Shown here one piece after another: positions 1-64,000 of a stretch of 64,000 nt of DNA. Every line of letters begins with the position of its first letter. Position 1 is the first letter of the stretch. A program made the translations under genes and the position numbers. Source of the DNA: Ancylobacter novellus DSM 506 (GTDB lineage Bacteria; Pseudomonadota; Alphaproteobacteria; Rhizobiales; Xanthobacteraceae); NCBI RefSeq assembly GCF_000092925.1, contig NC_014217.1, positions 4,278,001 through 4,342,000 on the forward strand, written 5' to 3'. A model generated the notes under the pieces. That model had not been told where the DNA came from and did not search any database. It saw nothing but the letters and a program-made list of their open reading frames with translations.

Positions 1-68
1 TCATAGGCCTCGTCGCGGTCGAGCAGGGCCTGGTAGAGCGTGGAGTGATCGGGCAGGTCGAAGAACAT
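1..68 (-). CDS. Ada-like DNA repair/regulatory protein, N-terminal fragment
   Basis: Partial gene cut by the left edge of the window. The 22 visible codons read MFFDLPDHSTLYQALLDRDE then AY. This resembles the start of alphaproteobacterial Ada/AdaA proteins (methylphosphotriester-DNA cysteine methyltransferase plus AraC-type DNA-binding domain), where a short helix with a D-x-x-L-Y-x-A-L-L-x-R-D pattern precedes the first zinc-binding cysteines. The cysteines themselves lie outside the window, so the call rests on the N-terminal resemblance alone. No clear Shine-Dalgarno sequence precedes the ATG at 66-68. It is transcribed in the same direction as the SDR gene at 316-1080 but separated from it by a dispersed palindrome. 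Confidence 0.5.
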   Translation of the reverse strand, partial: MFFDLPDHSTLYQALLDRDEAY

Positions 69-171
69 GCCCGGAAACTATCACGCCCACCCGGCGCCGC
101 CGCCGCAAATCGGGCGGTTATTGTTTTGCGCGGGACGGCTATCGGCGTTCGGAGGCCCGCCCACAAAGCAC

Positions 172-281
172 CCTCATCCTGAGGTGCGAGCGCAAGCGAG
201 CCTCGAAGGATGCTCGCTATCGCGCACCCGGACGAGCATCCTTCGAGGCCCCGCCAAGAGGCGGGGCACCTCAGGATGAGG
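172..281. repeat. Dispersed intergenic palindrome, family A copy 1
   Basis: A 110-bp nested palindrome. The outer arms at 172-187 and 266-281 are perfect 16-bp reverse complements (CCTCATCCTGAGGTGC). The inner arms at 201-216 and 233-248 are also perfect 16-bp reverse complements (CCTCGAAGGATGCTCG). Two further copies lie at 8692-8797 and 45704-45813, and a rearranged one near 59455-59550. This is the REP-like intergenic element type common in Hyphomicrobiales; it probably forms a large hairpin in RNA. It fills most of the gap between the SDR gene and the Ada-like gene. Confidence 0.85.
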
Positions 282-315
282 TTGTCCGTGTTGGAAGGCT
301 ATCGCGCCAGCCGTC

Positions 316-1080
316 TCAGCTGCGGGTGATCGACAGGCCGCCATCGACCAGATGCGCGGTGCCCGACACGAAGGACGCGTCGTCCGAGGCGAGATAGAGC
401 ACGGAGCGCGCGATCTCCTCCGGCGCGCCGACGCGCTTCAGCGCGTGCATGCCGGCGAGAGTGGCCTGGCTCGCCGCGTCGGGGCTGCGCTCGCGGAACA
501 TCGGCGTGTCGATGGCGCCCGGCAGCACCGCGTTCACCCGCACGCCCTGCGGCCCGTATTCGGCAGCGAGCGCCTGCGTCAGCCCGATCAGCCCGGACTT
601 GGAGGCGGCATAGGCGGCCGTGCCGGGGAAGGCGAGCGTGTAGCCGACGAAGGTCGAGGTGAAGATCACCGAGCCGCCGCCATCCTTAAGCATCTGCGCG
701 ATCTGCTGCTGGGCGCCGAAGAAGGCGCCGGTCAAGTTGATCGCCAGCGCCTCGTTCCAGCCCTCGGCGGAGACGCCGGTGCTGTCGCCGCCCTCGCCGA
801 GAATGCCGGCATTGTTGAAGGCGACGTCGAGCCGACCGTAGCGCTCGACCGCCAGCGCCACCAGCGCCTGCGCATAGTCCTTCGAGCGCACGTCGCCGGC
901 GAGAGCCACCGCCTCGCCGCCGGCGGAGGCGATCTCGGCGACCAGGGCGTCGAGCTCATCCTTGCGGCGCGCGCCCACCACGACCTTCGCGCCCTCGGCG
1001 GCGAAGAGCAGCGCCGTGGCGCGGCCGATGCCGGAGCTGGCGCCGGTGACGATGGCGACTTTTTCCTTGAGGCGGGGCAT
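316..1080 (-). CDS. SDR family oxidoreductase
   Basis: Classical short-chain dehydrogenase/reductase of 254 residues, the usual length for the family. The dinucleotide-binding motif TGASSGIG is near residue 12, the NNAG motif near residue 90, a serine near 142, and the catalytic YAASK about residue 157. The C-terminus ends in a typical G-x-x-x-x-V-D-G-G segment. It should catalyse NAD(P)-dependent oxidation or reduction of a small alcohol or ketone in the cytoplasm; the substrate cannot be read from sequence. GGAGAAG lies 6 bases upstream of the ATG and supports this start. It is divergent from a LysR regulator at 1217-2140 across a 136-bp gap, the usual arrangement for a LysR protein and its target. 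Confidence 0.9.
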   Translation of the reverse strand: MPRLKEKVAIVTGASSGIGRATALLFAAEGAKVVVGARRKDELDALVAEIASAGGEAVALAGDVRSKDYAQALVALAVERYGRLDVAFNNAGILGEGGDSTGVSAEGWNEALAINLTGAFFGAQQQIAQMLKDGGGSVIFTSTFVGYTLAFPGTAAYAASKSGLIGLTQALAAEYGPQGVRVNAVLPGAIDTPMFRERSPDAASQATLAGMHALKRVGAPEEIARSVLYLASDDASFVSGTAHLVDGGLSITRS

Positions 1081-1216
1081 GAGACTTCTCCGTGATGTCC
1101 GTTCCAGCGGCTGCCGGACGATCCGGGGCCGGCCTGTTTCGTCAGGGAGTATGGTGCGGGTCCGGCGTTCGGATTAGTCTGTCAATGATGGATTTCGCGT
1201 ACGGAAAACCCGAACG

Positions 1217-2140
1217 ATGAAACTGGACGGCATCGCGGTCTTCGTCGCCGTCGCCGAGGCCGGCTCGATCAGCGAGGCCGCCCGCCGGCTGCGGATCGCG
1301 AAATCCGTGGCGAGCGACCGGCTCGTCGAGCTGGAGCGCAGCCTGGGCGCCACCCTCGTCCACCGCTCGACCCGCAAGCTGTCGCTCACCGAGGACGGCG
1401 TGGCCTTCCTGGAGCGCGCCTCGGCGGCGCTGCGCGAGCTCGATGCCGCCGCTGCCGATCTCGCCGAACGGCGCGGCACGCTGGCCGGGCCACTGCGGCT
1501 CTCCGCGCCGGTGAGCTTCACCCGGCTGCATCTGGGGCCGGCGCTCTATCCGTTCCTGCGCGCCCATCCGAGCATCGAGCTGACGCTCGACCTCGATGAT
1601 CGCCGCATCGACGCGCAGGCGGAAGGCTATGACGGGGTGATCCGGCACGGGCCGATGCACGACAGCCGGCTGGTCGCCTGGCGCCTCGCCCGCAGCCGGC
1701 GCCTGCTGGTCGCGGCGCCGGACTATCTCGCCCGGCATGGCTCGCCGGACAGTCTCGCCGCGCTCAACGGCCATCGCGGCATCTTCTACACCCATCGCGG
1801 CATCGCCGACTGGCGCTTCGTGATGCCGGGAAGGACGGTGCAGGTGCGCGCTCAGGTCGGACTGCGCGTTAACAATGGCGAGGTGATGCGCGACGCGGCC
1901 GTCGCCGGTCTCGGCATCGCCCTGCTGCCGATGTTCCTTGCTGGCGCGGCGATTAGGGCCGGCAGCCTCCAGGTGGTGGAGGTCGGCGCCGTCACCGAGG
2001 AGGAGTTCATCTATATCGCCCATCCCGAAGGGCGCCGGCCTTCGGCCAAGCTGCGCACGCTGGCCGATTGCCTGCGCGCGGCCTTCGGCAACCCGCCCTA
2101 TTGGGAGAGCGGGCTCGGGGCGCCCTCTCCGGCCGCCTGA
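1217..2140 (+). CDS. LysR family transcriptional regulator
   Basis: A 307-residue LysR-type regulator. The N-terminal winged helix-turn-helix covers residues 1-60 (F-V-A-V-A-E-A-G-S-I-S-E-A-A-R-R-L), followed by the periplasmic-binding-protein-like effector domain from about residue 90 (LRLSAPVSF, the usual domain start) to about 290. It belongs to the CrgA-like group, where the effector domain ends in a short PSAKLRTLADCLR-like helix. It is divergent from the SDR gene at 316-1080 and most likely controls it and itself. The effector is unknown. Its stop lies 14 bp from the convergent phaZ stop. Confidence 0.9.
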   Translation: MKLDGIAVFVAVAEAGSISEAARRLRIAKSVASDRLVELERSLGATLVHRSTRKLSLTEDGVAFLERASAALRELDAAAADLAERRGTLAGPLRLSAPVSFTRLHLGPALYPFLRAHPSIELTLDLDDRRIDAQAEGYDGVIRHGPMHDSRLVAWRLARSRRLLVAAPDYLARHGSPDSLAALNGHRGIFYTHRGIADWRFVMPGRTVQVRAQVGLRVNNGEVMRDAAVAGLGIALLPMFLAGAAIRAGSLQVVEVGAVTEEEFIYIAHPEGRRPSAKLRTLADCLRAAFGNPPYWESGLGAPSPAA

Positions 2141-2154
2141 CCCGGCGGGGCCTC

Positions 2155-3507
2155 TCACCCCGCCCGGTTGTGCCCCTTCGTCGGCCAGTTGTGCGAGAGC
2201 ACGAAGTCGGAGATGCGCGGGGCGATCTCGGAGCGGAAGCGCGAGCCGTTGAACACGCCGTAATGCCCGACGGTGGGCTGGAGGTAGTGCACTTTCATGT
2301 CGTCGGCGAGCCCGGAGCACAGCGTCTGCGCCGCCCGTGTCTGGCCGACGCCGGAAATGTCGTCGTTCTCGCCTTCGATGGTCAGCAGCGCCACATTCTT
2401 GATCTTCGACGGGTCGACCTTCTCGCCGCGATGGGTCATCTCGCCCCTGGGCAGCGCATGGTCGATGAACACGGCCTGCAAGGTCTGGAGATAGTACTCG
2501 GCCGGCAGGTCCATCACCGAGAGATACTCGTCGTAGAACTCGCGGTGCTTGGCGGCGGAATCGCCGTCGCCCTTCACCAGGTGCCCGAACATCTCGGCAT
2601 GCGCCTTCAGATGGCGCTCGAGATTCATCGACACGAAGCCGTGCAGCTGCAGGAAGCCGGGATAGACCTGCCGCATCACGCCGGGATGCGGCCAGGGCAC
2701 GGTGGTGATGACGTTGCGGCGGAACCAGTCGAGCCCGCGCGCCATGGCGAAATCGTTCACCGCCGTCGGGCTCTCGCGGGTGTCGATCGGCCCGCCCATC
2801 AGCACCATGGAGGCGGGAACGTCGGGATCGCCCATCTCCTCCATGCGCGCCACGGCGGCGAGCACCGGCACCGCCGGCTGGCACACGGCGAGCGCATGCA
2901 CGCCGCCGCCGAGATGGCGGAAGATGTCGATGAGGTAGTCGATATAGTCGTCGAGGTCGAAGCGGCCCTCGGCGATAGGGACTTCCCGCGCGTCCACCCA
3001 GTCGGTGATGTAGATGTCGTGGTTGGGCAGCAGCGTCTGCACCGTGCCACGCAGCAGCGTCGCATAGTGCCCCGACAGCGGCGCCACGATCAGCATGCGC
3101 GGCTGCGGCCGGCGCGGCTTTTGCGGGAAGTCGCGTACAAAATGCAGCAGCCGGCAGAAGGGGCGCTCCCACACCGTCTCGATATGAACGGGCACATGGG
3201 TGGCGCCGATCACCGTCTCGTCGATGCCCCATTCCGGCTTGCCGTAGCGCCGCGTGGTGCGCTCGAACATCTCAAGCGCCGCCGACATCGATTTGCCGAA
3301 GCGGGTGTGGCTGAGCGGATTGACCGGGTTGCGGTAGAACAGCCGGCCGGCATCGGCCATGACGCGCAGGGGGTCGAGGGCCGCGTGGCCCATCTCGAAC
3401 ATCCAGTAGAGCGGCTTCGACAGGGCCGAAGCCGTCTCCAGCTCCGCCTCGGGCGCGTGTGCCGCTTCCGCAGCGTCGGGCACGTCTCCAAAAACGCCGA
3501 TCGCCAT
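2155..3507 (-). CDS. phaZ: Intracellular polyhydroxyalkanoate depolymerase
   Basis: About 450 residues, matching intracellular PHB depolymerases that mobilise native granules into 3-hydroxybutyrate oligomers. The catalytic nucleophile is the cysteine of the lipase-box-like A-V-C-Q-P motif, as in the PhaZ1 type, not a Ser. The acid is in the GENDDIS segment and the His in VGHYGVFNG near the C-terminus. The N-terminus carries the family's WMFEMGHAALDPLR segment. I chose the ATG at 3505-3507, preceded by GGACGGAGAC; an in-frame start 17 codons upstream is possible but has no good ribosome site. It indicates that the host stores PHA. It stands alone, convergent with the LysR gene. Confidence 0.9.
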   Translation of the reverse strand: MAIGVFGDVPDAAEAAHAPEAELETASALSKPLYWMFEMGHAALDPLRVMADAGRLFYRNPVNPLSHTRFGKSMSAALEMFERTTRRYGKPEWGIDETVIGATHVPVHIETVWERPFCRLLHFVRDFPQKPRRPQPRMLIVAPLSGHYATLLRGTVQTLLPNHDIYITDWVDAREVPIAEGRFDLDDYIDYLIDIFRHLGGGVHALAVCQPAVPVLAAVARMEEMGDPDVPASMVLMGGPIDTRESPTAVNDFAMARGLDWFRRNVITTVPWPHPGVMRQVYPGFLQLHGFVSMNLERHLKAHAEMFGHLVKGDGDSAAKHREFYDEYLSVMDLPAEYYLQTLQAVFIDHALPRGEMTHRGEKVDPSKIKNVALLTIEGENDDISGVGQTRAAQTLCSGLADDMKVHYLQPTVGHYGVFNGSRFRSEIAPRISDFVLSHNWPTKGHNRAG

Positions 3508-3664
3508 GATGTCTCCGTCCTCAGATCCGCCCGAAAGGCCCGAAACCGGACGGCTCACGGCGGGCGGCGGTTCTTGTGCGTTGCAGCATAAATAGGCTCT
3601 TTCCCGACCGCGTCAACGAATCGGCGCTCTCGCCCTTTGGTCGTATCTGCCGCTATAGAAGCCG

Positions 3665-5062
3665 ATGACCTCGGGGACGGACGGTAACATGTCGCTCTCG
3701 CTCGACCATCCGATCGGCGAACGTTTTTTCGGGCTGCGGCTCGACACGCTCATCCGCCTGCGCTGGCTGGCGATTTCCGGACAGACGCTGGCCATCGTGG
3801 TGGTGCAGTGGCTGCTGGGCTTCTCGCTGCCGATCGGCGCGTGCCTGGCGGTGGTCGCGCTCTCGGCCTGGCTGAATCTCGCGCTGCGCCTGCGCAATCC
3901 CGGCGCCAGGCGGCTCTCCGACGTCGAGGCGGCGTGGCTCTTGGCCTACGACATCCTCCAGCTCGCCGCGCTTTTGTTCCTCACCGGCGGCCTCGCCAAC
4001 CCCTTCGCGCTGCTGTTCCTCGCCCCGGTGCTGATCTCGGCGACGGCGCTGTCGCCGCGCACGACCATCCTGCTCGGCGTGCTGGCGGGGCTGTGCGCGG
4101 CGCTGGTCGGGCTGTGGCAGATGCCGCTGCCCTGGGCGGCGGAAGGGGTTCTCGGCAGCGCGCCGGAACTGCCGCCGCTCTACCTTGCCGCCATCTGGTC
4201 CGCGCTCGCCATCGCCATCGCCTTCATCGGCGTGCATGCCTGGCGGGTGGCGGAGGAGACGCGCGAGCTCTCCGAGGCGCTCGCCGCCACCGAGCTGGTG
4301 CTGGCGCGCGAGCAGCACCTCTCGGCGCTGGACGGGCTCGCCGCCGCCGCGGCGCATGAGCTCGGCACGCCGCTCGCCACCATCACCGTGGTGGCGAAGG
4401 AGCTGGTGCGCTCGCTCCCGCCCGACAGCCCGGTGGGCGAGGACATCCGCCTCGTCAGCGAGCAGGCCGAGCGCTGCCGCGCCATCCTGCGCACGCTGAC
4501 CTCGCTCGGCGCCGGCGACGCGCCCTTCGACCGCATGCCGATCTCGCACATATTGGAGGACGTGGTCTCCCCGCACCGGCATTTCGGCATCGCCATCGCG
4601 GTGACGCTGCCCGCCCGCGCCGAGGAGGAGCCGATCATCGCCCGCAATCCGGGCCTGCTCTACGGCCTCGGCAACATCGTCGAGAACGCCGTCGACTTCG
4701 CCGCCAGCCGCGTCGACATCGTCGCCAGCTGGACCGGCGAGGACATCACCGTGACCATCACCGATGACGGCCCCGGCTTCCCGCCCGAGCTGCTCGACCA
4801 GATCGGCGCGCCCTACGTGACCAGCCGCGGCCGCAACCGCTGGCGGCGCGAGACGGAGGCCGAGGGCGAGGACGGCCAGCAGGGGCTCGGCCTCGGCGTG
4901 TTCATCGCCAAGACGCTGCTGGAGCGCTCCGGCGCCGAGCTCGGCTTTGTCAACCGCCCGCCGCCCGCCCACGGCGCCTCGGTGAACATACGCTGGCCGC
5001 GCCGGCTGATCGACATCTCCGGCGAGCGCGAGGCCGAGGGGGAGCCCGCCACGAAGGCGTGA
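3665..5062 (+). CDS. regB: Redox-sensing histidine kinase RegB/PrrB/ActS
   Basis: A 465-residue membrane sensor kinase. About six hydrophobic segments occupy residues 30-195. The quinone-associated heptapeptide GGLANPF at residues 108-114 is diagnostic of RegB. The H-box HELGTP carries the phosphoacceptor His231. A cysteine in E-R-C-R-A-I-L-R (Cys271) corresponds to the redox-active cysteine of RegB. N, G1 (TDDGPGFP) and G2 (GLGLGVFIAKTLL) boxes form the ATP site. It phosphorylates RegA in response to quinone and thiol redox state. An alternative ATG at 3689 has a GGACGG site. The partner regA follows 140 bp downstream on the same strand, the ActSR layout of rhizobia, without the senC gene found beside regA in Rhodobacter. 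Confidence 0.93.
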   Translation: MTSGTDGNMSLSLDHPIGERFFGLRLDTLIRLRWLAISGQTLAIVVVQWLLGFSLPIGACLAVVALSAWLNLALRLRNPGARRLSDVEAAWLLAYDILQLAALLFLTGGLANPFALLFLAPVLISATALSPRTTILLGVLAGLCAALVGLWQMPLPWAAEGVLGSAPELPPLYLAAIWSALAIAIAFIGVHAWRVAEETRELSEALAATELVLAREQHLSALDGLAAAAAHELGTPLATITVVAKELVRSLPPDSPVGEDIRLVSEQAERCRAILRTLTSLGAGDAPFDRMPISHILEDVVSPHRHFGIAIAVTLPARAEEEPIIARNPGLLYGLGNIVENAVDFAASRVDIVASWTGEDITVTITDDGPGFPPELLDQIGAPYVTSRGRNRWRRETEAEGEDGQQGLGLGVFIAKTLLERSGAELGFVNRPPPAHGASVNIRWPRRLIDISGEREAEGEPATKA

Positions 5063-5202
5063 GCGCAAAGGCTCTGCGACAATTTTGCGCTTGTCGGCGT
5101 GCGGGAGTATAAGCGGACCGAAAACAGAACAGGCGTAAGCCGCTTTTCGCCCCGCCGCGGCAGGCAACCGGCATCCGGCCGGCATTTTGGGAATAGTTGG
5201 AG

Positions 5203-5751
5203 ATGCTTGACACGACCTCGGACCTGCAGGACCGCTCGCTGCTGATCGTCGATGACGACCGGCCCTTCCTGCAGCGCCTCGCCCGCGCCATGGAGACGCG
5301 CGGCTTCACCGTCACCACCGCCGAGACGGTGGCCGACGGCCTCGCCAGCCTCGAGGGCAGCGCCCCGGCCTATGCCGTGGTCGACATGCGCCTCGGCGAC
5401 GGCAACGGCCTCGACGTGATCTCGGCGCTGAAGCGCCGCCGCCCCGAAGCGCGCGGCGTCATCCTCACCGGCTACGGCAACATCGCCACCGCGGTGACGG
5501 CGGTGAAGATGGGCGCGGTCGACTATCTGGCCAAGCCCGCCGACGCCGACGACATCTGCGCCGCGCTGAACGTGCAGGGCGACTACAAGCCCCAGCTCCC
5601 CGAGAACCCGATGTCGGCCGACCGGGTGCGCTGGGAGCACATCCAGCGGGTCTACGAGCTGTGCGGGCGCAACGTGTCGGAGACCGCGCGCCGGCTCTCC
5701 ATGCACCGCCGCACCCTGCAGCGCATCCTCGCCAAGCGCGCCCCGCGCTGA
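5203..5751 (+). CDS. regA: Redox response regulator RegA/PrrA/ActR
   Basis: About 182 residues. The receiver domain has the acidic pocket D17-D18-D19, phosphoacceptor Asp61 in VVDMRLGDG, and a Lys in the KPAD motif. The C-terminal Fis-like helix-turn-helix (G-R-N-V-S-E-T-A-R-R-L-S-M-H-R-R-T-L-Q-R) is the near-invariant RegA DNA-binding domain. It is the global regulator of respiration, carbon fixation and hydrogen or nitrogen metabolism in alphaproteobacteria. Either the ATG at 5203 or the in-frame TTG at 5197 could be the start; GGGA at 5189-5192 serves either. The 140-bp gap after regB suggests its own promoter, and it contains a GCGACAATTTTGCGC stretch loosely resembling RegA sites (weak). 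Confidence 0.93.
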   Translation: MLDTTSDLQDRSLLIVDDDRPFLQRLARAMETRGFTVTTAETVADGLASLEGSAPAYAVVDMRLGDGNGLDVISALKRRRPEARGVILTGYGNIATAVTAVKMGAVDYLAKPADADDICAALNVQGDYKPQLPENPMSADRVRWEHIQRVYELCGRNVSETARRLSMHRRTLQRILAKRAPR

Positions 5752-5760
5752 CGCTCCGAT

Positions 5761-5817
5761 GCCCGGGCTTGCCCCCGGGCAGCCCCACGGCCCTTTCTCC
5801 CCGGATGAGGTCCGGGG
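5761..5817. repeat. Two short hairpins after regA, degenerate family B repeat
   Basis: GCCCGGG at 5761-5767 pairs with CCCGGGC at 5774-5780, and CCCCGGA at 5799-5805 pairs with TCCGGGG at 5811-5817. The sequence resembles the family B palindrome (19590-19682 and others) but is shorter. It may end the regA transcript, though no T-run follows. The rest of the 175-bp gap to the ATPase gene contains no obvious promoter. Confidence 0.55.
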
Positions 5818-5926
5818 ATGAGGACGCGCGGCCGTCCGCGAAGGGCAAGGTAGGAAAAATCCGGTAGGCACCTCTTTCTCGTGTCCTTACCCTGCGTTCG
5901 TCACGAGATGCGAGCGCCCCGGATCG

Positions 5927-8647
5927 ATGAACACCGCCGCCGTCCCGCCCACGCTCGGTCCGAACGCCCCCTCTACGCCGTCGCCCGGCTGGCACGCGCT
6001 CCCGCATGAGGAGGTCGCCGGCCGGCTCGGCGTCTCCCCCGCCGGCCTCTCCGTCGAGGAGGCGCAGGCCCGCCTCGCCGAGCACGGGCCGAACGCGCTG
6101 CCCGAGCCGCCCGGCCGCCACCCGCTGCTGCGTTTCATCGCCCAGTTCAACAGCGCGCTGATCTATTTCCTGCTCGCCGGCGCGCTGGCGGCGCTGCTGC
6201 TCGGCCATCACGTCGATGCCGGCGTCATCGTCGCCGTGGTGCTCATCAACGCCATCGTCGGCTTCGTGCAGGAGGGCAAGGCCGAGCAGGCGCTGCGCGC
6301 CATCGGCGGCATGATCGCCCCGCACGCCAATGTGCTGCGCGGCAGCCAGCGGGTCAGCGTGCACGCCCGCGATCTCGTGCCCGGCGACATCGTGCTGCTG
6401 GAGCCGGGCGACCGCGTGCCCGCCGACACGCGGCTCATGCGCGCCCGCGGCATGCTGGTGGACGAGGCCATCCTCACCGGCGAATCCGTCGCATCAGCCA
6501 AGCGCGAGGAACCGGCGCCGGCCGAGGCCCCGCTCGGCGACCGCCATTCCATGGCCTTCTCCGGCACCACCATCGCCACCGGGCAGGGCGCCGGCATCGT
6601 CGTCTCCACCGGCGCGCGGACCGAGATCGGCCGCATCGGCAAGCTGATCGCCGAGGTCGAGCCGCTGGCGACGCCGCTGCTGCGCCAGGTCGACGCCTTC
6701 GCGCAGCGCTTCACCTGGCTCGCCATCGGCGGCGCGGTGGCGCTGTTCCTCTTCGCCGTGACGCTGCGCGGCTATAGCTGGACCGACGCGCTGATCGCGG
6801 TGGTCGCGCTGGCGGTCGGCGTGGTGCCGGAGGGCCTGCCGGCGGTCATCACCATCACGCTGGCGATCGGCGTCCGCCGCATGGCGCGGCGCAACGCGGT
6901 GATCCGCCGCCTGCCGGCGGTGGAGACGCTGGGTGCCACCTCGGTGATCTGCTCGGACAAGACCGGCACGCTCACCCGCAACGAGATGACCGCCCGCCGG
7001 CTGTTCATCCCCGAGGGCGCCGCGCCGGCGGAGATCGCGGTGTCCGGCACGGGCTACGTGCCGGAGGGCGAATTGAGCTGGCCGGAGCCCGGCGATCCGG
7101 CGCTGGCGGCCGGCAAGCTGCTGCACTGCGCGCTGCTGTGCAACGACGCGCATCTGAACGTCGATGGCGGCCATTGGCGGGTCGAGGGCGACCCGATGGA
7201 AGGCGCGCTGGTGGCGCTGGCGGTGAAGGCGGGCCTCAGCCCCGTCATCGAGCGCGGCGACTTCACGCGGCAGGACGAGATTCCCTTCGACGCCGCCTAC
7301 CGCTTCATGGCGAGCCTGCATCGCCATCCCCAAGGCGGGGCGGTGATCTTCGTCAAGGGGGCGCCGGAGGCGGTGCTGGCCATGTGCGACACGCCCGGCG
7401 AGGGCTGGGACCCCGCGCTCGCCCGCACCGCGGCGGAGGGCGAGCGGGTGCTCGGCTTCGCCATGAAGCGGCTCGAAGACATGCCTGAGCGCCTTCGACT
7501 GGACGATGTCCGGGACGGCTTCGCCTTCCTCGGCCTCGTCGGCTTCATCGATCCGCCGCGCCCGGAGGCGCTGGCAGCGATCGCCGAGTGCCGCACCGCC
7601 GGCATAGGCGTGAAGATGATCACCGGCGACCACGGCGCCACCGCGCAGGCCATCGCCCGCCAGCTCGGCCTCGCCGAGGACCCGCAGGTCATCACCGGCG
7701 CCGACGTCGATGCCGTCTCGGACGAGGATCTCGTCGCCATCGCCCGCGACACCGCCGTGTTCGCCCGCACCAGCCCGGAGAACAAGCTGCGCATCGTGCG
7801 CGCGCTGCAATCCACCGGGCAGGTGGTGGCGATGACCGGCGACGGGGTGAACGACGCGCCCTCGCTCAAGCAGGCGGATGTCGGCATCGCCATGGGCCGC
7901 AAGGGCACGGAGGCCGCCAAGCAGGCCGCCGAGGTGGTGCTGCTCGACGACAATTTCGCCTCCATCGTCGCGGCGGTGAAGGAAGGGCGCACCGTCTACG
8001 ACAATATCCGCAAGATGATCGCCTGGACCCTGCCGACCAATGGCGGCGAGGTGCTCTCGGTCATCGCCGCCATCGCCTTCGGCTCGATCATGCCGATGTC
8101 GCCGGCGCACATCCTCTGGATCAACCTTGCCACCAGCGTCACGCTCGGCCTCGCGCTCGCCTTCGAGCCGACCGAGCCCGGCGTCATGGACCGCCCGCCG
8201 CGCCCGGCCAAGGCCGGGCTGCTGTCGCGCTTCATGGTCTGGCGGATCGTCGTCGTCTCCGTGCTGTTCATGCTGGCGACCTTCGCCATGTTCGAACTGT
8301 CCATCGCGCGGGGGCAGGGCGTCGAGATGGCGCGCACTATCGTGGTCAACACGCTGGTGGTGCTGGAGATCTTCTATTTGTTCAACGTTCGCTTCATGCA
8401 CATGACCTCGATCACCTGGCGCGGCGTGCTCGGCACGCCGGCGGTGCTGATGGCGCTGGCGGGCGTCACCCTCGGGCAGTTCGCCTTCACCTATCTGCCG
8501 GTGATGCAGGCGATCTTCGACACCCGGCCGGTCGCCTTGCTCGACGGGTTGATGATCGTCGGCGTCGGCGTGCTGCTGATGGTGGTGCTGGAGGTGGAGA
8601 AGGCGCTGCTCCGGCACCTCGGCGTGTTCACGTCGGAAGAGATGTGA
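5927..8647 (+). CDS. P-type cation-transporting ATPase (P2 type)
   Basis: A 906-residue P-type ATPase of the Ca2+/Na+ ATPase-like P2 group. In order: an N-terminal cation-ATPase domain, TM1-2 (residues 60-105), an actuator domain with TGES, TM3-4 with the ion-site motif VPEGLP, the phosphorylation motif S-D-K-T-G-T-L-T with Asp344, a nucleotide-binding domain with KGAPE, the hinge TGDGVNDAP, and six C-terminal membrane segments ending in the Cation_ATPase_C domain. The absence of N-terminal metal-binding CXXC repeats and of a CPC motif argues against a copper or zinc pump. It would export Ca2+, Mn2+, Na+ or a similar cation from the cytoplasm. It is monocistronic, flanked by repeats; the ion cannot be assigned from sequence. 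Confidence 0.9.
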   Translation: MNTAAVPPTLGPNAPSTPSPGWHALPHEEVAGRLGVSPAGLSVEEAQARLAEHGPNALPEPPGRHPLLRFIAQFNSALIYFLLAGALAALLLGHHVDAGVIVAVVLINAIVGFVQEGKAEQALRAIGGMIAPHANVLRGSQRVSVHARDLVPGDIVLLEPGDRVPADTRLMRARGMLVDEAILTGESVASAKREEPAPAEAPLGDRHSMAFSGTTIATGQGAGIVVSTGARTEIGRIGKLIAEVEPLATPLLRQVDAFAQRFTWLAIGGAVALFLFAVTLRGYSWTDALIAVVALAVGVVPEGLPAVITITLAIGVRRMARRNAVIRRLPAVETLGATSVICSDKTGTLTRNEMTARRLFIPEGAAPAEIAVSGTGYVPEGELSWPEPGDPALAAGKLLHCALLCNDAHLNVDGGHWRVEGDPMEGALVALAVKAGLSPVIERGDFTRQDEIPFDAAYRFMASLHRHPQGGAVIFVKGAPEAVLAMCDTPGEGWDPALARTAAEGERVLGFAMKRLEDMPERLRLDDVRDGFAFLGLVGFIDPPRPEALAAIAECRTAGIGVKMITGDHGATAQAIARQLGLAEDPQVITGADVDAVSDEDLVAIARDTAVFARTSPENKLRIVRALQSTGQVVAMTGDGVNDAPSLKQADVGIAMGRKGTEAAKQAAEVVLLDDNFASIVAAVKEGRTVYDNIRKMIAWTLPTNGGEVLSVIAAIAFGSIMPMSPAHILWINLATSVTLGLALAFEPTEPGVMDRPPRPAKAGLLSRFMVWRIVVVSVLFMLATFAMFELSIARGQGVEMARTIVVNTLVVLEIFYLFNVRFMHMTSITWRGVLGTPAVLMALAGVTLGQFAFTYLPVMQAIFDTRPVALLDGLMIVGVGVLLMVVLEVEKALLRHLGVFTSEEM

Positions 8648-8691
8648 GGCTGCTGAAGGCTCCCCCGAGGATGTCTATCTACCCAAGACGA

Positions 8692-8797
8692 CGTCATCCT
8701 GAGGTGCTGGCCGAAGGCCAGCCTCGAAGGATGCTCGTTCGGGTGCACCGTGCCGACCATCCTTCGAGGCTCGCTGCGCTCGCACCTCAGGATGACG
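8692..8797. repeat. Dispersed intergenic palindrome, family A copy 2
   Basis: Outer arms at 8692-8707 and 8782-8797 are perfect 16-bp reverse complements. Inner arms (GCCTCGAAGGATG and CATCCTTCGAGGC) match copy 1. It lies between the ATPase gene and the convergent modE-like gene, where it could end both transcripts. Confidence 0.85.
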
Positions 8798-8838
8798 GTG
8801 TGACTTCAGGAAAAGCACAGCGGAACGAACTGCTCCCT

Positions 8839-9195
8839 TCACTCCACCGGCTGCGGCTTCCTTGCGGCGATCTTCTGCAGCGCCTCCAGATGCGGGCGGG
8901 CCGCGTTGGCGGCGCTGTGCTGGATCATGCGGTAGCGGGCGATCAGCTCCTCGCCGAGCGGGGTGAGCGTCGCCCCGCCGCCCTTGTGCCCGCCCGCCCG
9001 CGAGGCGACCACCGGCTGGCCGAAGATGTGGCCGAGCTCGTCCACGAGGTCCCAGGCGCGCCGATAGGACATGTCCATGGCGCGGCCGGCCGCGGAGATC
9101 GAGCCGGTGCGGGCGATGGCCTCCAGCAGCTCGATCTTGCCGGGGCCGATGCGGCCCTCCGGGTCGAGGTCAATGCGGATCGACAGCGAGGCCAT
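8839..9195 (-). CDS. ModE-like winged-helix regulator
   Basis: A 118-residue single-domain protein matching the N-terminal LysR-like winged helix of ModE. It has GRIGPGKIELLEAI, then ARTGSISAAGRAMDMSYRRA (recognition helix) and a wing with the G-G-x-x-G-G-G-A-x-L-T pattern typical of ModE-type proteins. It lacks the C-terminal molbindin domains, so it is the short form common in alphaproteobacteria. It probably represses molybdate uptake or Mo-enzyme genes. Its ATG lies inside the end of the upstream DUF2478 gene (26-bp overlap), so the two are translated from one transcript. Whether it binds molybdate without molbindin domains is open. Confidence 0.85.
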   Translation of the reverse strand: MASLSIRIDLDPEGRIGPGKIELLEAIARTGSISAAGRAMDMSYRRAWDLVDELGHIFGQPVVASRAGGHKGGGATLTPLGEELIARYRMIQHSAANAARPHLEALQKIAARKPQPVE

Positions 9196-9751
9196 GATGG
9201 GGTGACGCGTTCTCGTGTGCGGTTTCCGGGCGCGCGGGCGTCGCCGGCTCGGCGGCGGCGCGCCACCAGGCATCGACGATGTCGGCCTCCGGCGGGGCGA
9301 GGCGCGCCAGGCCGCCCTCGAACGCCGTCCAGCTCGCCATCGAGCTCGGCGCCACGGAGGTGAGCACGGGCACGTCGCGCTCCATGGCATGGCCGAAGGC
9401 GTCGATCAGCCCGCTGCGCGCCGCTTCCAGCTTGCCGAACTTCGCCAGCACCAGCACGTCGCAGCCCTCGGCCAGCGCGTTGATCGCGCTTTGGCAGGCG
9501 GCGGCGACGCCGGAACTGTCGAGATGGCAGGCGCTCGCATGGCGCCCGAGGTCCTGGCCGATCGGGTGCAGCGTGCCGGTGGCGAGGTCGAGCAGCGCCT
9601 GCCCGGCACAGCCGGGCCCGTCCGGGCCGGCGGCGACCTCGATCAGCCCGGCGACGCGCCAGCCCTCCGCCCGCCGCCGGGCGGCGAAGGCGGCGAGCGC
9701 GGCCTGTATCGCCTCGCGCGGCGCGCCCTGCAGGGCAAGAATTCGGCTCAT
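9170..9751 (-). CDS. DUF2478 family protein
   Basis: About 193 residues of the DUF2478 family, of unknown biochemistry but often found near molybdenum transport and nitrogenase genes. Visible family features are the opening strand MSRILALQG, the IGQDLG motif, the C-H-L-D segment, and the hydrophobic strand C-D-V-L-V-L-A-K-F-G-K-L-E-A followed by P-V-L-T-S-V, which look like a nucleotide-binding alpha/beta fold. I chose the ATG at 9749-9751 over one 29 codons upstream because the family begins here. Its 3' end overlaps the modE-like gene, supporting a joint role in molybdenum handling; that is inference from context. Confidence 0.8.
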   Translation of the reverse strand: MSRILALQGAPREAIQAALAAFAARRRAEGWRVAGLIEVAAGPDGPGCAGQALLDLATGTLHPIGQDLGRHASACHLDSSGVAAACQSAINALAEGCDVLVLAKFGKLEAARSGLIDAFGHAMERDVPVLTSVAPSSMASWTAFEGGLARLAPPEADIVDAWWRAAAEPATPARPETAHENASPHHGLAVDPH

Positions 9752-9908
9752 CCGGCGCTTCCCTCCGGCCCCGTCCGCGACCACCGCGTCCCTGTGCCGA
9801 CAGCGCCCTATATAGCCGTGCATAGCGCCGGTGCCCAATTCACGAAGCCGCAGGTTGCCACTGTGGCTTTCCGAAAGGCCCGGCTGACCGATGAAAATTA
9901 CCCGATAA

Positions 9909-11483
<1,575 letters not shown>

Positions 11484-11505
11484 ATGGCGGCCGCCGAGCC
11501 TGGCC

Positions 11506-11739
11506 TCAATGCACGCGGTGGCCGCCGCAGCCGAGCCGTGGGTCGACCTTGACCAAGTTGACCACGATGAACCCCTCGGCGAGGTGGTTGACCGCGTCTT
11601 CCAGCGCGATCTGCTCGCCGCGCGAGGCGACCGTGCCGGTGAGGGTGATGATCCGCTTCTCGGTCGACAGCGCGATGTCGATCTCGCCGTCATTGCCGAC
11701 CGCATTGGCCAGGCGCTCGTAGAGTTGCTGGTCCGGCAT
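11506..11739 (-). CDS. Small BON-domain-like protein
   Basis: A 77-residue protein. The central part (E-I-D-I-A-L-S-T-E-K-R-I-I-T-L-T-G-T-V then V-N-H-L-A-E-G-F-I-V-V-N-L-V) follows the pattern of a single BON domain, an alpha/beta module that binds phospholipid or partner proteins. There is no signal peptide, so it is cytoplasmic as read. GGAGGAG lies 7 bases before the ATG. It sits 83 bp downstream of the aminotransferase gene on the same strand, but nothing links them functionally. Confidence 0.65.
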   Translation of the reverse strand: MPDQQLYERLANAVGNDGEIDIALSTEKRIITLTGTVASRGEQIALEDAVNHLAEGFIVVNLVKVDPRLGCGGHRVH

Positions 11740-11822
11740 GGCAGCCTCCTCCGTTCGACGCGACAGCAAAGAACGGGGGGCGGCTTTCCGCATTGATCTG
11801 CCGCAAGCAGATGTGCGGCGGA

Positions 11823-13136
11823 TCAGCCGAGCAGTTCCTCCATGGCGTCGACCAGCTGGTCGACATGATCGGTGGTGACGCAGAGCGGCGGGCGGATCTT
11901 CAGCACGTTGCCATAGCCGCCGGCGGCGCCGATGAGGATGCCGTGGCGGCGCAGGCCGTTGATCAGCCCCTTGGCGATCTCCGGCGCCGGGCCCTCCTCG
12001 GTGCCGAACTCGACGCCGATATAGAGGCCCGCCCCGCGCACGGCGGTGATCGGCGCGCGCGCGGCGAGCCGCTTCAGCCGGGCGGCGAGGTGCCGGCCGA
12101 CATGGGCGGCATTGGCGATGAGGTCGTCCTCCTCTATCGCCTCCAGCACCGCGAGCGCGGCGGCGGTCGCCACCGGGCTGCCGGCGAAGGTGTTGAAATA
12201 GCCGAAATCGGCGCAGAAATCGGCGAGGATCTCCGGCCGCGTCACCACGCCGGCGATGGGGTAGCCATTGCCCATCGGCTTGCCCATGGTGACGATGTCC
12301 GGCTCGACGCCATGGCGCGAGAAGCCCCACATGCCCTCGCCGGTGCGCCCGAAGCCGGGCTGCACCTCGTCGGCGATGAACAGCCCGCCGGCCTTGCGCG
12401 CCACCTCCACCGCGGCTTTCAGGAAGCCGGGCGGGTCGGCATAGACGCCGTCCGAGGAGAAGATGGAATCGACCAGCAGCCCGGCGAAGCGGATGCCGTC
12501 CGCCTCCATGCCGGCGATGGCCGCCGCGACCGCATCGGCGAAGCCCTGCGCCACGTCGTTGCCGAACAGCGCCGGATCGGGCGGCGGCACCATGCGCACA
12601 TGGCGGGGCGGGCCGCCCTGCTTGTAGGAGGAGGGCGAGACCTCGGTCACGGCGGAGGTGTTGCCGTGATAGGCGGTCTTGGTGACCACGAAGCCCTCGC
12701 CGCCGCTGGCCTTTTTCGCAAGGCGCAAGGCGAGGTCGTTGCTCTCGCTGCCCGTGCAGGTGAGCACGAGGTTGCTCAGGCTCGCCGGGTAGGTGGCGAG
12801 CAGCTTCTCGGCATAGTCATGGGCGACGTCGAACAGATAGCGCGAGTGGATGTTGAACTCGCCCATCTGCTTGCGCACCGCCTCCACCACCTTGGGGTGG
12901 CAGTGCCCGACGGTCGGGACGTTGTTGTAGAAGTCGAGATAGGCCCGCCCGTCCGAGGCGTGGATATGCGCGCCCTCGGCTCGCACGATCTTCAAGGGCT
13001 CGTCGTAGAACAGCACCGAGCCGGCGCCGAAGCTCTTCTTCCGCCGCTCGACCAGCGCGGCGATGTCCGGGGCGATGCCCGCGCTATTCCCTGCGAAGGC
13101 GTTGAGCGAGAGGATCTGTAGCTGCTGGCTCTTCAT
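11823..13136 (-). CDS. Class III PLP-dependent aminotransferase / phospholyase-like
   Basis: A 437-residue fold-type I PLP enzyme of the class III aminotransferase family. The PLP lysine is Lys286 in TMGKPMGNGYP, the cofactor-binding Asp is in FIADEVQPGFGRTG, and CTGSESNDLALRLA is the phosphate-binding region. The family includes ornithine/GABA-type transaminases, alanine-glyoxylate transaminase 2, and the phospholyases acting on O-phosphoethanolamine and 5-phosphohydroxylysine. The gene overlaps the APH-type kinase gene by 4 bp (ATGA), which favours the phospholyase option: a kinase product with phosphate beta to an amino carbon would be eliminated to an aldehyde, ammonia and phosphate. It is the last gene of the nine-gene operon. 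The assignment of substrate is inference. Confidence 0.88.
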   Translation of the reverse strand: MKSQQLQILSLNAFAGNSAGIAPDIAALVERRKKSFGAGSVLFYDEPLKIVRAEGAHIHASDGRAYLDFYNNVPTVGHCHPKVVEAVRKQMGEFNIHSRYLFDVAHDYAEKLLATYPASLSNLVLTCTGSESNDLALRLAKKASGGEGFVVTKTAYHGNTSAVTEVSPSSYKQGGPPRHVRMVPPPDPALFGNDVAQGFADAVAAAIAGMEADGIRFAGLLVDSIFSSDGVYADPPGFLKAAVEVARKAGGLFIADEVQPGFGRTGEGMWGFSRHGVEPDIVTMGKPMGNGYPIAGVVTRPEILADFCADFGYFNTFAGSPVATAAALAVLEAIEEDDLIANAAHVGRHLAARLKRLAARAPITAVRGAGLYIGVEFGTEEGPAPEIAKGLINGLRRHGILIGAAGGYGNVLKIRPPLCVTTDHVDQLVDAMEELLG

Positions 13137-14158
13137 GATGCCGCCCTCTCGCTCTCAGCTGCGTCGGTGGTGGCGAGGAAGGCGCGGGCGAGTTCGACCG
13201 TGCCCTGCGTATAGTCCTCGCCCATCGCCTGCGCGGTCGGGGTTTCGGAATGCGAGGCGATCCAGGCGGTGAGCAGCATGCGCCGCAGCATGATGAAGAC
13301 CGGCAATATCGCGCAGTCCTCGTCCGAGAGCGGCGCGACGGTGCGGTAGCCCTCGATCCACGCGGCCTGAAGCTCGGGGACATAGGGCTCGTGCTCGGCG
13401 AAGCTGATGGCGGCGGCGAAGTCGTAGAGGTACCAGGAGAAGCCGCAATCGTCGAAGTCGATCACCGAGAGGTTGTCGCCCTCGACGAGCAGATTGGCGA
13501 CGCGCATGTCGGCATGGACGAGGCCGAAGCGTTCCTCGCCGGTGCCGTACTCCTCCAGCCGATCGCGCAGCAGCTCAGCCGTGCGCTCCAGCACCGCGCG
13601 GCCTTCCGCATCGAGGCCAAGTCCGGCGCGCCAGTCGCCCCAGAGCTGGACCTCGCCAAGCATGGCGTCATAGTCCCAGCGCTTGCGCACGAAGCCGTCC
13701 GGCGGCTGCCAGTTCTTGGCATGGGCGTGCAGGCGGGCATTGATGGCCCCTAACTCGCGATACCAGCGCGGCAGGTCCTCGCCCTCGGCAGGTTCCTTAC
13801 CCGGCAGAAGACCGAAGGCGACGGCATGGCGGATGGTGCCGCCGTCGTCGAGGTCGGCGATGAGGCTGCCATCGGCCTGCAGCACGGGGGTGAGCGTCGC
13901 GATCACGCCGTCGCGGCCGAGCGCGGTCAGCCAGGCAAGCTCGGATTCGATCTCGGCGCGGCTGTGATAACCCGGCCGATGCACGCGGAAGACGACGTCG
14001 CGCCCGCTCGTCGGATCATGGGCGCGGAAGGTGGCGTTCTCGGAGATGGTGAGCAGCTTCAGCTCGGTCGCCTCCGACAGCCCCCAGCGCGGCAAGGCGG
14101 AGCGGAGCCCGCCTTCGAGCCGGATCAGAAAGGCGTCGTCATACATCGGTGTCGTCAT
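13133..14158 (-). CDS. APH-fold small-molecule kinase
   Basis: A 341-residue aminoglycoside-phosphotransferase/choline-kinase-fold protein. The catalytic loop is L-V-H-A-D-M-R-V-A-N-L-L (H-x-D-x-x-x-x-N) and the metal-binding motif is IDFDDCGF. The N-terminal lobe has strands with VVFRVHRPGYH in place of the nucleotide-binding Lys region. The group also contains hydroxylysine kinase, homoserine kinase ThrB and choline kinases. In this operon, with a class III PLP enzyme translationally coupled downstream, a role phosphorylating a hydroxylated amine is more plausible than drug resistance. It starts 10 bp after the isochorismatase-like gene ends. The substrate is not readable from sequence. Confidence 0.85.
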   Translation of the reverse strand: MTTPMYDDAFLIRLEGGLRSALPRWGLSEATELKLLTISENATFRAHDPTSGRDVVFRVHRPGYHSRAEIESELAWLTALGRDGVIATLTPVLQADGSLIADLDDGGTIRHAVAFGLLPGKEPAEGEDLPRWYRELGAINARLHAHAKNWQPPDGFVRKRWDYDAMLGEVQLWGDWRAGLGLDAEGRAVLERTAELLRDRLEEYGTGEERFGLVHADMRVANLLVEGDNLSVIDFDDCGFSWYLYDFAAAISFAEHEPYVPELQAAWIEGYRTVAPLSDEDCAILPVFIMLRRMLLTAWIASHSETPTAQAMGEDYTQGTVELARAFLATTDAAESERAAS

Positions 14159-14168
14159 TTGCGTCGCG

Positions 14169-14882
14169 TCATTGGGCCGGTTCGAGTTCGAGCTTCATCA
14201 GCGCCTTGAGGTCGGCGAGCCGCATCACGTTGCAGTAGATCATGTTGATGATCGCGAGCTCCTGCCGGTGCAGTTCGTCGGTCGCCGCCGCGCAGCAATC
14301 CTCCAGCACGACGACGTCGAAGCTCTCGTCGGCGAGGCTGCGCACGGTGGAGGAGACGCACTGGTCGGTGAAGATGCCGACGCAGATGACGGTGCGGATG
14401 CCGAGGTTCGACAGGATCAGGCGCAGATTGGTGCCGGTCAGCGCGCTGTCGGTGGTCTTGATGACGGTGATCTCGTCGCCTTCCGGCGCGAGCGCCGCGA
14501 CCATCTGCGAGGCGTGCTCGTCCTTGGGAAGCAGCAGATTGTTGAAGCCGGGCTTCTTCTGGCTGAGCGAGCGGTCGCGCCCGTCCAGCGTCCGGCAGGC
14601 GATGCGGGCGAACAGCCGCTCGATCCCCTTGGCGCGGAACAGCGCGAGCAGCTCGGCGATGTTGGGGATCGCCGTCCCATGCGTGCGCTCATGGAACGGC
14701 GTCCAGCCGTCGTAATGCGCGCGCTCGGCCTCGGTCGCGAGCGAGGCCCGGTCGGGGCGCTCCAGATAGGTGTTCTGCACGTCGATGACGAGCAGCGCGG
14801 TGGTCGCCGGATCGAGCACGGGATCGTCCGGCTCCGGCGCCAGCGCGTAGTAGAAGGAGCGGTGTTCGGTCTTCCAGCTCAT
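14169..14882 (-). CDS. Isochorismatase-fold cysteine hydrolase
   Basis: A 237-residue cysteine hydrolase. The triad is visible as Asp in L-L-V-I-D-V-Q-N-T, Lys in T-V-I-K-T-T-D-S-A, and nucleophile Cys175 in G-I-F-T-D-Q-C-V-S-S. The family covers isochorismatase, nicotinamidase, N-carbamoylsarcosine amidase and ureidoacrylate hydrolase (RutB). An amidase or ureidase role fits best here because the neighbours handle amino compounds. Its start overlaps the end of the alpha/beta hydrolase gene by 4 bp, so it is translationally coupled within the operon. Confidence 0.88.
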   Translation of the reverse strand: MSWKTEHRSFYYALAPEPDDPVLDPATTALLVIDVQNTYLERPDRASLATEAERAHYDGWTPFHERTHGTAIPNIAELLALFRAKGIERLFARIACRTLDGRDRSLSQKKPGFNNLLLPKDEHASQMVAALAPEGDEITVIKTTDSALTGTNLRLILSNLGIRTVICVGIFTDQCVSSTVRSLADESFDVVVLEDCCAAATDELHRQELAIINMIYCNVMRLADLKALMKLELEPAQ

Positions 14883-15856
14883 GAGGTGACTCCTGTCACC
14901 ATGGGCGTGCCACCGCTGTCGCCGGCAAATGTCACCTTTGACGCCACCAGTGGCAGGATCGGTGACATTGCTAGGGCGTGGCGGGCGAGGAAGCCGGTGA
15001 GCGCGGCGTCATAGGCGGCGGGCTCCTCATAGAAAGGCATGTGGCTGGAATTCGGGAACACGATGAGTTCCGCCTGCTTCAGTCCCTGCTTCATCCGCAG
15101 CGCGCAGGCGGGGGTGATCTCGTCGTGCCGGCCGACGGTGATCAGCACCGGGCAGGTGATGCGGTTGAGGTCGGGGACGCGGTTCCAGTCCTTGAGATTG
15201 CCGATATAGAGGAACTCGTTCGGCCCCTGCATGGCCATGTAGGGCGCCATGTTCCAGTCATTGAGCGAGGCCATCAGCGGCGCCGGCCAGTGCTGCAATC
15301 GGCAGACATGGCGGTAGTTCAGAATAGTGATCGCTGCCTGATATTCGGGGTGGTCGTAGGTGCCGTCCGCCTCATGGGCGAGCAGCATCTCCACGGTCTC
15401 TGCACCCAGCGAGGCGCGCAGCCGGTGCATCTCGCTCATCAGGTGCGGCAGGTCGGCGGCGGTGTCCTCGAGAATGAGCGTCTTCAACGCTTCCGGATGG
15501 GTCAGCGCATACTCGATCGCCAGCCAGCCGCCCCAGGAGTGGCCGAGGAGATGCACCTTGCCGAGGCCCAGCGCCCGGCGCACCGTCTCGGTCTCGCGGA
15601 CATAGCGGCCGATCTCCCAAAGCGTGGAATCATCGGGCTTGTCGGAGGCGCCGCAGCCGAGCTGGTCGAACGTGACCACCCGGTAGCCATGGTCCTTCAG
15701 GAAGGAATGCGCGTCGCGCAGGTAGTCGCAGGGCAGGCCGGGGCCGCCGTTCAAGAGGAACACGACCTCCTCGCCGGTGCCGTAGCTGTAGGCGACGACC
15801 TTGTGGCCGTCGACCTCGACCTCGATCCGCTCGTCGGCGGGAACCTGCTGCCACAT
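14879..15856 (-). CDS. Alpha/beta hydrolase, proline iminopeptidase-like
   Basis: A 325-residue alpha/beta hydrolase of the S33 peptidase type. Features in order: the oxyanion segment LNGGPGLPCDYL (the family has HGGPG), the F-D-Q-L-G-C-G-A-S-D-K-P motif, the nucleophile elbow GHSWGG with Ser near residue 108, an Asp in VGRHDEITP and a His in NSSHMPFYE. Such enzymes cleave N-terminal proline or other amide and ester bonds of small cytoplasmic molecules; no signal peptide is seen. The last ~20 residues are an unusual low-complexity tail. It begins 5 bp after the deoR-type gene and couples to the isochorismatase-like gene. Confidence 0.87.
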   Translation of the reverse strand: MWQQVPADERIEVEVDGHKVVAYSYGTGEEVVFLLNGGPGLPCDYLRDAHSFLKDHGYRVVTFDQLGCGASDKPDDSTLWEIGRYVRETETVRRALGLGKVHLLGHSWGGWLAIEYALTHPEALKTLILEDTAADLPHLMSEMHRLRASLGAETVEMLLAHEADGTYDHPEYQAAITILNYRHVCRLQHWPAPLMASLNDWNMAPYMAMQGPNEFLYIGNLKDWNRVPDLNRITCPVLITVGRHDEITPACALRMKQGLKQAELIVFPNSSHMPFYEEPAAYDAALTGFLARHALAMSPILPLVASKVTFAGDSGGTPMVTGVTS

Positions 15857-15861
15857 CGCCG

Positions 15862-16671
15862 CTATTTCCCCGCCACGGTGATCTCGACCTGCGCCCGGCC
15901 CAAGGCCCGGCCCACCGCGCCCGCCGGCGGCCGGTCGGTGACGAGACGCTGTATGTCGGGGATGCGCGCCCAGATGGCGAGCGAGGGCACGTCGAACTTC
16001 GCGTGGTCGGAAACCACGATGGTCTCCGCCGCCCGGTTCATCATCGCCTTGTAGACGGCGGCGGAATCCGCCTCGGCATCGGCCAGCCCGTCGGTGGTGA
16101 TGCCGGAGACGCTGAGCACGGCGCGGTTGACGTTGTAGTTCTGCAGGAACTCGATGGTCTCCACCCCGACCATCATGCCCTCGCGGGCATTGTAGCGGCC
16201 CGGGCACATGATGATGTCGATGGTCGGGTTGGCCGCCAGCACCGTCGCCACCGAGAAGGAATGGGTGATCACGGTGAGGTCGCGGCACTCGGCCGACATG
16301 CGGCGGGCGACATGGGTGGTGGTGGCGCCGGCGCCGATGGCGATGACCTCGCGCGGCTTGATGAACTTCACCGCGGCGGCGGCGATGGCCTCGCGCTCGG
16401 CCACCATCATGCGGTGGCGCTCGGTGACAGCCGGCTCCGCCGCGAAGGGCCTGACCGCGCCGCCATAGGTGCGGTTGATCAGCCCGCGTTCCTGCAATTC
16501 GAACAGGTCGCGGCGGATGGTCTCGGTGGAGACGTCGAGCTCCGCCGCAAGGTCGCCGACCCTCAGCGTGGCGGAAGCGCGCATCTCGGCGAGGATCCGC
16601 TCCTGCCTCCCCGCCTTGTCGAGGCGGGGGCGCCGGCGCTCCACGGTGCGGATGATGTCGTCACTGCTCAT
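15862..16671 (-). CDS. DeoR family transcriptional regulator
   Basis: A 269-residue DeoR-type repressor. The N-terminal helix-turn-helix covers about residues 18-72 (LRVGDLAAELDVSTETIRRD then GLINRTYGGAV, the DeoR signature). The C-terminal sugar-phosphate sensor domain carries A-I-G-A-G-A-T-T-T-H-V near residue 115. DeoR proteins usually respond to a phosphorylated intermediate, which suits an operon with a kinase. It is co-transcribed between the ABC permease genes and the enzymes (9-bp and 5-bp gaps), so it probably autoregulates the whole operon from a promoter in 20885-21141. Confidence 0.9.
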   Translation of the reverse strand: MSSDDIIRTVERRRPRLDKAGRQERILAEMRASATLRVGDLAAELDVSTETIRRDLFELQERGLINRTYGGAVRPFAAEPAVTERHRMMVAEREAIAAAAVKFIKPREVIAIGAGATTTHVARRMSAECRDLTVITHSFSVATVLAANPTIDIIMCPGRYNAREGMMVGVETIEFLQNYNVNRAVLSVSGITTDGLADAEADSAAVYKAMMNRAAETIVVSDHAKFDVPSLAIWARIPDIQRLVTDRPPAGAVGRALGRAQVEITVAGK

Positions 16672-16680
16672 GCTATTCCC

Positions 16681-17481
16681 TCACGCCGCGGCCCGCCGCC
16701 GCACGAGCATTCCCACCAGCCCGCCGGCGAGCAGCAGTGCCGCCGCCCCTAGCGTCGCCATGGTGCCGAGCGCCGGGACCATGGGCGTATAGCCCGCGAC
16801 CATCTTGGCATAGAGCCATTCGGGGATCGTACTGTCGGCGCCGGTCGTATAGAGCGAGAGCGGGAAGTTGCTCCAGGAGAGCAGGAAGGCGAACAGCATC
16901 CCCGACCAGATGCCCGGCCAGAGCAGCGGCAGCGTCACCTCGCGCAGCACCTGGATGCGCGAGCAGCCCAGATCGAAGGCGGCTTCCTCCAGCGAGGGAT
17001 CGAAGCCATAGACCTGGATGGCGATCACCAGCGTCACGACGGGCACGATCCACACCATGTGGGCGAACACCGCCGTCGCCCAGCTGGTCTGGATGCCGAC
17101 CGCGTTGAAGCCGAGCAGCATGGCGAGGCCGAGCACCGGCTGCGGGAAGAAGATCGGCAGCAGGATCAGCTTCTGGTAGAGCCGGCGGCCCTTCCAGTCA
17201 TAGCGCGCGAAGGCCAGCGCACCGAAGGTGGCGATGACCACCGAGAACACCGTGACCAGCAGGGCGACGCTGATCGAGGTCTTCACGATCATGCCGATCT
17301 CGATGGAATCGACCGTCTTGCCCCACCAGTCGGTGGAGTACTGCTTCACCGGGAAGCCGAAATAGCGGCTCTTGTTGAAGCTCGCGAGCGCGCCGCAGGC
17401 GATGGGGAGATAGACCACGACGAGGACGAAGAGCGTCCAGCCCCATATGGCGGCGTCGCGGCGCTTGTGGGTGATGGCCAT
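16681..17481 (-). CDS. Polyamine-type ABC transporter permease (PotC-like)
   Basis: A 266-residue inner-membrane permease with about six transmembrane helices and the EAA loop (E-E-A-A-F-D-L-G-C-S then LPLLWPGI) around residue 175-200 that contacts the ATPase. It is the PotC/PotI-type partner of the preceding permease. The start ATG at 17479-17481 shares one base with the TGA of that gene (TGATG), meaning tight translational coupling. It ends 9 bp before the deoR-type gene. Confidence 0.9.
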   Translation of the reverse strand: MAITHKRRDAAIWGWTLFVLVVVYLPIACGALASFNKSRYFGFPVKQYSTDWWGKTVDSIEIGMIVKTSISVALLVTVFSVVIATFGALAFARYDWKGRRLYQKLILLPIFFPQPVLGLAMLLGFNAVGIQTSWATAVFAHMVWIVPVVTLVIAIQVYGFDPSLEEAAFDLGCSRIQVLREVTLPLLWPGIWSGMLFAFLLSWSNFPLSLYTTGADSTIPEWLYAKMVAGYTPMVPALGTMATLGAAALLLAGGLVGMLVRRRAAA

Positions 17482-18386
17482 CAGCGCCTCCCCAGCATGC
17501 GGTCGAGGTCGAGCTTGGACAGCGCGAACAGCGTCAGCCCGCCGATGAAGGCGGTGACGACGACGGCAAGCGCCGAGCCGAGCGGCCAGTTCTGCGAATA
17601 GGTGAAGGCGATCTCGATGTCGTGCGAGATGACGATGATCGACTGGCCGCCGAGGATCTTCGCCTCCGCCGTGGCGCCGATGGCGAGCACGAAGGTGAGC
17701 AGCATGCCGATGAGGATGCCGGGCATGGCGAGCGGCAATTCGATCTCGCGCCAGATCAGCAGGCGCCCGGCGCCGAGATCGCGCGCGGCGTCGACGAGGT
17801 CGCGCGGCACGAGGGCGAGGCCCAGCGTCATCGGGAACAGCATGAAGGGCAGGTAGGTGTAGACCATGCCGAACAGCGTGATGCCGGGGGTGAACAGCAC
17901 CTCCGGCCCGCCGGCAAGGCCCAGCCATTTCAGCGTGCCGTCGAGCACGCCGTTCTTGATGTAGAACAGCACCCAGCCATAGAGCCGGACGTTCTCCGAC
18001 ACGAAGAGCGGGAACACGAACAGCACGCTGATCAGCGGCGCCGCCCGGCCGAACACGACGTTGAGGCCGTAGGCGATGGGATAGGCGACGACCGCGAGTA
18101 TGGCGACGGTCGACAGCGCGAAGCCGCAGGACCACAGGAAGGAGAGCCACACCGTGTTCGACGGGTCGAACAGGGTGGCGAAGTTCGCAAACGTGAAGGA
18201 ACGGAACACGTCGAAGGAGCGCGGCGTCGCGAAGGCATAGCCGAGGATGGCGACGAGCGGGGCGGCGAAGCCGATGCCGAGCAGGAGGGCGACGGGCAGG
18301 GCGCAGCGCGCGCCGGCCGAGAGCATCCGCGCGTGGCGCAGCTCGGCGACGGTCCCGGGGGCGTGGGAGAGGGCGATGTCGGCCAT
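17481..18386 (-). CDS. Polyamine-type ABC transporter permease (PotB-like)
   Basis: A 301-residue permease with about six membrane helices and an EAA motif (D-A-A-R-D-L-G-A-G-R) near residue 210. It is the PotB/PotH-type half of the membrane channel for the importer encoded by 16681-20884. It starts 3 bp after the ATPase gene ends and overlaps the second permease by 1 bp. Substrates of this subfamily include spermidine, putrescine and other small cationic or amino compounds. Confidence 0.9.
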   Translation of the reverse strand: MADIALSHAPGTVAELRHARMLSAGARCALPVALLLGIGFAAPLVAILGYAFATPRSFDVFRSFTFANFATLFDPSNTVWLSFLWSCGFALSTVAILAVVAYPIAYGLNVVFGRAAPLISVLFVFPLFVSENVRLYGWVLFYIKNGVLDGTLKWLGLAGGPEVLFTPGITLFGMVYTYLPFMLFPMTLGLALVPRDLVDAARDLGAGRLLIWREIELPLAMPGILIGMLLTFVLAIGATAEAKILGGQSIIVISHDIEIAFTYSQNWPLGSALAVVVTAFIGGLTLFALSKLDLDRMLGRR

Positions 18387-18389
18387 CGC

Positions 18390-19511
<1,122 letters not shown>

Positions 19512-19589
19512 GTCGTCTTCCGTGATGCGCCGGCGGCGGGTGGTCGTCGCCGGTGGTGATGTCGAGGATGTCCGATCGTTCCGATCGGT

Positions 19590-19682
19590 CCCTCATCCCC
19601 GGGCTTGACCCGGGGACCCAGACTTTCCCGCCGACGCACGGCGTGGCCCCTGGGTGGCCGGGTCAAGCCCGGCCATGAGGGC
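19590..19682. repeat. Dispersed intergenic palindrome, family B copy 1
   Basis: A palindrome whose left half runs CCCTCATCCCCGGGCTTGAC and whose right half is the near reverse complement GGTCAAGCCCGGCCATGAGG. Related copies lie at 48600-48684 and 51774-51862. It lies in the mRNA between the binding-protein gene and the ATPase gene, where a hairpin would protect the upstream message from 3' decay. Confidence 0.85.
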
Positions 19683-19729
19683 AGGATGGGTGGAAGGACG
19701 CAGGCGCGATCCGCTTGCCAGTCTTGGCC

Positions 19730-20884
19730 TCACCCCCGCAGGCGCTTCGCCGCGTTCATGATGTCGAGCGCCTTGTCGTAGTCGGGCACGATGTCGTACT
19801 CGACCGAGCGGGCCATCTCCTCCTCCAGGCTGTCCCACTGGATGGCGTCGAGCTCCTCCTTGGTGAAGAGATCGAAGCAGGCCTTGTTGCCCATCTGCGC
19901 GACGGGGTTGAAGGTGCCCTCGGCGAACGCCACCGTGTGGGCGACATCCGGCGCCTGCACGTATTTCAGGAACTCCAGCGCCAGCGGCGACAGGTTCGGG
20001 TTGTTCACCGTCGAGGTGATCTCGATCCAGGCGATACCGCCCTTGCCGCCCGGCAGCGGGCCCTTCAGCGGGGTGATGCCGCGCAGCTCGGGATGGCCGT
20101 CGGCGCGGGCCGGCGAGACCGAATAGGTGCCGCCGGTCAGGTGCAGGTCGATCTCGCCGGAGATCAGCGCCTGGTTCATCGAGGCGATGTCGCCGATCAG
20201 CTTGGCGCCCTTGAAGACGCGCTTGGCGGTCTCGTCGAACTTCGCCAATTCCTCCGGCGTATGAACCTTGAACGGGTCGATGCCGGCGACGACGAAGATG
20301 TTGAAGACGTTCCAGTCGTCGGATTCGAGGATGCCGTACTTGCCGGCGAGCTTCGGGTCGTTGAACAGGTCCCAGCCCACCTCCTCGGCGGTCTTGCGGC
20401 TGACCTTGTCGGTGTTGACGACGAAGCTGTAGGGCCCGAAGCGCTGGGCCATGCCGATCAGGTCCTTGCCGTCGTCGCTCATCGCCCATTTGTAGGGCGG
20501 CTTGAAGCTCGGCAGCATCTTGTCGAAGAACGGCTCGAACTCGGCCTTGGGCAACGGCTTGATCAGCTTCTCGGGCAGCATCACCTTGCGCGCCCAAGGG
20601 TTATTCACATTGATCAGGTCCCAGGTGTTGGTCTCGCCGGCGCGCAGTCGGTTGATCATGGTGGGATCGTTAGTGAGGCTCTCGGCCTTCACCGTGGCGC
20701 CGGTCTTGGAGCGGAACGGGTCGAGCACCTGGGCGGAGTTGTAGCCCTCCCAGCACAGGATGTTCAGCTCCTTCTCGCGCGCGGCGAACGCCTTGTTGGC
20801 GCCCAGCAGCGGACCGGCGGCGGCGAGCGCGCCGAGCCCCGTGCCCATGCCCTTCAGCAGCGACCTTCTGGATATTCCGGCCAT
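19730..20884 (-). CDS. Polyamine-type ABC substrate-binding protein, Tat-exported
   Basis: A 384-residue periplasmic binding protein of the PotD/PotF group. The N-terminus has a twin-arginine signal (I-S-R-R-S-L-L-K-G then a hydrophobic stretch ending A-F-A-A near residue 35), so it is folded before export. The mature part starts KELNILCWEGYNS, the typical PotD opening. GAGGGA lies about 8 bases upstream of the ATG. It is the first gene of the nine-gene operon and would define the substrate, which is probably a cationic or amino compound; polyamine itself is not proven. Confidence 0.9.
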   Translation of the reverse strand: MAGISRRSLLKGMGTGLGALAAAGPLLGANKAFAAREKELNILCWEGYNSAQVLDPFRSKTGATVKAESLTNDPTMINRLRAGETNTWDLINVNNPWARKVMLPEKLIKPLPKAEFEPFFDKMLPSFKPPYKWAMSDDGKDLIGMAQRFGPYSFVVNTDKVSRKTAEEVGWDLFNDPKLAGKYGILESDDWNVFNIFVVAGIDPFKVHTPEELAKFDETAKRVFKGAKLIGDIASMNQALISGEIDLHLTGGTYSVSPARADGHPELRGITPLKGPLPGGKGGIAWIEITSTVNNPNLSPLALEFLKYVQAPDVAHTVAFAEGTFNPVAQMGNKACFDLFTKEELDAIQWDSLEEEMARSVEYDIVPDYDKALDIMNAAKRLRG

Positions 20885-21141
20885 CTCGAAGTCCCTCTGG
20901 ATTGTTGGCGCGGATGGTTTGCCGCCGCGCGTTCGATGCCGCACCGGGAGCGATCCGATGTGGTTCTTATGTTGGACTGTGTGTGATCCTAAACATTCTG
21001 TTTTGGGCTTTACAACACCAATTTTGCAGCGCAACGTGATGAAAAGGCAGGCAGCCCAAATCGACGGCATCCGTGCCGGCGCGGTGGTGCGCTGACCTGC
21101 CAAATCATTGATCAGCCAGAAAAATCGGGAACAGCCTGAAC
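20885..21141. promoter_or_regulatory. Divergent control region for the nine-gene operon and an SDR gene
   Basis: A 257-bp non-coding gap between divergent genes. The middle (20980-21040) is clearly A+T-richer than the surroundings. It contains an imperfect inverted repeat, CCTAAAC at 20988-20994 with GTTTTGG at 21000-21006 (one mismatch), a candidate operator for the DeoR-type regulator. I could not assign -35/-10 boxes with confidence. Confidence 0.4.
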
Positions 21142-21921
21142 ATGTTTACGTCGCTCGCGGGAAAGACCGTCATCGTCACTGGCGCCAGCAAGGGCATCGG
21201 GCGCGGCATCGCGCTGCGCTTCGGAGAGGTGGGGTTGAACGTGCTGGTGGTCAGCCGCTCTCTCGCCGAAGCCGAGAAGGTGGCGCGCGAGATCGGGCCG
21301 AACGCGTCGGGGCTCGCCGCCGACGTGACGAGCGAGGAGGAAACGCAGGCGATGGCGCAGGTGGCGCTCGACCGCTACGGCTCCATCGACGTGCTCTGCG
21401 CCAATGCCGGCATCTTCCCCGCCGCCAAGCTCGGCGCGATGACCGCGGCCGATTTCGACCTCGTCATGAACACCAACCTGAAGGGCACCTTCCTGTCCGT
21501 CTCTGCCGTGCTGCCGGCGATGAAGGCGCAGAGGAAGGGCCGCATCGTGCTGACCTCCTCCATCACCGGGCCGATCACCGGCTTTCCCGGCTGGACGCAT
21601 TACGGCGCGTCGAAGGCCGGCCAGCTCGGCTTCATGCGCACGGCGGCGATCGAGCTGGCGCCGTGGAACATCACCGTCAACGCGGTGATGCCCGGCAACA
21701 TCCTGACCGAAGGTATGGAGGGGATGGGCGAGGCCTATATCGCGTCGACCGCCGCCAGCGTGCCGATGAAGAAGCTCGGCAGCGTGTTCGACATCGCCAA
21801 TGCGGCTCTGTTCTTCGCCTCCGAGGAGGCGGCCTACATCACCGGCCAGGGCATGGTGATCGACGGCGGCCAGGTGCTCCCCGAGTCGCCCATGGCGCTC
21901 GACGAGATGGGCGCGGCCTGA
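21142..21921 (+). CDS. SDR family oxidoreductase (FabG-like)
   Basis: A 259-residue classical short-chain dehydrogenase. TGASKGIG is near residue 13, NAG at about 86-88, Ser in LTSSITG, and the catalytic pair in HYGASK near residue 155. The C-terminus ends with GQGMVIDGGQ plus a tail. Related proteins reduce 3-oxoacyl substrates or oxidise polyols. It is divergent from the nine-gene importer operon, so it could act on an intermediate of that pathway, but it may equally belong to the downstream dehydrogenase. Its substrate is undetermined. Confidence 0.88.
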   Translation: MFTSLAGKTVIVTGASKGIGRGIALRFGEVGLNVLVVSRSLAEAEKVAREIGPNASGLAADVTSEEETQAMAQVALDRYGSIDVLCANAGIFPAAKLGAMTAADFDLVMNTNLKGTFLSVSAVLPAMKAQRKGRIVLTSSITGPITGFPGWTHYGASKAGQLGFMRTAAIELAPWNITVNAVMPGNILTEGMEGMGEAYIASTAASVPMKKLGSVFDIANAALFFASEEAAYITGQGMVIDGGQVLPESPMALDEMGAA

Positions 21922-22066
21922 CGGGAGGCCGGCCGGCGCGCGTTCCGGCGCGGAACCGGCGAAATCGAGACCCAATTTCCTTCGGCGGATCGACACGCAT
22001 CGTCCCCGCGGCCGAGCACCTCGGCCGCGTCCGGGACCGCACGCGCTGCGAAGTCGATTTACAAAC

Positions 22067-22082
22067 TCATATCATAATACTA
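22067..22082. promoter_or_regulatory. A+T-rich operator-like site A
   Basis: TCATATCATAATACTA matches the core of the perfect palindrome at 30780-30795 in 13 of 16 positions and the start region of the GntR gene at 27591-27606 in 11 of 16. It lies 145 bp upstream of the dehydrogenase gene at 22228. The remainder of the 306-bp gap 21922-22227 is G+C-rich and shows nothing else I can name. Confidence 0.5.
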
Positions 22083-22227
22083 AATCGGCATGAGCCCTTC
22101 GACGTCCCACCGCCGGACCGGAGGGAAGGGCCTGCCGCCGCTCGTGCCGAGGCGCCGCCGCGTCGTCCGGCGAGCCGTCCCCGGCTGGCCGAATGCAGAA
22201 GGCGGCAGGAAGCCCGAGGAGACGCGC

Positions 22228-23331
22228 ATGCAGACCTACGAGATCGCCGTGATTCATGGCGACGGCATCGGCCCGGAAGTGTGCCAATCGGCGACCGACG
22301 TGATCGAGGCGGCGCTGGGCAATGGCAAGGTCCTCGAATTCACCGAATACCCGGCCGGCGCCGCGCATTTCCTCAAGACCGGCGACGGCGCGCCCAAGGC
22401 CACCATGGATGCCTGCCGCAAGGCCGATGCGATCCTGCACGGCGCCGCCGGCCTGCCGGGCGTCGTCCATCCCGACGGCACGGAAGCGGGCGTCGACATC
22501 GGCCTCGGCCTGCGCGTCCAGCTCGACCTCTACGCCAATGTCCGCCCGATCAGGCTGCGCGAGGGCATCGTCTCGCCGCTGCGCGGGCGCGAGGTCGGCC
22601 AGATCGACTACACCATTATCCGCGAGGACAGCGAGGGCATGTATGCCAGCCGCGGCGCCGGCGCGGTGGTGCGCGAGGAGATGGCGGTCGACATGCTGAT
22701 CGTCACCCGCAAGGGTATCGAGCGCGTCGTGCGCGCCGCCTTCGAGCTCGCCCGCAAGACCGGCGGCGCCCCGCGCGACGGCAAGAAGCGCGTCACCTGC
22801 TGCGACAAGGCCAATGTGCTGCGCAGCCTCGCCTTCTTCCGCCGCGTCTTCGACGAGGTCGGTGAGCAGTATCCCGACGTCGAGCGCGACTATTCCTATG
22901 TCGACGCCATGACCGTGCACCTCGTCGAGCGGCCGGACTTCTACAATGTGATCGTCGCCGAGAACCTGTTCGGCGACATCATCTCCGACCTCGGCGCCGT
23001 CACCGTCGGCGGCATGGGCATGTCGCCCACCGCCGAGCTCGGCGACCATCACGGCTTCTTCCAGGCCGCGCACGGCTCCGCGCCGACCATCGCCGGGCAG
23101 GGCATCGCCAACCCCTACGGCACCATCCTCGCCGGCGCGATGATGCTGCACTGGCTCGCCGAGCGGCATGACGATCCCACGCTCGCCGAGGCTGGCCGCC
23201 GCATCGAGGAGGCCAGCGCCCGCGCGCTCGCCGGCGGCGTGAAGACCCGCGACATCGGCGGCAAGGCGATGACCAGGGACGTGACCGCCGCCGTCATCGG
23301 CGAACTCGGCTCGTCGCTGAAGGTCGCCTGA
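22228..23331 (+). CDS. Isocitrate/isopropylmalate dehydrogenase family, tartrate dehydrogenase-like
   Basis: A 367-residue member of the metal- and NAD-dependent beta-decarboxylating dehydrogenase family. The opening EIAVIHGDGIGPEV and the active-site loop REDSEGMYASRG are typical of the tartrate/D-malate dehydrogenase branch (TtuC, DmlA). A Lys/Asp metal site is seen in NLFGDIISDLGA, and the C-terminal nucleotide region contains GSAPTIAGQGIANP. Expected reaction: oxidation of a 2-hydroxyacid with a beta-carboxylate, with or without decarboxylation. AGGAG lies 7 bases before the ATG. The operator-like site A upstream suggests control by the GntR regulator at 27598. Confidence 0.85.
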   Translation: MQTYEIAVIHGDGIGPEVCQSATDVIEAALGNGKVLEFTEYPAGAAHFLKTGDGAPKATMDACRKADAILHGAAGLPGVVHPDGTEAGVDIGLGLRVQLDLYANVRPIRLREGIVSPLRGREVGQIDYTIIREDSEGMYASRGAGAVVREEMAVDMLIVTRKGIERVVRAAFELARKTGGAPRDGKKRVTCCDKANVLRSLAFFRRVFDEVGEQYPDVERDYSYVDAMTVHLVERPDFYNVIVAENLFGDIISDLGAVTVGGMGMSPTAELGDHHGFFQAAHGSAPTIAGQGIANPYGTILAGAMMLHWLAERHDDPTLAEAGRRIEEASARALAGGVKTRDIGGKAMTRDVTAAVIGELGSSLKVA

Positions 23332-23368
23332 TCCCGCTTCGTCCGCCGGGCCGGCGCTTCGAGGCTTC

Positions 23369-24559
23369 TCAGCCCTCGAAGCGGGCGCGGCCGTTGCCGA
23401 ACTGGATCACCGGAGGGGGCACCACGAAGCTCTCGTCGAGATTGGCGATGTCGGGGCAGCCGATCTGCGCGAGGTTGAGGTCGATCTCGCGGCGCAGGAT
23501 CGACACCAGACGTTGCGCCCCCAGCCGCCCGAAGGCGGCGACACTGTAGAGCGCGGCGCGGCCGAGCAGGCAGATGTCCACGCCCATCGCCATCGCCATC
23601 AGCATGTCGGTGCCGCGGCGGAAGCCGCTGTCCATGATGATGGTCTGCTCCGGCGCCGCCGCGCGGATGGCGGGGAGCACCTCGAGCGGGGCGGGGGCGC
23701 TGTCGAGCTGGCGCCCGCCATGGTTGGAGACATAGAGCCCGTTGGCGCCGAGCTCGGCCGCCTGGCGGGCGTCGTCGGGATGCAGCACGCCCTTGATGAC
23801 GAGATTGCCCGGCCAGATCTTGCGCATGTGCTCGAAGTCCCGCCAGGTCTGGTCGGGTGTCGGGAGCTGCGTGCCGAAGAAGTCCGCCACCTCGTCCGGG
23901 GTGGCGTTCGGCGGCGCATAGGCTTTGAAGCTGCCCATCAGCGGCATGCCGCCGCTGCACACATAGTCCCAGGTCCAGCGCGGATGGGTCAGGCCGTCGA
24001 AGACCAGCGAGGCGGTCTTGCGCAGCGGGCGCGAGAAGCCGTTGCGCATGTTGCGCTCGCGGTTCGGCGCCACCGGCACGTCGGCGGTGATCACCAGCGT
24101 CTCGACGCCGCAATCCTTCGCCCGGCCGATGAGCGAGTCGGCGATTGCGCGGTCGCGCGTGGTGTAGAGCTGGAACCACAGATTGCCGCGCGCGAGCCGG
24201 GTGGCCTCCTCCACCGTGTTGTTGCCGGCGGTCGACAGCAGGAAGGGCAGGTTGGCCTCGCCCGCGGTCTCGGCCAGGAGCCCCTCCGCGCCGGGGCGCC
24301 AGAGGTCCGGCGTGCCAGTCGGGCAGAAGCCGAAGGGGCTGTCATAGGTCCTGCCGAAGACGGTGGTCTTCTGGCTGCGCTGGGACACGTCGACGAAATA
24401 GCGCGGCAGCAGGCGGCACTGGCTGAAGATGCGCTCGTTGCGGGCGATGCCGTGCTCGCCCTCGACGCCACCCTCGATGAAGTCGAACACCACGCGCGGC
24501 AGCCGGCGCTTCGCTGCCTTGCGCATGTCCTCGGCGGTGATCATCCTCTCGATCTTCAT
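23369..24559 (-). CDS. FMN-dependent alpha-hydroxyacid oxidase/dehydrogenase
   Basis: A 396-residue TIM-barrel flavoprotein of the lactate/glycolate oxidase and mandelate dehydrogenase family. The catalytic His is in VSNHGGRQLD near residue 277, with the following Arg binding the carboxylate. The substrate Tyr is in W-F-Q-L-Y-T-T-R-D, the FMN phosphate site in DSGFRRGTDMLMAMAMG. It oxidises an L-2-hydroxyacid to the 2-oxoacid, with electrons going to oxygen or a quinone. No membrane segment is obvious, although some homologues are membrane-bound. It is divergent from a GntR regulator at 24793 across a gap with a 21-bp perfect inverted repeat. Confidence 0.9.
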   Translation of the reverse strand: MKIERMITAEDMRKAAKRRLPRVVFDFIEGGVEGEHGIARNERIFSQCRLLPRYFVDVSQRSQKTTVFGRTYDSPFGFCPTGTPDLWRPGAEGLLAETAGEANLPFLLSTAGNNTVEEATRLARGNLWFQLYTTRDRAIADSLIGRAKDCGVETLVITADVPVAPNRERNMRNGFSRPLRKTASLVFDGLTHPRWTWDYVCSGGMPLMGSFKAYAPPNATPDEVADFFGTQLPTPDQTWRDFEHMRKIWPGNLVIKGVLHPDDARQAAELGANGLYVSNHGGRQLDSAPAPLEVLPAIRAAAPEQTIIMDSGFRRGTDMLMAMAMGVDICLLGRAALYSVAAFGRLGAQRLVSILRREIDLNLAQIGCPDIANLDESFVVPPPVIQFGNGRARFEG

Positions 24560-24642
24560 ATGTCGACACTCAATGCGCTATACGGCTGCTTTCTGCCGAA
24601 ATTATCGTCGATAGAACATAATAAAGTCGACAGATAATATCG

Positions 24643-24687
24643 TCCCAAACCATTGACATCTAGAAACTAGATGTCAATGGTTTGGGA
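24643..24687. promoter_or_regulatory. Perfect 21-bp inverted repeat, probable operator or hairpin
   Basis: Arms at 24643-24663 and 24667-24687 are perfect reverse complements separated by AAA. Each arm carries TTGACA. It lies in the 233-bp gap between the divergent hydroxyacid oxidase and GntR genes. The same gap carries TGTCGACA at 24561-24568 and AGTCGACA at 24625-24632. Most of the gap is A+T-rich, as expected for a divergent promoter region. Either GntR binding or a transcribed hairpin could explain the symmetry. Confidence 0.7.
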
Positions 24688-24792
24688 TCAAAAATGCGAT
24701 CCGCACCGTTCGACGCCGCGATTGAGCGTCCTCGCGCGAAGGGTATAAAGGTCCGTCGAGTGCCGGATGCCGGCGAAGGAAACGGAGCAAGG

Positions 24793-25602
24793 ATGGAAGG
24801 CGAGAGCGCGGACCGGCCGCGAAACGAGCGCAGGCGCGGGGCGGTTCCCCTTGCGCCGCTGCGGCTGCCGAGCCGCGGGCAGGCGCGCGGCGCCACCGAG
24901 GAGGTCATCGCCCGCATCAACGCGATGATCAGCGACAAGGTGCTCTCGCCCGGCGACCGGCTGCCGGCCGAGATCAGCTTCGCCCGCCAGCTCGGCGTGC
25001 CGCGCTCGGCGGTGTCGCGCGCCTATGCCAAGCTGGAGGCCTACGGCCTGATCCGCACCGTGCCGCAGAGCGGCACCTATCTCGCCGGCATCGAGAGCGA
25101 TGCGCTCGGCGCGCTGATGTACAACGTGATGAACGCCAACTTCATCACGGTCGAGGCCGATGACATTGAGCACCTCTACCGCTTCCGCGCCTTCCTCGAG
25201 GAATCGGCCGCCCTGCCGCTGGTCCGCACCGCCACCGACGAGGATCTGCGCGCGCTCGCCGAGACGCAGGAATGGGTCAGGACCAAGATCCTGGAGCAGA
25301 ACGGTACCATCGAGGACGACCTGCTGTTCCACCTGAAGATCGCCGAACTGAGCGGGCGGCCCTTCTTCAAGTCGATCCAGCTCTTCATCGCCGTGCCCAT
25401 GGTCAACGTGTTCCGCCCGATCGAGAACAGCCGCCGCACCGAGGAGATGAACGAGCGCTGGCGAAACTCGATGCGCGAGCATGACGAGATCGTCGCTGCC
25501 CTCATGGCGCGCGACGAGGACCGTGTCCGTCAGGCCATCTGGACGCATTGCCGGAACTCGGTCGATTTCCGCTCCAACATGCTGAGGCACGGCGCCCCCT
25601 AG
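24793..25602 (+). CDS. GntR family regulator (FCD)
   Basis: A 269-residue FadR-subfamily regulator. The N-terminal winged helix runs over about residues 28-95 (EVIARINAMISDKVLSPGDR then LGVPRSAVSRAYAKLEAYGL). The C-terminal all-helical FCD ligand domain has the metal-binding pattern D-x-x-x-H with DLLFHLKIAELSG and a later His in REHDEI. I preferred the ATG at 24793, with GGAGCAAGG upstream, over a TTG 37 codons earlier that lies inside the inverted repeat. It probably senses a hydroxyacid and controls the divergent oxidase and the 2-hydroxyacid dehydrogenase 78 bp downstream. Confidence 0.9.
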   Translation: MEGESADRPRNERRRGAVPLAPLRLPSRGQARGATEEVIARINAMISDKVLSPGDRLPAEISFARQLGVPRSAVSRAYAKLEAYGLIRTVPQSGTYLAGIESDALGALMYNVMNANFITVEADDIEHLYRFRAFLEESAALPLVRTATDEDLRALAETQEWVRTKILEQNGTIEDDLLFHLKIAELSGRPFFKSIQLFIAVPMVNVFRPIENSRRTEEMNERWRNSMREHDEIVAALMARDEDRVRQAIWTHCRNSVDFRSNMLRHGAP

Positions 25603-25680
25603 AAATGCGCGCCGCGCGGGCATTGGGCCGATGCGCGTGCCTTCGCTTTGAAACCTTTCATTGCCCGCCGAGGACGCGCC

Positions 25681-26679
25681 GTGAGTGCTGAACATCCCGC
25701 CCGCCGAGACGTCACCATCCTTGTGCCCGGCACCACGCTGCATCCGCACGCGGTGGCGCGCATCGACGGCGCGTTCCGCCTCGTGCGCATCGAGCGGGCC
25801 GACCCGGCGCTGATCACGCCGCAGCTCGCCGGGCAGGTGCAGGGCGTCGCCGCGGCGTCGACCACGCTCGACGCCGCCTTCATCGACGCGCTGCCGAAGC
25901 TGGAGATCATCGGCTATTTCGGCATGGGCTATGAATCGGTCGATGCCGCCCACGCGGCGAGCCGCGGCGTCATGGTCACCAACACGCCGGACGTGATGAA
26001 CGAGGAGGTGGCCGACGTCGCCGTCGGCCTGCTGCTCTCCTGCGTGCGCGAATTCGCCAAGGCCGAGCAGTGGCTTCGCGACGGCAGCTGGAAGAGCAAG
26101 GGCAGCTATCCGCTGAGCGCGGCGACGCTGCGCGGGCGCTCCATCGGCATTTACGGCATGGGCCGCATCGGCACCGCCATCGCCCGCCGGCTGGAGGCCT
26201 TCGGCGTCACGATCGGCTACCACAACCGCTCGCGCAACGATTCCGTGCCCTACCGCTACTACCCGACGCTGCTCGACTTGGCCGCCTCGGTCGACACGCT
26301 GATCAGCGTCGCCCCGGGCGGGCCTTCGACCGAGAAGGCGATCAATGCCGAGGTGCTGGCGGCGCTCGGGCCGGAGGGCGTGGTGGTCAATGTCGGGCGC
26401 GGCAGCACCATCGACGAGGCGGCGCTGGCCGAGGCGCTGACCCGCGGCATCATCCGCGGCGCGGCGCTCGACGTCTTCGCCGACGAGCCCAACGTGCCGC
26501 AGGCGCTGCTCGACGCGCCGAACACGGTGCTGCTGCCGCACATCGCCTCGGCCTCCCGCCGCACAAGGCAGGCGGTGGCGGATTTGTGCGTCGACAACCT
26601 CGTCTCCTGGTTCGACGACGGCCGCCCGCTCACCTCGGTGCGCGAATGCGCCGGCCTTCCCACGCGGGCGTCCCGCTGA
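25681..26679 (+). CDS. D-2-hydroxyacid dehydrogenase (NAD-binding)
   Basis: A 332-residue D-isomer-specific 2-hydroxyacid dehydrogenase. The Rossmann motif is GIYGMGRIGTAIA near residue 152. The catalytic Arg is in V-N-V-G-R-G-S, the Glu in DVFADEP and the His in LLPHIASAS. Likely reduces a 2-oxoacid such as glyoxylate or hydroxypyruvate, or runs in reverse. GAGGA 6 bases before the GTG at 25681 decides the start. It follows the GntR gene by 78 bp on the same strand, and pairs logically with the opposite-stereospecific alpha-hydroxyacid oxidase on the other side of that regulator. Confidence 0.9.
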   Translation: MSAEHPARRDVTILVPGTTLHPHAVARIDGAFRLVRIERADPALITPQLAGQVQGVAAASTTLDAAFIDALPKLEIIGYFGMGYESVDAAHAASRGVMVTNTPDVMNEEVADVAVGLLLSCVREFAKAEQWLRDGSWKSKGSYPLSAATLRGRSIGIYGMGRIGTAIARRLEAFGVTIGYHNRSRNDSVPYRYYPTLLDLAASVDTLISVAPGGPSTEKAINAEVLAALGPEGVVVNVGRGSTIDEAALAEALTRGIIRGAALDVFADEPNVPQALLDAPNTVLLPHIASASRRTRQAVADLCVDNLVSWFDDGRPLTSVRECAGLPTRASR

Positions 26680-26697
26680 GAGCCACCGGCGGCCGCC

Positions 26698-27483
26698 TCA
26701 ATCGGCGAGGGTCAGCGCGCCGAAGCCCTCAGTGGCGATGGTGACCGAGGCCGCGGGCAGCGACACGGGCGTCGGCTGCACCAGCGAGCCGGCGAGCACG
26801 ATGTCGCCGGCGGCGAGGGCAAGGCCGTGCGAAGCGAGCTTGCCGACCAGCCAGCGCAAGGCTTCGAACGGGCGCAGCGCGTCGGCGGTGCTGCCATGCA
26901 CGACCTTGCCGTCGATCTCGATGAAGCCCGGCACGTCGCGCTCCAGCCGCGTCTCCCAGTCCGCGACCGGCGGGCCGAGCACGAAGGCGGAATGGAAGAA
27001 GTCGTCGGTGAGGATGGTGGGGATGCCGACATCGAGCGGCGCGCCGTAGCGGTTGTCGATGACCTCGCAGGCGAGATGGCCCGAGGCGATGGCGGCGCGC
27101 AGCCCCTCGTCCGACAGATCGCTGGTTCCGGTGAGCGGCCGGCCCATGACGAAGGCGATCTCGCATTCGAGCGAGGGCGCGACGAAGGGCAAAGCGAGCG
27201 CCTCGCGCAGAGTCGGCTTCCGCGTCAGGTCGTAGATGCCGGCATAGGCGGGCTCGGTGAGGCCGAGCGCGCGCTGGCCCTCGGTAGCGATGGAGGCGAT
27301 CTTCCAGCCGACGCGGTTGACGCCGCCGCGTTCGAGCGCGGCATGGATTTGCTGCTGCAGCCGATAGGCCGCTTCGATGTCCTTGGGGCGCCGCGCGTCG
27401 GAAAAGCGGTGCCAGTCGGGGCGGCGCCTGCGCATCTCGGCAAGCGCGGTCACATCGTCTGCGGGAAGGCTGGGCGACATCAT
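26698..27483 (-). CDS. 2-keto-4-pentenoate hydratase/FAH-fold hydrolase family
   Basis: About 261 residues of the MhpD/DmpH group in the fumarylacetoacetase-like fold. The metal-binding acid residues are in L-E-C-E-I-A-F-V-M-G and A-C-E-V-I-D-N-R-Y-G. The segment VGWKIASIATEGQRALGL is the substrate lid of hydratases and decarboxylases of 2-oxo-4-enoates. In a sugar-acid setting, members also hydrate or cleave 2,4-dioxo or 2-oxo-3-deoxy acids. Either of two adjacent ATGs (27483 or 27480) could start it; no strong ribosome site is visible. It is divergent from the DgoR-like gene, so it may share its control region. Confidence 0.82.
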   Translation of the reverse strand: MMSPSLPADDVTALAEMRRRRPDWHRFSDARRPKDIEAAYRLQQQIHAALERGGVNRVGWKIASIATEGQRALGLTEPAYAGIYDLTRKPTLREALALPFVAPSLECEIAFVMGRPLTGTSDLSDEGLRAAIASGHLACEVIDNRYGAPLDVGIPTILTDDFFHSAFVLGPPVADWETRLERDVPGFIEIDGKVVHGSTADALRPFEALRWLVGKLASHGLALAAGDIVLAGSLVQPTPVSLPAASVTIATEGFGALTLAD

Positions 27484-27563
27484 CCGGTCCGTTTCAGGAG
27501 AGGGCGCAAGGGCGGGTAGTTCATTCGCGCCGTGCCGCGAGGGGCAGCATCGGTGCCCTCGGC

Positions 27564-27606
27564 TTGACACCGGCGAGCAGTAACTCAGTATGATATTATG
27601 AATAGA
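27564..27606 (+). promoter_or_regulatory. Promoter with overlapping operator site B
   Basis: TTGACA at 27564-27569 and TATGAT at 27589-27594 with a 19-bp spacer form a recognisable sigma70 promoter. The operator-like sequence at 27591-27606, related to sites at 22067 and 30780, overlaps the -10 box and the ATG at 27598. AACTC at 27582 and GAGTT at the far end add outer symmetry. This placement suits autorepression by the gene's own GntR product. Confidence 0.55.
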
Positions 27607-28332
27607 GTTTCACCCGTCGTTCAGCGCTCCCTCAAACGGAATCTGCGCGAGCAGGTCGTCGACGAGATCGGCAACGAGATCGTTTCCGGCCGGCTGAAGC
27701 CGGGGGATTTCCTGCCGAGCGAGGATGTGCTGCTCGGCCGCTACGACGTCAGCCGGACGGTTCTGCGCGAGGCGCTGAACGTGCTTGCCGGCAAGGGCAT
27801 TCTCGACGCGCGGCCCAAGCGCGGCACAAGGGTGCGCCCGCGCTACGAGTGGAGCCAGCTCGACCCGGTGGTGCTCGGCTGGCAGGGGAACGCGCAGCCC
27901 GACGCCGCGGCGGAGGACGGGCGCGATGCGCTGATGGAAGTGCGCCGCATCGTCGAGCCGGGTGCCGCGGCGCTCGCCGCCCAGCGCGGCACGGACGCGG
28001 ATTTCGAGGCCATCAGGGACGCCTATGCCGCCATGGAGCAGGCCGGCGATTCGGCCGAGGCCTTCATGGAGGCGGACCTCGCCTTCCACACCGCCTGCCT
28101 CTTCGCGGCCAAGAACGACCTGCTGGCGCCGGTCGCGCATGCCATACGCTCGGAGATGATGGCGTCGCTGCGCATCACCAACCGTGATCCCGAGGCCAAC
28201 CGCACCATCGCGCTGCCCCTGCACAAGGCGATCCTCGACGCCATACTGGCGCATGATCCCGAAGCCGCGGCCGCGGCGATGAAGCGCCACCTCGACGACA
28301 CCGAGCAGCGCCGCTCAGCCGCGCGGAGCTGA
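27598..28332 (+). CDS. GntR family regulator, DgoR-like (FCD)
   Basis: A 244-residue FadR-type regulator. The winged helix covers residues 17-83 (VDEIGNEIVSGRLKPGDFLP then YDVSRTVLREALNVLAGKG), followed by the FCD domain with E-V-R-R-I-V-E-P-G-A-A-A-L-A and D-L-A-F-H-T-A. It heads an operon with dgoK and dgoA, so it is expected to repress galactonate-type catabolism. The start ATG lies only 4 bp after the predicted -10 box and has no Shine-Dalgarno sequence, so the message is probably leaderless; otherwise translation starts further in. The stop is 8 bp before dgoK. Confidence 0.9.
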   Translation: MNRVSPVVQRSLKRNLREQVVDEIGNEIVSGRLKPGDFLPSEDVLLGRYDVSRTVLREALNVLAGKGILDARPKRGTRVRPRYEWSQLDPVVLGWQGNAQPDAAAEDGRDALMEVRRIVEPGAAALAAQRGTDADFEAIRDAYAAMEQAGDSAEAFMEADLAFHTACLFAAKNDLLAPVAHAIRSEMMASLRITNRDPEANRTIALPLHKAILDAILAHDPEAAAAAMKRHLDDTEQRRSAARS

Positions 28333-28340
28333 ACCTCGCC

Positions 28341-29294
28341 ATGATGCACCCTTCCGACATCGCGGATTCCGGCGAGGTCATCGCCATCGACTGGGGCACG
28401 TCCTCGCTCAGGGCGGCGCTGATGGCGCCGGACGGCGCGGTGCGCGAGCGCATCGCCTCGCCCGACGGCATCATGTTCGCCAATGGCCGCCGCTTCGAGG
28501 ACATCTTCCGCGCGCTGTTCGGCGAGTGGATCGCGCGCCATCCCGGCGCCACCATCCTCGCCTCCGGCATGATCGGCAGCCGACAGGGCTGGGTCGAGGC
28601 GCCCTATGCCGCTTGTCCTGCCGGCTTCGAGGATCTGGCGCGCGGCCTCGTCTTCGCCGAGGTCGAGGGGCTGGCGAAGGTCGGCTTCGTGCCGGGCCTC
28701 AGCATCGAGCATGACGACGGCGTGCCCGACGTCATGCGCGGCGAGGAGACCCAGGTCTTCGGCGCGCTCGCCTCGCTCGGGGTGAGCGAGGGCGTCTTCG
28801 TGCTGCCGGGCACCCATTCCAAATGGGTGCGGGTGGAAGGCGGGCGCATCATCGGCTTCCGCACCTTCATGACCGGCGAGATGTTCGACCTGCTGCGCCG
28901 GCACTCCATCCTCGGCCGGCTGATGCCGGAAGGCGCGCCGAAAGGCGGCGAGCCGGGAGAGGCGTTCGACCTCGGCTGCGAGCTCTCGGGCAGCGGAACC
29001 CTGCTGCACCACCTCTTCTCCGTGCGCAGCCGCGGCCTGCTCGGCAAGACGGCACCGGAGCAACTGGCCGACTACATGTCCGGCCTCATCATCGGCGAGG
29101 AGGTCCGCGAAGCCAGGACCTTCTTCACAGAAGCGCCGTCGCCGGTCTATCTGGTCGGGCGCGGCGACCTCGCCAGCCTCTACCGGCGGGCGCTGGCGCA
29201 TTACGACCTGCAATCGGCCGCGCTCGACGACGGCGTGACCTTTGCGGGCCTGTTCGCGCTGGCGCGCACGCATCGTGCACAGATGAAGGTGTGA
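28341..29294 (+). CDS. dgoK: 2-dehydro-3-deoxygalactonokinase
   Basis: A 317-residue sugar-acid kinase of the DgoK family. The N-terminal phosphate-binding strand is VIAIDWGTSSLRAAL, followed by ASGMIGSRQGWVEAPY and LPGTHSKWV, all characteristic of DgoK. It phosphorylates 2-dehydro-3-deoxy-D-galactonate at O6 with ATP, the second step of the De Ley-Doudoroff pathway. It lies 8 bp after the GntR gene and 2 bp before dgoA, so the three form an operon. Confidence 0.93.
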   Translation: MMHPSDIADSGEVIAIDWGTSSLRAALMAPDGAVRERIASPDGIMFANGRRFEDIFRALFGEWIARHPGATILASGMIGSRQGWVEAPYAACPAGFEDLARGLVFAEVEGLAKVGFVPGLSIEHDDGVPDVMRGEETQVFGALASLGVSEGVFVLPGTHSKWVRVEGGRIIGFRTFMTGEMFDLLRRHSILGRLMPEGAPKGGEPGEAFDLGCELSGSGTLLHHLFSVRSRGLLGKTAPEQLADYMSGLIIGEEVREARTFFTEAPSPVYLVGRGDLASLYRRALAHYDLQSAALDDGVTFAGLFALARTHRAQMKV

Positions 29295-29296
29295 GA

Positions 29297-29923
29297 ATGG
29301 ATTTCCGGGCGCAGCTCGCCGCCTTCCCGCTGATCGCCATATTGCGCGGGGTGAAGCCCGACGAGATCGTCGGCGTCGGCGACGCGCTGGTCGAGGCGGG
29401 CTTCCGCATCATCGAGGTGCCGCTGAACTCGCCCGAGCCGCTCAAGAGCATCGGCACGCTGGCGAGCCGGCATCCCGGCGTGCTGGTCGGCGCCGGCACC
29501 GTGCTCGACCCGGCGGATGTGGACCGCATCCGCGACGTCGGCGGCGCACTCATCGTCATGCCGCATGCCGACATCGAGGTGATCGGCCGGGCGAAGCAGC
29601 TGGGCCTCGCCTGCACGCCCGGCGCGGCGACGCCGACGGAAGCCTTCGCCGCGCTCAAGGCCGGTGCCGACGCGGTGAAGCTATTCCCCGCCGAGATGTT
29701 GCCGCCGGCCATCGTGAAGGCATGGCGCGCGGTGTTCCCGGCCGAGGTGCCGCTGATGCCGGTCGGCGGGGTGAAGCCGGAGACCATGCCGGCCTATTGG
29801 CAGGCCGGTGCCCGCGGCTTCGGCCTCGGCTCGGCGCTCTACCAGCCCGGCATGAGCGGAGCCGAGGTGAGCATCACCTCCGCCGCGTTCGCCCGGGCGG
29901 TGAAGGAACTGCCCGGGCGCTGA
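29297..29923 (+). CDS. dgoA: 2-dehydro-3-deoxy-6-phosphogalactonate aldolase
   Basis: A 208-residue KDPG/KDPGal-type class I aldolase. The Schiff-base Lys is in AVKLFPAEM, the catalytic Glu in I-I-E-V-P-L-N-S-P-E-P, and the phosphate site in G-G-V-K-P. The PLNSPEP motif separates KDPGal aldolases from KDPG aldolases (T-R-T). It cleaves the DgoK product to pyruvate and glyceraldehyde 3-phosphate. GTGAGA precedes the ATG, which is 2 bp after the dgoK stop, so translation is coupled. The matching dehydratase would be the enolase-superfamily enzyme at 30844, beyond an intervening convergent SDR. Confidence 0.93.
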   Translation: MDFRAQLAAFPLIAILRGVKPDEIVGVGDALVEAGFRIIEVPLNSPEPLKSIGTLASRHPGVLVGAGTVLDPADVDRIRDVGGALIVMPHADIEVIGRAKQLGLACTPGAATPTEAFAALKAGADAVKLFPAEMLPPAIVKAWRAVFPAEVPLMPVGGVKPETMPAYWQAGARGFGLGSALYQPGMSGAEVSITSAAFARAVKELPGR

Positions 29924-29941
29924 GTGTGGAGAAAGGCTGGG

Positions 29942-30664
29942 CTACATCGCCCAGCCGCCGTCGATGATGTGCGTCTGGCCGGTGGTGAAGGCCGCGCCGG
30001 CGAGATAGACGGCGAGGTCGGCGATCTCCGAGGGCTGGCCGATGCGGCCGATGGGCTGGCGGGCGATGAACTCGGTCCGCGCCTTGTCGTAGTCGCCGAG
30101 CGCGCGCAGCCGGTTCTGCAGCGAGGGGCTCTCCACCGTGCCGGGGCAGATGGCGTTGCAGCGGATTCCCTTGGCGACGTAGTCCGCCGCCACCGACTTG
30201 GTGAGGCCGATGACCGCCGCCTTGGTGGTGGCATAGGCGAAGCGGTTGGGCACGCCCTTGAGGCTGCTGGCGACCGAGGCGATGTTGATGATCGAGCCGT
30301 CGGCCCGCTCCAGCATGCCCGGCAGCACCGCGCGGATGGTGCGGTACATCGACTTCACGTTGAGCTGGAAGGCGAAATCCAGATCGTCCGAGGTGCAGTC
30401 GAGCACGGTGCCGGCATGCACGAAGCCGGCGCAATTGACGAGGATGTCGATGCGGCCGATCTCGCTCGTCAGCGCCGCGACCGCCTCATCGCTGAGCACG
30501 TCGAGCTTGCGGGTCTTCAGTCCGTCGAGCCCGGCCAGCGCCGCCTCGTTGACGTCCGTCGCCCAAACTTCGGCGCCCGCGCGCCCGAGCCCCTCGGCGA
30601 TGGCTCGGCCGATGCCGTTGCCGGCCGCCGTCACCAGCGCCACGCGTCCCTGCAAACCCGCCAC
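29942..30664 (-). CDS. SDR, 2-keto-3-deoxy-L-fuconate dehydrogenase-like
   Basis: A 240-residue classical SDR starting with GTG (GGGAGAG upstream). TAAGNGIG replaces the common TGxxxGIG motif and the catalytic YATTK is near residue 146. The segments VESPSLQNRLRALGDYDKAR and RQPIGRIGQP closely resemble 2-keto-3-deoxy-L-fuconate dehydrogenases and the DHRS6/BDH2 group. It would oxidise a 2-oxo-3-deoxy sugar acid at C4. It points towards dgoA and away from the dehydratase at 30844, with the palindrome at 30776-30799 in the divergent gap, so both may answer to the DgoR-like repressor. Confidence 0.85.
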   Translation of the reverse strand: MAGLQGRVALVTAAGNGIGRAIAEGLGRAGAEVWATDVNEAALAGLDGLKTRKLDVLSDEAVAALTSEIGRIDILVNCAGFVHAGTVLDCTSDDLDFAFQLNVKSMYRTIRAVLPGMLERADGSIINIASVASSLKGVPNRFAYATTKAAVIGLTKSVAADYVAKGIRCNAICPGTVESPSLQNRLRALGDYDKARTEFIARQPIGRIGQPSEIADLAVYLAGAAFTTGQTHIIDGGWAM

Positions 30665-30775
30665 TCGTTCTCTCCCAGGATGTCGTTTTTGACGTCCCGC
30701 CGCGCAGGCGGGACGGGATGGTTTATCGCGTTGGGCGACTAGCTGCCAGCGCGATGCATTCCCTATGTCGATCGA

Positions 30776-30799
30776 TTTTTCATATTATAATATGAAAAA
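30776..30799. promoter_or_regulatory. Perfect 24-bp palindromic operator, site C
   Basis: A 24-bp perfect palindrome of A+T-rich sequence with core TCATATTATAATATGA at 30780-30795. It lies in the 179-bp gap between the divergent SDR and the enolase-superfamily gene, 45 bp upstream of the latter. Related imperfect sites precede 22228 and overlap the start of the GntR gene at 27598. It is the best candidate operator for that GntR protein. Confidence 0.75.
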
Positions 30800-30843
30800 C
30801 TGGACGCTAGCGTGCAGAGCGCGTCGAGCGGAGGACAAGCGCC

Positions 30844-31977
30844 GTGAAGATAAGCCATATCCGAACCCATGTGCTCGAAGCCTCGCTCGCCGAGCCCTTC
30901 TCCTATTCGCGCGCCTGGTATTCGACCCGCACCTCGATGCTGGTCGAGATCGAGACCGACGAGGGCATCACCGGCTGGGGCGAGTGCTACGGTCCGGCGC
31001 GGATCAACGCCGCCATCGTCGAGGCCATGGCGCCGCTGCTGATCGGCCAGGACCCGCTGCGCACCGAATGGATCTGGCAGGACCTCTATGCCCGCTACCG
31101 CGACCACGGCCAGAAGGGCGTGATCATCCAGAGCATCAGCGGCATCGACATCGCCCTGTGGGACATCAAGGGCAAGTTCTTCGACCAGCCGATCCACCGG
31201 CTGATGGGCGGGCCGCTGCGCAGCGAGGTGAAGGCCTATGCCACCGGCCTCTACGGCCGTCGGCGCGAGGACCATGTCGACTATCTCGTCGAGGAAGCCC
31301 TCGACTATGTCGGGCAGGGCTTCCACGCGGTGAAGCTCAAGGTCGGCTACGGCGTCGAGCGCGACGCCCGCGCGGTGCGGGCCGTGCGCGAGGCTATCGG
31401 CCCGGATATCGGGCTGATGATCGACGCCAACCACGCCTATGACGCGGTCGCCGCCATCCGCCTCGGGCGGAAGATCGAGGAGTTCGACATAGGCTGGTTC
31501 GAGGAGCCGGTGCCGCCGGAGGACATCGCCGGCCATCTCAGGGTGCGCGAGGCGCTGGCCATGCCGATCGCCAGCGGCGAATGCGAGTTCACCCGTTACG
31601 GCGTGCGCGAGCTGCTCGCCCGCAACGCCATCGACATATTGCAGCCGGACACCTGCTCGGCCGGCGGCATCTCCGAAGTCAAGAAGATCGCCGACATGGC
31701 GATGGTCCACGGCATGCGCTGCCTGCCGCATGTGTGGGGCTCGGGCGTCGCTATGGCGGCCTCGTTGCAACTGCTTGCGGTGGTGCCGGCCTTCACCCCG
31801 CCCTCGCTCGCGCCGCTGGAGCCGATCCTCGAATTCGACCGCACCGAGCACCCGATCCGCCAGGCCATCCTGACGACCCCCATCGAGCACGAGGGCGGCG
31901 TGGTGCAGGTGCCGACCGGGCCGGGTCTGGGCGTCGAGATCGACCGCGCCGCGCTGGAGCGCTTCCGGGCGGCGTGA
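30844..31977 (+). CDS. Mandelate racemase-subgroup sugar acid dehydratase
   Basis: A 377-residue enolase-superfamily enzyme with the full mandelate-racemase catalytic set: Lys164-x-Lys166 (V-K-L-K-V-G), metal ligands Asp194 (MIDANHAY), Glu220 (WFEEPV) and Glu246 (ASGECE), and a His at about 296 (LPHVWGSG). The numbering agrees almost exactly with mandelate racemase. Two-base catalysis with Lys and His supports a dehydratase or epimerase of an aldonate. Beside dgoK/dgoA, dehydration of D-galactonate or a related acid to the 2-oxo-3-deoxy acid is the likely role. GGAGGAC lies upstream of the GTG start. Confidence 0.88.
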   Translation: MKISHIRTHVLEASLAEPFSYSRAWYSTRTSMLVEIETDEGITGWGECYGPARINAAIVEAMAPLLIGQDPLRTEWIWQDLYARYRDHGQKGVIIQSISGIDIALWDIKGKFFDQPIHRLMGGPLRSEVKAYATGLYGRRREDHVDYLVEEALDYVGQGFHAVKLKVGYGVERDARAVRAVREAIGPDIGLMIDANHAYDAVAAIRLGRKIEEFDIGWFEEPVPPEDIAGHLRVREALAMPIASGECEFTRYGVRELLARNAIDILQPDTCSAGGISEVKKIADMAMVHGMRCLPHVWGSGVAMAASLQLLAVVPAFTPPSLAPLEPILEFDRTEHPIRQAILTTPIEHEGGVVQVPTGPGLGVEIDRAALERFRAA

Positions 31978-31992
31978 GGAGACGCAGCCCCT

Positions 31993-33249
31993 TCAGAACG
32001 TCGCGGCGACCAGCAGCAGCAGCTGATGGGCCTGCTGCGAGCGGACCGGCAGGCCGTCCTCCGTCAGGCGGAAATTCTCCGCCTGATAGAGGTTGTAGTC
32101 GTACTGCAGCGTGATCGCGAGCGGTGGCGCCGGGGTCCAGGTGAGGTTGGCGCCGACATTGACGTTGGCGATGCCGCTGGCGCCATAGGCCGCCTGCGCC
32201 ACCGGATCGGCGATGTCGAAGGTGGCGTAGCCGCCGAACACCGCCGAATTCCAATCGTCGTTCCAGTTGTGCAGGTACTGGCCGACGACGCTCCAACCGC
32301 GCGTCTTCGAAAGGCTGCCGTCGACGCGCTGGAAGGCGTCGGGCGGGGAGAGGTCGCCGCTGGCGTCGATGATGCCGAGATAGGACACCGCTCCCTCGGC
32401 ATAGGCGGCCTGGAGATAGAGCGTGTCGCCCGCCGCGATGGCCGGCAGGTTGAACATCACGCCGGCCTGCATTGCATAGCCCCAGTCGCTCGTCGCATTG
32501 GCGATGGTGTCGCCGTTGGGGCTGGCCGAGATCTGGTGCAGCGCGCCGGACAGCAGGAACTGCCCCCAGTCGCCGGACTGGCCGAAGGTGGCGACGATCT
32601 CCGGCAGCCGCGTGTCGGTGGAGAGCGCATCGGGATCGACGAGGTTCGGCGCGGAGGGCAGCACGCCCTCGTCGCGGGCAGTCGAATCCTCCAGCGACAC
32701 TTGCGCGGCGAAGCCGTTCGGCAGATGCCAGGTGTAGCCGAGCACGGCGAGCTGGGTCTGGTCGCCGATGGTCGCCGGATCGGTGCCGAGCACGTCCTGG
32801 TTGGCGTAGAAGTCGAAGAAGGACTGGGTGAAGCCGAAGGTGAAGCCGGCGAACTCGATATGCATGTCCCAGGGCTGGAACTGCGCCTGCTCCGAGGTTT
32901 CCGACCACGGGTCGGCGGTGCGGTGGATCATGCGCAACTCTATATAGGAGCGCAGCGTGCCGTAATCCGTGGCGGTGCGGGCGTCGACCTCCAGCCCCAG
33001 GGTGGAGACCCAGTAGAGCGTGGCGTTCTGCGGCGGGTAGTCGGTATAGGTGTTGTAATAGGTCTCGGCCCAGAGATAGGAGCCGATTCTGAGGCAGGTG
33101 TCGGTGCCGACGACATAGACGAAGCCGGGGCCCTGCGCCTTGCAGGCCTTCTCATAGGCGGCGGTGCGGGCTGGCGGCTCGGCGGCGAGGGCGGGGACGG
33201 ATGCCAGCACGCCCCCCATCGCAAGCAGCCCGATCAGTTGAACCCTCAT
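31993..33249 (-). CDS. Alphaproteobacterial porin
   Basis: A 418-residue outer-membrane porin. A Sec signal peptide runs to about residue 22 (ASVPALAAEP). The mature start contains paired cysteines in KACKAQGPGFVYVVGTDTCLRIG, the mark of the Hyphomicrobiales porin_2 family. Alternating amphipathic strands fill the rest and the chain ends in LLLVAATF with a terminal Phe, the signal for outer-membrane insertion. It probably forms a trimeric general or sugar-acid channel. It is convergent with the dehydratase gene (15-bp gap), suggesting entry of anionic sugars across the outer membrane, by context only. Confidence 0.88.
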   Translation of the reverse strand: MRVQLIGLLAMGGVLASVPALAAEPPARTAAYEKACKAQGPGFVYVVGTDTCLRIGSYLWAETYYNTYTDYPPQNATLYWVSTLGLEVDARTATDYGTLRSYIELRMIHRTADPWSETSEQAQFQPWDMHIEFAGFTFGFTQSFFDFYANQDVLGTDPATIGDQTQLAVLGYTWHLPNGFAAQVSLEDSTARDEGVLPSAPNLVDPDALSTDTRLPEIVATFGQSGDWGQFLLSGALHQISASPNGDTIANATSDWGYAMQAGVMFNLPAIAAGDTLYLQAAYAEGAVSYLGIIDASGDLSPPDAFQRVDGSLSKTRGWSVVGQYLHNWNDDWNSAVFGGYATFDIADPVAQAAYGASGIANVNVGANLTWTPAPPLAITLQYDYNLYQAENFRLTEDGLPVRSQQAHQLLLLVAATF

Positions 33250-33367
33250 GCACCCCCCGTGATCGCCGCCATGGGAGGTGCCGATCGCCGGTGCGGATAT
33301 TACCGCCGGCTCCATGCAAACGGAATGTCCAAGGGACTACGCGGCTGGGGATGCGCGGCGACAGCGC

Positions 33368-34057
33368 CTACAACGCGACGTGATCCCGGTCCGCCAGCGC
33401 GGCGCGCATGTGCAGCACGCCGAGTTCGGGAGAGGTGAACACCGGCACTTTCGTCGCCCCGAGCCCGTCCAGCGCGCGGGCCATGGAGGCCTGCGCCAGC
33501 ACGACGGCGTCGACCTTGCCGGCGACCGCCTCGAAGCCTTCGCGCACCAGCGCGTCATGGTCGGCGCGGTCGCCTTGCGCCAGCTTCTCGAAGGCGCCGG
33601 CGCAGAGATGGCTGGTGAGGGTGAGCGGGCGCCCGGCTTCGGCCGCATGGCGCTCGATCAGCGCCGCCGTCGGCTCCAGCGTGGTGGAGAGCGTCGCCAG
33701 CACGCCGATGCGGCGGCCCTGCTCCAGCGCCCTTATCGCCATGCCGTCATCGACGCGGAACAGCGGCACCGGGCAGAGCGGGCCGGTCGCGTCCACCGCC
33801 GGCCCGAGCGAGGAACAGGTGACCATGATGGCCTGCGCGCCCGCATCGACCGCCGACCACACATGCCCGGCGAGGCGGCGCATGGTGAGGCGCGACAGCG
33901 AACCCTCGCGGATGGTGTTCCGCAGCAGGCTCTCGTCGACCATGTTGAACGGCCGCCAGCCCGGCAGGTGCCTGGCCGCAAGCTCCTCGAACACCGGGAT
34001 CAACCCCGGCACGGTGTGGATGAGCGCCAGCGAGCGGGGAGTGGAAGCAGCGGTCAT
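33368..34057 (-). CDS. Asp/Glu racemase-fold protein
   Basis: A 229-residue aspartate/glutamate/hydantoin racemase-fold protein. The first cysteine is in I-M-V-T-C-S-S-L-G near residue 82; the usual second cysteine position near L-A-Q-A-S-M-A has Ala/Ser, so the two-base racemase mechanism appears broken, as in arylmalonate decarboxylase or maleate isomerase relatives. Its ATG overlaps the otnC stop by 4 bp, and it is the last gene of the eight-gene tetronate operon. A role as isomerase or epimerase of a C4 sugar acid is possible but unproven. Confidence 0.8.
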   Translation of the reverse strand: MTAASTPRSLALIHTVPGLIPVFEELAARHLPGWRPFNMVDESLLRNTIREGSLSRLTMRRLAGHVWSAVDAGAQAIMVTCSSLGPAVDATGPLCPVPLFRVDDGMAIRALEQGRRIGVLATLSTTLEPTAALIERHAAEAGRPLTLTSHLCAGAFEKLAQGDRADHDALVREGFEAVAGKVDAVVLAQASMARALDGLGATKVPVFTSPELGVLHMRAALADRDHVAL

Positions 34058-34686
34058 TTCGGGAAGGCGGTGTTGAGCTCGTCGATCTGGGCCTGGGTCA
34101 GCAGGCGCGGGTTCTGGCCGCGCAGCAGGACGAGGAGCTTCGCCGTCTCCTCCAGCTCCTCGGCGGCATAGACGGCGGTCGTCAGGTCCTTGGCGGTGAC
34201 CACCGGGCCGTGATTGGCCAGCAGCACGGCGGCGTGCTTGCCCTGCAATTCGCGGATCATCTCGCCCATGGCCGGCTCGCCCGGCCGCACATAGGGCAGC
34301 AGGCGCACCTGCCCGACGCGCATCACCACGTAAGGGGTCAGCGGGGCGATGCAGTCGTTCGCGTCGAGGTCCGGCAGGCAGGAGAGCGCGGTGGCATAGG
34401 TCGAGTGCAGATGCACCACCGCGCCGGTGCCCGGCCGCGTCTCGTAGAATGCCTGATGCAGGAACACCTCCTTGGACGGCTTGTCGCCGGAGATGTGCCT
34501 GCCCGAGCGGTCGAGCTTGGAGATGCGGTCGGCTTCCAGGAAGCCGAGGCAGGAATTGGTCGGCGTCATCAGGATCCCGTCATCGACGGCGACGCTGATA
34601 TTGCCGGCCGAGCCGACCGAATAGCCGCGCTCGAACAGCGAGCGCGACAGGCGCACCAGAAGCTCACGCGTCGCCTGCTCGTCCAT
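34054..34686 (-). CDS. otnC: 3-oxo-tetronate 4-phosphate decarboxylase (class II aldolase fold)
   Basis: A 210-residue class II aldolase/adducin-fold protein. Metal-binding histidines are in V-V-H-L-H-S-T-Y-A-T, with a third in LLANHGPVV, and a Glu in S-K-E-V-F-L-H. Substrate motifs SAGNISV and TPTNSCLG agree with OtnC proteins. It converts 3-oxo-tetronate 4-phosphate to dihydroxyacetone phosphate and CO2. GGGAG lies 8 bases before the ATG at 34686. It follows otnK directly, the standard kinase-decarboxylase order, and is coupled to the racemase-fold gene. Confidence 0.9.
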   Translation of the reverse strand: MDEQATRELLVRLSRSLFERGYSVGSAGNISVAVDDGILMTPTNSCLGFLEADRISKLDRSGRHISGDKPSKEVFLHQAFYETRPGTGAVVHLHSTYATALSCLPDLDANDCIAPLTPYVVMRVGQVRLLPYVRPGEPAMGEMIRELQGKHAAVLLANHGPVVTAKDLTTAVYAAEELEETAKLLVLLRGQNPRLLTQAQIDELNTAFPK

Positions 34687-34697
34687 CGTCCGCTCCC

Positions 34698-35975
34698 TCA
34701 CGCCGCTTTCGCCGAGATGGCGCCGAGCGCCTTCTCGAAGAAGTCGACGGCGCCGAAATTGCCGGACTTCAGCGCCATGCCCAGCCCGGTGCCGTCCTCG
34801 GTGACCAGCACCGGCACGCCGGGATCGATCTCCGGGCCGATGCGGAAGGAGGTGACGCCGAGCGCCGAGACCACGGCGCCCGAGGTCTCGCCGCCGCCGA
34901 CCACGATGCGGCGCACGCCGGCATCGAACAGCGTCTTGGCCGCCTTGGCGAACAGGGCGTCGAGCTTGTGGGCCACCGCCTCGCGGCCGTAGCGTTCCTG
35001 TAGCGCCGCGACCTGCTCCGGCTTCGAGGAGGAATAGACCAGCGGCGCCTTGCCGGCATTGGCCTTGATGAAGGCGACGAGGTCGTCCGAGGTCAGCGTG
35101 CCGGCCATCACCTGCTCGACATCGATGGCGAGCACGGGATGATCAGCCGAATGCCGCTCGATCTGGCCGAGCGTGGCGCGCGAGCAGCTCCCCACGAGAA
35201 CCGCCTCCGGCCCCTCGATGGCGTCGATCGCCGGCGCGCCGCCCTTGGCGAGGCCGGCCTTGATGAAGTTGCGCGGCAGGCCGAGCGCGATGCCCGATCC
35301 CCCGGTGAGGAACCGGGCGTCCTTGCAGGCTTCCGCGATGGTCAAGAGGTCGTCATTGCTGATGGCGTCGACGATGACGAGGCGCTCGCCGCGCCCGCCC
35401 GCCGCCGCCAGTGCTTCGCGCACGGCATCCGGGCCGCGGCGCACGATGCTCCAGTCGACGAGGCCGACGGCTTCCGTGGTCTGAAGCCGCAGCCAGCGGC
35501 GCAGGTCCGGGTCGGTCATCGGGTTGAGCGGGTGGTGCTCCATGCCCGATTCGTTCAGCAGCCGGTCGCCGACGAAGAGGTGGCCCTTGTAGATGGTGCG
35601 CCCGGCATCGGGGAACACCGAGCAGGCGATCACGCCCTTGACGCCGAGCCGCTTGGCGAGTGCCTCGCCGACCTGGCCGATATTGCCGTCGGGAGTGGAA
35701 TCGAAGGTCGAGCAGTACTTGAAGATGATCTGCCGGCAGCCCTGCGCCAGCAGCCAGTCCAGCGCCGCCTGCGACTGCTCGACCGCCTCCTCGGCGGGGA
35801 TGGAGCGGCTCTTCAGCGCGATGACGCAAGCCTCGACGTCGGCGGCGGCGTCGGTGGTCGGCACGCCGAGATATTGCACCGTGCGCAGCCCGCCTTCCGG
35901 CGCGACGCCCTTGGCGATCGTGTTGGCGATGTCGCTCGCCCCCGTGAAGTCGTCGGCGATCACTCCGAGCAGCAT
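34698..35975 (-). CDS. otnK: 3-oxo-tetronate kinase (DUF1537 family)
   Basis: A 425-residue DUF1537 kinase. The N-terminal substrate domain opens with LGVIADDFTGASDIAN and the C-terminal nucleotide domain carries V-V-G-G-G-E-T-S-G-A-V near residue 360 and TEDGTGLGMAL at the end. OtnK phosphorylates 3-oxo-tetronate at O4, in the L-threonate and D-erythronate routes. FKYCSTFDSTPDGNIG is the family's conserved active-site segment. It is preceded by a dehydrogenase (29-bp gap) and followed by otnC (11-bp gap). Confidence 0.92.
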   Translation of the reverse strand: MLLGVIADDFTGASDIANTIAKGVAPEGGLRTVQYLGVPTTDAAADVEACVIALKSRSIPAEEAVEQSQAALDWLLAQGCRQIIFKYCSTFDSTPDGNIGQVGEALAKRLGVKGVIACSVFPDAGRTIYKGHLFVGDRLLNESGMEHHPLNPMTDPDLRRWLRLQTTEAVGLVDWSIVRRGPDAVREALAAAGGRGERLVIVDAISNDDLLTIAEACKDARFLTGGSGIALGLPRNFIKAGLAKGGAPAIDAIEGPEAVLVGSCSRATLGQIERHSADHPVLAIDVEQVMAGTLTSDDLVAFIKANAGKAPLVYSSSKPEQVAALQERYGREAVAHKLDALFAKAAKTLFDAGVRRIVVGGGETSGAVVSALGVTSFRIGPEIDPGVPVLVTEDGTGLGMALKSGNFGAVDFFEKALGAISAKAA

Positions 35976-36004
35976 GTCTTCCACCCTCTCCCTGTCGCCT
36001 GTGG

Positions 36005-36949
36005 TCAGGCGTTTTCCTTCAGCACCTTGCGCTTGGCGGTCACCAGCGCGGCGAGGCAGCGGTCGCGCCAGGCCTTGCGGGCGTCGAGCCCATCGGCGGG
36101 CGTCTTGGCGCGGCGCTGCTTCTCGACGGTGGCGACCAGTGCCTCGCTCCACGGGCGCGGATCGGCCTGTTCCTTGGCGAGGTCGTAATACATCGGGCCG
36201 AGCTTGGCGCAATAGTCGGCGACGCCGCCCTGCGCGTTCAGGTCGATGGTCTCGAACGGGCCCATGAAGAACCAGCGCAGGCCGAGCCCTTCCGACATCG
36301 CCGCGTCGACGTCGGTCGCCGAGACCACGCCGTCCTCGACGAGGCGGAAGGCTTCCGCCAGCACCGCGCTCTGCAGCCGGTTGACGACGAAGCCGGCGAT
36401 CTCGCGGTTGAGGCGGATCGGCACCTGGCCGACCGCACGCATCAGCGCATCCGTGCGCTCGACGACGGCGGGCGCGGTCCACGGCGCCGGGATGATCTCG
36501 ACCAGCGGGATGAGGTGCGGCGGGTTGATCGGATGGGCGACGACGCAGCGCTCGCGGCCTTCGATCTCGCCGGTGAAGGAGGAGGCGGGGAAGCCGGAGG
36601 TGGAGGAGGCGATGATCGCGTCCGGTTTCACCAGGTTCGCCAGCTCCTTGTAGAGCGCCTGCTTGATCGGCAGCCGCTCCGGCGCGCTCTCCTGGATGTA
36701 GTCGGCGCCGCTCACCGCCTCCGCGAGGCTGGAGGCCGGCTTCAGGCGGGACAGGATGGTCTCGGGCGTCTCGCCGTTGAGCAGGCCCTGCGCGGCCAGC
36801 GCCGGTGCGGCGCCGCGCACGAAGTCCAGCGCCGCTTGAAGAGAGGCCGGCGAGGGATCGTAGAGCGTCACCTCATAGCCCGCGCGCGCGAAGACGAGAC
36901 CCCAGGAGCCGCCGACGAGGCCGCAGCCGACAAGAGCGATTTTGGTCAT
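36005..36949 (-). CDS. 3-hydroxyacid dehydrogenase, lambda-crystallin/L-gulonate 3-dehydrogenase-like
   Basis: A 314-residue two-domain dehydrogenase. The NAD site is GCGLVGGSWGLVFARAG near residue 7. The catalytic His lies in AHPINPPHLIPLVEI, which is the lambda-crystallin (L-gulonate 3-dehydrogenase) version of the 3-hydroxyacyl-CoA dehydrogenase active site. The helical C-terminal domain carries GLGLRWFFMGPFETIDLN. It oxidises the C3 hydroxyl of a free hydroxyacid rather than a CoA ester. Directly upstream of otnK, this suggests direct formation of 3-oxo-tetronate from a tetronate. No LtnD-type dehydrogenase is present in the window. Confidence 0.88.
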   Translation of the reverse strand: MTKIALVGCGLVGGSWGLVFARAGYEVTLYDPSPASLQAALDFVRGAAPALAAQGLLNGETPETILSRLKPASSLAEAVSGADYIQESAPERLPIKQALYKELANLVKPDAIIASSTSGFPASSFTGEIEGRERCVVAHPINPPHLIPLVEIIPAPWTAPAVVERTDALMRAVGQVPIRLNREIAGFVVNRLQSAVLAEAFRLVEDGVVSATDVDAAMSEGLGLRWFFMGPFETIDLNAQGGVADYCAKLGPMYYDLAKEQADPRPWSEALVATVEKQRRAKTPADGLDARKAWRDRCLAALVTAKRKVLKENA

Positions 36950-37016
36950 TCCATTCCGTCCAAAGCAGGGTCGTAGAGAGTGGCCGGCGCGCCGCGAGGC
37001 CGCCGGCCGGGAGGGC

Positions 37017-37748
37017 TCACGCGGAGGCGGCGAGGCCGCCGAGATAGGCGGCGCGCACCTGGTCGTTGTTCCACAGTTCGTCCGGCTTGCCGGAGACCAG
37101 CAGCGAGCCGGCTTCCAGTACATAGCCGCGGTCGGCGACCGAGAGCGCCATGTTGGCGTTCTGCTCGACCAGCAGCACAGTGGTGCCGCGCTTGCGGATC
37201 TCGCCGATGATGCGGAACACCTGCTGCACGATCAGCGGGGCGAGGCCGAGCGAGGGCTCGTCGAGCAGAAGCAGCTTCGGCTTGGCCATCAGGCCGCGCG
37301 CCACCGCCACCATCTGCATCTGTCCGCCCGACAGGCTCCAGCAATAGGCGTGCTCGAGCCGCTTCAGGTCCGGGAAGAACTCGAACATGTCGTCGGCTTC
37401 GCGCTCCAGCTGGCCGCGCGAGACGCCCGCGCGGTTCGACGAGCCGAGCAGGATGTTGTCGCGCACGGTGAGGCCGGGGAACAGGCGGCGGCCCTCCGGC
37501 ACATGGGCGAGGCCGAGCTTGGCGATGGCCTCGGTCTTCAGGCCGAGGATCGGCTGGCCGGCGAAGGTGATGGAGCCGCCGATATGCGGCACCAGCCCGG
37601 AGATGGAGCGCAGCGTCGTGCTCTTGCCGGCGCCGTTGGAGCCGAGCAGGGCGACGATCTCGCCTTCCTCGACGGTGAGGTCGAGGCCCTTGAGCACGTC
37701 GCCGGCATTGTAGCGTGCGGTGAGGCCCTTAATCTCAAGCAGCTTCAT
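37017..37748 (-). CDS. livF: HAAT-type ABC transporter ATP-binding protein (LivF-like)
   Basis: A 243-residue ATPase. Walker A GSNGAGKST is near residue 37, signature SLSGGQMQMVAVARGL near 140, Walker B LLLLDEPSLGLAP, and H-loop EQNA. The segment GLAHVPEGRRLFPGLTV is typical of LivF. It is one of two ATPases of the importer encoded by 37017-41727. Its start overlaps the end of the fused permease-ATPase gene by 14 bp. Given the genes downstream, the imported compound is more probably a sugar acid than a branched-chain amino acid. Confidence 0.92.
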   Translation of the reverse strand: MKLLEIKGLTARYNAGDVLKGLDLTVEEGEIVALLGSNGAGKSTTLRSISGLVPHIGGSITFAGQPILGLKTEAIAKLGLAHVPEGRRLFPGLTVRDNILLGSSNRAGVSRGQLEREADDMFEFFPDLKRLEHAYCWSLSGGQMQMVAVARGLMAKPKLLLLDEPSLGLAPLIVQQVFRIIGEIRKRGTTVLLVEQNANMALSVADRGYVLEAGSLLVSGKPDELWNNDQVRAAYLGGLAASA

Positions 37749-39489
37749 TGCGCGGCTCCCCCAGATAGGCGGCGATGACTTCGGGATGGGCGAGCACGGC
37801 GCGCGGCTCGCCATCGGCAATGCGCTTGCCGAAGTTCAGCACGGTGATGTGGTCGGCCACCTGCTCGATCAGCTTCATGTCGTGGTCGATGATGACGATG
37901 GTCAGGCCGTGGCCCTTCAGCCGCTTGAGCAGCGCCGCCATCTCGCCCTTCTCGGTGAGGTTGAGGCCGGCGGCCGGCTCGTCGAGCAGCAGGATTTCCG
38001 GCGAGCCGGCGAGCGCACGGGCGATCTCGACATAGCGCTGGTGGCCGTAGGGCAGGTCGCCCACCGGCAGGCCGGCGACGTCGCGCAGGCCGACGAAGTC
38101 GAGCGCGGCGAGCGCCCGCTCGCGGGTCGCCTGCGCGCCGGCGACATCGTTGCCGTCGCGCTCGGCGCCGATGGTGACGTTCTCCAGAACGGTGAGGCCG
38201 CGGAACACGCGGATGTTCTGGTAGGTGCGGCACATGCCGAGCTTGGCGCGCTCATGCGGGGCGAGCGCGGTGACATCGCGGCCGAGCAGCTTCACCCGGC
38301 CGGCGGTGGCGACATAGAGGCCGGTGATGACGTTGACCATGGTGGTCTTGCCCGAGCCGTTCGGCCCGATCAGCGCATGCACCGAGCCCTTGCGCACCGC
38401 CATGTCGACGCCGTCGAGCGCCTTCAGGCCGCCGAAGTGCTTGGCGAGGCCGGAGATGTCGAGGACGATCTCCTTCGACGCCTCGCCCTTGCGGCTGAGT
38501 AGCGGCAGCGGCGTGACCGGGCCGCCCTCGATCGGCGCCGCCTTGAAGAAGCGATCGGCGACGAGGCCCCACACGCCGCGCGGCAGGAAGATCATGATGG
38601 CGATCACCGCCGCGCCGTAGACGGCAAGGTACGCCTGGCGCAGGAAGCGCAGCCATTCCGGCAGCAGCACCAGGAGGATGGTGCCGAGCAGCGCGCCGAC
38701 CGGCGACTGCACGCCGCCAAGCAGCGCCATGGTCAGCAGCACGATGGACTCGTTGAAGGTGAACTGGTCCGGGCTGATATAGGAGAAGGCACCGGCGAAC
38801 AGGCCGCCGCCGAGGCCGCCCAGCGCCGCCGAGATGCCGAAGGCCACCGTCTTGGTGCGGAACACGTTGATGCCGCAGGTGGAGGCGGCGATCTCGTTGT
38901 CGCGCACCGCCTGCATGGCGCGGCCGAGCCGGCTCGCCTTGAGGCCGGCGGCGTAGAAGGTGACGCCGACCAGGAAGGCGAGGCAGAGCGCCAGATAGGA
39001 CGAGCCGCCCGACAGGTCGATGGGGCCGAGCACCGGCCGTTCGACGCCGGAGATGCCGTCCGGGCCGCGGGTGAAGCTGATCCAGTTGGTCAGCACCATG
39101 GTGACGATCATCTGGAAGCCGATGGTCACCATGGCGAGGTAGTGGCCGCCGAGCCGCAGCGTGGCGAGGCCGAGGAAGATGCCGCCGATCGAGGTGACGA
39201 CGACGCCGAGCGCCAGCGCCACGAAGAAGGGCAGGCCGTAATCGACCGTGCCGAGCGCGACGCAATAGGCGCCGAGCCCGAGGAAGGCGGCCTGGCACAG
39301 CGCGAGCTGGCCACAATAGCCGAGCACGATGACGACGCCGGCGACGGCGATGGCATAGGTCGCCGCCTGCATCATGATGTTGAGGTAGTAGCCCTGGGTG
39401 GGCGCGAAGAGGGCGACGGCGACCACCGCCGCGAGGGCGAGGATGCCGTAGAGGGCCGTGCGGCCGGTGGAGGAAGCGGTACGGGTCAC
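37735..39489 (-). CDS. Fused HAAT permease-ATPase (LivM-LivG)
   Basis: A 584-residue fusion. Residues 1-320 are a LivM-type permease with 8-10 membrane helices and the family motif T-L-R-L-G-G-H-Y-L-A-M-V-T. After a linker rich in P and L near residues 325-345 comes a LivG-type ATPase with Walker A GPNGSGKTT, LivG's A-K-L-G-M-C-R-T-Y-Q-N, the motif LPYGHQRYVEIARAL as signature, and Walker B EILLLDEPAAGLN. The GTG start at 39489 follows a GAGGAGGAC ribosome site. Such fusions are known in this transporter family; they fix 1:1 stoichiometry. It lies 11 bp after livH. Confidence 0.9.
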   Translation of the reverse strand: MTRTASSTGRTALYGILALAAVVAVALFAPTQGYYLNIMMQAATYAIAVAGVVIVLGYCGQLALCQAAFLGLGAYCVALGTVDYGLPFFVALALGVVVTSIGGIFLGLATLRLGGHYLAMVTIGFQMIVTMVLTNWISFTRGPDGISGVERPVLGPIDLSGGSSYLALCLAFLVGVTFYAAGLKASRLGRAMQAVRDNEIAASTCGINVFRTKTVAFGISAALGGLGGGLFAGAFSYISPDQFTFNESIVLLTMALLGGVQSPVGALLGTILLVLLPEWLRFLRQAYLAVYGAAVIAIMIFLPRGVWGLVADRFFKAAPIEGGPVTPLPLLSRKGEASKEIVLDISGLAKHFGGLKALDGVDMAVRKGSVHALIGPNGSGKTTMVNVITGLYVATAGRVKLLGRDVTALAPHERAKLGMCRTYQNIRVFRGLTVLENVTIGAERDGNDVAGAQATRERALAALDFVGLRDVAGLPVGDLPYGHQRYVEIARALAGSPEILLLDEPAAGLNLTEKGEMAALLKRLKGHGLTIVIIDHDMKLIEQVADHITVLNFGKRIADGEPRAVLAHPEVIAAYLGEPRNEAA

Positions 39490-39500
39490 TTTTGTCCTCC

Positions 39501-40376
39501 TCACGCCTTCTCGGCGATGCGTTCGCCGAACAGGCCCTGCGGGCGCACGAGCAGCACCGCGAGCAGCATCAGGAAGGCGAAGGCGTCCTTGTAGGGGACG
39601 GAGATGTAGGTGGCGCCCAGCGTCTCGACGATGCCGATGATCAGGCCGCCGCAGATGGCGCCGGGGATCGAGCCGAAGCCGCCGATGATGTTGGCGGCGA
39701 AGGCCTTGAGAGCGATCAGCGGGCCGATGCCGACCGAGACGAACAGGATCGGCGCGACGAGGATGCCGGCGAGGCCGCCGAGCGCGGCGCTGTAGGCGAA
39801 GGTGCCGAAGATCATGGCGATGACAGGAATGCCGAGCAGGCTCGCCATCTCCTTGTCCTGCGAGGTGGCCTGCAGCTTCTTGCCGACCATGGTCTTCTCG
39901 AAGATCAGGTACTGCAGGCCGACCAGCACCGCCGTGACCGCGATGATGGTCAGGTACTGGCTGTCCATGAACACGTTGCCGACCAGGAAGCCGGCGCCGT
40001 CGAACAGGCCGGGCAGCACTTCCGGGCTCGGCCCGTAGGTGGCGAGGATCAGGTTCGACAGCAGGATGGTGGCGCCGATGGTGCTGATGATCACCGGGAT
40101 CTGCCCGCGGTCGCGCAGCGGCCAGTAGGTGATCGAGGCGAAGATGACGCCGAAGACCGCCATACACACCACGGCCAGGCCGAGCGAGACGAAATAGTTC
40201 AGCCCGAAGCCGGTGAGCAGGATCACCATGGCGTAGGCGCCCAGCATGGAGAACTCGCCCTGGGCGAAATTGACGACGTTCGCCGAGCGGATCAGCAGCA
40301 CGAAGCCGAGGGCGACCATGGCATAGATGCTGCCGATGCCGATCCCTGTGAACAGAAGCTGTGGAAGCAGACTCAT
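39501..40376 (-). CDS. livH: HAAT-type ABC transporter permease (LivH-like)
   Basis: A 291-residue permease with eight or so membrane helices. The opening FTGIGIGSIYAMVALGFVLL and N-F-A-Q-G-E-F are hallmarks of LivH. AGGACC precedes the ATG. It forms the membrane channel with the permease half of the fused protein. A 211-bp gap with two hairpins separates it from the binding-protein gene upstream. Confidence 0.92.
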   Translation of the reverse strand: MSLLPQLLFTGIGIGSIYAMVALGFVLLIRSANVVNFAQGEFSMLGAYAMVILLTGFGLNYFVSLGLAVVCMAVFGVIFASITYWPLRDRGQIPVIISTIGATILLSNLILATYGPSPEVLPGLFDGAGFLVGNVFMDSQYLTIIAVTAVLVGLQYLIFEKTMVGKKLQATSQDKEMASLLGIPVIAMIFGTFAYSAALGGLAGILVAPILFVSVGIGPLIALKAFAANIIGGFGSIPGAICGGLIIGIVETLGATYISVPYKDAFAFLMLLAVLLVRPQGLFGERIAEKA

Positions 40377-40471
40377 CGCCGGTCCTGCGCGCGAGAGAAC
40401 AAGGTCTTCCTGCGGGCGCTCGGCGCCATGTGGCAGGAAGGCGGAGGTGCGATCAGGAGATCACGAAAGAG

Positions 40472-40523
40472 GCGGCCGCGCGGACGCGGCCGCTGAGTGA
40501 CGTCACGAAGAGGGGCCGTGACG
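40472..40523 (-). repeat. Tandem hairpins between binding-protein and permease genes
   Basis: GCGGCCGCG at 40472-40480 pairs with CGCGGCCGC at 40485-40493 (9 bp, 4-nt loop). CGTCACG at 40501-40507 pairs with CGTGACG at 40517-40523 (7 bp, 9-nt loop). There is no T-run, so they are better read as message-stabilising or attenuating hairpins than as a complete terminator. Confidence 0.65.
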
Positions 40524-40587
40524 CGGAAGGAAGGGGGCGCGGGAGAAGCCGCGCCGCCATTACGTGTCGCCGATCACTTCTCGCAGA

Positions 40588-41727
40588 TCACTTGTCGAAG
40601 GAGATGTGGCGCTCGAAGACGATCGTGCCCTTGTCGTTGCGGACGATGTTGTAGCCGCGCAGGCCGTCGCCGTTCTGGTCGAAATTGTAGGTGCCCTCGG
40701 CGCCCTTGAAGTCCTTGAGCGAAAGCAGCGCCTCGCGGACCTTGGCCGGCTCGGTGCTGCCCGCCTTCTTGACCGCCTCGGCGATCAGGCGGATCGAATC
40801 GTAGGTCCAGGCCGAGGTGTAGTCCGGCGGACGGCCGACCTTCTTGGAGAAGGCGTCGAAATAGACCTTCGCCTCGTCATTGGCGGCCGAGTTGTAGTCG
40901 GCGACCGCGAAGGTGCCGTGCAGAGCCGGGCCGGCGAGCTGCAGCGCGGTGGTCGAGGCGACCGAGGCCGAGCCGACCCACGGGGCGTTGATGCCGAACT
41001 GCTTGAACTGGCGCGCCAGCACGGCGACGTCGGTCTCGAGCGGGGTGTAGCTGGCGATGATGTCGGCGCCGGACTGGCGCACCGCCAGCACGATCGGCGT
41101 CATGTCGGCCTGGCTGTTGTTGAAGCCCTGCACCAGCACCGGCTCGATGCCGAGCGCCTTGAGCGAGGCGGTCAGCGCCTTGGCGCCGGCGGTGCCGAAG
41201 GCGTCGGTCGAGTGGACGATCGCCCACTTCTTCTTGCCGAGCGTGTTCACGCCGTAGTCGGCGATCACCTTGGCCGAGAAGGAATCGTTGGGGCGGGTGC
41301 GGAAGAACCAGGGATTGCCGTTCTGGGTCAGCGACGGGTCGGTGCCGCCGAAGAACACCGGGATGCCCGCACGCTTGGCGTCGGCGGAGATGGCGTTGAC
41401 CTGCGTCGAGCGCAGCGAGGCCAGAACGGCGACGAGGTCGCCACGATTGATCAGGCGGGAAAAGGCCAGGACGATGCCGGGATTGGTGGTCTGGTCGTCT
41501 TCGATGACGAGCTCGAACTTGCGGCCGAGCGCGCCGCCCTCGGCGTTCACGCGCTCGATGCCGAGCTCGGCGCCGGCCTGCTGGAAGTGACCGACCTCGG
41601 CGGCGACGCCGGTGAGCGGGGCGGCCATGCCGATCTTGATCGTGTCCTCGGCGGCGGCGGGAACCAGCGAGCCGGCAAGCGCGGCGGCCGAGATCAGGCC
41701 GAGCGCGAAACGACGTGACAATGCCAT
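40588..41727 (-). CDS. HAAT-type ABC substrate-binding protein
   Basis: A 379-residue periplasmic binding protein of the Leu/Ile/Val type. The Sec signal peptide ends about residue 26 (SLVPAAAED). The mature part starts TIKIGMAAPLTGVAA, and VIEDDQTTNPG and F-G-G-T-D-P-S-L are substrate-cleft regions. CTGGGAGG precedes the ATG. It is the first gene of the eight-gene operon ending with otnK-otnC. Ligand specificity is not certain; residues contacting the amino-acid ammonium group in LivJ would need structural comparison. Confidence 0.9.
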   Translation of the reverse strand: MALSRRFALGLISAAALAGSLVPAAAEDTIKIGMAAPLTGVAAEVGHFQQAGAELGIERVNAEGGALGRKFELVIEDDQTTNPGIVLAFSRLINRGDLVAVLASLRSTQVNAISADAKRAGIPVFFGGTDPSLTQNGNPWFFRTRPNDSFSAKVIADYGVNTLGKKKWAIVHSTDAFGTAGAKALTASLKALGIEPVLVQGFNNSQADMTPIVLAVRQSGADIIASYTPLETDVAVLARQFKQFGINAPWVGSASVASTTALQLAGPALHGTFAVADYNSAANDEAKVYFDAFSKKVGRPPDYTSAWTYDSIRLIAEAVKKAGSTEPAKVREALLSLKDFKGAEGTYNFDQNGDGLRGYNIVRNDKGTIVFERHISFDK

Positions 41728-41745
41728 AAAGACCTCCCAGATATG

Positions 41746-41766
41746 AATCCGATTTGATATCGGATT
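41746..41766. promoter_or_regulatory. Inverted-repeat operator candidate upstream of the liv-otn operon
   Basis: AATCCGAT at 41746-41753 and ATCGGATT at 41759-41766 are perfect 8-bp reverse complements around TTGAT. It lies 19 bp upstream of the binding-protein start codon and 80 bp from the divergent GntR gene, so it can control both. The whole divergent gap is 118 bp. Confidence 0.65.
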
Positions 41767-41845
41767 GTTCGGGGCGCACCATCGTCGCTAAAATGACACC
41801 GAGTCAAGAGGCCTTTTCGCTGTCTGGAATCGGTTTCGTTGACTT

Positions 41846-42562
41846 ATGGAGCCGTTCCAGGACTATCTCCCCACGAGCATGAAGCCGGTGCCGATGAGCA
41901 GCACGTTCTCCATTCCCCGTCCCGTTCGGCTCGGCGCCGAGGTCTATGACTGGCTTCTCAAGAAGCTGATGTCGCTGGAGATCGAGCCCGGCGGGCGCAT
42001 CAGCGTCGACAAGCTGGCGCGCGAGCTCGGCGTGTCGCAGACGCCGATCCGCGAGGCGCTCAGCCAGCTGGAGGCGCAGGGGCTGGTGGTGAAGATCCAC
42101 TTGTCCGGCTACCGCGCCGCCTCGCAGCTCACCCGCAAGCAGTTCGACGATCTGTGCGAGCTGCGGCTGCTGCTGGAGCCCGCCGCGGCGGCGCGGGCGG
42201 CGGTGCGGATGTCGGAGGACGAGCTCGGCGCGCTGCGCACGCTGGCGGCGGACATGGAGGAGCCGGTGCCGGGCGACCCGCTGGCGGCCTACAACGCCTT
42301 CGCCCAGCAGGATGCGCGGTTCCACGGCGAGGTGGCGCGGGCGAGCGGCAACGCGCTGCTGCACGACATCGTCACCCACCAGCGGGTGCACCTGCACCTG
42401 TTCCGGCTGCGCTTCTATACCCGCGTCACCCAGGACGCGATCGTCGAGCATGCGCGGATCATCGAGGCCTTCCGCCAGCGCGACCCGGAAGCCGCCGCGG
42501 CGGCGATGCGCTCGCATATCGAGAAGGCGCACGCCCGCTTCAAGGACGTCTTCGACAGCTGA
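41846..42562 (+). CDS. GntR family regulator (FCD)
   Basis: About 238 residues. The winged helix covers residues 27-90 (VYDWLLKKLMSLEIEPGGR then LGVSQTPIREALSQLEAQGL), followed by an FCD domain with E-L-R-L-L-L-E-P, D-A-R-F-H and H-A-R-I-I motifs. Start uncertain: ATG at 41846, 41879 or 41894 are in frame and none has a good ribosome site. It is divergent from the liv-otn operon and most probably represses it, responding to a sugar-acid intermediate. Confidence 0.9.
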   Translation: MEPFQDYLPTSMKPVPMSSTFSIPRPVRLGAEVYDWLLKKLMSLEIEPGGRISVDKLARELGVSQTPIREALSQLEAQGLVVKIHLSGYRAASQLTRKQFDDLCELRLLLEPAAAARAAVRMSEDELGALRTLAADMEEPVPGDPLAAYNAFAQQDARFHGEVARASGNALLHDIVTHQRVHLHLFRLRFYTRVTQDAIVEHARIIEAFRQRDPEAAAAAMRSHIEKAHARFKDVFDS

Positions 42563-42592
42563 GGGGGGCGGCGGCGGCCCCGCTCCTCACCT

Positions 42593-42683
42593 CGTCATCC
42601 CGGCCGTAGCGTAGCGGAGAGCCGGGATCGCTCTCCATTCGGGCCGCGATCCCGGATCGGCCTTTCGGCCGTCCGGGATGACG
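42593..42683. repeat. Dispersed intergenic palindrome, family C
   Basis: The ends CGTCATCCCGG and CCGGGATGACG are reverse complements, with inner GATCCCGG and CCGGGATC elements. It resembles family B in its terminal CGTCATCC but has a different core. It fills the gap between the convergent GntR and denD-like genes and may end both transcripts. Confidence 0.7.
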
Positions 42684-42705
42684 ACGTCAACGCAGGCAGC
42701 CGCCC

Positions 42706-43695
42706 TCACGCCCCCGGCAGCTGGCCGCTGAGCTCGTCCTCGATGTGGATGCGGATGATGTCCTCGAAGGAGGTCTCCGCCTTGAAGCCGAGCGCCTCGG
42801 CGCGCCTGGTCTCGAAGCGCTGCGGCCAGCCCTCGATGATGCGCGCCACGACGGGATCGCGCTCGCGGCGGATCAGCGCCACCGCCTTGTCGCCGGCGAC
42901 GCGGCGCAGCGCCTCGATCTGGTCGCCGACGGTCGCCGACAGCCCCGGCATGGTCAGCGAGCGGCGGTTGCCGAGCGCGCTGGTGTCGAGCTCGCCGGCG
43001 CGCTTGATGAAGCCGGTCGCCGCGCGCGGGCTGGCGAACCAGTGGCGCACGCTCTCCGACACCGGCAGCACCGCCTCCTGGCCATTGAGAGGCTCGCGCA
43101 GGATGGAGGAGAAGAAGCCGGAAGCGGCGCGGTTCGGCTTGCCGGGGCGGATCGAGATGGTCGGCAGGCGGATGCCGATGCCGTCGAGGAAGCCGCGCCG
43201 CGAATAGTCGCCGAGCAGCAATTCGCCGATCGCCTTCTGCGCGCCGTAGCTGGTCAGCGGCGTCAGGAAGAAGTCGTCGGGAATGCTTTCCGGGAAGGGC
43301 TCGCCGAACACCGCCAGCGAGGAGGTGAACACCACGCGCGGCTTATAGGAACCTTCCGGCTGGGTGAGGCGGATCGCCTCGAACAGCGCCCGCGTGCCGT
43401 CGACATTGATGCGGTAGCCCTTCTCGAAATCGGCCTCGGCCTCGCCGGAGACGATGGCGGCGAGGTGGAAGATCACGTCCGGGCGTCCGGCCACCAGCTG
43501 CTCGGCGGTGCCGGGCGCGGAGAGGTCGGCGGTCACCAGGCTCGTCTCGACCGGGGCGCCTTCCGGCATCGGCGGGGCGACGACGTCGGCGAGGGTGAGC
43601 TGGTCGGGCGCGCGCCCGTTCAGCCCCTCGCGCAGCAGGGACGCGGTCAGCTTGCGGCCGAGCATGCCGGCCGCACCGATAATCAGGACGTGCAT
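42706..43695 (-). CDS. denD: D-erythronate dehydrogenase-like NAD-dependent epimerase family protein
   Basis: A 329-residue extended SDR. The NAD site is MHVLIIGAAGMLGRKL at the very N-terminus, FHLAAIVSGEAEADFEKGYR follows the family pattern, and the catalytic Tyr/Lys pair is in TSYGAQKAIGE near residue 150. These match DenD, which oxidises D-erythronate at C2. GGAG lies 6 bases before the ATG. It sits close to the GntR gene and the otn operon, so it could feed 2-oxo-tetronate to the pathway; that would need the OtnI isomerase, which is not in the window. Confidence 0.82.
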   Translation of the reverse strand: MHVLIIGAAGMLGRKLTASLLREGLNGRAPDQLTLADVVAPPMPEGAPVETSLVTADLSAPGTAEQLVAGRPDVIFHLAAIVSGEAEADFEKGYRINVDGTRALFEAIRLTQPEGSYKPRVVFTSSLAVFGEPFPESIPDDFFLTPLTSYGAQKAIGELLLGDYSRRGFLDGIGIRLPTISIRPGKPNRAASGFFSSILREPLNGQEAVLPVSESVRHWFASPRAATGFIKRAGELDTSALGNRRSLTMPGLSATVGDQIEALRRVAGDKAVALIRRERDPVVARIIEGWPQRFETRRAEALGFKAETSFEDIIRIHIEDELSGQLPGA

Positions 43696-43867
43696 GTGAA
43701 CTCCGATCTTGCAGGCAGGAAGGGGCGGCTCGCGCGGCGAGGCCTCGGGCAAGGCGGGAGGGCGGGGCGCGCGGTCGCTGGGGGCAGGTTCGCCCGCAGA
43801 CTTAGATCATGTCCGCGGGAAGTTGAAGCAGGTCCGTGCGCGCCGGCCGGTGCGCGACGCCTGCGCG

Positions 43868-45511
43868 TCACGCGCCGGGGGCGAGGCGGGTTTCCAGCAG
43901 ATCGAGCTCGCGCACCAGCTTGCGCACCGTGTCGTCGGTGAGCTGGCGGGTGCGGGCGAGCTGGTAGAATTCGTTGCGCTCGGCGCGGATGCCGGCGAGG
44001 CGCAGCTCGCGCTCGATGCGTTCCATCCGGCGCAGATGCTCGGCCGCGTCGCCGGTCTTCGAGCCGCGCTCGATGCGCTGGCGGTAGCTCTCCATGATGC
44101 GAGCGCCGGCGTCGGCGTAGAGGTCGGCGTCGCTGCGGCCCTCGCCGAGATCGTGCTGCGCCCGCTCGACCGCCATGATGGCGGCACGGGCGGCAACGAG
44201 GCGGGCCTTGTCCTCCTCCTCGTGATGGGTCGGCTCGGGCGGCAGCTTCAGGCCCTTCATCAGGAAGGGCAGGCCGATGCTCGCCGCCAGCAGCGAGACG
44301 ATGATGACGCCGGCGGCGAGCAATATGGCGAGGTCGCGGGTGGGGAAGGGCGAGCCGTCGTCGAGCAGCAGCGGCAGCGAGAGCACGGCGGCCAGCGTGA
44401 CGGCGCCGCGCGTACCGGCGAGCGAGGTAGCGGCGATGAGGCGCCAGCTCGGCTTCTCCGCGGTTTCGCCCTTGCGCGCCGCCCGGAACAGGGTGAATTG
44501 CAGCGACACCCACACCCACAGGAAGCGCAGCACGGCCACTGCGATGTTGATGGCGACGACATAGACGATGAGCCAGACCGGCTCGCGCTGGCCCGCTTCG
44601 CTCACCGCCCGCGTGGCGGCGTGGACGATGGTCGGCAGCTGCTCGCCGAGCAGGACGAAGACCACGCCATTGGCGGAGAACTGGATCATGTCCCAGAAGG
44701 CCGCGCGGCGCACGCGGGTGAGCGCCATCACATGGCCCGCCTGCTCGATATGGCTCATCACGATGCCGGCGCTGACCGCCGCCAATATCCCCGAGCCGCC
44801 CACCGCCTCGGCGAGCATGTAGGCGCCGAAGGGGATGAGCAGGCTGATGAGGATCTGCGACCCGGTCTCCTCGCCGACCCGCCGCGTGATCCAGTCCTTG
44901 GCCACGCCCGCGGCCCAGGTGACGCCTGCGCCGACGCCGACGCCGGCGGTCACGAGCCAGAGGAAATTGCCGAAGGCGTCGATGAGCGAGAAGCTGCCGG
45001 TCAGCGCCGCGATGACGGCGAAGCGCATGCAGACGAGGCCGGAGGCGTCGTTCAGCAGCGCCTCGCCCTGCAATATGCGCATCAGCCGGTGCGGGATCGG
45101 CGTGCGCGCGGCGATCGCCGACACCGCCACCGGGTCGGTCGGCGAGATCACGGCGGCGAGCGCGAAGGCGACCGCCAGCGGCATGTGCGGGATCATGAAA
45201 TGCAGGAACAGCCCGACGCCGAGCACGGTGAACACCACCAGCCCGAAGGCGAGCTGCAATATGGTGCCCCGGTCGCGCATCAGCCCGTCCTTGGGGATGC
45301 GCCAGCCGTCGAGGAACAGCAGCGGCGGCAGGAACAGGAGGAAGAAGATCTCCGGCTTCAGCTCTACGCCGAGATCGGCGACGGCGGCGATCAGTACGCC
45401 CAGAACGATCTGCACCAGCGGCAGCGGCACCGGGAGCGGCAGCGACCGGGTGATCCCGCCACTGGCGACGACGGCGAGGAGCAGGATGAGGGCGGTGGTG
45501 ATGGCGTCCAT
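43868..45511 (-). CDS. CPA1 family Na+/H+ antiporter
   Basis: A 547-residue inner-membrane antiporter. About 12 membrane helices cover residues 1-420, with the ion-binding motif A-L-N-D-A-S-G-L near residue 150 and A-A-V-I-S-P-T-D-P-V-A-V near 120, both typical of NhaP/NHE. A cytoplasmic tail of about 110 charged, helical residues follows (EEEDKARLVAARAAIMAVE). It exchanges Na+ or K+ for H+. It interrupts the sugar-acid genes and shows no functional link to them. No regulator is adjacent. Confidence 0.9.
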   Translation of the reverse strand: MDAITTALILLLAVVASGGITRSLPLPVPLPLVQIVLGVLIAAVADLGVELKPEIFFLLFLPPLLFLDGWRIPKDGLMRDRGTILQLAFGLVVFTVLGVGLFLHFMIPHMPLAVAFALAAVISPTDPVAVSAIAARTPIPHRLMRILQGEALLNDASGLVCMRFAVIAALTGSFSLIDAFGNFLWLVTAGVGVGAGVTWAAGVAKDWITRRVGEETGSQILISLLIPFGAYMLAEAVGGSGILAAVSAGIVMSHIEQAGHVMALTRVRRAAFWDMIQFSANGVVFVLLGEQLPTIVHAATRAVSEAGQREPVWLIVYVVAINIAVAVLRFLWVWVSLQFTLFRAARKGETAEKPSWRLIAATSLAGTRGAVTLAAVLSLPLLLDDGSPFPTRDLAILLAAGVIIVSLLAASIGLPFLMKGLKLPPEPTHHEEEDKARLVAARAAIMAVERAQHDLGEGRSDADLYADAGARIMESYRQRIERGSKTGDAAEHLRRMERIERELRLAGIRAERNEFYQLARTRQLTDDTVRKLVRELDLLETRLAPGA

Positions 45512-45703
45512 GCGCGATCCGATGGGGACGAGGCGGGCAGATCGGGCAGGTATAGTTCAGGCAGCCGCCGGCCGTCGCCTGCGCAGGGTGCGATGATAGC
45601 CCGTGGCGCGCACGGTTCTTGCCGGACGGCACGACCGGGTGAGGGCACGAAGCCCTCTGGGCCGCCGGCGTCTGGCTCAGGATTCCGGTTTCAGCTGGAT
45701 CGA

Positions 45704-45813
45704 CCTCATCCTGAGGTGCCCGGCCGGGAGGCCGGGCCTCGAAGGATGCTCGTCCGGGTGCTCTTTACACGACCATCCTTCGAGGCTCGCTGCGCGAGCA
45801 CCTCAGGATGGGG
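45704..45813. repeat. Dispersed intergenic palindrome, family A copy 3
   Basis: Outer arms CCTCATCCTGAGGTGC at 45704-45719 and GCACCTCAGGATGGGG at 45798-45813 match with one mismatch; the inner GCCTCGAAGGATG pairs with CATCCTTCGAGGC. It lies in the 350-bp gap 45512-45861 between two minus-strand genes. I see nothing else in that gap apart from the upstream region of the antiporter gene. Confidence 0.85.
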
Positions 45814-45861
45814 CGCTTTTCGGGTTGGGCTCGGGATGACGACTGGCGGGGCGAGCCGGCC

Positions 45862-46614
45862 TCAATACACCGCGCGCCCGCCGGAAATGTCGAACACCGC
45901 GCCGGTGGAGAAGGCGCAGTCCTCGGAGGACAGCCAGGCGATCATCGCCGCCACCTCGTCGACGTGCAGGAAGCGTCCCATCGGGATCTTCGACAGCATG
46001 AAGTCGATGTGCTCTTGGCTCATCTGGTCGAAGATGTCGGTCTTCGCCGCCGCCGGGGTGACGCAGTTGACGAGGATGTTCGAGCCCGCGAGCTCCTTGC
46101 CCAGCGACTTGGTCAGCCCGATCACGCCGGCCTTCGACGCCGAATAGTGCGAGGCGTTGGGGTTGCCCTCCTTGCCGGCGATGGAGGCGACGTTGACGAT
46201 GCGCCCCCAGCCATTCTTCAGGAGCTCCGGCACCACCGCCTTGCAGGTGAGGAACGGGCCGATCAGGTTGACGTCGACCACCCGGCGCCAGCTCTCCGTG
46301 TCGAGCTCCCACAGCTTGCCGTTGCCGCCGGTGATGCCGGCATTGTTGATCAATATGTCGATCTTGCCGTGCGCCTTGAGCGTCGCCTGCGTCGCCGCGT
46401 TCACCGAGATCTCTTCGGTCAGCTCGACGATATGGGTGGAGACCTTGCCCAGCGCGAAGAGCGCGCTGGCGGCCTCCGCCAGCCGCCTTCCATCGATGTC
46501 CCACAGGGCGACGGTGGCGCCGGATTTCAAGAGCCGTTCGGCGGTGGCGTAGCCGATGCCGCGGGCGCCGCCGGTGACGATGGCGACGCGCCCCTTCAGG
46601 TCGATGGCGTTCAT
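45862..46614 (-). CDS. SDR family oxidoreductase
   Basis: A 250-residue classical SDR. TGGARGIG near residue 13, NNAG near 93, Ser in NVASIAG, catalytic YSASK near 160, and C-terminal GAVFDISGGRAVY. AGAGGAAG precedes the ATG. It is the last gene of the cluster transcribed from 49589 (binding protein, permease, enolase-superfamily enzyme, SDR), 32 bp after the enolase-superfamily gene. It may oxidise the substrate before or after dehydration; identity unknown. Confidence 0.9.
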   Translation of the reverse strand: MNAIDLKGRVAIVTGGARGIGYATAERLLKSGATVALWDIDGRRLAEAASALFALGKVSTHIVELTEEISVNAATQATLKAHGKIDILINNAGITGGNGKLWELDTESWRRVVDVNLIGPFLTCKAVVPELLKNGWGRIVNVASIAGKEGNPNASHYSASKAGVIGLTKSLGKELAGSNILVNCVTPAAAKTDIFDQMSQEHIDFMLSKIPMGRFLHVDEVAAMIAWLSSEDCAFSTGAVFDISGGRAVY

Positions 46615-46646
46615 GGCGGCACTTCCTCTTCCCGATCTGCTCGCGC

Positions 46647-47816
46647 TCAGGCCGGCGCAAAAAACGTTTCAACGTCGGTGGTATAGCGGCCGACGGCCAC
46701 CGGATCGAGGGCGATGCCGAGGCCGGGCCTGGCCGGGATGCGCAGATAGCCCTCGGCATCGACCGTGAACGGCTCGGCGACGATGCCGTCGAGATAGGGG
46801 CTGCCGCCGATGAATTCGACGAGGTCGGACTGCGGCATGGCGGCGGCGAGCTGCAAATCGGCGGCGAGGCCGAGTGCGGTGTTCCAGCCATGGCCGACAT
46901 ATTTCACCCCGAACTCGTCGGCGAGCCAGGCGATGCGGCGCTGCTCGGAGATGCCGCCGACCTTGGTCACGTCCGGCTGCACGATGTCCAGCGCGCCCTT
47001 GGCGAGCCAGGGCAGGAAGGCTTGCCGGCGGGTCAGCACCTCGCCGCCGGCGATCGGCACGGGGCTGGCGCGGCGCAGGGCGATGAAATCGTCCAGCGCG
47101 TCCGGACGCAGCGCCTCCTCGAACCAGCCGACATCATAGTCCTTCAGCATCTGCGCCGTGTTCAGCGCCCATTTCAACCCCTGCGGCCAATGGGCGTCGG
47201 AGGCGCCGGCATCGACGAAGAGCTGCGCGTCCTCGCCCGCCGCCTCGCGCGCGGCGCGCACGATGGCCTCGTCGAGCTTGGCGTCGCCGCGCCGGCCGAA
47301 CGGTCCCCAGCCGATCTTGAACGCCTTGAAGCCGCGCTCGCGGTGCGGGCCGATCACGGCCGCCATCTGCTCGGGCTCCTCCATCAGCAGCGAGCAATAG
47401 GGCTTCACCCGGTCCCTGTAGGTGCCGCCGAGCAGCCGGCCGACCGGCTGGCCCAGCGCCTTGCCGAGAATGTCCCACAGCGCGATGTCGATGCCGCTGA
47501 TGGCATGGGTGAGCGAGCCGCCGCGGCCCATCCAGAAGGTGTTCTGGTGCATCTTCTCGGTGACGCGCTCGGGCTCCAGCGCGTTCTCGCCGCGCCAGAG
47601 CGGCTCCAGCACGTCGACCGCCGCCTTCACCAGCCGCCCGTCGGTGAACACGCTGCCGAAGCCGGTGATGCCCTCTTCCGTATGCACGGCGATCAGCGCA
47701 TGCACGGAATCCTCCGGGCGGATCTCGGCCGACCAGCCGCCCTTGGGACTCTCGCCGAACAGCGGCGCGACCGCGACCGAGCGGATGGTGACCTTGGGCA
47801 GCGAAACATCATGCAT
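46647..47816 (-). CDS. Enolase-superfamily enzyme, variant mandelate racemase type
   Basis: A 389-residue mandelate racemase/muconate cycloisomerase homologue. Metal ligands are visible in LFVDAG, WFEEAL and AGGEVL, and a His in YVGHGWNT. The Lys-x-Lys motif is altered to Lys-x-Gly (F-K-I-G-W-G-P-F-G), removing one active-site lysine, and the third strand has Asp-x-Gly rather than Asp-x-Asn. The same changes occur in the homologue at 49777, so they define a shared subtype. It probably catalyses dehydration or cycloisomerisation of a sugar acid using the His and the remaining Lys. It follows the permease gene by 8 bp. Confidence 0.85.
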   Translation of the reverse strand: MHDVSLPKVTIRSVAVAPLFGESPKGGWSAEIRPEDSVHALIAVHTEEGITGFGSVFTDGRLVKAAVDVLEPLWRGENALEPERVTEKMHQNTFWMGRGGSLTHAISGIDIALWDILGKALGQPVGRLLGGTYRDRVKPYCSLLMEEPEQMAAVIGPHRERGFKAFKIGWGPFGRRGDAKLDEAIVRAAREAAGEDAQLFVDAGASDAHWPQGLKWALNTAQMLKDYDVGWFEEALRPDALDDFIALRRASPVPIAGGEVLTRRQAFLPWLAKGALDIVQPDVTKVGGISEQRRIAWLADEFGVKYVGHGWNTALGLAADLQLAAAMPQSDLVEFIGGSPYLDGIVAEPFTVDAEGYLRIPARPGLGIALDPVAVGRYTTDVETFFAPA

Positions 47817-47824
47817 GGCGGAAC

Positions 47825-48505
47825 TCAGCTCTTGCCGGGGGCGGCCGCCCAGCCGCGCTGCGACCAGCGCTCCAGGCGCCGGACCAGCAGGGCCGAGGGG
47901 TAGCCGACCGCGAAATAGAGGATGGCGGTGACGGTGTAGACGGTGAAGTACTGGTAGTTGCGCGCGGCGATGATCTGGCCGGAGAACATCAGCTCCTGCA
48001 CCGTCACCACCGAGGCGAGCGCCGTGTCCTTGAACAGGGCGATGAGGTAGTTGCCGAGCGCCGGCAGGACGACGCGGAAGGCCTGCGGGAAGATGACCTT
48101 GACGAAGGTGATGGTGGGGCTGAGGCCGAGGCTCTGCGCCGCCTCGTACTGGCTCCTCGGCACCGACTGGATGCCGGAGCGGTACACCTCGCTCATGAAG
48201 GCGGAATAGTTGATGGTCAGGCCGATGATGGCGGCGGTGACCGGCTCCAGCCGGATCCCGGCGCTGGGCAGCACGTAATAGATGTAGATGAGCTGCAGGA
48301 TCAGCGGCGTGGCGCGGATGAACTCGACATAGAAGTCGGCGGGCCAGCGAATCCAGCGCTTCGGCGAGAGCCGTGCCAGCGCGATGGGAATGGCGATCAC
48401 CCCGGCCAGCAGGATGACGACGACGGTGAGGAAGGTCGTCATGGCGAGGCCCTGCAGGAAGACCGAGCCGTAATCGTTGACGACCGAGAGATCGAGCAGG
48501 TTCAT
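47825..48505 (-). CDS. Amino-acid-type ABC transporter permease
   Basis: A 226-residue HisM/GlnP-type permease with five membrane helices and the EAA loop (Y-E-A-A-Q-S-L-G-L-S) near residue 135. Y-V-E-F-I-R-A-T-P-L-I-L-Q-L is the family's N-terminal signature. It would work as a homodimer with a separate binding protein (48735-49589), but no ATPase gene accompanies it. A family B palindrome lies in the 229-bp gap upstream. Confidence 0.9.
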   Translation of the reverse strand: MNLLDLSVVNDYGSVFLQGLAMTTFLTVVVILLAGVIAIPIALARLSPKRWIRWPADFYVEFIRATPLILQLIYIYYVLPSAGIRLEPVTAAIIGLTINYSAFMSEVYRSGIQSVPRSQYEAAQSLGLSPTITFVKVIFPQAFRVVLPALGNYLIALFKDTALASVVTVQELMFSGQIIAARNYQYFTVYTVTAILYFAVGYPSALLVRRLERWSQRGWAAAPGKS

Positions 48506-48599
48506 GGGTCGGTTCGCCGGGTGTTGCGGGGTCGTGCGGCGAGACTAGCGCGCCGCACGGCCGGGCGCTCCCGGCATGGATCGGCTCATCGCTCACTTT

Positions 48600-48684
48600 C
48601 CCTCATCCCCGGGCTTGACCCGGGCACCCAGGGGACTGGGCGCGCCCGGTCACTGGGTGGCCGGGTCAAGCCCGGCCATGAGGG
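48600..48684. repeat. Dispersed intergenic palindrome, family B copy 2
   Basis: Left half CCCTCATCCCCGGGCTTGAC and right half GGGTCAAGCCCGGCCATGAG are near reverse complements, as in the copy at 19590-19682. It lies between the binding-protein gene and the permease gene of the same transcription unit. Confidence 0.85.
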
Positions 48685-48734
48685 CGAGAGGGTGGTTGAT
48701 GCGCTGCACCGCTATTCGGCCCGACGAAGAACGT

Positions 48735-49589
48735 TCACAGCGGGAAGAAGAACATGTTGCGGTTGGTCAGGCCGTATTTCTTCAGGATGGAAGATGCTTG
48801 GCCGTTGCCGCGCACCTCGGCGAGGCCCTGGGTGAAGGCGGAGCGCAACGAGCAGTCCTCCTTGCGCAGCGCGTAGCGGGCATAGCCGTAGCCGAACTTG
48901 AAGATCAGCTCGTCGGGAATGGCGACGTTCTGCACGATCTCGATCGGCGAGGCGGCGTTGGCCTTCATGAACTCGATGACCTTCACGTCGTCCTCGAGGA
49001 TGGCGTCGACGCGGCCGGTGGAGATGGCGGAGAACTCCTCGGCGTCGGTCTGGAAGGCGGTGACCGCGACGCCGATCTTGCGCAGGTACTCGTCCGCCGC
49101 CGAGCCGGCGATGGCGCCGATCTTCTTGCCCTTCAGCGTGTCGAAGGAGGTGATGCCGGCCGGGTTGCCCTTGGCGACCACGATGGCCGGGCCGTACCAC
49201 CAGGCGGGGCCAGTGAAGGACACCGCCTTCAGGCGGTCCGGGGTGACGTGAATGTTGGCCGCGACCACGTCGATGCGCTTGGCGAGCAGCGCCGGGATGA
49301 GCTGGCCGAAGGGCATGACCTCGTACTTGAACTTGGTCACGCCGGCCCATTTCAGCGCCGCCTCGACCAGTTCGACATCGAGGCCGGTCGCCTGCTTGGT
49401 CGCCGGGTCGAGCGAGGAATAGGGCGGCGAGGGCGAGAAGCCGAGCGTCACGCCCTCGGTCTTGGCCTTGGCGAGCGACGGGTCGCCGCAATTGTCGAAC
49501 AGCGGCGGGGCCTCGAACTGGAACTCCTGCGCGACGGCGCCGGTGCTCACGACGGCGACGAACAGCGCCGCCAACACGGACTTCAGCAT
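48735..49589 (-). CDS. Amino-acid-type ABC substrate-binding protein
   Basis: A 284-residue periplasmic binding protein of the polar amino-acid (SBP family 3) type. The signal peptide ends at about residue 20 (STGAVAQ). LGFSPSPPYSSLDP, GLDVELVEAAL and K-K-I-G-A-I-A-G-S are standard positions of the fold; the Arg that binds the ligand's carboxylate appears in VTPDRLKAVSFTGP. AGGAG precedes the ATG. Cleft residues differ from HisJ-like proteins (PAWWYG), so the ligand may be a sugar acid or amino-sugar. It heads the unit ending at 45862. Confidence 0.88.
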   Translation of the reverse strand: MLKSVLAALFVAVVSTGAVAQEFQFEAPPLFDNCGDPSLAKAKTEGVTLGFSPSPPYSSLDPATKQATGLDVELVEAALKWAGVTKFKYEVMPFGQLIPALLAKRIDVVAANIHVTPDRLKAVSFTGPAWWYGPAIVVAKGNPAGITSFDTLKGKKIGAIAGSAADEYLRKIGVAVTAFQTDAEEFSAISTGRVDAILEDDVKVIEFMKANAASPIEIVQNVAIPDELIFKFGYGYARYALRKEDCSLRSAFTQGLAEVRGNGQASSILKKYGLTNRNMFFFPL

Positions 49590-49639
49590 TGCTCACTCCT
49601 CTGTCTGGAACGGCCGGCTTGCCGCCGACGCTGTCTTGC

Positions 49640-49722
49640 GAAAAATATGACTTCTTGAAATTATCCTGTCCAGATGATTTCAGGCCGCGACGGGATGGAA
49701 TGCAGAAAAATATGATTTATTG
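49640..49722. promoter_or_regulatory. Direct repeats in a divergent promoter region
   Basis: GAAAAATATGA occurs at 49640-49650 and again at 49705-49715, each followed by a similar heptamer (CTTCTTG, TTTATTG), 65 bp apart. They occupy the 187-bp A+T-rich gap between the divergent binding-protein gene and the enolase-superfamily gene at 49777. Likely binding sites for the GntR protein encoded at 50930. Confidence 0.5.
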
Positions 49723-49776
49723 TGACGCGAACGAGTGGAGCGCACGGCGCGCGGCGGCCCGGCAGGAAAGAGCGTG

Positions 49777-50964
49777 ATGCGTATCGAGGCGGTCGACTTC
49801 TTCTATCTGGCGATGCCGGAGATCACGACGGATGCCGATGGCAGCCAGGACGCGCTGCTGGTGCGGGTGCGGGCCGGCGAGCAAGGGGCGGCCTACGAGG
49901 GTTGGGGCGAATGCGAGGCGTCGCCGCTCACCTCGATCGCCGCCTTCGTCGCCCCGATGTCGCACGGCATCTGCCGGCCGGTCGGCGCCTCGGTGCTCGG
50001 CCAGGCGATCGACGGGCCGGCCGACATCGCCCGCATCGCCGCGCTGGTCGAGCATGACAGCATGGACCTGCTTCAGGCCGCGCACACCTGGTCGGGCGTG
50101 GAGATGGCGCTGTGGGACCTCCTCGGCAAGGTACGCGGCGAGCCGGTCTGGCGGCTCATCGGCTATCAGCGCGCCTATCCGAAGACGCCCTATGCCTCGC
50201 TGCTGTTCGGTCCGACGCCGCAGGACACGCTTAGCCGGGCGAAGGACGCGGTGGCGCGCGGCTTCCGCGCCGCCAAGTTCGGCTGGGCCGATTTCGGCGC
50301 CGGCGAGCTTGCCCGCGACGTCGACCAACTCGCCGCCGCGCGCGAGGGACTCGGCCCGGAGGCGTTGCTCCTCGTCGATGTCGGGCAGATCTGGGTCGAG
50401 GATGTCGAGCGTGCCGCGCTGCGCCTGCCGGCGCTGGAAGAATTCGGCGCCACCTGGCTGGAGGAGCCCTTCCTCGCCAGCGCCTACGAGGCCTATGGCG
50501 CCCTCAGCCCCCGCAGCACCAAGGTGAAGCTCGCCGGCGGCGAAGGAGCGCATAATTTCCACATGGCGCGGCACCTCATCGACTATGGCGGCATCGGCTA
50601 TGTGCAGATCGATTGCGGGCGTATCGGCGGCATCGGCCCGGCCAAGCGCGTCGCCGATTACGCCGCCCCGCGCGGGGTCACCTATGTGAACCACACCTTC
50701 ACCTCGCATCTCGCGCTTTCCGCCTCTCTGCAACCCTATGCCGGGCTGGAGGCGCACCGGATCTGCGAATATCCGGCGGCGCCGCGCGCGCTCTGCATCG
50801 ACATGACGAACAACCACCTGCGCCCGGACGCGAATGGTGAGATCATGCTGACCGAGACACCGGGCCTCGGCATCGGGATCGACCTCGCCGCGATCCGGCG
50901 TTACCTCGTGGAGACGGAGATCAAGGTCGGTGGACAGACCCTCTACGCCACGCCGGCGCTCTGA
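49777..50964 (+). CDS. Enolase-superfamily enzyme, variant mandelate racemase type
   Basis: A 395-residue homologue of the protein at 46647. It shares the Lys-x-Gly-Trp motif (A-K-F-G-W-A-D-F-G), Asp in LLVDVGQIW, Glu in WLEEPF and AGGEGA, and a His in V-N-H-T-F-T-S-H. It again lacks the second Lys of mandelate racemase. Probably a sugar-acid dehydratase or cycloisomerase. AGGAAAGAG lies upstream of the ATG at 49777 (a GTG just before is also possible). It is divergent from the ABC genes and its 3' end overlaps the GntR gene by 35 bp. Confidence 0.85.
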   Translation: MRIEAVDFFYLAMPEITTDADGSQDALLVRVRAGEQGAAYEGWGECEASPLTSIAAFVAPMSHGICRPVGASVLGQAIDGPADIARIAALVEHDSMDLLQAAHTWSGVEMALWDLLGKVRGEPVWRLIGYQRAYPKTPYASLLFGPTPQDTLSRAKDAVARGFRAAKFGWADFGAGELARDVDQLAAAREGLGPEALLLVDVGQIWVEDVERAALRLPALEEFGATWLEEPFLASAYEAYGALSPRSTKVKLAGGEGAHNFHMARHLIDYGGIGYVQIDCGRIGGIGPAKRVADYAAPRGVTYVNHTFTSHLALSASLQPYAGLEAHRICEYPAAPRALCIDMTNNHLRPDANGEIMLTETPGLGIGIDLAAIRRYLVETEIKVGGQTLYATPAL

Positions 50965-51742
50965 GCCGGAGACGGGCGAGCCCGGGGAGGGCGGGGAGCC
51001 GCGCGTCCCGCGCCGCTCGGGCTATCGCCTCAGCGGCCTGCAGGGCGGCATCATCACCGAGCTTGGCCGCGCCATCGTCTCCGGCCGCTTCGCGCCGGGC
51101 GAATTGCTGCCGCGCGAACCGGCGCTGATGGCCGAGTTCTCCGCCAGCCGCCCCTCGCTGCGCGAGGCGCTCAAGGTGCTGGCCGCCAAGGGCCTGATCG
51201 AGATGCGCCAGAAGGTCGGCACGCGGGTGCGCCCGCGCGACCTCTGGAACATGTTCGACAGCGACGTGCTGGCCTGGCATTTCGGCGACGGCGCGGCCGC
51301 CGGCCCGCAGCGCGACGGCATGCTGCGCGACCTGATCGAGCTCCGGCAGGTGATCGAGCCTTCCGCCGCCCGTTTCGCGGCCGGGCGCGGCTCGATGGAG
51401 GATCTGCGGCGCCTGCGCACCGCCTTGCAGGCGATGGAGGCGGCGGTGGGCGACCTCTCCGCCTATGCGCGCGCCGATGTCGAGTTCCACATGGCGGTGT
51501 TCGCCGCCGCGCACAACGCGCTGCTGGCCTCCTTCGCCCATCTCGTAGCCGACTTCCTGCAGCTGAGCTTCTCCATCCAGCAGGAGGCGCTGAACGAGGC
51601 CGACAACCGCATCGAGGACGATGTGGGCCAGCACCGCTTGGTGTTCGACGCGATCAACCGCGGCGACGGCGAAGCGGCGGCGCTCGCCATGCGCGACGTG
51701 ATCCTCAACGGCAAGAACTCGCTGCTGGCGGCGCTCGAGTAG
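50930..51742 (+). CDS. GntR family regulator (FCD)
   Basis: About 270 residues, starting with GTG at 50930, inside the end of the enolase-superfamily gene. An arginine- and glycine-rich N-terminal extension of about 30 residues precedes the winged helix (ITELGRAIVSGRFAPGELLP then SRPSLREALKVLAAKGLIEM). The FCD domain has LIELRQVIEPSAARFAA and DVEFHMAVFAAAH. No ATG is available before the DNA-binding domain. It most likely controls the two transcription units diverging at 49640-49722. Confidence 0.9.
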   Translation: MDRPSTPRRRSEPETGEPGEGGEPRVPRRSGYRLSGLQGGIITELGRAIVSGRFAPGELLPREPALMAEFSASRPSLREALKVLAAKGLIEMRQKVGTRVRPRDLWNMFDSDVLAWHFGDGAAAGPQRDGMLRDLIELRQVIEPSAARFAAGRGSMEDLRRLRTALQAMEAAVGDLSAYARADVEFHMAVFAAAHNALLASFAHLVADFLQLSFSIQQEALNEADNRIEDDVGQHRLVFDAINRGDGEAAALAMRDVILNGKNSLLAALE

Positions 51743-51773
51743 CCGCGCCGCCTGTCCGGCGCCGCCCGTCTTC

Positions 51774-51862
51774 CGTCATCCCCGGGCTTGGCCCGGGGAT
51801 CCACGACTTCGGCCGGGCGCCAGGAAAAGGCGTGGATGGCCGGGCCAAGCCCGGCCATGACG
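51774..51862. repeat. Dispersed intergenic palindrome, family B copy 3
   Basis: Outer ends CGTCATCCCCGGGCTTGGCC and GGCCAAGCCCGGCCATGACG are reverse complements with one mismatch. A second inner pair around ATCCACG and CGTGGAT also matches. It lies between the convergent GntR and enoyl-CoA hydratase genes. Confidence 0.85.
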
Positions 51863-51890
51863 TCGTGCAGGTGGCGGCGGTCGCCGGTGT

Positions 51891-52685
51891 TCAGCGGTTG
51901 AACTGCGGCTTGCGGCGCTCGAGGAAGGCGGTGATGGATTCCTTGTAGTCCGGCCCGTCGACCAGCTCCGAGGCGCTGATCTCATGGGCATAGGCGCGGC
52001 CCTCGTTCCAGCCGATCTCGTCGATCTTGTTGGCACCGCGCTTGATGGCGCGCACCGCCGCCGAGCTCTTGGAGGCGATTAGTTCGGCGAGCTCCATCGC
52101 CTTGCCCATCACCTCGGCCTCGGGCAGCACGTAGTTGATGAAGCCGACCTCCTTCAGCTCCGCCGCGCTCAGCCTGCGGCCGGTGAGGATCATCTCGCGG
52201 ATGAAGCTGACCGGCATGTTGAGCCGGCTGAAATAGGCGCCGGCGCCGCCAGTGAGGCTGCGGTCCACTTCCGGCATGGAGAAGAACGCCGTGTCGGCGG
52301 CGACGATGAGGTCGCAGAAGCTGGCGAACACCATGCCGCCGCCCGGCGCCGGCTTGGTGACGGCGGCGATGGTCGGGCAGGAGAGCCGGTAGAAGCGGTC
52401 GGTGATCGCCTCGACATATTCGTGCCGGCTGCGGCGGGTCTCAGAGGTAAGGGTGAGGAATTCCTTCAGGTCGCCGCCGCCGATCCAGGCGCGCGCATCC
52501 GGCTTGCAGGCGAAGACGACGACGCGGATGTCGGGCGTCGCCTCGATATGGTCGATGACCTTGTCGAGGCTCTCATAGAGCTCGCGGGAGAGCGCGTTGA
52601 CCGGCGGGCGGTCGATGGTGAGCACCGCCACGCCATCATTCGTGCGGATGTCGAAGAACGCGAAGTTCGGCTCCTGAGACGTCAT
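51891..52685 (-). CDS. Enoyl-CoA hydratase/isomerase family protein
   Basis: A 264-residue crotonase-fold protein. The first oxyanion segment is D-A-R-A-W-I-G-G-G-D-L-K-E-F (A/W replacing the common FSAGAD), the second P-A-P-G-G-G-M-V-F-A-S-F-C-D. The Glu in the SMPEVDRSLTGGAG region occupies the usual general base site; the first hydratase Glu is not clear. It may act as a hydratase, isomerase or hydrolase of a CoA thioester. AGGA precedes the ATG. It is divergent from the tctCBA operon, so the imported acid may be metabolised as a CoA ester. Confidence 0.87.
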   Translation of the reverse strand: MTSQEPNFAFFDIRTNDGVAVLTIDRPPVNALSRELYESLDKVIDHIEATPDIRVVVFACKPDARAWIGGGDLKEFLTLTSETRRSRHEYVEAITDRFYRLSCPTIAAVTKPAPGGGMVFASFCDLIVAADTAFFSMPEVDRSLTGGAGAYFSRLNMPVSFIREMILTGRRLSAAELKEVGFINYVLPEAEVMGKAMELAELIASKSSAAVRAIKRGANKIDEIGWNEGRAYAHEISASELVDGPDYKESITAFLERRKPQFNR

Positions 52686-53241
52686 CTGTTCCTGGACCTT
52701 TCCACCATCTGGGGATCGCCGGCCGGGACGTGAGCCCCGGGCGGCGGCGCGCGCTGGCCGCGCTTGTCGATGCCGTCCCATCTAGCGCAGCCGGACGCGT
52801 CGGTAAACGTTTCATTGTAGGTTTCGCCGCTGTTTGGCGGCTTTCCGCTCCACTGCGTTCGTCGTCGGGAGCATGAATCCGGAGGAGGACGAGCCGAATC
52901 CCTAGCTGGAATAACAGTGTCGACAGAGGGCTTTGGTTGCCGATGTCGGTACGACGGCCATTCACCGCCACCAACAGCCCGCGCCGAGGGTCGAGTTATA
53001 TGCAATCGCTCATTCCGTGACGGGGGCGCCCGTAGCCGTCGATCAAGCGGTAGCGTTCGCGTCAGGCTCATTTCTGTCGACAGATTCATTGACAAGAGGC
53101 GCGCCCTCGTCTTCACATACGCGCCATGGGCACGAACGGCCGCAGAAGCCGGGACGGCCGCGCGCAAGGGCGCGGCGGTGCTCCAAGCAAGGAACCGGCG
53201 CGCCTGGACGCGCGCGGCTCGCCACAGGGAGGAGAAGAGAA
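52686..53241. other. Long non-coding gap with operator-like palindromes
   Basis: A 556-bp gap between the divergent enoyl-CoA hydratase and tctC genes, with no credible gene in any frame. It contains AAACGTTT at 52805-52812, TGTCGACA at 52919-52926 and CTGTCGACAG at 53074-53083. The last is followed by a TTGACA at 53090-53095, a possible -35 box, but I cannot place a good -10. The GGAGGAG ribosome site of tctC is at its right end. Confidence 0.45.
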
Positions 53242-54228
53242 ATGTCGACGATTAGGCGGCGCGATGCGCTCAAGATGGCCCTGGCCGCGCCGATGGTGCT
53301 CGCCGGCGGCCGGCTCGGTGCCCAGGCGCAGACGGCGTGGCCCACGCGGCCCGTGCAGATCATCACCGGCTTCGGCCCGGGCGGCGGCGGCGACATCGCC
53401 ACCCGCGTCACCTACCAGGCGGTGTCGGAGATCCTGAAGCAGCCGATGGTGGTGGAGAACCGCACCGGCGGCAACTCGCTGGTCGCGGCGCAGGCGGTGC
53501 TCGCCCTGCCGCATGACGGTTACGCCTTTCTGATGAACGGCCTGCAGCAGCTCGTCACCCCGCTGCTGATGAAGGACATGCCGGTCAACTACGCCAAGGA
53601 CTTCCAGCCGGTCACCCAGATGGTGAAGTACCCGGAGACCATCGCGGTCGCCAAGGATTCCCAGTGGAAGACCTTCAAGGAGCTGATGGACTACGCCAAG
53701 GCCAATCCCGGCCGCATCCGCTACGGCACCTCGGGCGTCGGCGGCGTGCCGCACATCGTCGCCGAGGCGATCCAGCTCTATGGCGGCGTCAAGTTCGTGA
53801 ACATCTCCTATCGCGTGGCGCCGGAGATCGCGCGCGACGTGGTCGGCGGCCAGCTCGACCTCGCGGTGCTCAACGTGTCGACGCTGACCCCGATGATTCA
53901 GGCCGACAAGGTGCGCCTGCTCGCGGTCGGCAATGACACCCGCCTGAAGGACTTCCCCGACGTGCCGACGCTGGGCGAGCTCGGCCTGCCCAAGGCCAAT
54001 CATGCCGACTGGGGCGGCATCTTCGCGCCTGCCGCCACGCCGGCCGACATCGTCGCCCAGATGCAGCAGGCGGTGGCGAAGGCGGCCAAGACCCCGTCGG
54101 CCTACGACAAGCTCGCCGGGCAGGGCACCCTCATGGTCGGCAGCACCACGGAGGAGTTCAAGGCGTTCCTCGCCAACTGGCAGGGCGTCGTCGAGGAAGT
54201 GGTGCGCGAGGCCAAGATCTCGCTCTGA
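53242..54228 (+). CDS. tctC: Tripartite tricarboxylate transporter substrate-binding protein (TctC/Bug)
   Basis: A 328-residue periplasmic receptor of the TctC/Bug family. The signal region begins MSTIRRRDALKMALAAPMVL, with arginines that suggest Tat export, cleaved near A-Q-A-Q. Mature features are WPTRPVQIITGFGPGGGGDI, E-N-R-T-G-G-N-S-L and Y-G-T-S-G-V-G-G-V-P-H, all family hallmarks. GGGAGGAGAAGAG precedes the ATG. It would capture a carboxylate and deliver it to TctAB. A strong hairpin separates it from tctB. Confidence 0.93.
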   Translation: MSTIRRRDALKMALAAPMVLAGGRLGAQAQTAWPTRPVQIITGFGPGGGGDIATRVTYQAVSEILKQPMVVENRTGGNSLVAAQAVLALPHDGYAFLMNGLQQLVTPLLMKDMPVNYAKDFQPVTQMVKYPETIAVAKDSQWKTFKELMDYAKANPGRIRYGTSGVGGVPHIVAEAIQLYGGVKFVNISYRVAPEIARDVVGGQLDLAVLNVSTLTPMIQADKVRLLAVGNDTRLKDFPDVPTLGELGLPKANHADWGGIFAPAATPADIVAQMQQAVAKAAKTPSAYDKLAGQGTLMVGSTTEEFKAFLANWQGVVEEVVREAKISL

Positions 54229-54245
54229 TCCCGCTTTGACCACGC

Positions 54246-54284
54246 CCCGGCCGTGTGCCGCCGCGCGGCCGGCGCACGGCCGGG
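54246..54284 (+). repeat. Strong hairpin between tctC and tctB
   Basis: A 15-bp stem (54246-54260 with 54270-54284, one G-U position) closed by a 9-nt loop. No T-run follows. It is positioned like the palindromes after the other binding-protein genes and would stabilise the tctC message over tctBA. Confidence 0.75.
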
Positions 54285-54370
54285 ATCATCCACGCCCGAC
54301 CGGAGCTTATGCCGCGCGCATGTCGCGGCCACGGGCTCCGGTCCCGCGCCCCGGTGCCCGGTGGAACGCC

Positions 54371-54829
54371 ATGTCCCAGATCAAGAACCTCAACGACGTC
54401 ATGGTCGGGCTCACGCTCATCGCCATCGCCGTCTTCGCGCTCATCCTTGCCTGGCCGTTGAACCCCGGCACGGTGGCAGCCATGGGCGCGGGCTTCTTCC
54501 CGCGCCTGCTCGGCTTCATCCTCATCGGGCTGGGGCTCGCCATCATCGGCCAGGGCTTCGTCACCGAGGGCGAGCCGTTCGAGCGCTGGTTCCCGCGGCA
54601 GATCTTCTTCGTGCTCGCCAGCATCCTGTTCTTCGGGCTGGCGATCTTCGACCTCGGCGTGATCCTCGCCGTGTTCGGCACGGTGCTGATCGCCTGCGGC
54701 GCGCATCGCGGCACGCGCTACGTCGAGGCCGTGCTGCTGGCCGCCGGCATGACGCTCTTCATCTATCTGGTCTTCCCCTTCGCCCTCGGTCTGCCCATGC
54801 AGATCTGGCCCATGGCTCTGGTGCGGTGA
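54371..54829 (+). CDS. tctB: Tripartite tricarboxylate transporter small membrane subunit
   Basis: A 152-residue membrane protein with four hydrophobic helices and the A-M-G-A-G-F-F-P-R-L-L-G motif common to TctB. It is the small integral subunit of the electrochemically driven carboxylate importer. Its stop TGA overlaps the tctA ATG (TGATG), so the two are translationally coupled. Confidence 0.92.
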   Translation: MSQIKNLNDVMVGLTLIAIAVFALILAWPLNPGTVAAMGAGFFPRLLGFILIGLGLAIIGQGFVTEGEPFERWFPRQIFFVLASILFFGLAIFDLGVILAVFGTVLIACGAHRGTRYVEAVLLAAGMTLFIYLVFPFALGLPMQIWPMALVR

Positions 54830-56334
54830 TGGAAAGCTTCTCCTCGCTCTTTCACGGGCTCTCCATCGCGCTGCAGCCCGGCAACATCGTCTACTGCCTC
54901 GCCGGCACGCTGGTCGGCACGCTGATCGGCGTGCTGCCGGGCATCGGCCCGCTCACCGCCATCGCCATCCTGCTGCCCATCACCTTCTACCTGCAGCCGG
55001 TCTCGGCGCTGATCATGCTCGCCGGCATCTATTACGGCGCGCAGTATGGCGGCTCGACCACGGCGATCCTGATCAACATGCCCGGCGAGAACTCCTCGGT
55101 CGTCACCTGTCTCGACGGCCACCAGATGGCCCGGCGCGGGCGCGCCGGCCCGGCGCTGGCGGTGGCGGCGCTCGCCTCGCTGTTCGCCGGCATCTTCGCC
55201 ACCTTCGTCATCACCCTGTTCGCGCCGCCGATCTCGCAGCTCGCGCTGATGTTCGGCCCGGCGGAATATTTCTCGCTGATGGTGCTCGGCCTCATCGCGG
55301 CGATCGTGCTGGCGCACGGCTCGGTGCTGAAGGCGCTCGGCATGATCGTGCTCGGGCTGCTGCTCGGCTGCGTCGGCACCGACGTCGATTCCGGCTCGCT
55401 GCGCATGGCGCTCGGCATTCCCGGCCTGTTCGACGGCATCGGCTTCATCCCGCTCGCCATGGGCCTGTTCGGCGTCGGCGAGATCATCCGCAATCTCGAG
55501 AACGTTCAGCACCAGTCGGTGGTCGACAAGAAGGTCAGCAATCTCTGGCCCTCGCGCGACGATTTCCGCCGCTCCTGGCCGGCGGCGACGCGCGGCACCC
55601 TCATCGGCTCGATCCTCGGCATCCTGCCGGGCGGCGGCGCCATGCTGAGTTCCTTTGCCGCCTACACGATCGAGAAGCGCATCTCGAAGGAGCCGCAGCG
55701 CTTCGGCAAGGGCGCGGTGGAAGGCGTCGCCGCGCCGGAGGCGGCCAACAATGCGGGAGCGCAGACCTCCTTCATCCCGCTGCTGACGCTGGGCATCCCC
55801 TCCAACGCCATGATGGCGCTGATGGCCGGCGCGCTGCTCATCCACGGCATCACGCCCGGCCCGCGCGTCATCACCTCGAACCCGGAGATCTTCTGGGGCC
55901 TCATCGCCTCGATGCTGGTCGGCAATGCGCTGCTGGTGGTCATCAACCTGCCGCTGATCCGCATCTGGACGCTGCTGCTGCAGGTGCCCTACCACCTGTT
56001 CTACCCGATGATCCTCGTCTTCTGCTGCATCGGCGTCTACACGGTGAATTCGAGCGTGATCGACGTCTACCTGCTGCTGATCTTCGGCTTCTTCGGCTAT
56101 CTGTTCAGCAAGTGGAAATGCGAGCCGGCGCCGCTGCTGCTGGCCTTCGTGCTCGGCCCGCTGATGGAGGAGAACCTGCGCCGTTCCATGCAGGTCTCCT
56201 ATGGCGATCCGGGCATCTTCTTCACCCGCCCGATCAGCCTCGCTCTGCTCGTCGCGGCCGCCGCCTGCCTGGTGCTGGTGGTGGTCCCCGCCTTCCGGCG
56301 CACCCGCGAGGTGGCGTTCCAGGACGAGGACTGA
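54829..56334 (+). CDS. tctA: Tripartite tricarboxylate transporter large permease
   Basis: A 501-residue permease with about 12 membrane helices. G-V-L-P-G-I-G-P-L-T-A near residue 40, Y-Y-G-A-Q-Y-G-G-S near 75 and G-I-L-P-G-G-G-A near 270 are the paired TctA signature segments. It transports a carboxylate presented by TctC with an ion gradient. It ends 6 bp from the convergent FAD monooxygenase gene. Confidence 0.95.
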   Translation: MESFSSLFHGLSIALQPGNIVYCLAGTLVGTLIGVLPGIGPLTAIAILLPITFYLQPVSALIMLAGIYYGAQYGGSTTAILINMPGENSSVVTCLDGHQMARRGRAGPALAVAALASLFAGIFATFVITLFAPPISQLALMFGPAEYFSLMVLGLIAAIVLAHGSVLKALGMIVLGLLLGCVGTDVDSGSLRMALGIPGLFDGIGFIPLAMGLFGVGEIIRNLENVQHQSVVDKKVSNLWPSRDDFRRSWPAATRGTLIGSILGILPGGGAMLSSFAAYTIEKRISKEPQRFGKGAVEGVAAPEAANNAGAQTSFIPLLTLGIPSNAMMALMAGALLIHGITPGPRVITSNPEIFWGLIASMLVGNALLVVINLPLIRIWTLLLQVPYHLFYPMILVFCCIGVYTVNSSVIDVYLLLIFGFFGYLFSKWKCEPAPLLLAFVLGPLMEENLRRSMQVSYGDPGIFFTRPISLALLVAAAACLVLVVVPAFRRTREVAFQDED

Positions 56335-56340
56335 CCCTCT

Positions 56341-57831
56341 TCACGCCGGCCCGGTGCCGGCGGGGCGGAAATGGTTGAGATAGCCGAGGATGGGCTCCCA
56401 TTCGCCATCCGCCACCGAGATGGCGAGATAGCCGTCCGGCCGCACCAGCTCGATGCCGCCATCGACCGGATTGGCGCGGATCACAGGATCGACCAGATCG
56501 CCGAGCGGGCCGGGCGGCTCTCCCGCCCAGGCACCGGCGCGCAGGGTGAAGCGCGGCGTGTCGCCGGCGCCATAGGGCGCCTCGCCCTCGATTGGGGGCA
56601 TGCGCGAGCCCGCCCGCGGCCCGGCCTCCCAGGAGACGCCGTTGAGCGGGCTGTCGTCGTAGCGCGTCGAGGTCTCGGTCAGCGAGCCCTCCAGCGCGTG
56701 CTGCACCGGCGCGAGGCCGAGCACGAACTGCATCAGCGCGTTGCGGATGCGGCGGGCGAGCGTATTCTGGATCGTCGCCATGCGGGTGAGCCGCCCGGAG
56801 GCGGCGATCACCCCCGCGCCGACCGCCCGGCGCTCGGGGTCGTAGCTGTCGAGCAGCGCCGGAGCGGTGGAGAGCCCGCGGATGACGAGGGCGAGCTTCC
56901 AGGCGAGGTTGATGGCGTCCTGCATGCCCGTGTTCATGCCCTGGCCGCCCGCCGGGCTGTGCACATGGGCGGCGTCGCCGGCGAGGAAGACGCGGTCCGA
57001 GCGGTAGCGCTCGACCTGCCGCTCATTGATGCGGAAGGCCGATGTCCAGACCGCGTCCTGCAGCACGATGCCGCCCGGTCCGCGCCGGTCGAGGATGGCC
57101 TGGAACGCCTCGAAGCTCGGCGCCGCCGGCGGTGCGCCGGTCGAGCTCCCGAGGCCGGCGATCAGCCGGTAGCGCCCCGGCGCCATCGGGAACAGGACGA
57201 GGGGGCCTTCCTCGTGCCAGTAGGTGGCGAGCTCGTTCACCGGGAAGGGCACGCCCGTCATGTGGAAGTCGCCCTGCCCCCAGTCGTCGCCGCGCGTGTC
57301 GCCTTCGAAGGCGAGGCCGAGCCGGTGCCGGACCACGCTGTGGGCGCCGTCGCAGGCGACCATCCAGCCGAAGCGCGCGGTTTCCTCGCTTCCGCCGGGA
57401 TGGCGCAGCGTCGCGGTGATGCCTTCCTCGTCCTGGGTGAAGTCGACGAGGCGCACGCCGAGCTCCGGCCGCACGCCGCGCTCCGCCAGATGCCGCCCCA
57501 GCACCCCCTCGGTGCCGCTCTGCGGCAGCATCAGCGCGAAGGGGTAGGGGGTCACGACGTCCTTCAGCTCGATCCGCGCGATGGGCTCGGCGCCGGCGAT
57601 GATGTTGGCGACGGTGACCTTGTTGCCGCGCGAGACGAGCTCGGCGCTGACCCCGTCGCCGGCGCGCTCCAGGAGTTCCAGCGTGCGCGGCCACAGCGCC
57701 ACCGCGCGCGAGGTGTAGGCGCGCTCGGTCATCTGGTCGACGAGGCGCACCGGCACACGGTAGCGCGCCAGTTCCAGCGCCATGGTGAGGCCGACCGGAC
57801 CGGCGCCGACGATGAGGACGGGTTCGGTCAT
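56341..57831 (-). CDS. FAD-dependent aromatic monooxygenase-like protein
   Basis: A 496-residue class A flavoprotein monooxygenase. The FAD ADP-binding motif is LIVGAGPVGLTMALELAR at the start, the D-G motif V-A-C-D-G-A-H-S-V-V-R near residue 175, and the GD motif FLAGDAAHVHSPAGGQGMNTGMQDA near 290. It belongs to the PheA/MhpA-like group, hydroxylating a phenolic or polyketide ring with NAD(P)H. The C-terminal thioredoxin-like domain of phenol hydroxylases appears shortened. GGGAAAG precedes the ATG at 57831. No pathway partner is adjacent; the convergent tctA could import its substrate. Confidence 0.9.
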   Translation of the reverse strand: MTEPVLIVGAGPVGLTMALELARYRVPVRLVDQMTERAYTSRAVALWPRTLELLERAGDGVSAELVSRGNKVTVANIIAGAEPIARIELKDVVTPYPFALMLPQSGTEGVLGRHLAERGVRPELGVRLVDFTQDEEGITATLRHPGGSEETARFGWMVACDGAHSVVRHRLGLAFEGDTRGDDWGQGDFHMTGVPFPVNELATYWHEEGPLVLFPMAPGRYRLIAGLGSSTGAPPAAPSFEAFQAILDRRGPGGIVLQDAVWTSAFRINERQVERYRSDRVFLAGDAAHVHSPAGGQGMNTGMQDAINLAWKLALVIRGLSTAPALLDSYDPERRAVGAGVIAASGRLTRMATIQNTLARRIRNALMQFVLGLAPVQHALEGSLTETSTRYDDSPLNGVSWEAGPRAGSRMPPIEGEAPYGAGDTPRFTLRAGAWAGEPPGPLGDLVDPVIRANPVDGGIELVRPDGYLAISVADGEWEPILGYLNHFRPAGTGPA

Positions 57832-57995
57832 GACCGCTTTCCCTGCCTGGTTCATGGATCGGGCCGCCGTCATTCATGCACGGCGGGGCGTCGACATCCA
57901 CCGGCGGCGCACGGGACGCGCCGCTACTCAACCGCCGACCTGCCCGAACTAAACACGCGGCACGCTGCAATGCAGCAATGAATGGCACTTGCGTT

Positions 57996-58016
57996 GTTGA
58001 GCAAATCGTACTCAAC
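57996..58016. promoter_or_regulatory. Inverted repeat upstream of sugar ABC operon
   Basis: GTTGAG at 57996-58001 and CTCAAC at 58011-58016 are reverse complements with 9 bp between. A second motif, AACTAAACAC, occurs at 57950 and again at 58014. The region 57985-58035 is A+T-rich and 75-110 bp upstream of the binding-protein gene, where an operator and promoter are expected. No regulator of this operon is visible in the window. Confidence 0.45.
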
Positions 58017-58107
58017 TAAACACAACACTAAATCTGCCGACGCCAATCGTGCCGATGGAAAATCAATGGAGGGGGCTTGGGCCCACCTCTTTCTCTGGGA
58101 GGAGAGC

Positions 58108-59430
58108 ATGCTGAAGAAGTGGGTACCCCTGTTCGGGGCGGCGGCCGTCTGCGCCGCGGCGGCCATGCCCCAGGCGGCGAAAGCCGAGCAGCTGACGCTG
58201 TGCTGGGCGGCCTGGGATCCGGCGAATGCGCTGGTGGAACTGTCCAAGGACTTCACCGCCAAGACCGGCACCACGATGACGTTCGAGTTCGTCCCGTGGA
58301 CGAGCTATGCCGACCGCTTCCTCAACGAGCTCAACTCGAAGGGCAAGCTCTGCGACCTGATCATCGGCGATAGCCAGTGGATCGGCGGCGCGGCGGAGAA
58401 CGGCCATTACGTGAAGCTGAACGACTTCTTCGCCAAGGAAGGCATCAAGATGGATGACTTCGTGCCGGCGACGGTGGTCGGCTATTCGGAATGGCCGAAG
58501 AACACGCCGAACTACTGGGCGCTGCCGGCCATGGGCGACGTGGTCGGCTGGACCTACCGCAAGGACTGGTTCGAGCGTCCCGAGCTCCAGAAGGAGTTCA
58601 AGGCCAAGTATGGCTGGGACCTCGCCGCGCCCAAGACCTACGACCAGCTCAAGCAGATCGGCGAGTTCTTCCAGAAGCGGCAGATCGACGGCAAGACCGT
58701 CTATGGCGCCTCGATCTACACCGAGCGCGGCTCGGAAGGCATCACCATGGGCGTGACCAACGTCCTCTACGACTGGGGTTTCATGTACGACAACCCCAAG
58801 AAGCCCTACGACATGGAGGGCTACGTCAACTCGCCCGACGCGGTGAAGGGGCTGGAGTTCTACAAGGCGCTCTATGACTGCTGCACGCCGCCCGGCGCGT
58901 CCAACGTCTACATGGTGGAATCGGCTGACGCCTTCAAATCCGGCCAGGTGGCGATGCAGATGAACTTCGCCTTCACCTGGCCCGGCCTCTACAAGGACGA
59001 GAAGGTCGGCGGCAACCGCATCGGCTTCTTCCCGAACCCGAAGGAGAAGTACCACTTCGCCCAGCTCGGCGGGCAGGGCATCTCGGTGGTCTCCTATTCC
59101 GACAAGCGCGACGCGGCGCTTCAGTACATCAAGTGGTTCGCCCAGCCCGACGTGCAGGCCAAATGGTGGAAGCTCGGCGGCTTCTCCTGCCTGAAGGCGG
59201 TGGTCGACGCCCCCGACTTCAAGACCAGCCAGCCCTACGCCCCGGCCTTCCTCGAATCCATGGCGATCGTGAAGGATTTCTGGGCCGAGCCGAGCTACGC
59301 CGAGCTGCTGCAGGCCATGCAGAAGCGGGTGCATGACTACGTCATCGCCAACAAGGGCACGGCCAAGCAGGCGCTGGACGAGCTGGTCGTCGACTGGACC
59401 GAGATCTTCAAGGACGACGGCAAGATCTGA
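58108..59430 (+). CDS. Sugar-type ABC transporter substrate-binding protein
   Basis: A 440-residue family 1 extracellular binding protein (MalE/UgpB type). The signal peptide ends near residue 26 (PQAAKAEQ). L-T-L-C-W-A-A-W-D-P-A-N opens the mature protein, and W-T-Y-R-K-D-W-F and Q-M-N-F-A-F-T-W are typical cleft segments. GGGAGGAGAGC precedes the ATG. It heads the six-gene ABC operon to 63939. The protein is shorter than the glycerol-binding GlpV (about 570 residues), so a different polyol or sugar is likely. Confidence 0.9.
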   Translation: MLKKWVPLFGAAAVCAAAAMPQAAKAEQLTLCWAAWDPANALVELSKDFTAKTGTTMTFEFVPWTSYADRFLNELNSKGKLCDLIIGDSQWIGGAAENGHYVKLNDFFAKEGIKMDDFVPATVVGYSEWPKNTPNYWALPAMGDVVGWTYRKDWFERPELQKEFKAKYGWDLAAPKTYDQLKQIGEFFQKRQIDGKTVYGASIYTERGSEGITMGVTNVLYDWGFMYDNPKKPYDMEGYVNSPDAVKGLEFYKALYDCCTPPGASNVYMVESADAFKSGQVAMQMNFAFTWPGLYKDEKVGGNRIGFFPNPKEKYHFAQLGGQGISVVSYSDKRDAALQYIKWFAQPDVQAKWWKLGGFSCLKAVVDAPDFKTSQPYAPAFLESMAIVKDFWAEPSYAELLQAMQKRVHDYVIANKGTAKQALDELVVDWTEIFKDDGKI

Positions 59431-59454
59431 CGAAGCTCGGCGGCGAGCGCCTGC

Positions 59455-59550
59455 GTGCTTCGAGACGCGGGGCGTCGCCCCGCTCCTCAGCATGAGGGAG
59501 GCTTCCTCATCCTGAGGTGCCCGGCGCAGCCGGGCCTCGAAGGACGCAGC
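59455..59550. repeat. Rearranged family A palindrome
   Basis: Contains C-T-T-C-G-A-G, then GCTCCTCAGCATGAGG (close to the family's right arm), followed directly by the left arm CCTCATCCTGAGGTGC at 59505-59520 and CCTCGAAGGA. The order of the halves is reversed compared with the copies at 172, 8692 and 45704. It lies between the binding-protein and permease genes. Confidence 0.6.
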
Positions 59551-59670
59551 ACCTGACCGCTGCGAGGTCCCCCGAGGCCTTGGCCTTTCCCGACCTCCTC
59601 CCGATGGCGACCCGGTTCTTCGAGACCGGACCGGGTCGCCCCCTTTCCGCCGACACCAGCGAGTGCGCGC

Positions 59671-60651
59671 GTGAACTCATCCCATCAGACCTTCGCCGAG
59701 AAGGCGTCCCGACTGGCCACCGAGGCGGCCGTGCGGGCGACGCCGGAGCCCCTCGCCAAACGGGTGCGCGGCTTCTCAGACCGGGCCATCGCCTGGCTGT
59801 TCATCGCCCCGACCATCGCCCTGCTCTTGGCGATCAACATCTTCCCGCTGTTCTGGGCGATCTACTTGTCCTTCACCAACTACCGGGCCAACCGGCCCAA
59901 TGCCGAGGTGAGGAATATCGGGCTCAGCAACTATTCGCGCATCCTCAACGACCCCGACATCTGGGCGTCGATGCAGACGACGGCGCATTTCGTATTCTGG
60001 ACCATCCTCCTGCAGACGGTGATCGGCTTCGGCCTCGCCTATCTGATCGACCGCAAGTTCCGCGGCCACGCCTTCTGGACCACGCTCATCCTGATCCCGA
60101 TGATGCTGTCGCCCGCCGTGGTCGGCAATTTCTGGCGCTTCCTCTACGAGCCGCAGATCGGCCTCTTCGCCTATGCGGTGTCGTTCCTAACCGGCATCCC
60201 GACCTCCGACATCCAGATGCTCGGCAGCGTGCAGCTGGCGCCCTGGGCGATCGTCATCGTCGATACCTGGATGTGGACGCCCTACGTCATGCTGATCTGC
60301 CTCGCCGGGCTCAGGTCCATCCCCGACTACATCTATGAGGCGGCCGAGGTCGACCGCGCCTCGCCCTGGCGGCAGTTCTGGTCGATCACCGTGCCGATGG
60401 CGCTGCCCTTCATCATGCTGGCGGTGCTGTTCCGCGGCATCGAGAACTTCAAGATGTTCGACATGGTGAACCTGCTCACCGGCGGCGGGCCCGGCTCGAC
60501 CACGGAGGTCGCCTCCATCGCGCTCAAGCGCGACGCCTTCGAGGCCTGGGCGACCGGGCGCTCCTCGGCCTTCGCCATCGTGCTGTTCGTCGCGGTGTTC
60601 GGCCTCGCCAACATCTACGTCAAGGCGCTCAACCGGGTGAAGCAGAGATGA
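59671..60651 (+). CDS. Sugar ABC transporter permease (MalF-like)
   Basis: A 326-residue permease. An extended, charged N-terminus precedes about six membrane helices, starting at residue 40 (W-L-F-I-A-P-T-I-A-L-L). The EAA loop is E-A-A-E-V-D-R-A-S-P-W-R-Q-F near residue 230. The start is GTG; no clear ribosome site is visible. Overlaps the next permease gene by 4 bp (ATGA), so translation is coupled. Confidence 0.9.
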   Translation: MNSSHQTFAEKASRLATEAAVRATPEPLAKRVRGFSDRAIAWLFIAPTIALLLAINIFPLFWAIYLSFTNYRANRPNAEVRNIGLSNYSRILNDPDIWASMQTTAHFVFWTILLQTVIGFGLAYLIDRKFRGHAFWTTLILIPMMLSPAVVGNFWRFLYEPQIGLFAYAVSFLTGIPTSDIQMLGSVQLAPWAIVIVDTWMWTPYVMLICLAGLRSIPDYIYEAAEVDRASPWRQFWSITVPMALPFIMLAVLFRGIENFKMFDMVNLLTGGGPGSTTEVASIALKRDAFEAWATGRSSAFAIVLFVAVFGLANIYVKALNRVKQR

Positions 60652-61616
60652 GCACCGCCAAGCCCGCCGCGGGCACCGCCGCCCACTCCGTCGTCGAGCC
60701 GAGCGCCAATTCCAAGCGCATCGCCGCCACGCTGGTCATCCTCTACGCGGTGATCACCATGGTGCCGCTGGTTTGGATCTTCCTGACCAGCATCAAGTCG
60801 CCGCCGGATTCGATCTCCTATCCGCCGAAGATCCTGTTCACCCCCTCGCTCGAGGGCTACTGCAACCTCTTCACCACCCGCACGCGGCAGACGCCGGAAT
60901 ATATCGCCGCGCTGCCGCCGCCGGAGAACACCTGCGACGCCGTTACCCGCGAGCGCAACATGGTGATCGCCGGCCCGTCCAACTTCCTGCCGCGCTTCGT
61001 CAATTCGCTGATCATCGCCTTCGGCTCGACCTTCCTCGCCGTGGGGCTCGGCACGCTGGCGGCCTATGGCTTCTCGCGCTTCAAGGTGCCGCTGGCCGAC
61101 GACCTGCTCTTCTTCATCCTGTCGACGCGGATGATGCCGCCCATCGCGGTCGCGATCCCGATCTTCCTGATGTACCGGGAGCTCGGCCTCTCCGACACCG
61201 CCATCGGCATGATGCTGCTCTACACGGCGGTGAACGTCTCGCTCGCCGTCTGGCTGCTCAAGGGCTTCATCGACGAGATCCCGCGCGAATACGAGGAGGC
61301 GGCGATGATCGACGGCTACACGCGCCTCCAGGCCTTCCGCAAGGTGGTGCTGCCGCAGGCGACGACCGGCATCGCCGCCACCGCCATCTTCTGCCTGATC
61401 TTCGCCTGGAACGAATATGCCTTCGCCTCGCTGCTCACCTCGGGCAGCGCCCAGACCGCGCCGCCCTTCATCCCGACCATCATCGGCGAGGGCGGGCAGG
61501 ACTGGCCGGCGGTGGCGGCCGGCACGACCATCTTCCTGGTGCCGATCCTCGTCTTCACCATCCTGCTGCGCAAGCAGCTGCTGCGCGGCATCACCTTCGG
61601 GGCGGTGCGCAAATGA
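60648..61616 (+). CDS. Sugar ABC transporter permease (MalG-like)
   Basis: A 322-residue permease, six membrane helices with a large first periplasmic loop (residues 55-110) that carries two cysteines. The EAA loop is E-E-A-A-M-I-D-G-Y-T-R near residue 220. It pairs with the MalF-like permease to form the channel. Its stop overlaps the small membrane protein gene by 4 bp. Confidence 0.9.
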   Translation: MSTAKPAAGTAAHSVVEPSANSKRIAATLVILYAVITMVPLVWIFLTSIKSPPDSISYPPKILFTPSLEGYCNLFTTRTRQTPEYIAALPPPENTCDAVTRERNMVIAGPSNFLPRFVNSLIIAFGSTFLAVGLGTLAAYGFSRFKVPLADDLLFFILSTRMMPPIAVAIPIFLMYRELGLSDTAIGMMLLYTAVNVSLAVWLLKGFIDEIPREYEEAAMIDGYTRLQAFRKVVLPQATTGIAATAIFCLIFAWNEYAFASLLTSGSAQTAPPFIPTIIGEGGQDWPAVAAGTTIFLVPILVFTILLRKQLLRGITFGAVRK

Positions 61617-61819
61617 GCGACCGCACCCTCATCATCCCGAAGAAGCGCCGCCCCTTCTTCCTGCGGCGCGGGCCGATGGAGGCGCTTGCCGTCCTCCTCA
61701 TCGCGCTCGGCTTCCTCATGCTGTTCCAGCCCTTCTGGCTGGTGCTCTACACCTATTCCTTCGTCACCCTCCTGGCCGGCACGGCGATGTTCACCGTCGT
61801 GTCCAAGTTCCCGGAATAA
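61613..61819 (+). CDS. 68-residue two-helix membrane protein in the ABC operon
   Basis: A small protein I do not recognise by name. A basic N-terminus (IPKKRRPFFLRRG) is followed by two hydrophobic helices (about residues 22-40 and 44-62). Its ATG overlaps the permease stop (ATGA) and its stop is 4 bp before the ATPase gene, so it is clearly part of the operon. Similar tiny proteins accompany some two-ATPase sugar/glycerol-type ABC operons, and may assist assembly of the permease complex; that is inference. Confidence 0.8.
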   Translation: MSDRTLIIPKKRRPFFLRRGPMEALAVLLIALGFLMLFQPFWLVLYTYSFVTLLAGTAMFTVVSKFPE

Positions 61820-61823
61820 CGCC

Positions 61824-62936
61824 ATGGCCGAGATCAGGGTCGAGCATCTGCGCAAGGAGTTCGGCGATTTCGTCGCCGTGCAGGATTCCACCTTCACCGT
61901 CGAGGACGGCTCGTTCCTCGCGCTGCTGGGGCCTTCGGGCTGCGGCAAGACCACGACGCTGCGCATGATCGCCGGGCTGGAACTGCCGACCGGCGGCGCC
62001 ATCCGCCTCGCCGGCGAGGACGTGACCTATCGCCGGGCCAGCGAGCGCGACATCGCCTTCGTGTTCCAGCTCTTCGCGCTCTACCCGCATATGAATGTGC
62101 GCGCGAATATTGGCTTCCCGCTGCTGGCGCAGGGCGTGCCCAAGGCGGAGATAAAGCGTCGCGTCGAGGAGACGGCCAAGCTTCTCCAGATCGACCACAT
62201 CCTCGACCGCCCGGTCTCGGGCCTCGCCGGCGGCGACCGCCAGCGCGTGGCGCTCGGGCGCGCCATCGTGCGCCGGCCGAAATGCTTCCTGATGGACGAG
62301 CCGCTCGGCACGCTCGACGCCGAGTTCCGCGAGGTGATGGTCCGCGAGCTGCGCGAGCTGCACAACCGCATCCACGCCACCACGGTCTATGTCACCCACG
62401 ACCAGATCGAGGCCATGGCTATGGCCGACAAGATCGCGGTCATGAACCATGGCGTGGTCGAGCAGTTCGGCACGCCGCAGGAGATCTATGACCGCCCGGC
62501 CTCCATGTATGTCGCCGATTTCATCGGCTCGCCGCCGATGAACTTCATCCGCTTCAATGGCGGCCTGCCGCGCGGCGCGCGCATCGCCCGCATCGGCGTG
62601 GCGGCGATCGAGATGCCGGAGCTGCGCGAGGAGGTCGCGCCCGGCGACCTCGCGCTCGGCGTGCGGCCCGAACATGTGCGGCTGGTGGAGTCCTCGCCTT
62701 TGCGCGGGGCGATCTATGGCAGCGAATATCTCGGCACCAACCAGATCGTCACCGTGGAGACCGAGGGCGGGCTGGTGCGTGCCCGCCTGCCGGCCGACCG
62801 CGGCTACACCATAGGCGAGCCGGTCGGCCTCGCCTTCAAGAGCGAGCGGCTGTCGCTGTTCGAGGCCCGTTCCGGCCGGGCGATCCGCTCCGCCCTGCAC
62901 GAGGGCGAACTGCGCCGGGAGGCCCGCCATGGCTGA
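61824..62936 (+). CDS. Sugar ABC transporter ATP-binding protein 1 (MalK/UgpC type)
   Basis: A 370-residue ATPase. Walker A GPSGCGKTT near residue 37, Q-loop VFQLFALYPH, Walker B CFLMDEPLGTLD, H-loop VTHDQIEAMAM, and a C-terminal TOBE regulatory domain from about residue 240. The ABC signature is LAGGDRQRVALGRAI, with Ala and Asp replacing Ser and Gln of LSGGQ. It overlaps the second ATPase gene by 8 bp. The pair probably forms a heterodimer in which one composite ATP site is degenerate. Confidence 0.92.
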   Translation: MAEIRVEHLRKEFGDFVAVQDSTFTVEDGSFLALLGPSGCGKTTTLRMIAGLELPTGGAIRLAGEDVTYRRASERDIAFVFQLFALYPHMNVRANIGFPLLAQGVPKAEIKRRVEETAKLLQIDHILDRPVSGLAGGDRQRVALGRAIVRRPKCFLMDEPLGTLDAEFREVMVRELRELHNRIHATTVYVTHDQIEAMAMADKIAVMNHGVVEQFGTPQEIYDRPASMYVADFIGSPPMNFIRFNGGLPRGARIARIGVAAIEMPELREEVAPGDLALGVRPEHVRLVESSPLRGAIYGSEYLGTNQIVTVETEGGLVRARLPADRGYTIGEPVGLAFKSERLSLFEARSGRAIRSALHEGELRREARHG

Positions 62937-63939
62937 CGTCATCCTCAAGGGCATCACCAAGAGCTTCGGCGACAAGCGCGCCGTCGACGCGGTCGATCTC
63001 CACATACATGACGGCGAGTTCGTCGTGCTGCTCGGCCCCACGGGCGCCGGCAAGACCACGACGCTGCGGCTCATCGCCGGGCTGGAGGCGCCGGACGCCG
63101 GCACGCTGCACATAGGCGGGCGGCCGATGCAGGGCCTCGCGCCGGCGAGCCGCGACGTCGCCTTCGTGTTCCAGCAATATTCGCTCTACCCGCATCTGAC
63201 CGTCTACGAGAACCTCGCCTTCCCGCTGCGCTCGCCGGCCTGCCGCATGGACGCGGCCACCATCGATGCGCGGGTGCGGCAGGTCGCGAAGATGGTGCGC
63301 ATCGACCACAAGCTGGAGAACCGCTCGACGCGGCTCTCCGGCGGCGAGATGCAGCGCGTCGCCATCGGCCGGGCGCTGGTGCGCCGGCCCTCCATCTACC
63401 TGATGGACGAGCCGCTCTCCTCGCTCGACGCCAAGCTGCGGGCGGAACTGCGCCTGGAGCTGAAGCGCATCCAGAAGGAACTGGGCGCGACGCTGCTCTA
63501 CGTCACCCACGACCAGATCGAGGCCATGACCATGGCCGACCGCATCGGCATCCTCTCCGAGGGCCGGCTGGTGCAGATCGGCACGCCGCGCGAGATCTAC
63601 ACCGACCCGGCGAACCTGCACGTCGCCGCCCGCCTCGGCCAGCCGCACATCAACATATTGCCGGTCGGCCTGCTGCCGGGCGGCGAGGCGCCGGCGGGCG
63701 CGACGCGGGTCGGCGCGCGCACCGAGCACATCGCCATCGCCCGGCAGGACGGCGGCAATGCGCGGGTCGACTGGATCGAGCATCTCGGCGACCAGAACCA
63801 CCTGCACATCAAGGTGGGCGAGCACAGGCTGGTGACGCTGGCCGATCCCGACATGCCGGTCGTGCCCGGCGACGGGATCAGCGTCACCTTAAGGAACCCG
63901 CTCTATTTCGGTCACGATGGAAGCCGACTCGGTGGCTGA
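62929..63939 (+). CDS. Sugar ABC transporter ATP-binding protein 2 (MalK/UgpC type)
   Basis: A 336-residue ATPase with Walker A GPTGAGKTT, Q-loop VFQQYSLYPH, signature LSGGEMQRVAIGRAL, Walker B IYLMDEPLSSLD and H-loop VTHDQIEAMTM, followed by a TOBE domain. Unlike its partner it keeps a canonical LSGG signature. Overlapping start, 8 bp within the previous gene, indicates coupled translation. Only 61 bp of sequence remain after it, without a recognisable gene or terminator. Confidence 0.93.
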   Translation: MADVILKGITKSFGDKRAVDAVDLHIHDGEFVVLLGPTGAGKTTTLRLIAGLEAPDAGTLHIGGRPMQGLAPASRDVAFVFQQYSLYPHLTVYENLAFPLRSPACRMDAATIDARVRQVAKMVRIDHKLENRSTRLSGGEMQRVAIGRALVRRPSIYLMDEPLSSLDAKLRAELRLELKRIQKELGATLLYVTHDQIEAMTMADRIGILSEGRLVQIGTPREIYTDPANLHVAARLGQPHINILPVGLLPGGEAPAGATRVGARTEHIAIARQDGGNARVDWIEHLGDQNHLHIKVGEHRLVTLADPDMPVVPGDGISVTLRNPLYFGHDGSRLGG

Positions 63940-64000
63940 AGGCTTGCGTAACGAGGTCCGGCGCCCGCGCCGGATGTCGCGTTGAACGGATGGGAAGGCA

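Follow-up and report, generated by a model that had tools for sequence, protein, structure and literature searches.

We propose that a nine-gene operon of Ancylobacter novellus DSM 506, together with a divergently transcribed SDR gene, encodes a shell-free catabolic system for aminoacetone and 1-amino-2-propanol, a reading to which we assign a probability of about 0.78 on the strength of homology, conserved residues and gene linkage. The predicted route runs from aminoacetone, in reversible exchange with 1-amino-2-propanol, through the O-phosphate of the latter to propanal, ammonia and phosphate. The PotDABC importer would bring in the amino alcohol or its conjugate and, in strains having them, the S33 and isochorismatase-fold enzymes might conceivably release the amino compound from such a conjugate. 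Homology and contact residues suggest that the SDR uses NADP(H) to convert aminoacetone to 1-amino-2-propanol and back, homology that the kinase uses ATP to convert 1-amino-2-propanol to 1-amino-2-propanol O-phosphate, and subfamily and residues that the PLP enzyme converts this product to propanal with loss of phosphate and ammonia. The propanal would be oxidized by a putative enzyme encoded outside the operon, and the DeoR-family regulator may control both divergent transcripts via their shared 257-bp region.

Organization and Conservation of the Gene Set

The window, which is the whole 64,000-nucleotide stretch of A. novellus DNA that was analyzed, contains the following features.

19730..20884, − strand: PotD-like periplasmic binding protein (predicted fold of polyamine-binding proteins)
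18390..19511, − strand: PotA-like ATPase (family matches)
17481..18386, − strand: PotB-like permease (family matches)
16681..17481, − strand: PotC-like permease (family matches)
15862..16671, − strand: DeoR-family regulator (PF00455, PF08220)
14879..15856, − strand: S33 alpha/beta hydrolase, proline-iminopeptidase-like, accessory (TIGR01250)
14169..14882, − strand: isochorismatase-fold cysteine hydrolase, accessory (family match)
13133..14158, − strand: APH-fold kinase, predicted 1-amino-2-propanol kinase (6ef6 match, PF01636)
11823..13136, − strand: class III PLP enzyme, predicted amino-alcohol O-phosphate phospholyase (5g4i and 6tor matches)
21142..21921, + strand: SDR, predicted 1-amino-2-propanol (aminoacetone) dehydrogenase, divergent from the operon (6ci8 match)
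20885..21141, no strand: divergent control region of 257 bp (conserved core at about 20958-21057)

The initial annotation had described a nine-gene operon on a single strand whose genes, past the first, overlap or lie no more than 10 bp apart, and this description holds. All nine ORFs lie on the − strand at 11823-20884, and the one wide gap, of 218 bp between potD and potA, is followed by 3 bp (potA-potB), a 1-base overlap (potB-potC), 9 bp (potC-DeoR), 5 bp (DeoR-S33), a 4-base overlap (S33-isochorismatase-fold), 10 bp (isochorismatase-fold-kinase) and a 4-base overlap (kinase-PLP enzyme). The family names given there agree with the Pfam and profile families except for the PotD-like protein, which matches no Pfam family and scores no more than 28 bits with the PotD profile, whose cut-off is 582, and the nine operon genes were correctly grouped while a tenth, the divergent SDR gene, was left out.

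The gene set is conserved across the genus. The SDR, kinase, PLP enzyme and DeoR regulator occur together in all 27 kinase-bearing Ancylobacter genomes, 26 of which also have the importer, and the three of 30 genus genomes that lack the kinase also lack the SDR. Matches in other Ancylobacter genomes (69-99% identity) are clustered together and gene order is identical in the listed loci (for example L033-L036 and L066-L071), with the S33 and isochorismatase-fold genes absent from many. The neighborhood is thus conserved, and its absence from other genomes would have counted against the initial annotation; the S33 hydrolase is present in 13/27 and the isochorismatase-fold hydrolase in 7/27 genus loci. 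At L074, the sole kinase-bearing Ancylobacter locus without Pot genes, the SDR and DeoR matches are only about 240 bp apart, and the importer is therefore missing at that site. The core of the divergent region was picked out visually on the consensus of an alignment of 26 Ancylobacter intergenic regions.

Outside the genus, 70 kinase loci include 50 with the PLP enzyme, 42 with the SDR, 38 with both and 21 with PotD, these being the loci that remain from a count of 80 when its 10 genus loci (nine named Ancylobacter plus L077) are set aside; at the thresholds used, 12 of the 44 loci outside the genus of at least 20.9 kb have the kinase without any other tested partner. These linkage counts were made by tblastn, since in an ORF clustering of 96 loci the kinase and the PLP enzyme fell together in a single cluster; the remaining clusters were used only for finding neighbors. 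The operon grouping is beyond chance. Genes bordering the set were also considered as members. An isopropylmalate-dehydrogenase-like gene beyond the SDR was rejected, being found in 1/27 genus loci, as was the downstream BON-domain gene (11506-11739), with a match of at least 50% in 4/27, its own genome included. FMN-dehydrogenase and GntR genes also lie beyond the SDR and were left outside the proposed set.

Predicted Kinase, Phospholyase and Dehydrogenase

The kinase matches PF01636 (98 bits) and, in the PDB, 6ef6 at 260 bits with the next entry at 78. The catalytic residues of the APH fold are an HxD motif, an N and a D, and the corresponding H215-x-D217, N222 and D234 are invariant in 15/15 aligned sequences. 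We take 6ef6 to come from the RMM/AAUM microcompartment, and the enzyme described here is predicted to be a 1-amino-2-propanol kinase.

The PLP enzyme matches 5g4i (344 bits) and 6tor (311 bits) ahead of the next PDB entry (168 bits), so that 144 bits separate the phospholyases from the class III enzymes that follow, and the top-scoring entries bear the names phospholyase and ethanolamine-phosphate phospho-lyase. Like that subfamily, it has the PLP lysine (K286) and the GKPMGNG and KIRPP stretches and does not keep the GabT residues: R141, E211 and R398 of GabT are replaced by N159, S228 and K413, and N/S/K stand at these positions in 82/82 rows of at least 50% identity, the residue count having taken 96 of 105 loci (nine near-duplicates left out) plus L141. 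The enzyme is accordingly predicted to be an amino-alcohol O-phosphate phospholyase, and the claim of the initial annotation that the kinase phosphorylates an amino alcohol from which the PLP enzyme then eliminates phosphate and ammonia is supported by homology and residues. Membership of the phospholyase subfamily alone does not single out aminopropanol as the substrate; unlike the case of 5g4i and 6tor, the operon partners here favor 1-amino-2-propanol O-phosphate over phosphoethanolamine.

It is because the SDR belongs to the gene set that the substrate, proposed initially as an amino alcohol at large, can be narrowed to the 1-amino-2-propanol class. The best PDB match of the SDR is 6ci8 (293 bits), followed by 6ci9 (291), 3rih (281), 3pk0 (270) and then an entry at 174, so that the margin over the runners-up 3rih and 3pk0 is small. 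We take 6ci8 to be the dehydrogenase of the RMM microcompartment, with a pocket that presumably encloses a three-carbon ligand fully and contacts aminoacetone through F95, T145, W154, L195 and E251. This list of substrate contacts reportedly goes back to the abstract of Mallette & Kimber 2018, and the sequence letters of 6ci8 agree with these numbers. The aligned SDR residues are F92, T142, W151, M192 and E248, four of the five being identical and M192 a conservative change from L195. Across 65 SDR rows (64 distinct, the window's own included), the comparison being confined to rows of at least 50% identity with a contrast set of four, the T, W and E contacts are kept in 65/65 and the F in 64/65, while position 195 is L in 48, M in 16 and V in 1. 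The SDR is thus predicted to be a 1-amino-2-propanol (aminoacetone) dehydrogenase.

Importer and Accessory Hydrolases

The importer shares with the spermidine-putrescine systems PotABCD and PotFGHI an architecture of four parts and the predicted fold of the binding protein, and differs from them in that its proteins fall below the listed curated cut-offs. The PotD-like protein is only 14-19% identical to polyamine receptors, and its profile aligns to 1pot at a mere 30 bits, too weakly for its residues to indicate the ligand. Importer type varies across kinase loci (Pot, SBP_bac_5, APC).

The S33 hydrolase scores 272 bits against TIGR01250 (cut-off 168). In the isochorismatase-fold protein D34, K142 and C175, which we presume to be the catalytic triad of the family, are invariant in 19/19 sequences, a group with a mean column identity of 76%; unlike biuret/triuret hydrolase, RutB and maleamate amidase, to which it is 21-27% identical over aligned residues, the protein lies under the curated cut-offs and forms a conserved group of its own. 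The initial proposal of an amide- or carbamoyl-linked substrate rested on these two genes and is weakened because they are optional, the S33 gene being missing from the operon in 14/27 and the isochorismatase-fold gene in 20/27 Ancylobacter genomes. Whether or not the pathway operates as we propose, both might be passengers without a role in it, which is possible if somewhat improbable: besides these absences, 11 of the 14 genus genomes that lack S33 in the operon carry an S33 relative (68-71% identity) at another place, and in a draw at class level 6 of the 12 other genomes with the isochorismatase-fold protein have no SDR or kinase match among the candidates scored (at most 5, 7 and 6 per genome in three scans, so that some matches may have been missed), which means that the isochorismatase-fold gene and the SDR do not strictly go together at that level. 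Against this, of 31 relatives outside the genus exactly seven carry the isochorismatase-fold gene and these same seven carry the SDR, with at most 7 kb between the two genes in six of them.

Comparison with Microcompartments

A related dehydrogenase (6ci8), kinase (6ef6) and PLP enzyme, with the same predicted route, are found in the RMM/AAUM microcompartment of Mycobacterium and Rhodococcus, and on plasmid pRHL2 of Rhodococcus jostii (RHA1) the related kinase (44%) and PLP enzyme (46%) lie amid shell genes. By contrast, a profile search of the A. novellus genome gave no match to BMC shell proteins (PF00936), the 14-genome control being positive in E. coli and Synechococcus, and there is no aldehyde dehydrogenase among the ten genes. 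A Pot-type ABC importer replaces the permease, a DeoR regulator the GntR, and the S33 and isochorismatase-fold genes are extra; RMM1, too, is said to contain hydrolases. The A. novellus system is not a microcompartment, although it resembles the enzyme core of one in its predicted working.

The initial view that no pathway with such genes had been described is not supported, since a dehydrogenase and a kinase of an aminoacetone/1-amino-2-propanol pathway are already published: titles of papers on the M. smegmatis microcompartment name a kinase and a dehydrogenase for (S)-1-amino-2-propanol. The enzyme set is published for the microcompartment, and less of an explanation exists for the importer and the hydrolases. 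We suggest tentatively, and with rather more doubt than confidence, that soil and marine settings contain a natural conjugate, so far undescribed, of either 1-amino-2-propanol or aminoacetone, that the Pot-type importer takes it up, and that the isochorismatase-fold enzyme, joined in some strains by S33 or S58 peptidases, releases the amino alcohol for the shell-free pathway. A single pathway would then occur with and without a compartment in one bacterial order, because at locus L030 the Pot importer, isochorismatase-fold (amidase), SDR and kinase genes adjoin BMC and aldehyde dehydrogenase genes.

Alternative Substrates and Chemistry

The same chemistry could have ethanolamine or another vicinal amino alcohol as its main substrate, with the SDR turning over a by-product, or else a secondary alcohol that is not aminopropanol. 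The resemblance of the PLP enzyme to ethanolamine-phosphate phospho-lyase fits this, as do eutC-like genes near the kinase in L097, L114, L125 and L148 (EutC confirmed in L125 and annotated in L148) and the ethanolamine-permease genes that two plasmids carry in the region of the kinase; we nevertheless consider it unlikely, as the SDR keeps the aminoacetone contacts and a secondary-alcohol dehydrogenase would be needless for ethanolamine. Less probable still is a substrate of greater size, an amino alcohol of polyamine or lysine origin such as hydroxyputrescine or hydroxylysine. It would explain the Pot-type importer, whose binding protein has a predicted fold nearest to polyamine receptors, and hydroxylysine kinase and its phospholyase provide a precedent, but it sits poorly with the retained contacts of a three-carbon pocket, with the low identity to those receptors and with the change of importer type between loci.

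That the operon encodes a plain transaminase and an aminoglycoside-type kinase, and no phospholyase pathway, matches the automatic annotation (aspartate aminotransferase family, phosphotransferase), and two published RMM models used an aminotransferase at the PLP-enzyme step. We reject this reading on the absent GabT residues and the bit-score gaps, considering it very improbable, and the linkage of kinase and PLP enzyme across loci also speaks against it. Mallette & Kimber reportedly already favor a phospholyase for the RMM 'aminotransferase'. The phospholyase step is, we assume, part of the published aminoacetone/1-amino-2-propanol pathway.

Significance

For the RMM models, the residues argue that the 'aminotransferase' is a phospholyase, so that the product would be propanal and not lactaldehyde or methylglyoxal. 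The analysis also brings to light an unexplained amidase group that often accompanies the dehydrogenase. A. novellus (Starkeya novella), which lives in soil and whose complete genome is a single chromosome, could serve for testing the aminopropanol route without a shell.

Organization of the operon

We propose that the nine-gene operon and its divergent neighbor, an SDR gene, would together process aminoacetone, in that the SDR would interconvert aminoacetone and 1-amino-2-propanol, the kinase would form the O-phosphate, and the class III PLP enzyme would release propanal, ammonia and phosphate. The initial annotation had described nine genes on one strand with gaps of 10 bp or less or overlaps after the first gene, and the strand and spacing of all nine were confirmed.

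Genes of the operon and the divergent SDR gene (window positions, strand)
20884-19730, -, potD
19511-18390, -, potA
18386-17481, -, potB
17481-16681, -, potC
16671-15862, -, DeoR regulator
15856-14879, -, S33 hydrolase (TIGR01250, 272 bits, cut-off 168)
14882-14169, -, isochorismatase-fold gene
14158-13133, -, APH-fold kinase
13136-11823, -, class III PLP enzyme
21142-21921, +, SDR, divergent tenth gene, starting 257 bp from potD

Among the matches listed (best 25 per protein), a curated NCBIfam cut-off was reached by the S33 protein only. The 257-bp region between SDR and potD retains a core of ~100 bp across 26 aligned genomes, as expected if one putative control region is shared by the SDR gene and the operon. 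The 218-bp potD-potA gap holds a G+C-rich palindromic stretch at 19590-19680 (GGCCGGGCTTGACCCGGCC) resembling a dispersed repeat. Adjoining the SDR, at 22090-25602, are genes for an Iso_dh-family dehydrogenase, an FMN-dependent dehydrogenase and an FCD-type GntR regulator.

Predicted substrates of the three enzymes

The best PDB match of the kinase is 6ef6 (260 bits), which we take to be the (S)-1-amino-2-propanol kinase of the Mycobacterium smegmatis microcompartment; the next is amicoumacin kinase (78 bits), and residues H215, D217, N222 and D234 are invariant in 15 of 15 aligned sequences. The SDR matches 6ci8 (293 bits), presumably the microcompartment dehydrogenase, and 6ci9 (291), a small lead because 3rih and 3pk0 reach 281 and 270 bits, with 174 for the next. 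In the 2018 work of Mallette and Kimber, Thr145 and the Glu251 of a neighboring protomer reportedly hold aminoacetone, with packing by Phe95, Trp154 and Leu195; in our alignment the 6ci8 sequence has these letters at all five positions, and the SDR of the window has F92, T142, W151, M192 and E248. Among 65 SDR sequences aligned at 50% identity or more (64 of them distinct, and the window's SDR included), T, W and E occur in all 65 and F in 64, while position 195 is L in 48, M in 16 and V in one. Four distant SDRs, a small contrast set, have F, T and W in none, and at the E position the alignment shows a gap.

The PLP enzyme is closest to the phospholyase 5g4i (344 bits) and the ethanolamine-phosphate phospho-lyase 6tor (311), followed by a match at 168 bits. 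Residues R141, E211 and R398 of the Escherichia coli GABA transaminase GabT mark the handling of its substrate and of 2-oxoglutarate; they align with N159, S228 and K413 here, the PLP lysine being K286. All 82 sequences aligned at 50% identity or more carry N, S and K, and all seven at 35-50% have N at the first and K at the third position.

Two points count against the aminopropanol reading. The likeness to 5g4i and 6tor is also compatible with phosphoethanolamine as a substrate of the PLP enzyme. In addition, genes resembling that for EutC of ethanolamine ammonia-lyase, which form one gene cluster by similarity, lie in the kinase regions of four loci (L097, L114, L125 and L148); NCBIfam confirms the identity for L125, and the L148 gene is annotated as such.

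Distribution of the gene set

Of 30 Ancylobacter genomes searched, 27, the window's own among them, encode the kinase, and the SDR occurs in exactly these genomes. At these loci (~12-19 kb; identity of at least 50%), SDR, DeoR, kinase and PLP enzyme are each present in 27, PotD, PotA, PotB and PotC in 26 each, S33 in 13, the isochorismatase-fold gene in seven and a BON gene in four; the Iso_dh gene adjoins the operon only in the window itself. One Ancylobacter locus (L074, genome G006) has SDR, DeoR, S33, kinase and PLP enzyme with potDABC absent at that place, and ~240 bp between SDR and DeoR matches.

More widely, from 577 confirmed kinase loci in a collection of named genomes we took the best 80, 10 of them from Ancylobacter. 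Judging by record titles, the loci come from alpha- and gammaproteobacteria, with a few from MAGs assigned elsewhere.

Partner genes among the best 80 of 577 kinase loci (all 80; the 70 outside the genus; the 44 of these of at least 20.9 kb)
PLP enzyme: 60; 50; 29
SDR: 52; 42; 28
PLP enzyme and SDR: 48; 38; 25
DeoR: 41; 31; 21
PotD: 30; 21; 14
Isochorismatase-fold: 13; 10; 7
S33: 8; 3; 2
None of these partners: 16; 16; 12

The 12 of 44 longer loci with none of the other tested partners count against the pathway reading. Among 384 other genomes drawn from across the class, 32 had the kinase (E <=1e-30), 16 the SDR (E <=1e-70) and 13 both (p ~3e-13 with genomes taken as independent, a value too small given their relatedness). 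The At plasmid of Agrobacterium fabrum C58 carries kinase, PLP enzyme, SDR, PotDABC, isochorismatase-fold gene, DeoR and an S58 peptidase. An S58 (P1/DmpA-type) peptidase, grouped by similarity as one gene cluster, occurs in four loci (L081, L084, L088 and L146, the last at 23460-24614 and Pfam-confirmed), where it perhaps substitutes for the S33 hydrolase.

Relation to microcompartment systems

Plasmid pRHL2 of Rhodococcus jostii RHA1 encodes a related kinase (44%) and PLP enzyme (46%); the genes around them specify bacterial microcompartment (BMC) shell proteins and an aldehyde dehydrogenase. In passages of two papers, this PLP enzyme is treated as an aminotransferase, leading to methylglyoxal or lactaldehyde (Axen 2014, PMC4207490; Ravcheev 2019, PMC6620236), and a further text states that the microcompartment has been proposed to convert aminoacetone to propionyl-CoA, citing Mallette and Kimber (PMC8156839). 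The RHA1 enzyme also lacks the GabT triad, having C, S and K at these positions, which fits the latter proposal.

A search of the window's genome (one contig of 4,765,023 bases) gave no PF00936 shell match, the 14-genome control being positive in E. coli and Synechococcus. Among relatives of the same order, Pfam BMC-domain proteins occur at the kinase loci L025, L027 (an additional locus in Ancylobacter genome G005) and L030, and L029 has a BMC-type protein matching the CcmP model under its cut-off; in all four, genes for aldehyde dehydrogenases lie close to the kinase. At L030, the aldehyde dehydrogenase and BMC protein are found together with a Pot importer, the isochorismatase-fold gene, SDR, kinase and a second PLP enzyme.

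This second, distant class III PLP enzyme (~25-28% identity) lies near the kinase in L025, L027, L029, L030, L115, L119 and L141 and also in L045, L047, L049, L051, L054 and L055; in all these stretches no close copy of the usual enzyme was found. Eight aligned copies have H, T and Q at the GabT positions, residues with which, judging by sequence, it may be an independent lyase.

Microcompartment versions of the pathway are already described; among the publications listed in literature searches, no title or opening of an abstract mentions the importer or the hydrolases of this operon. Mallette and Kimber are said to have already remarked on non-compartment kinases and dehydrogenases adjoining a candidate phospholyase, and hence the operon would represent a kind of system that is already known.
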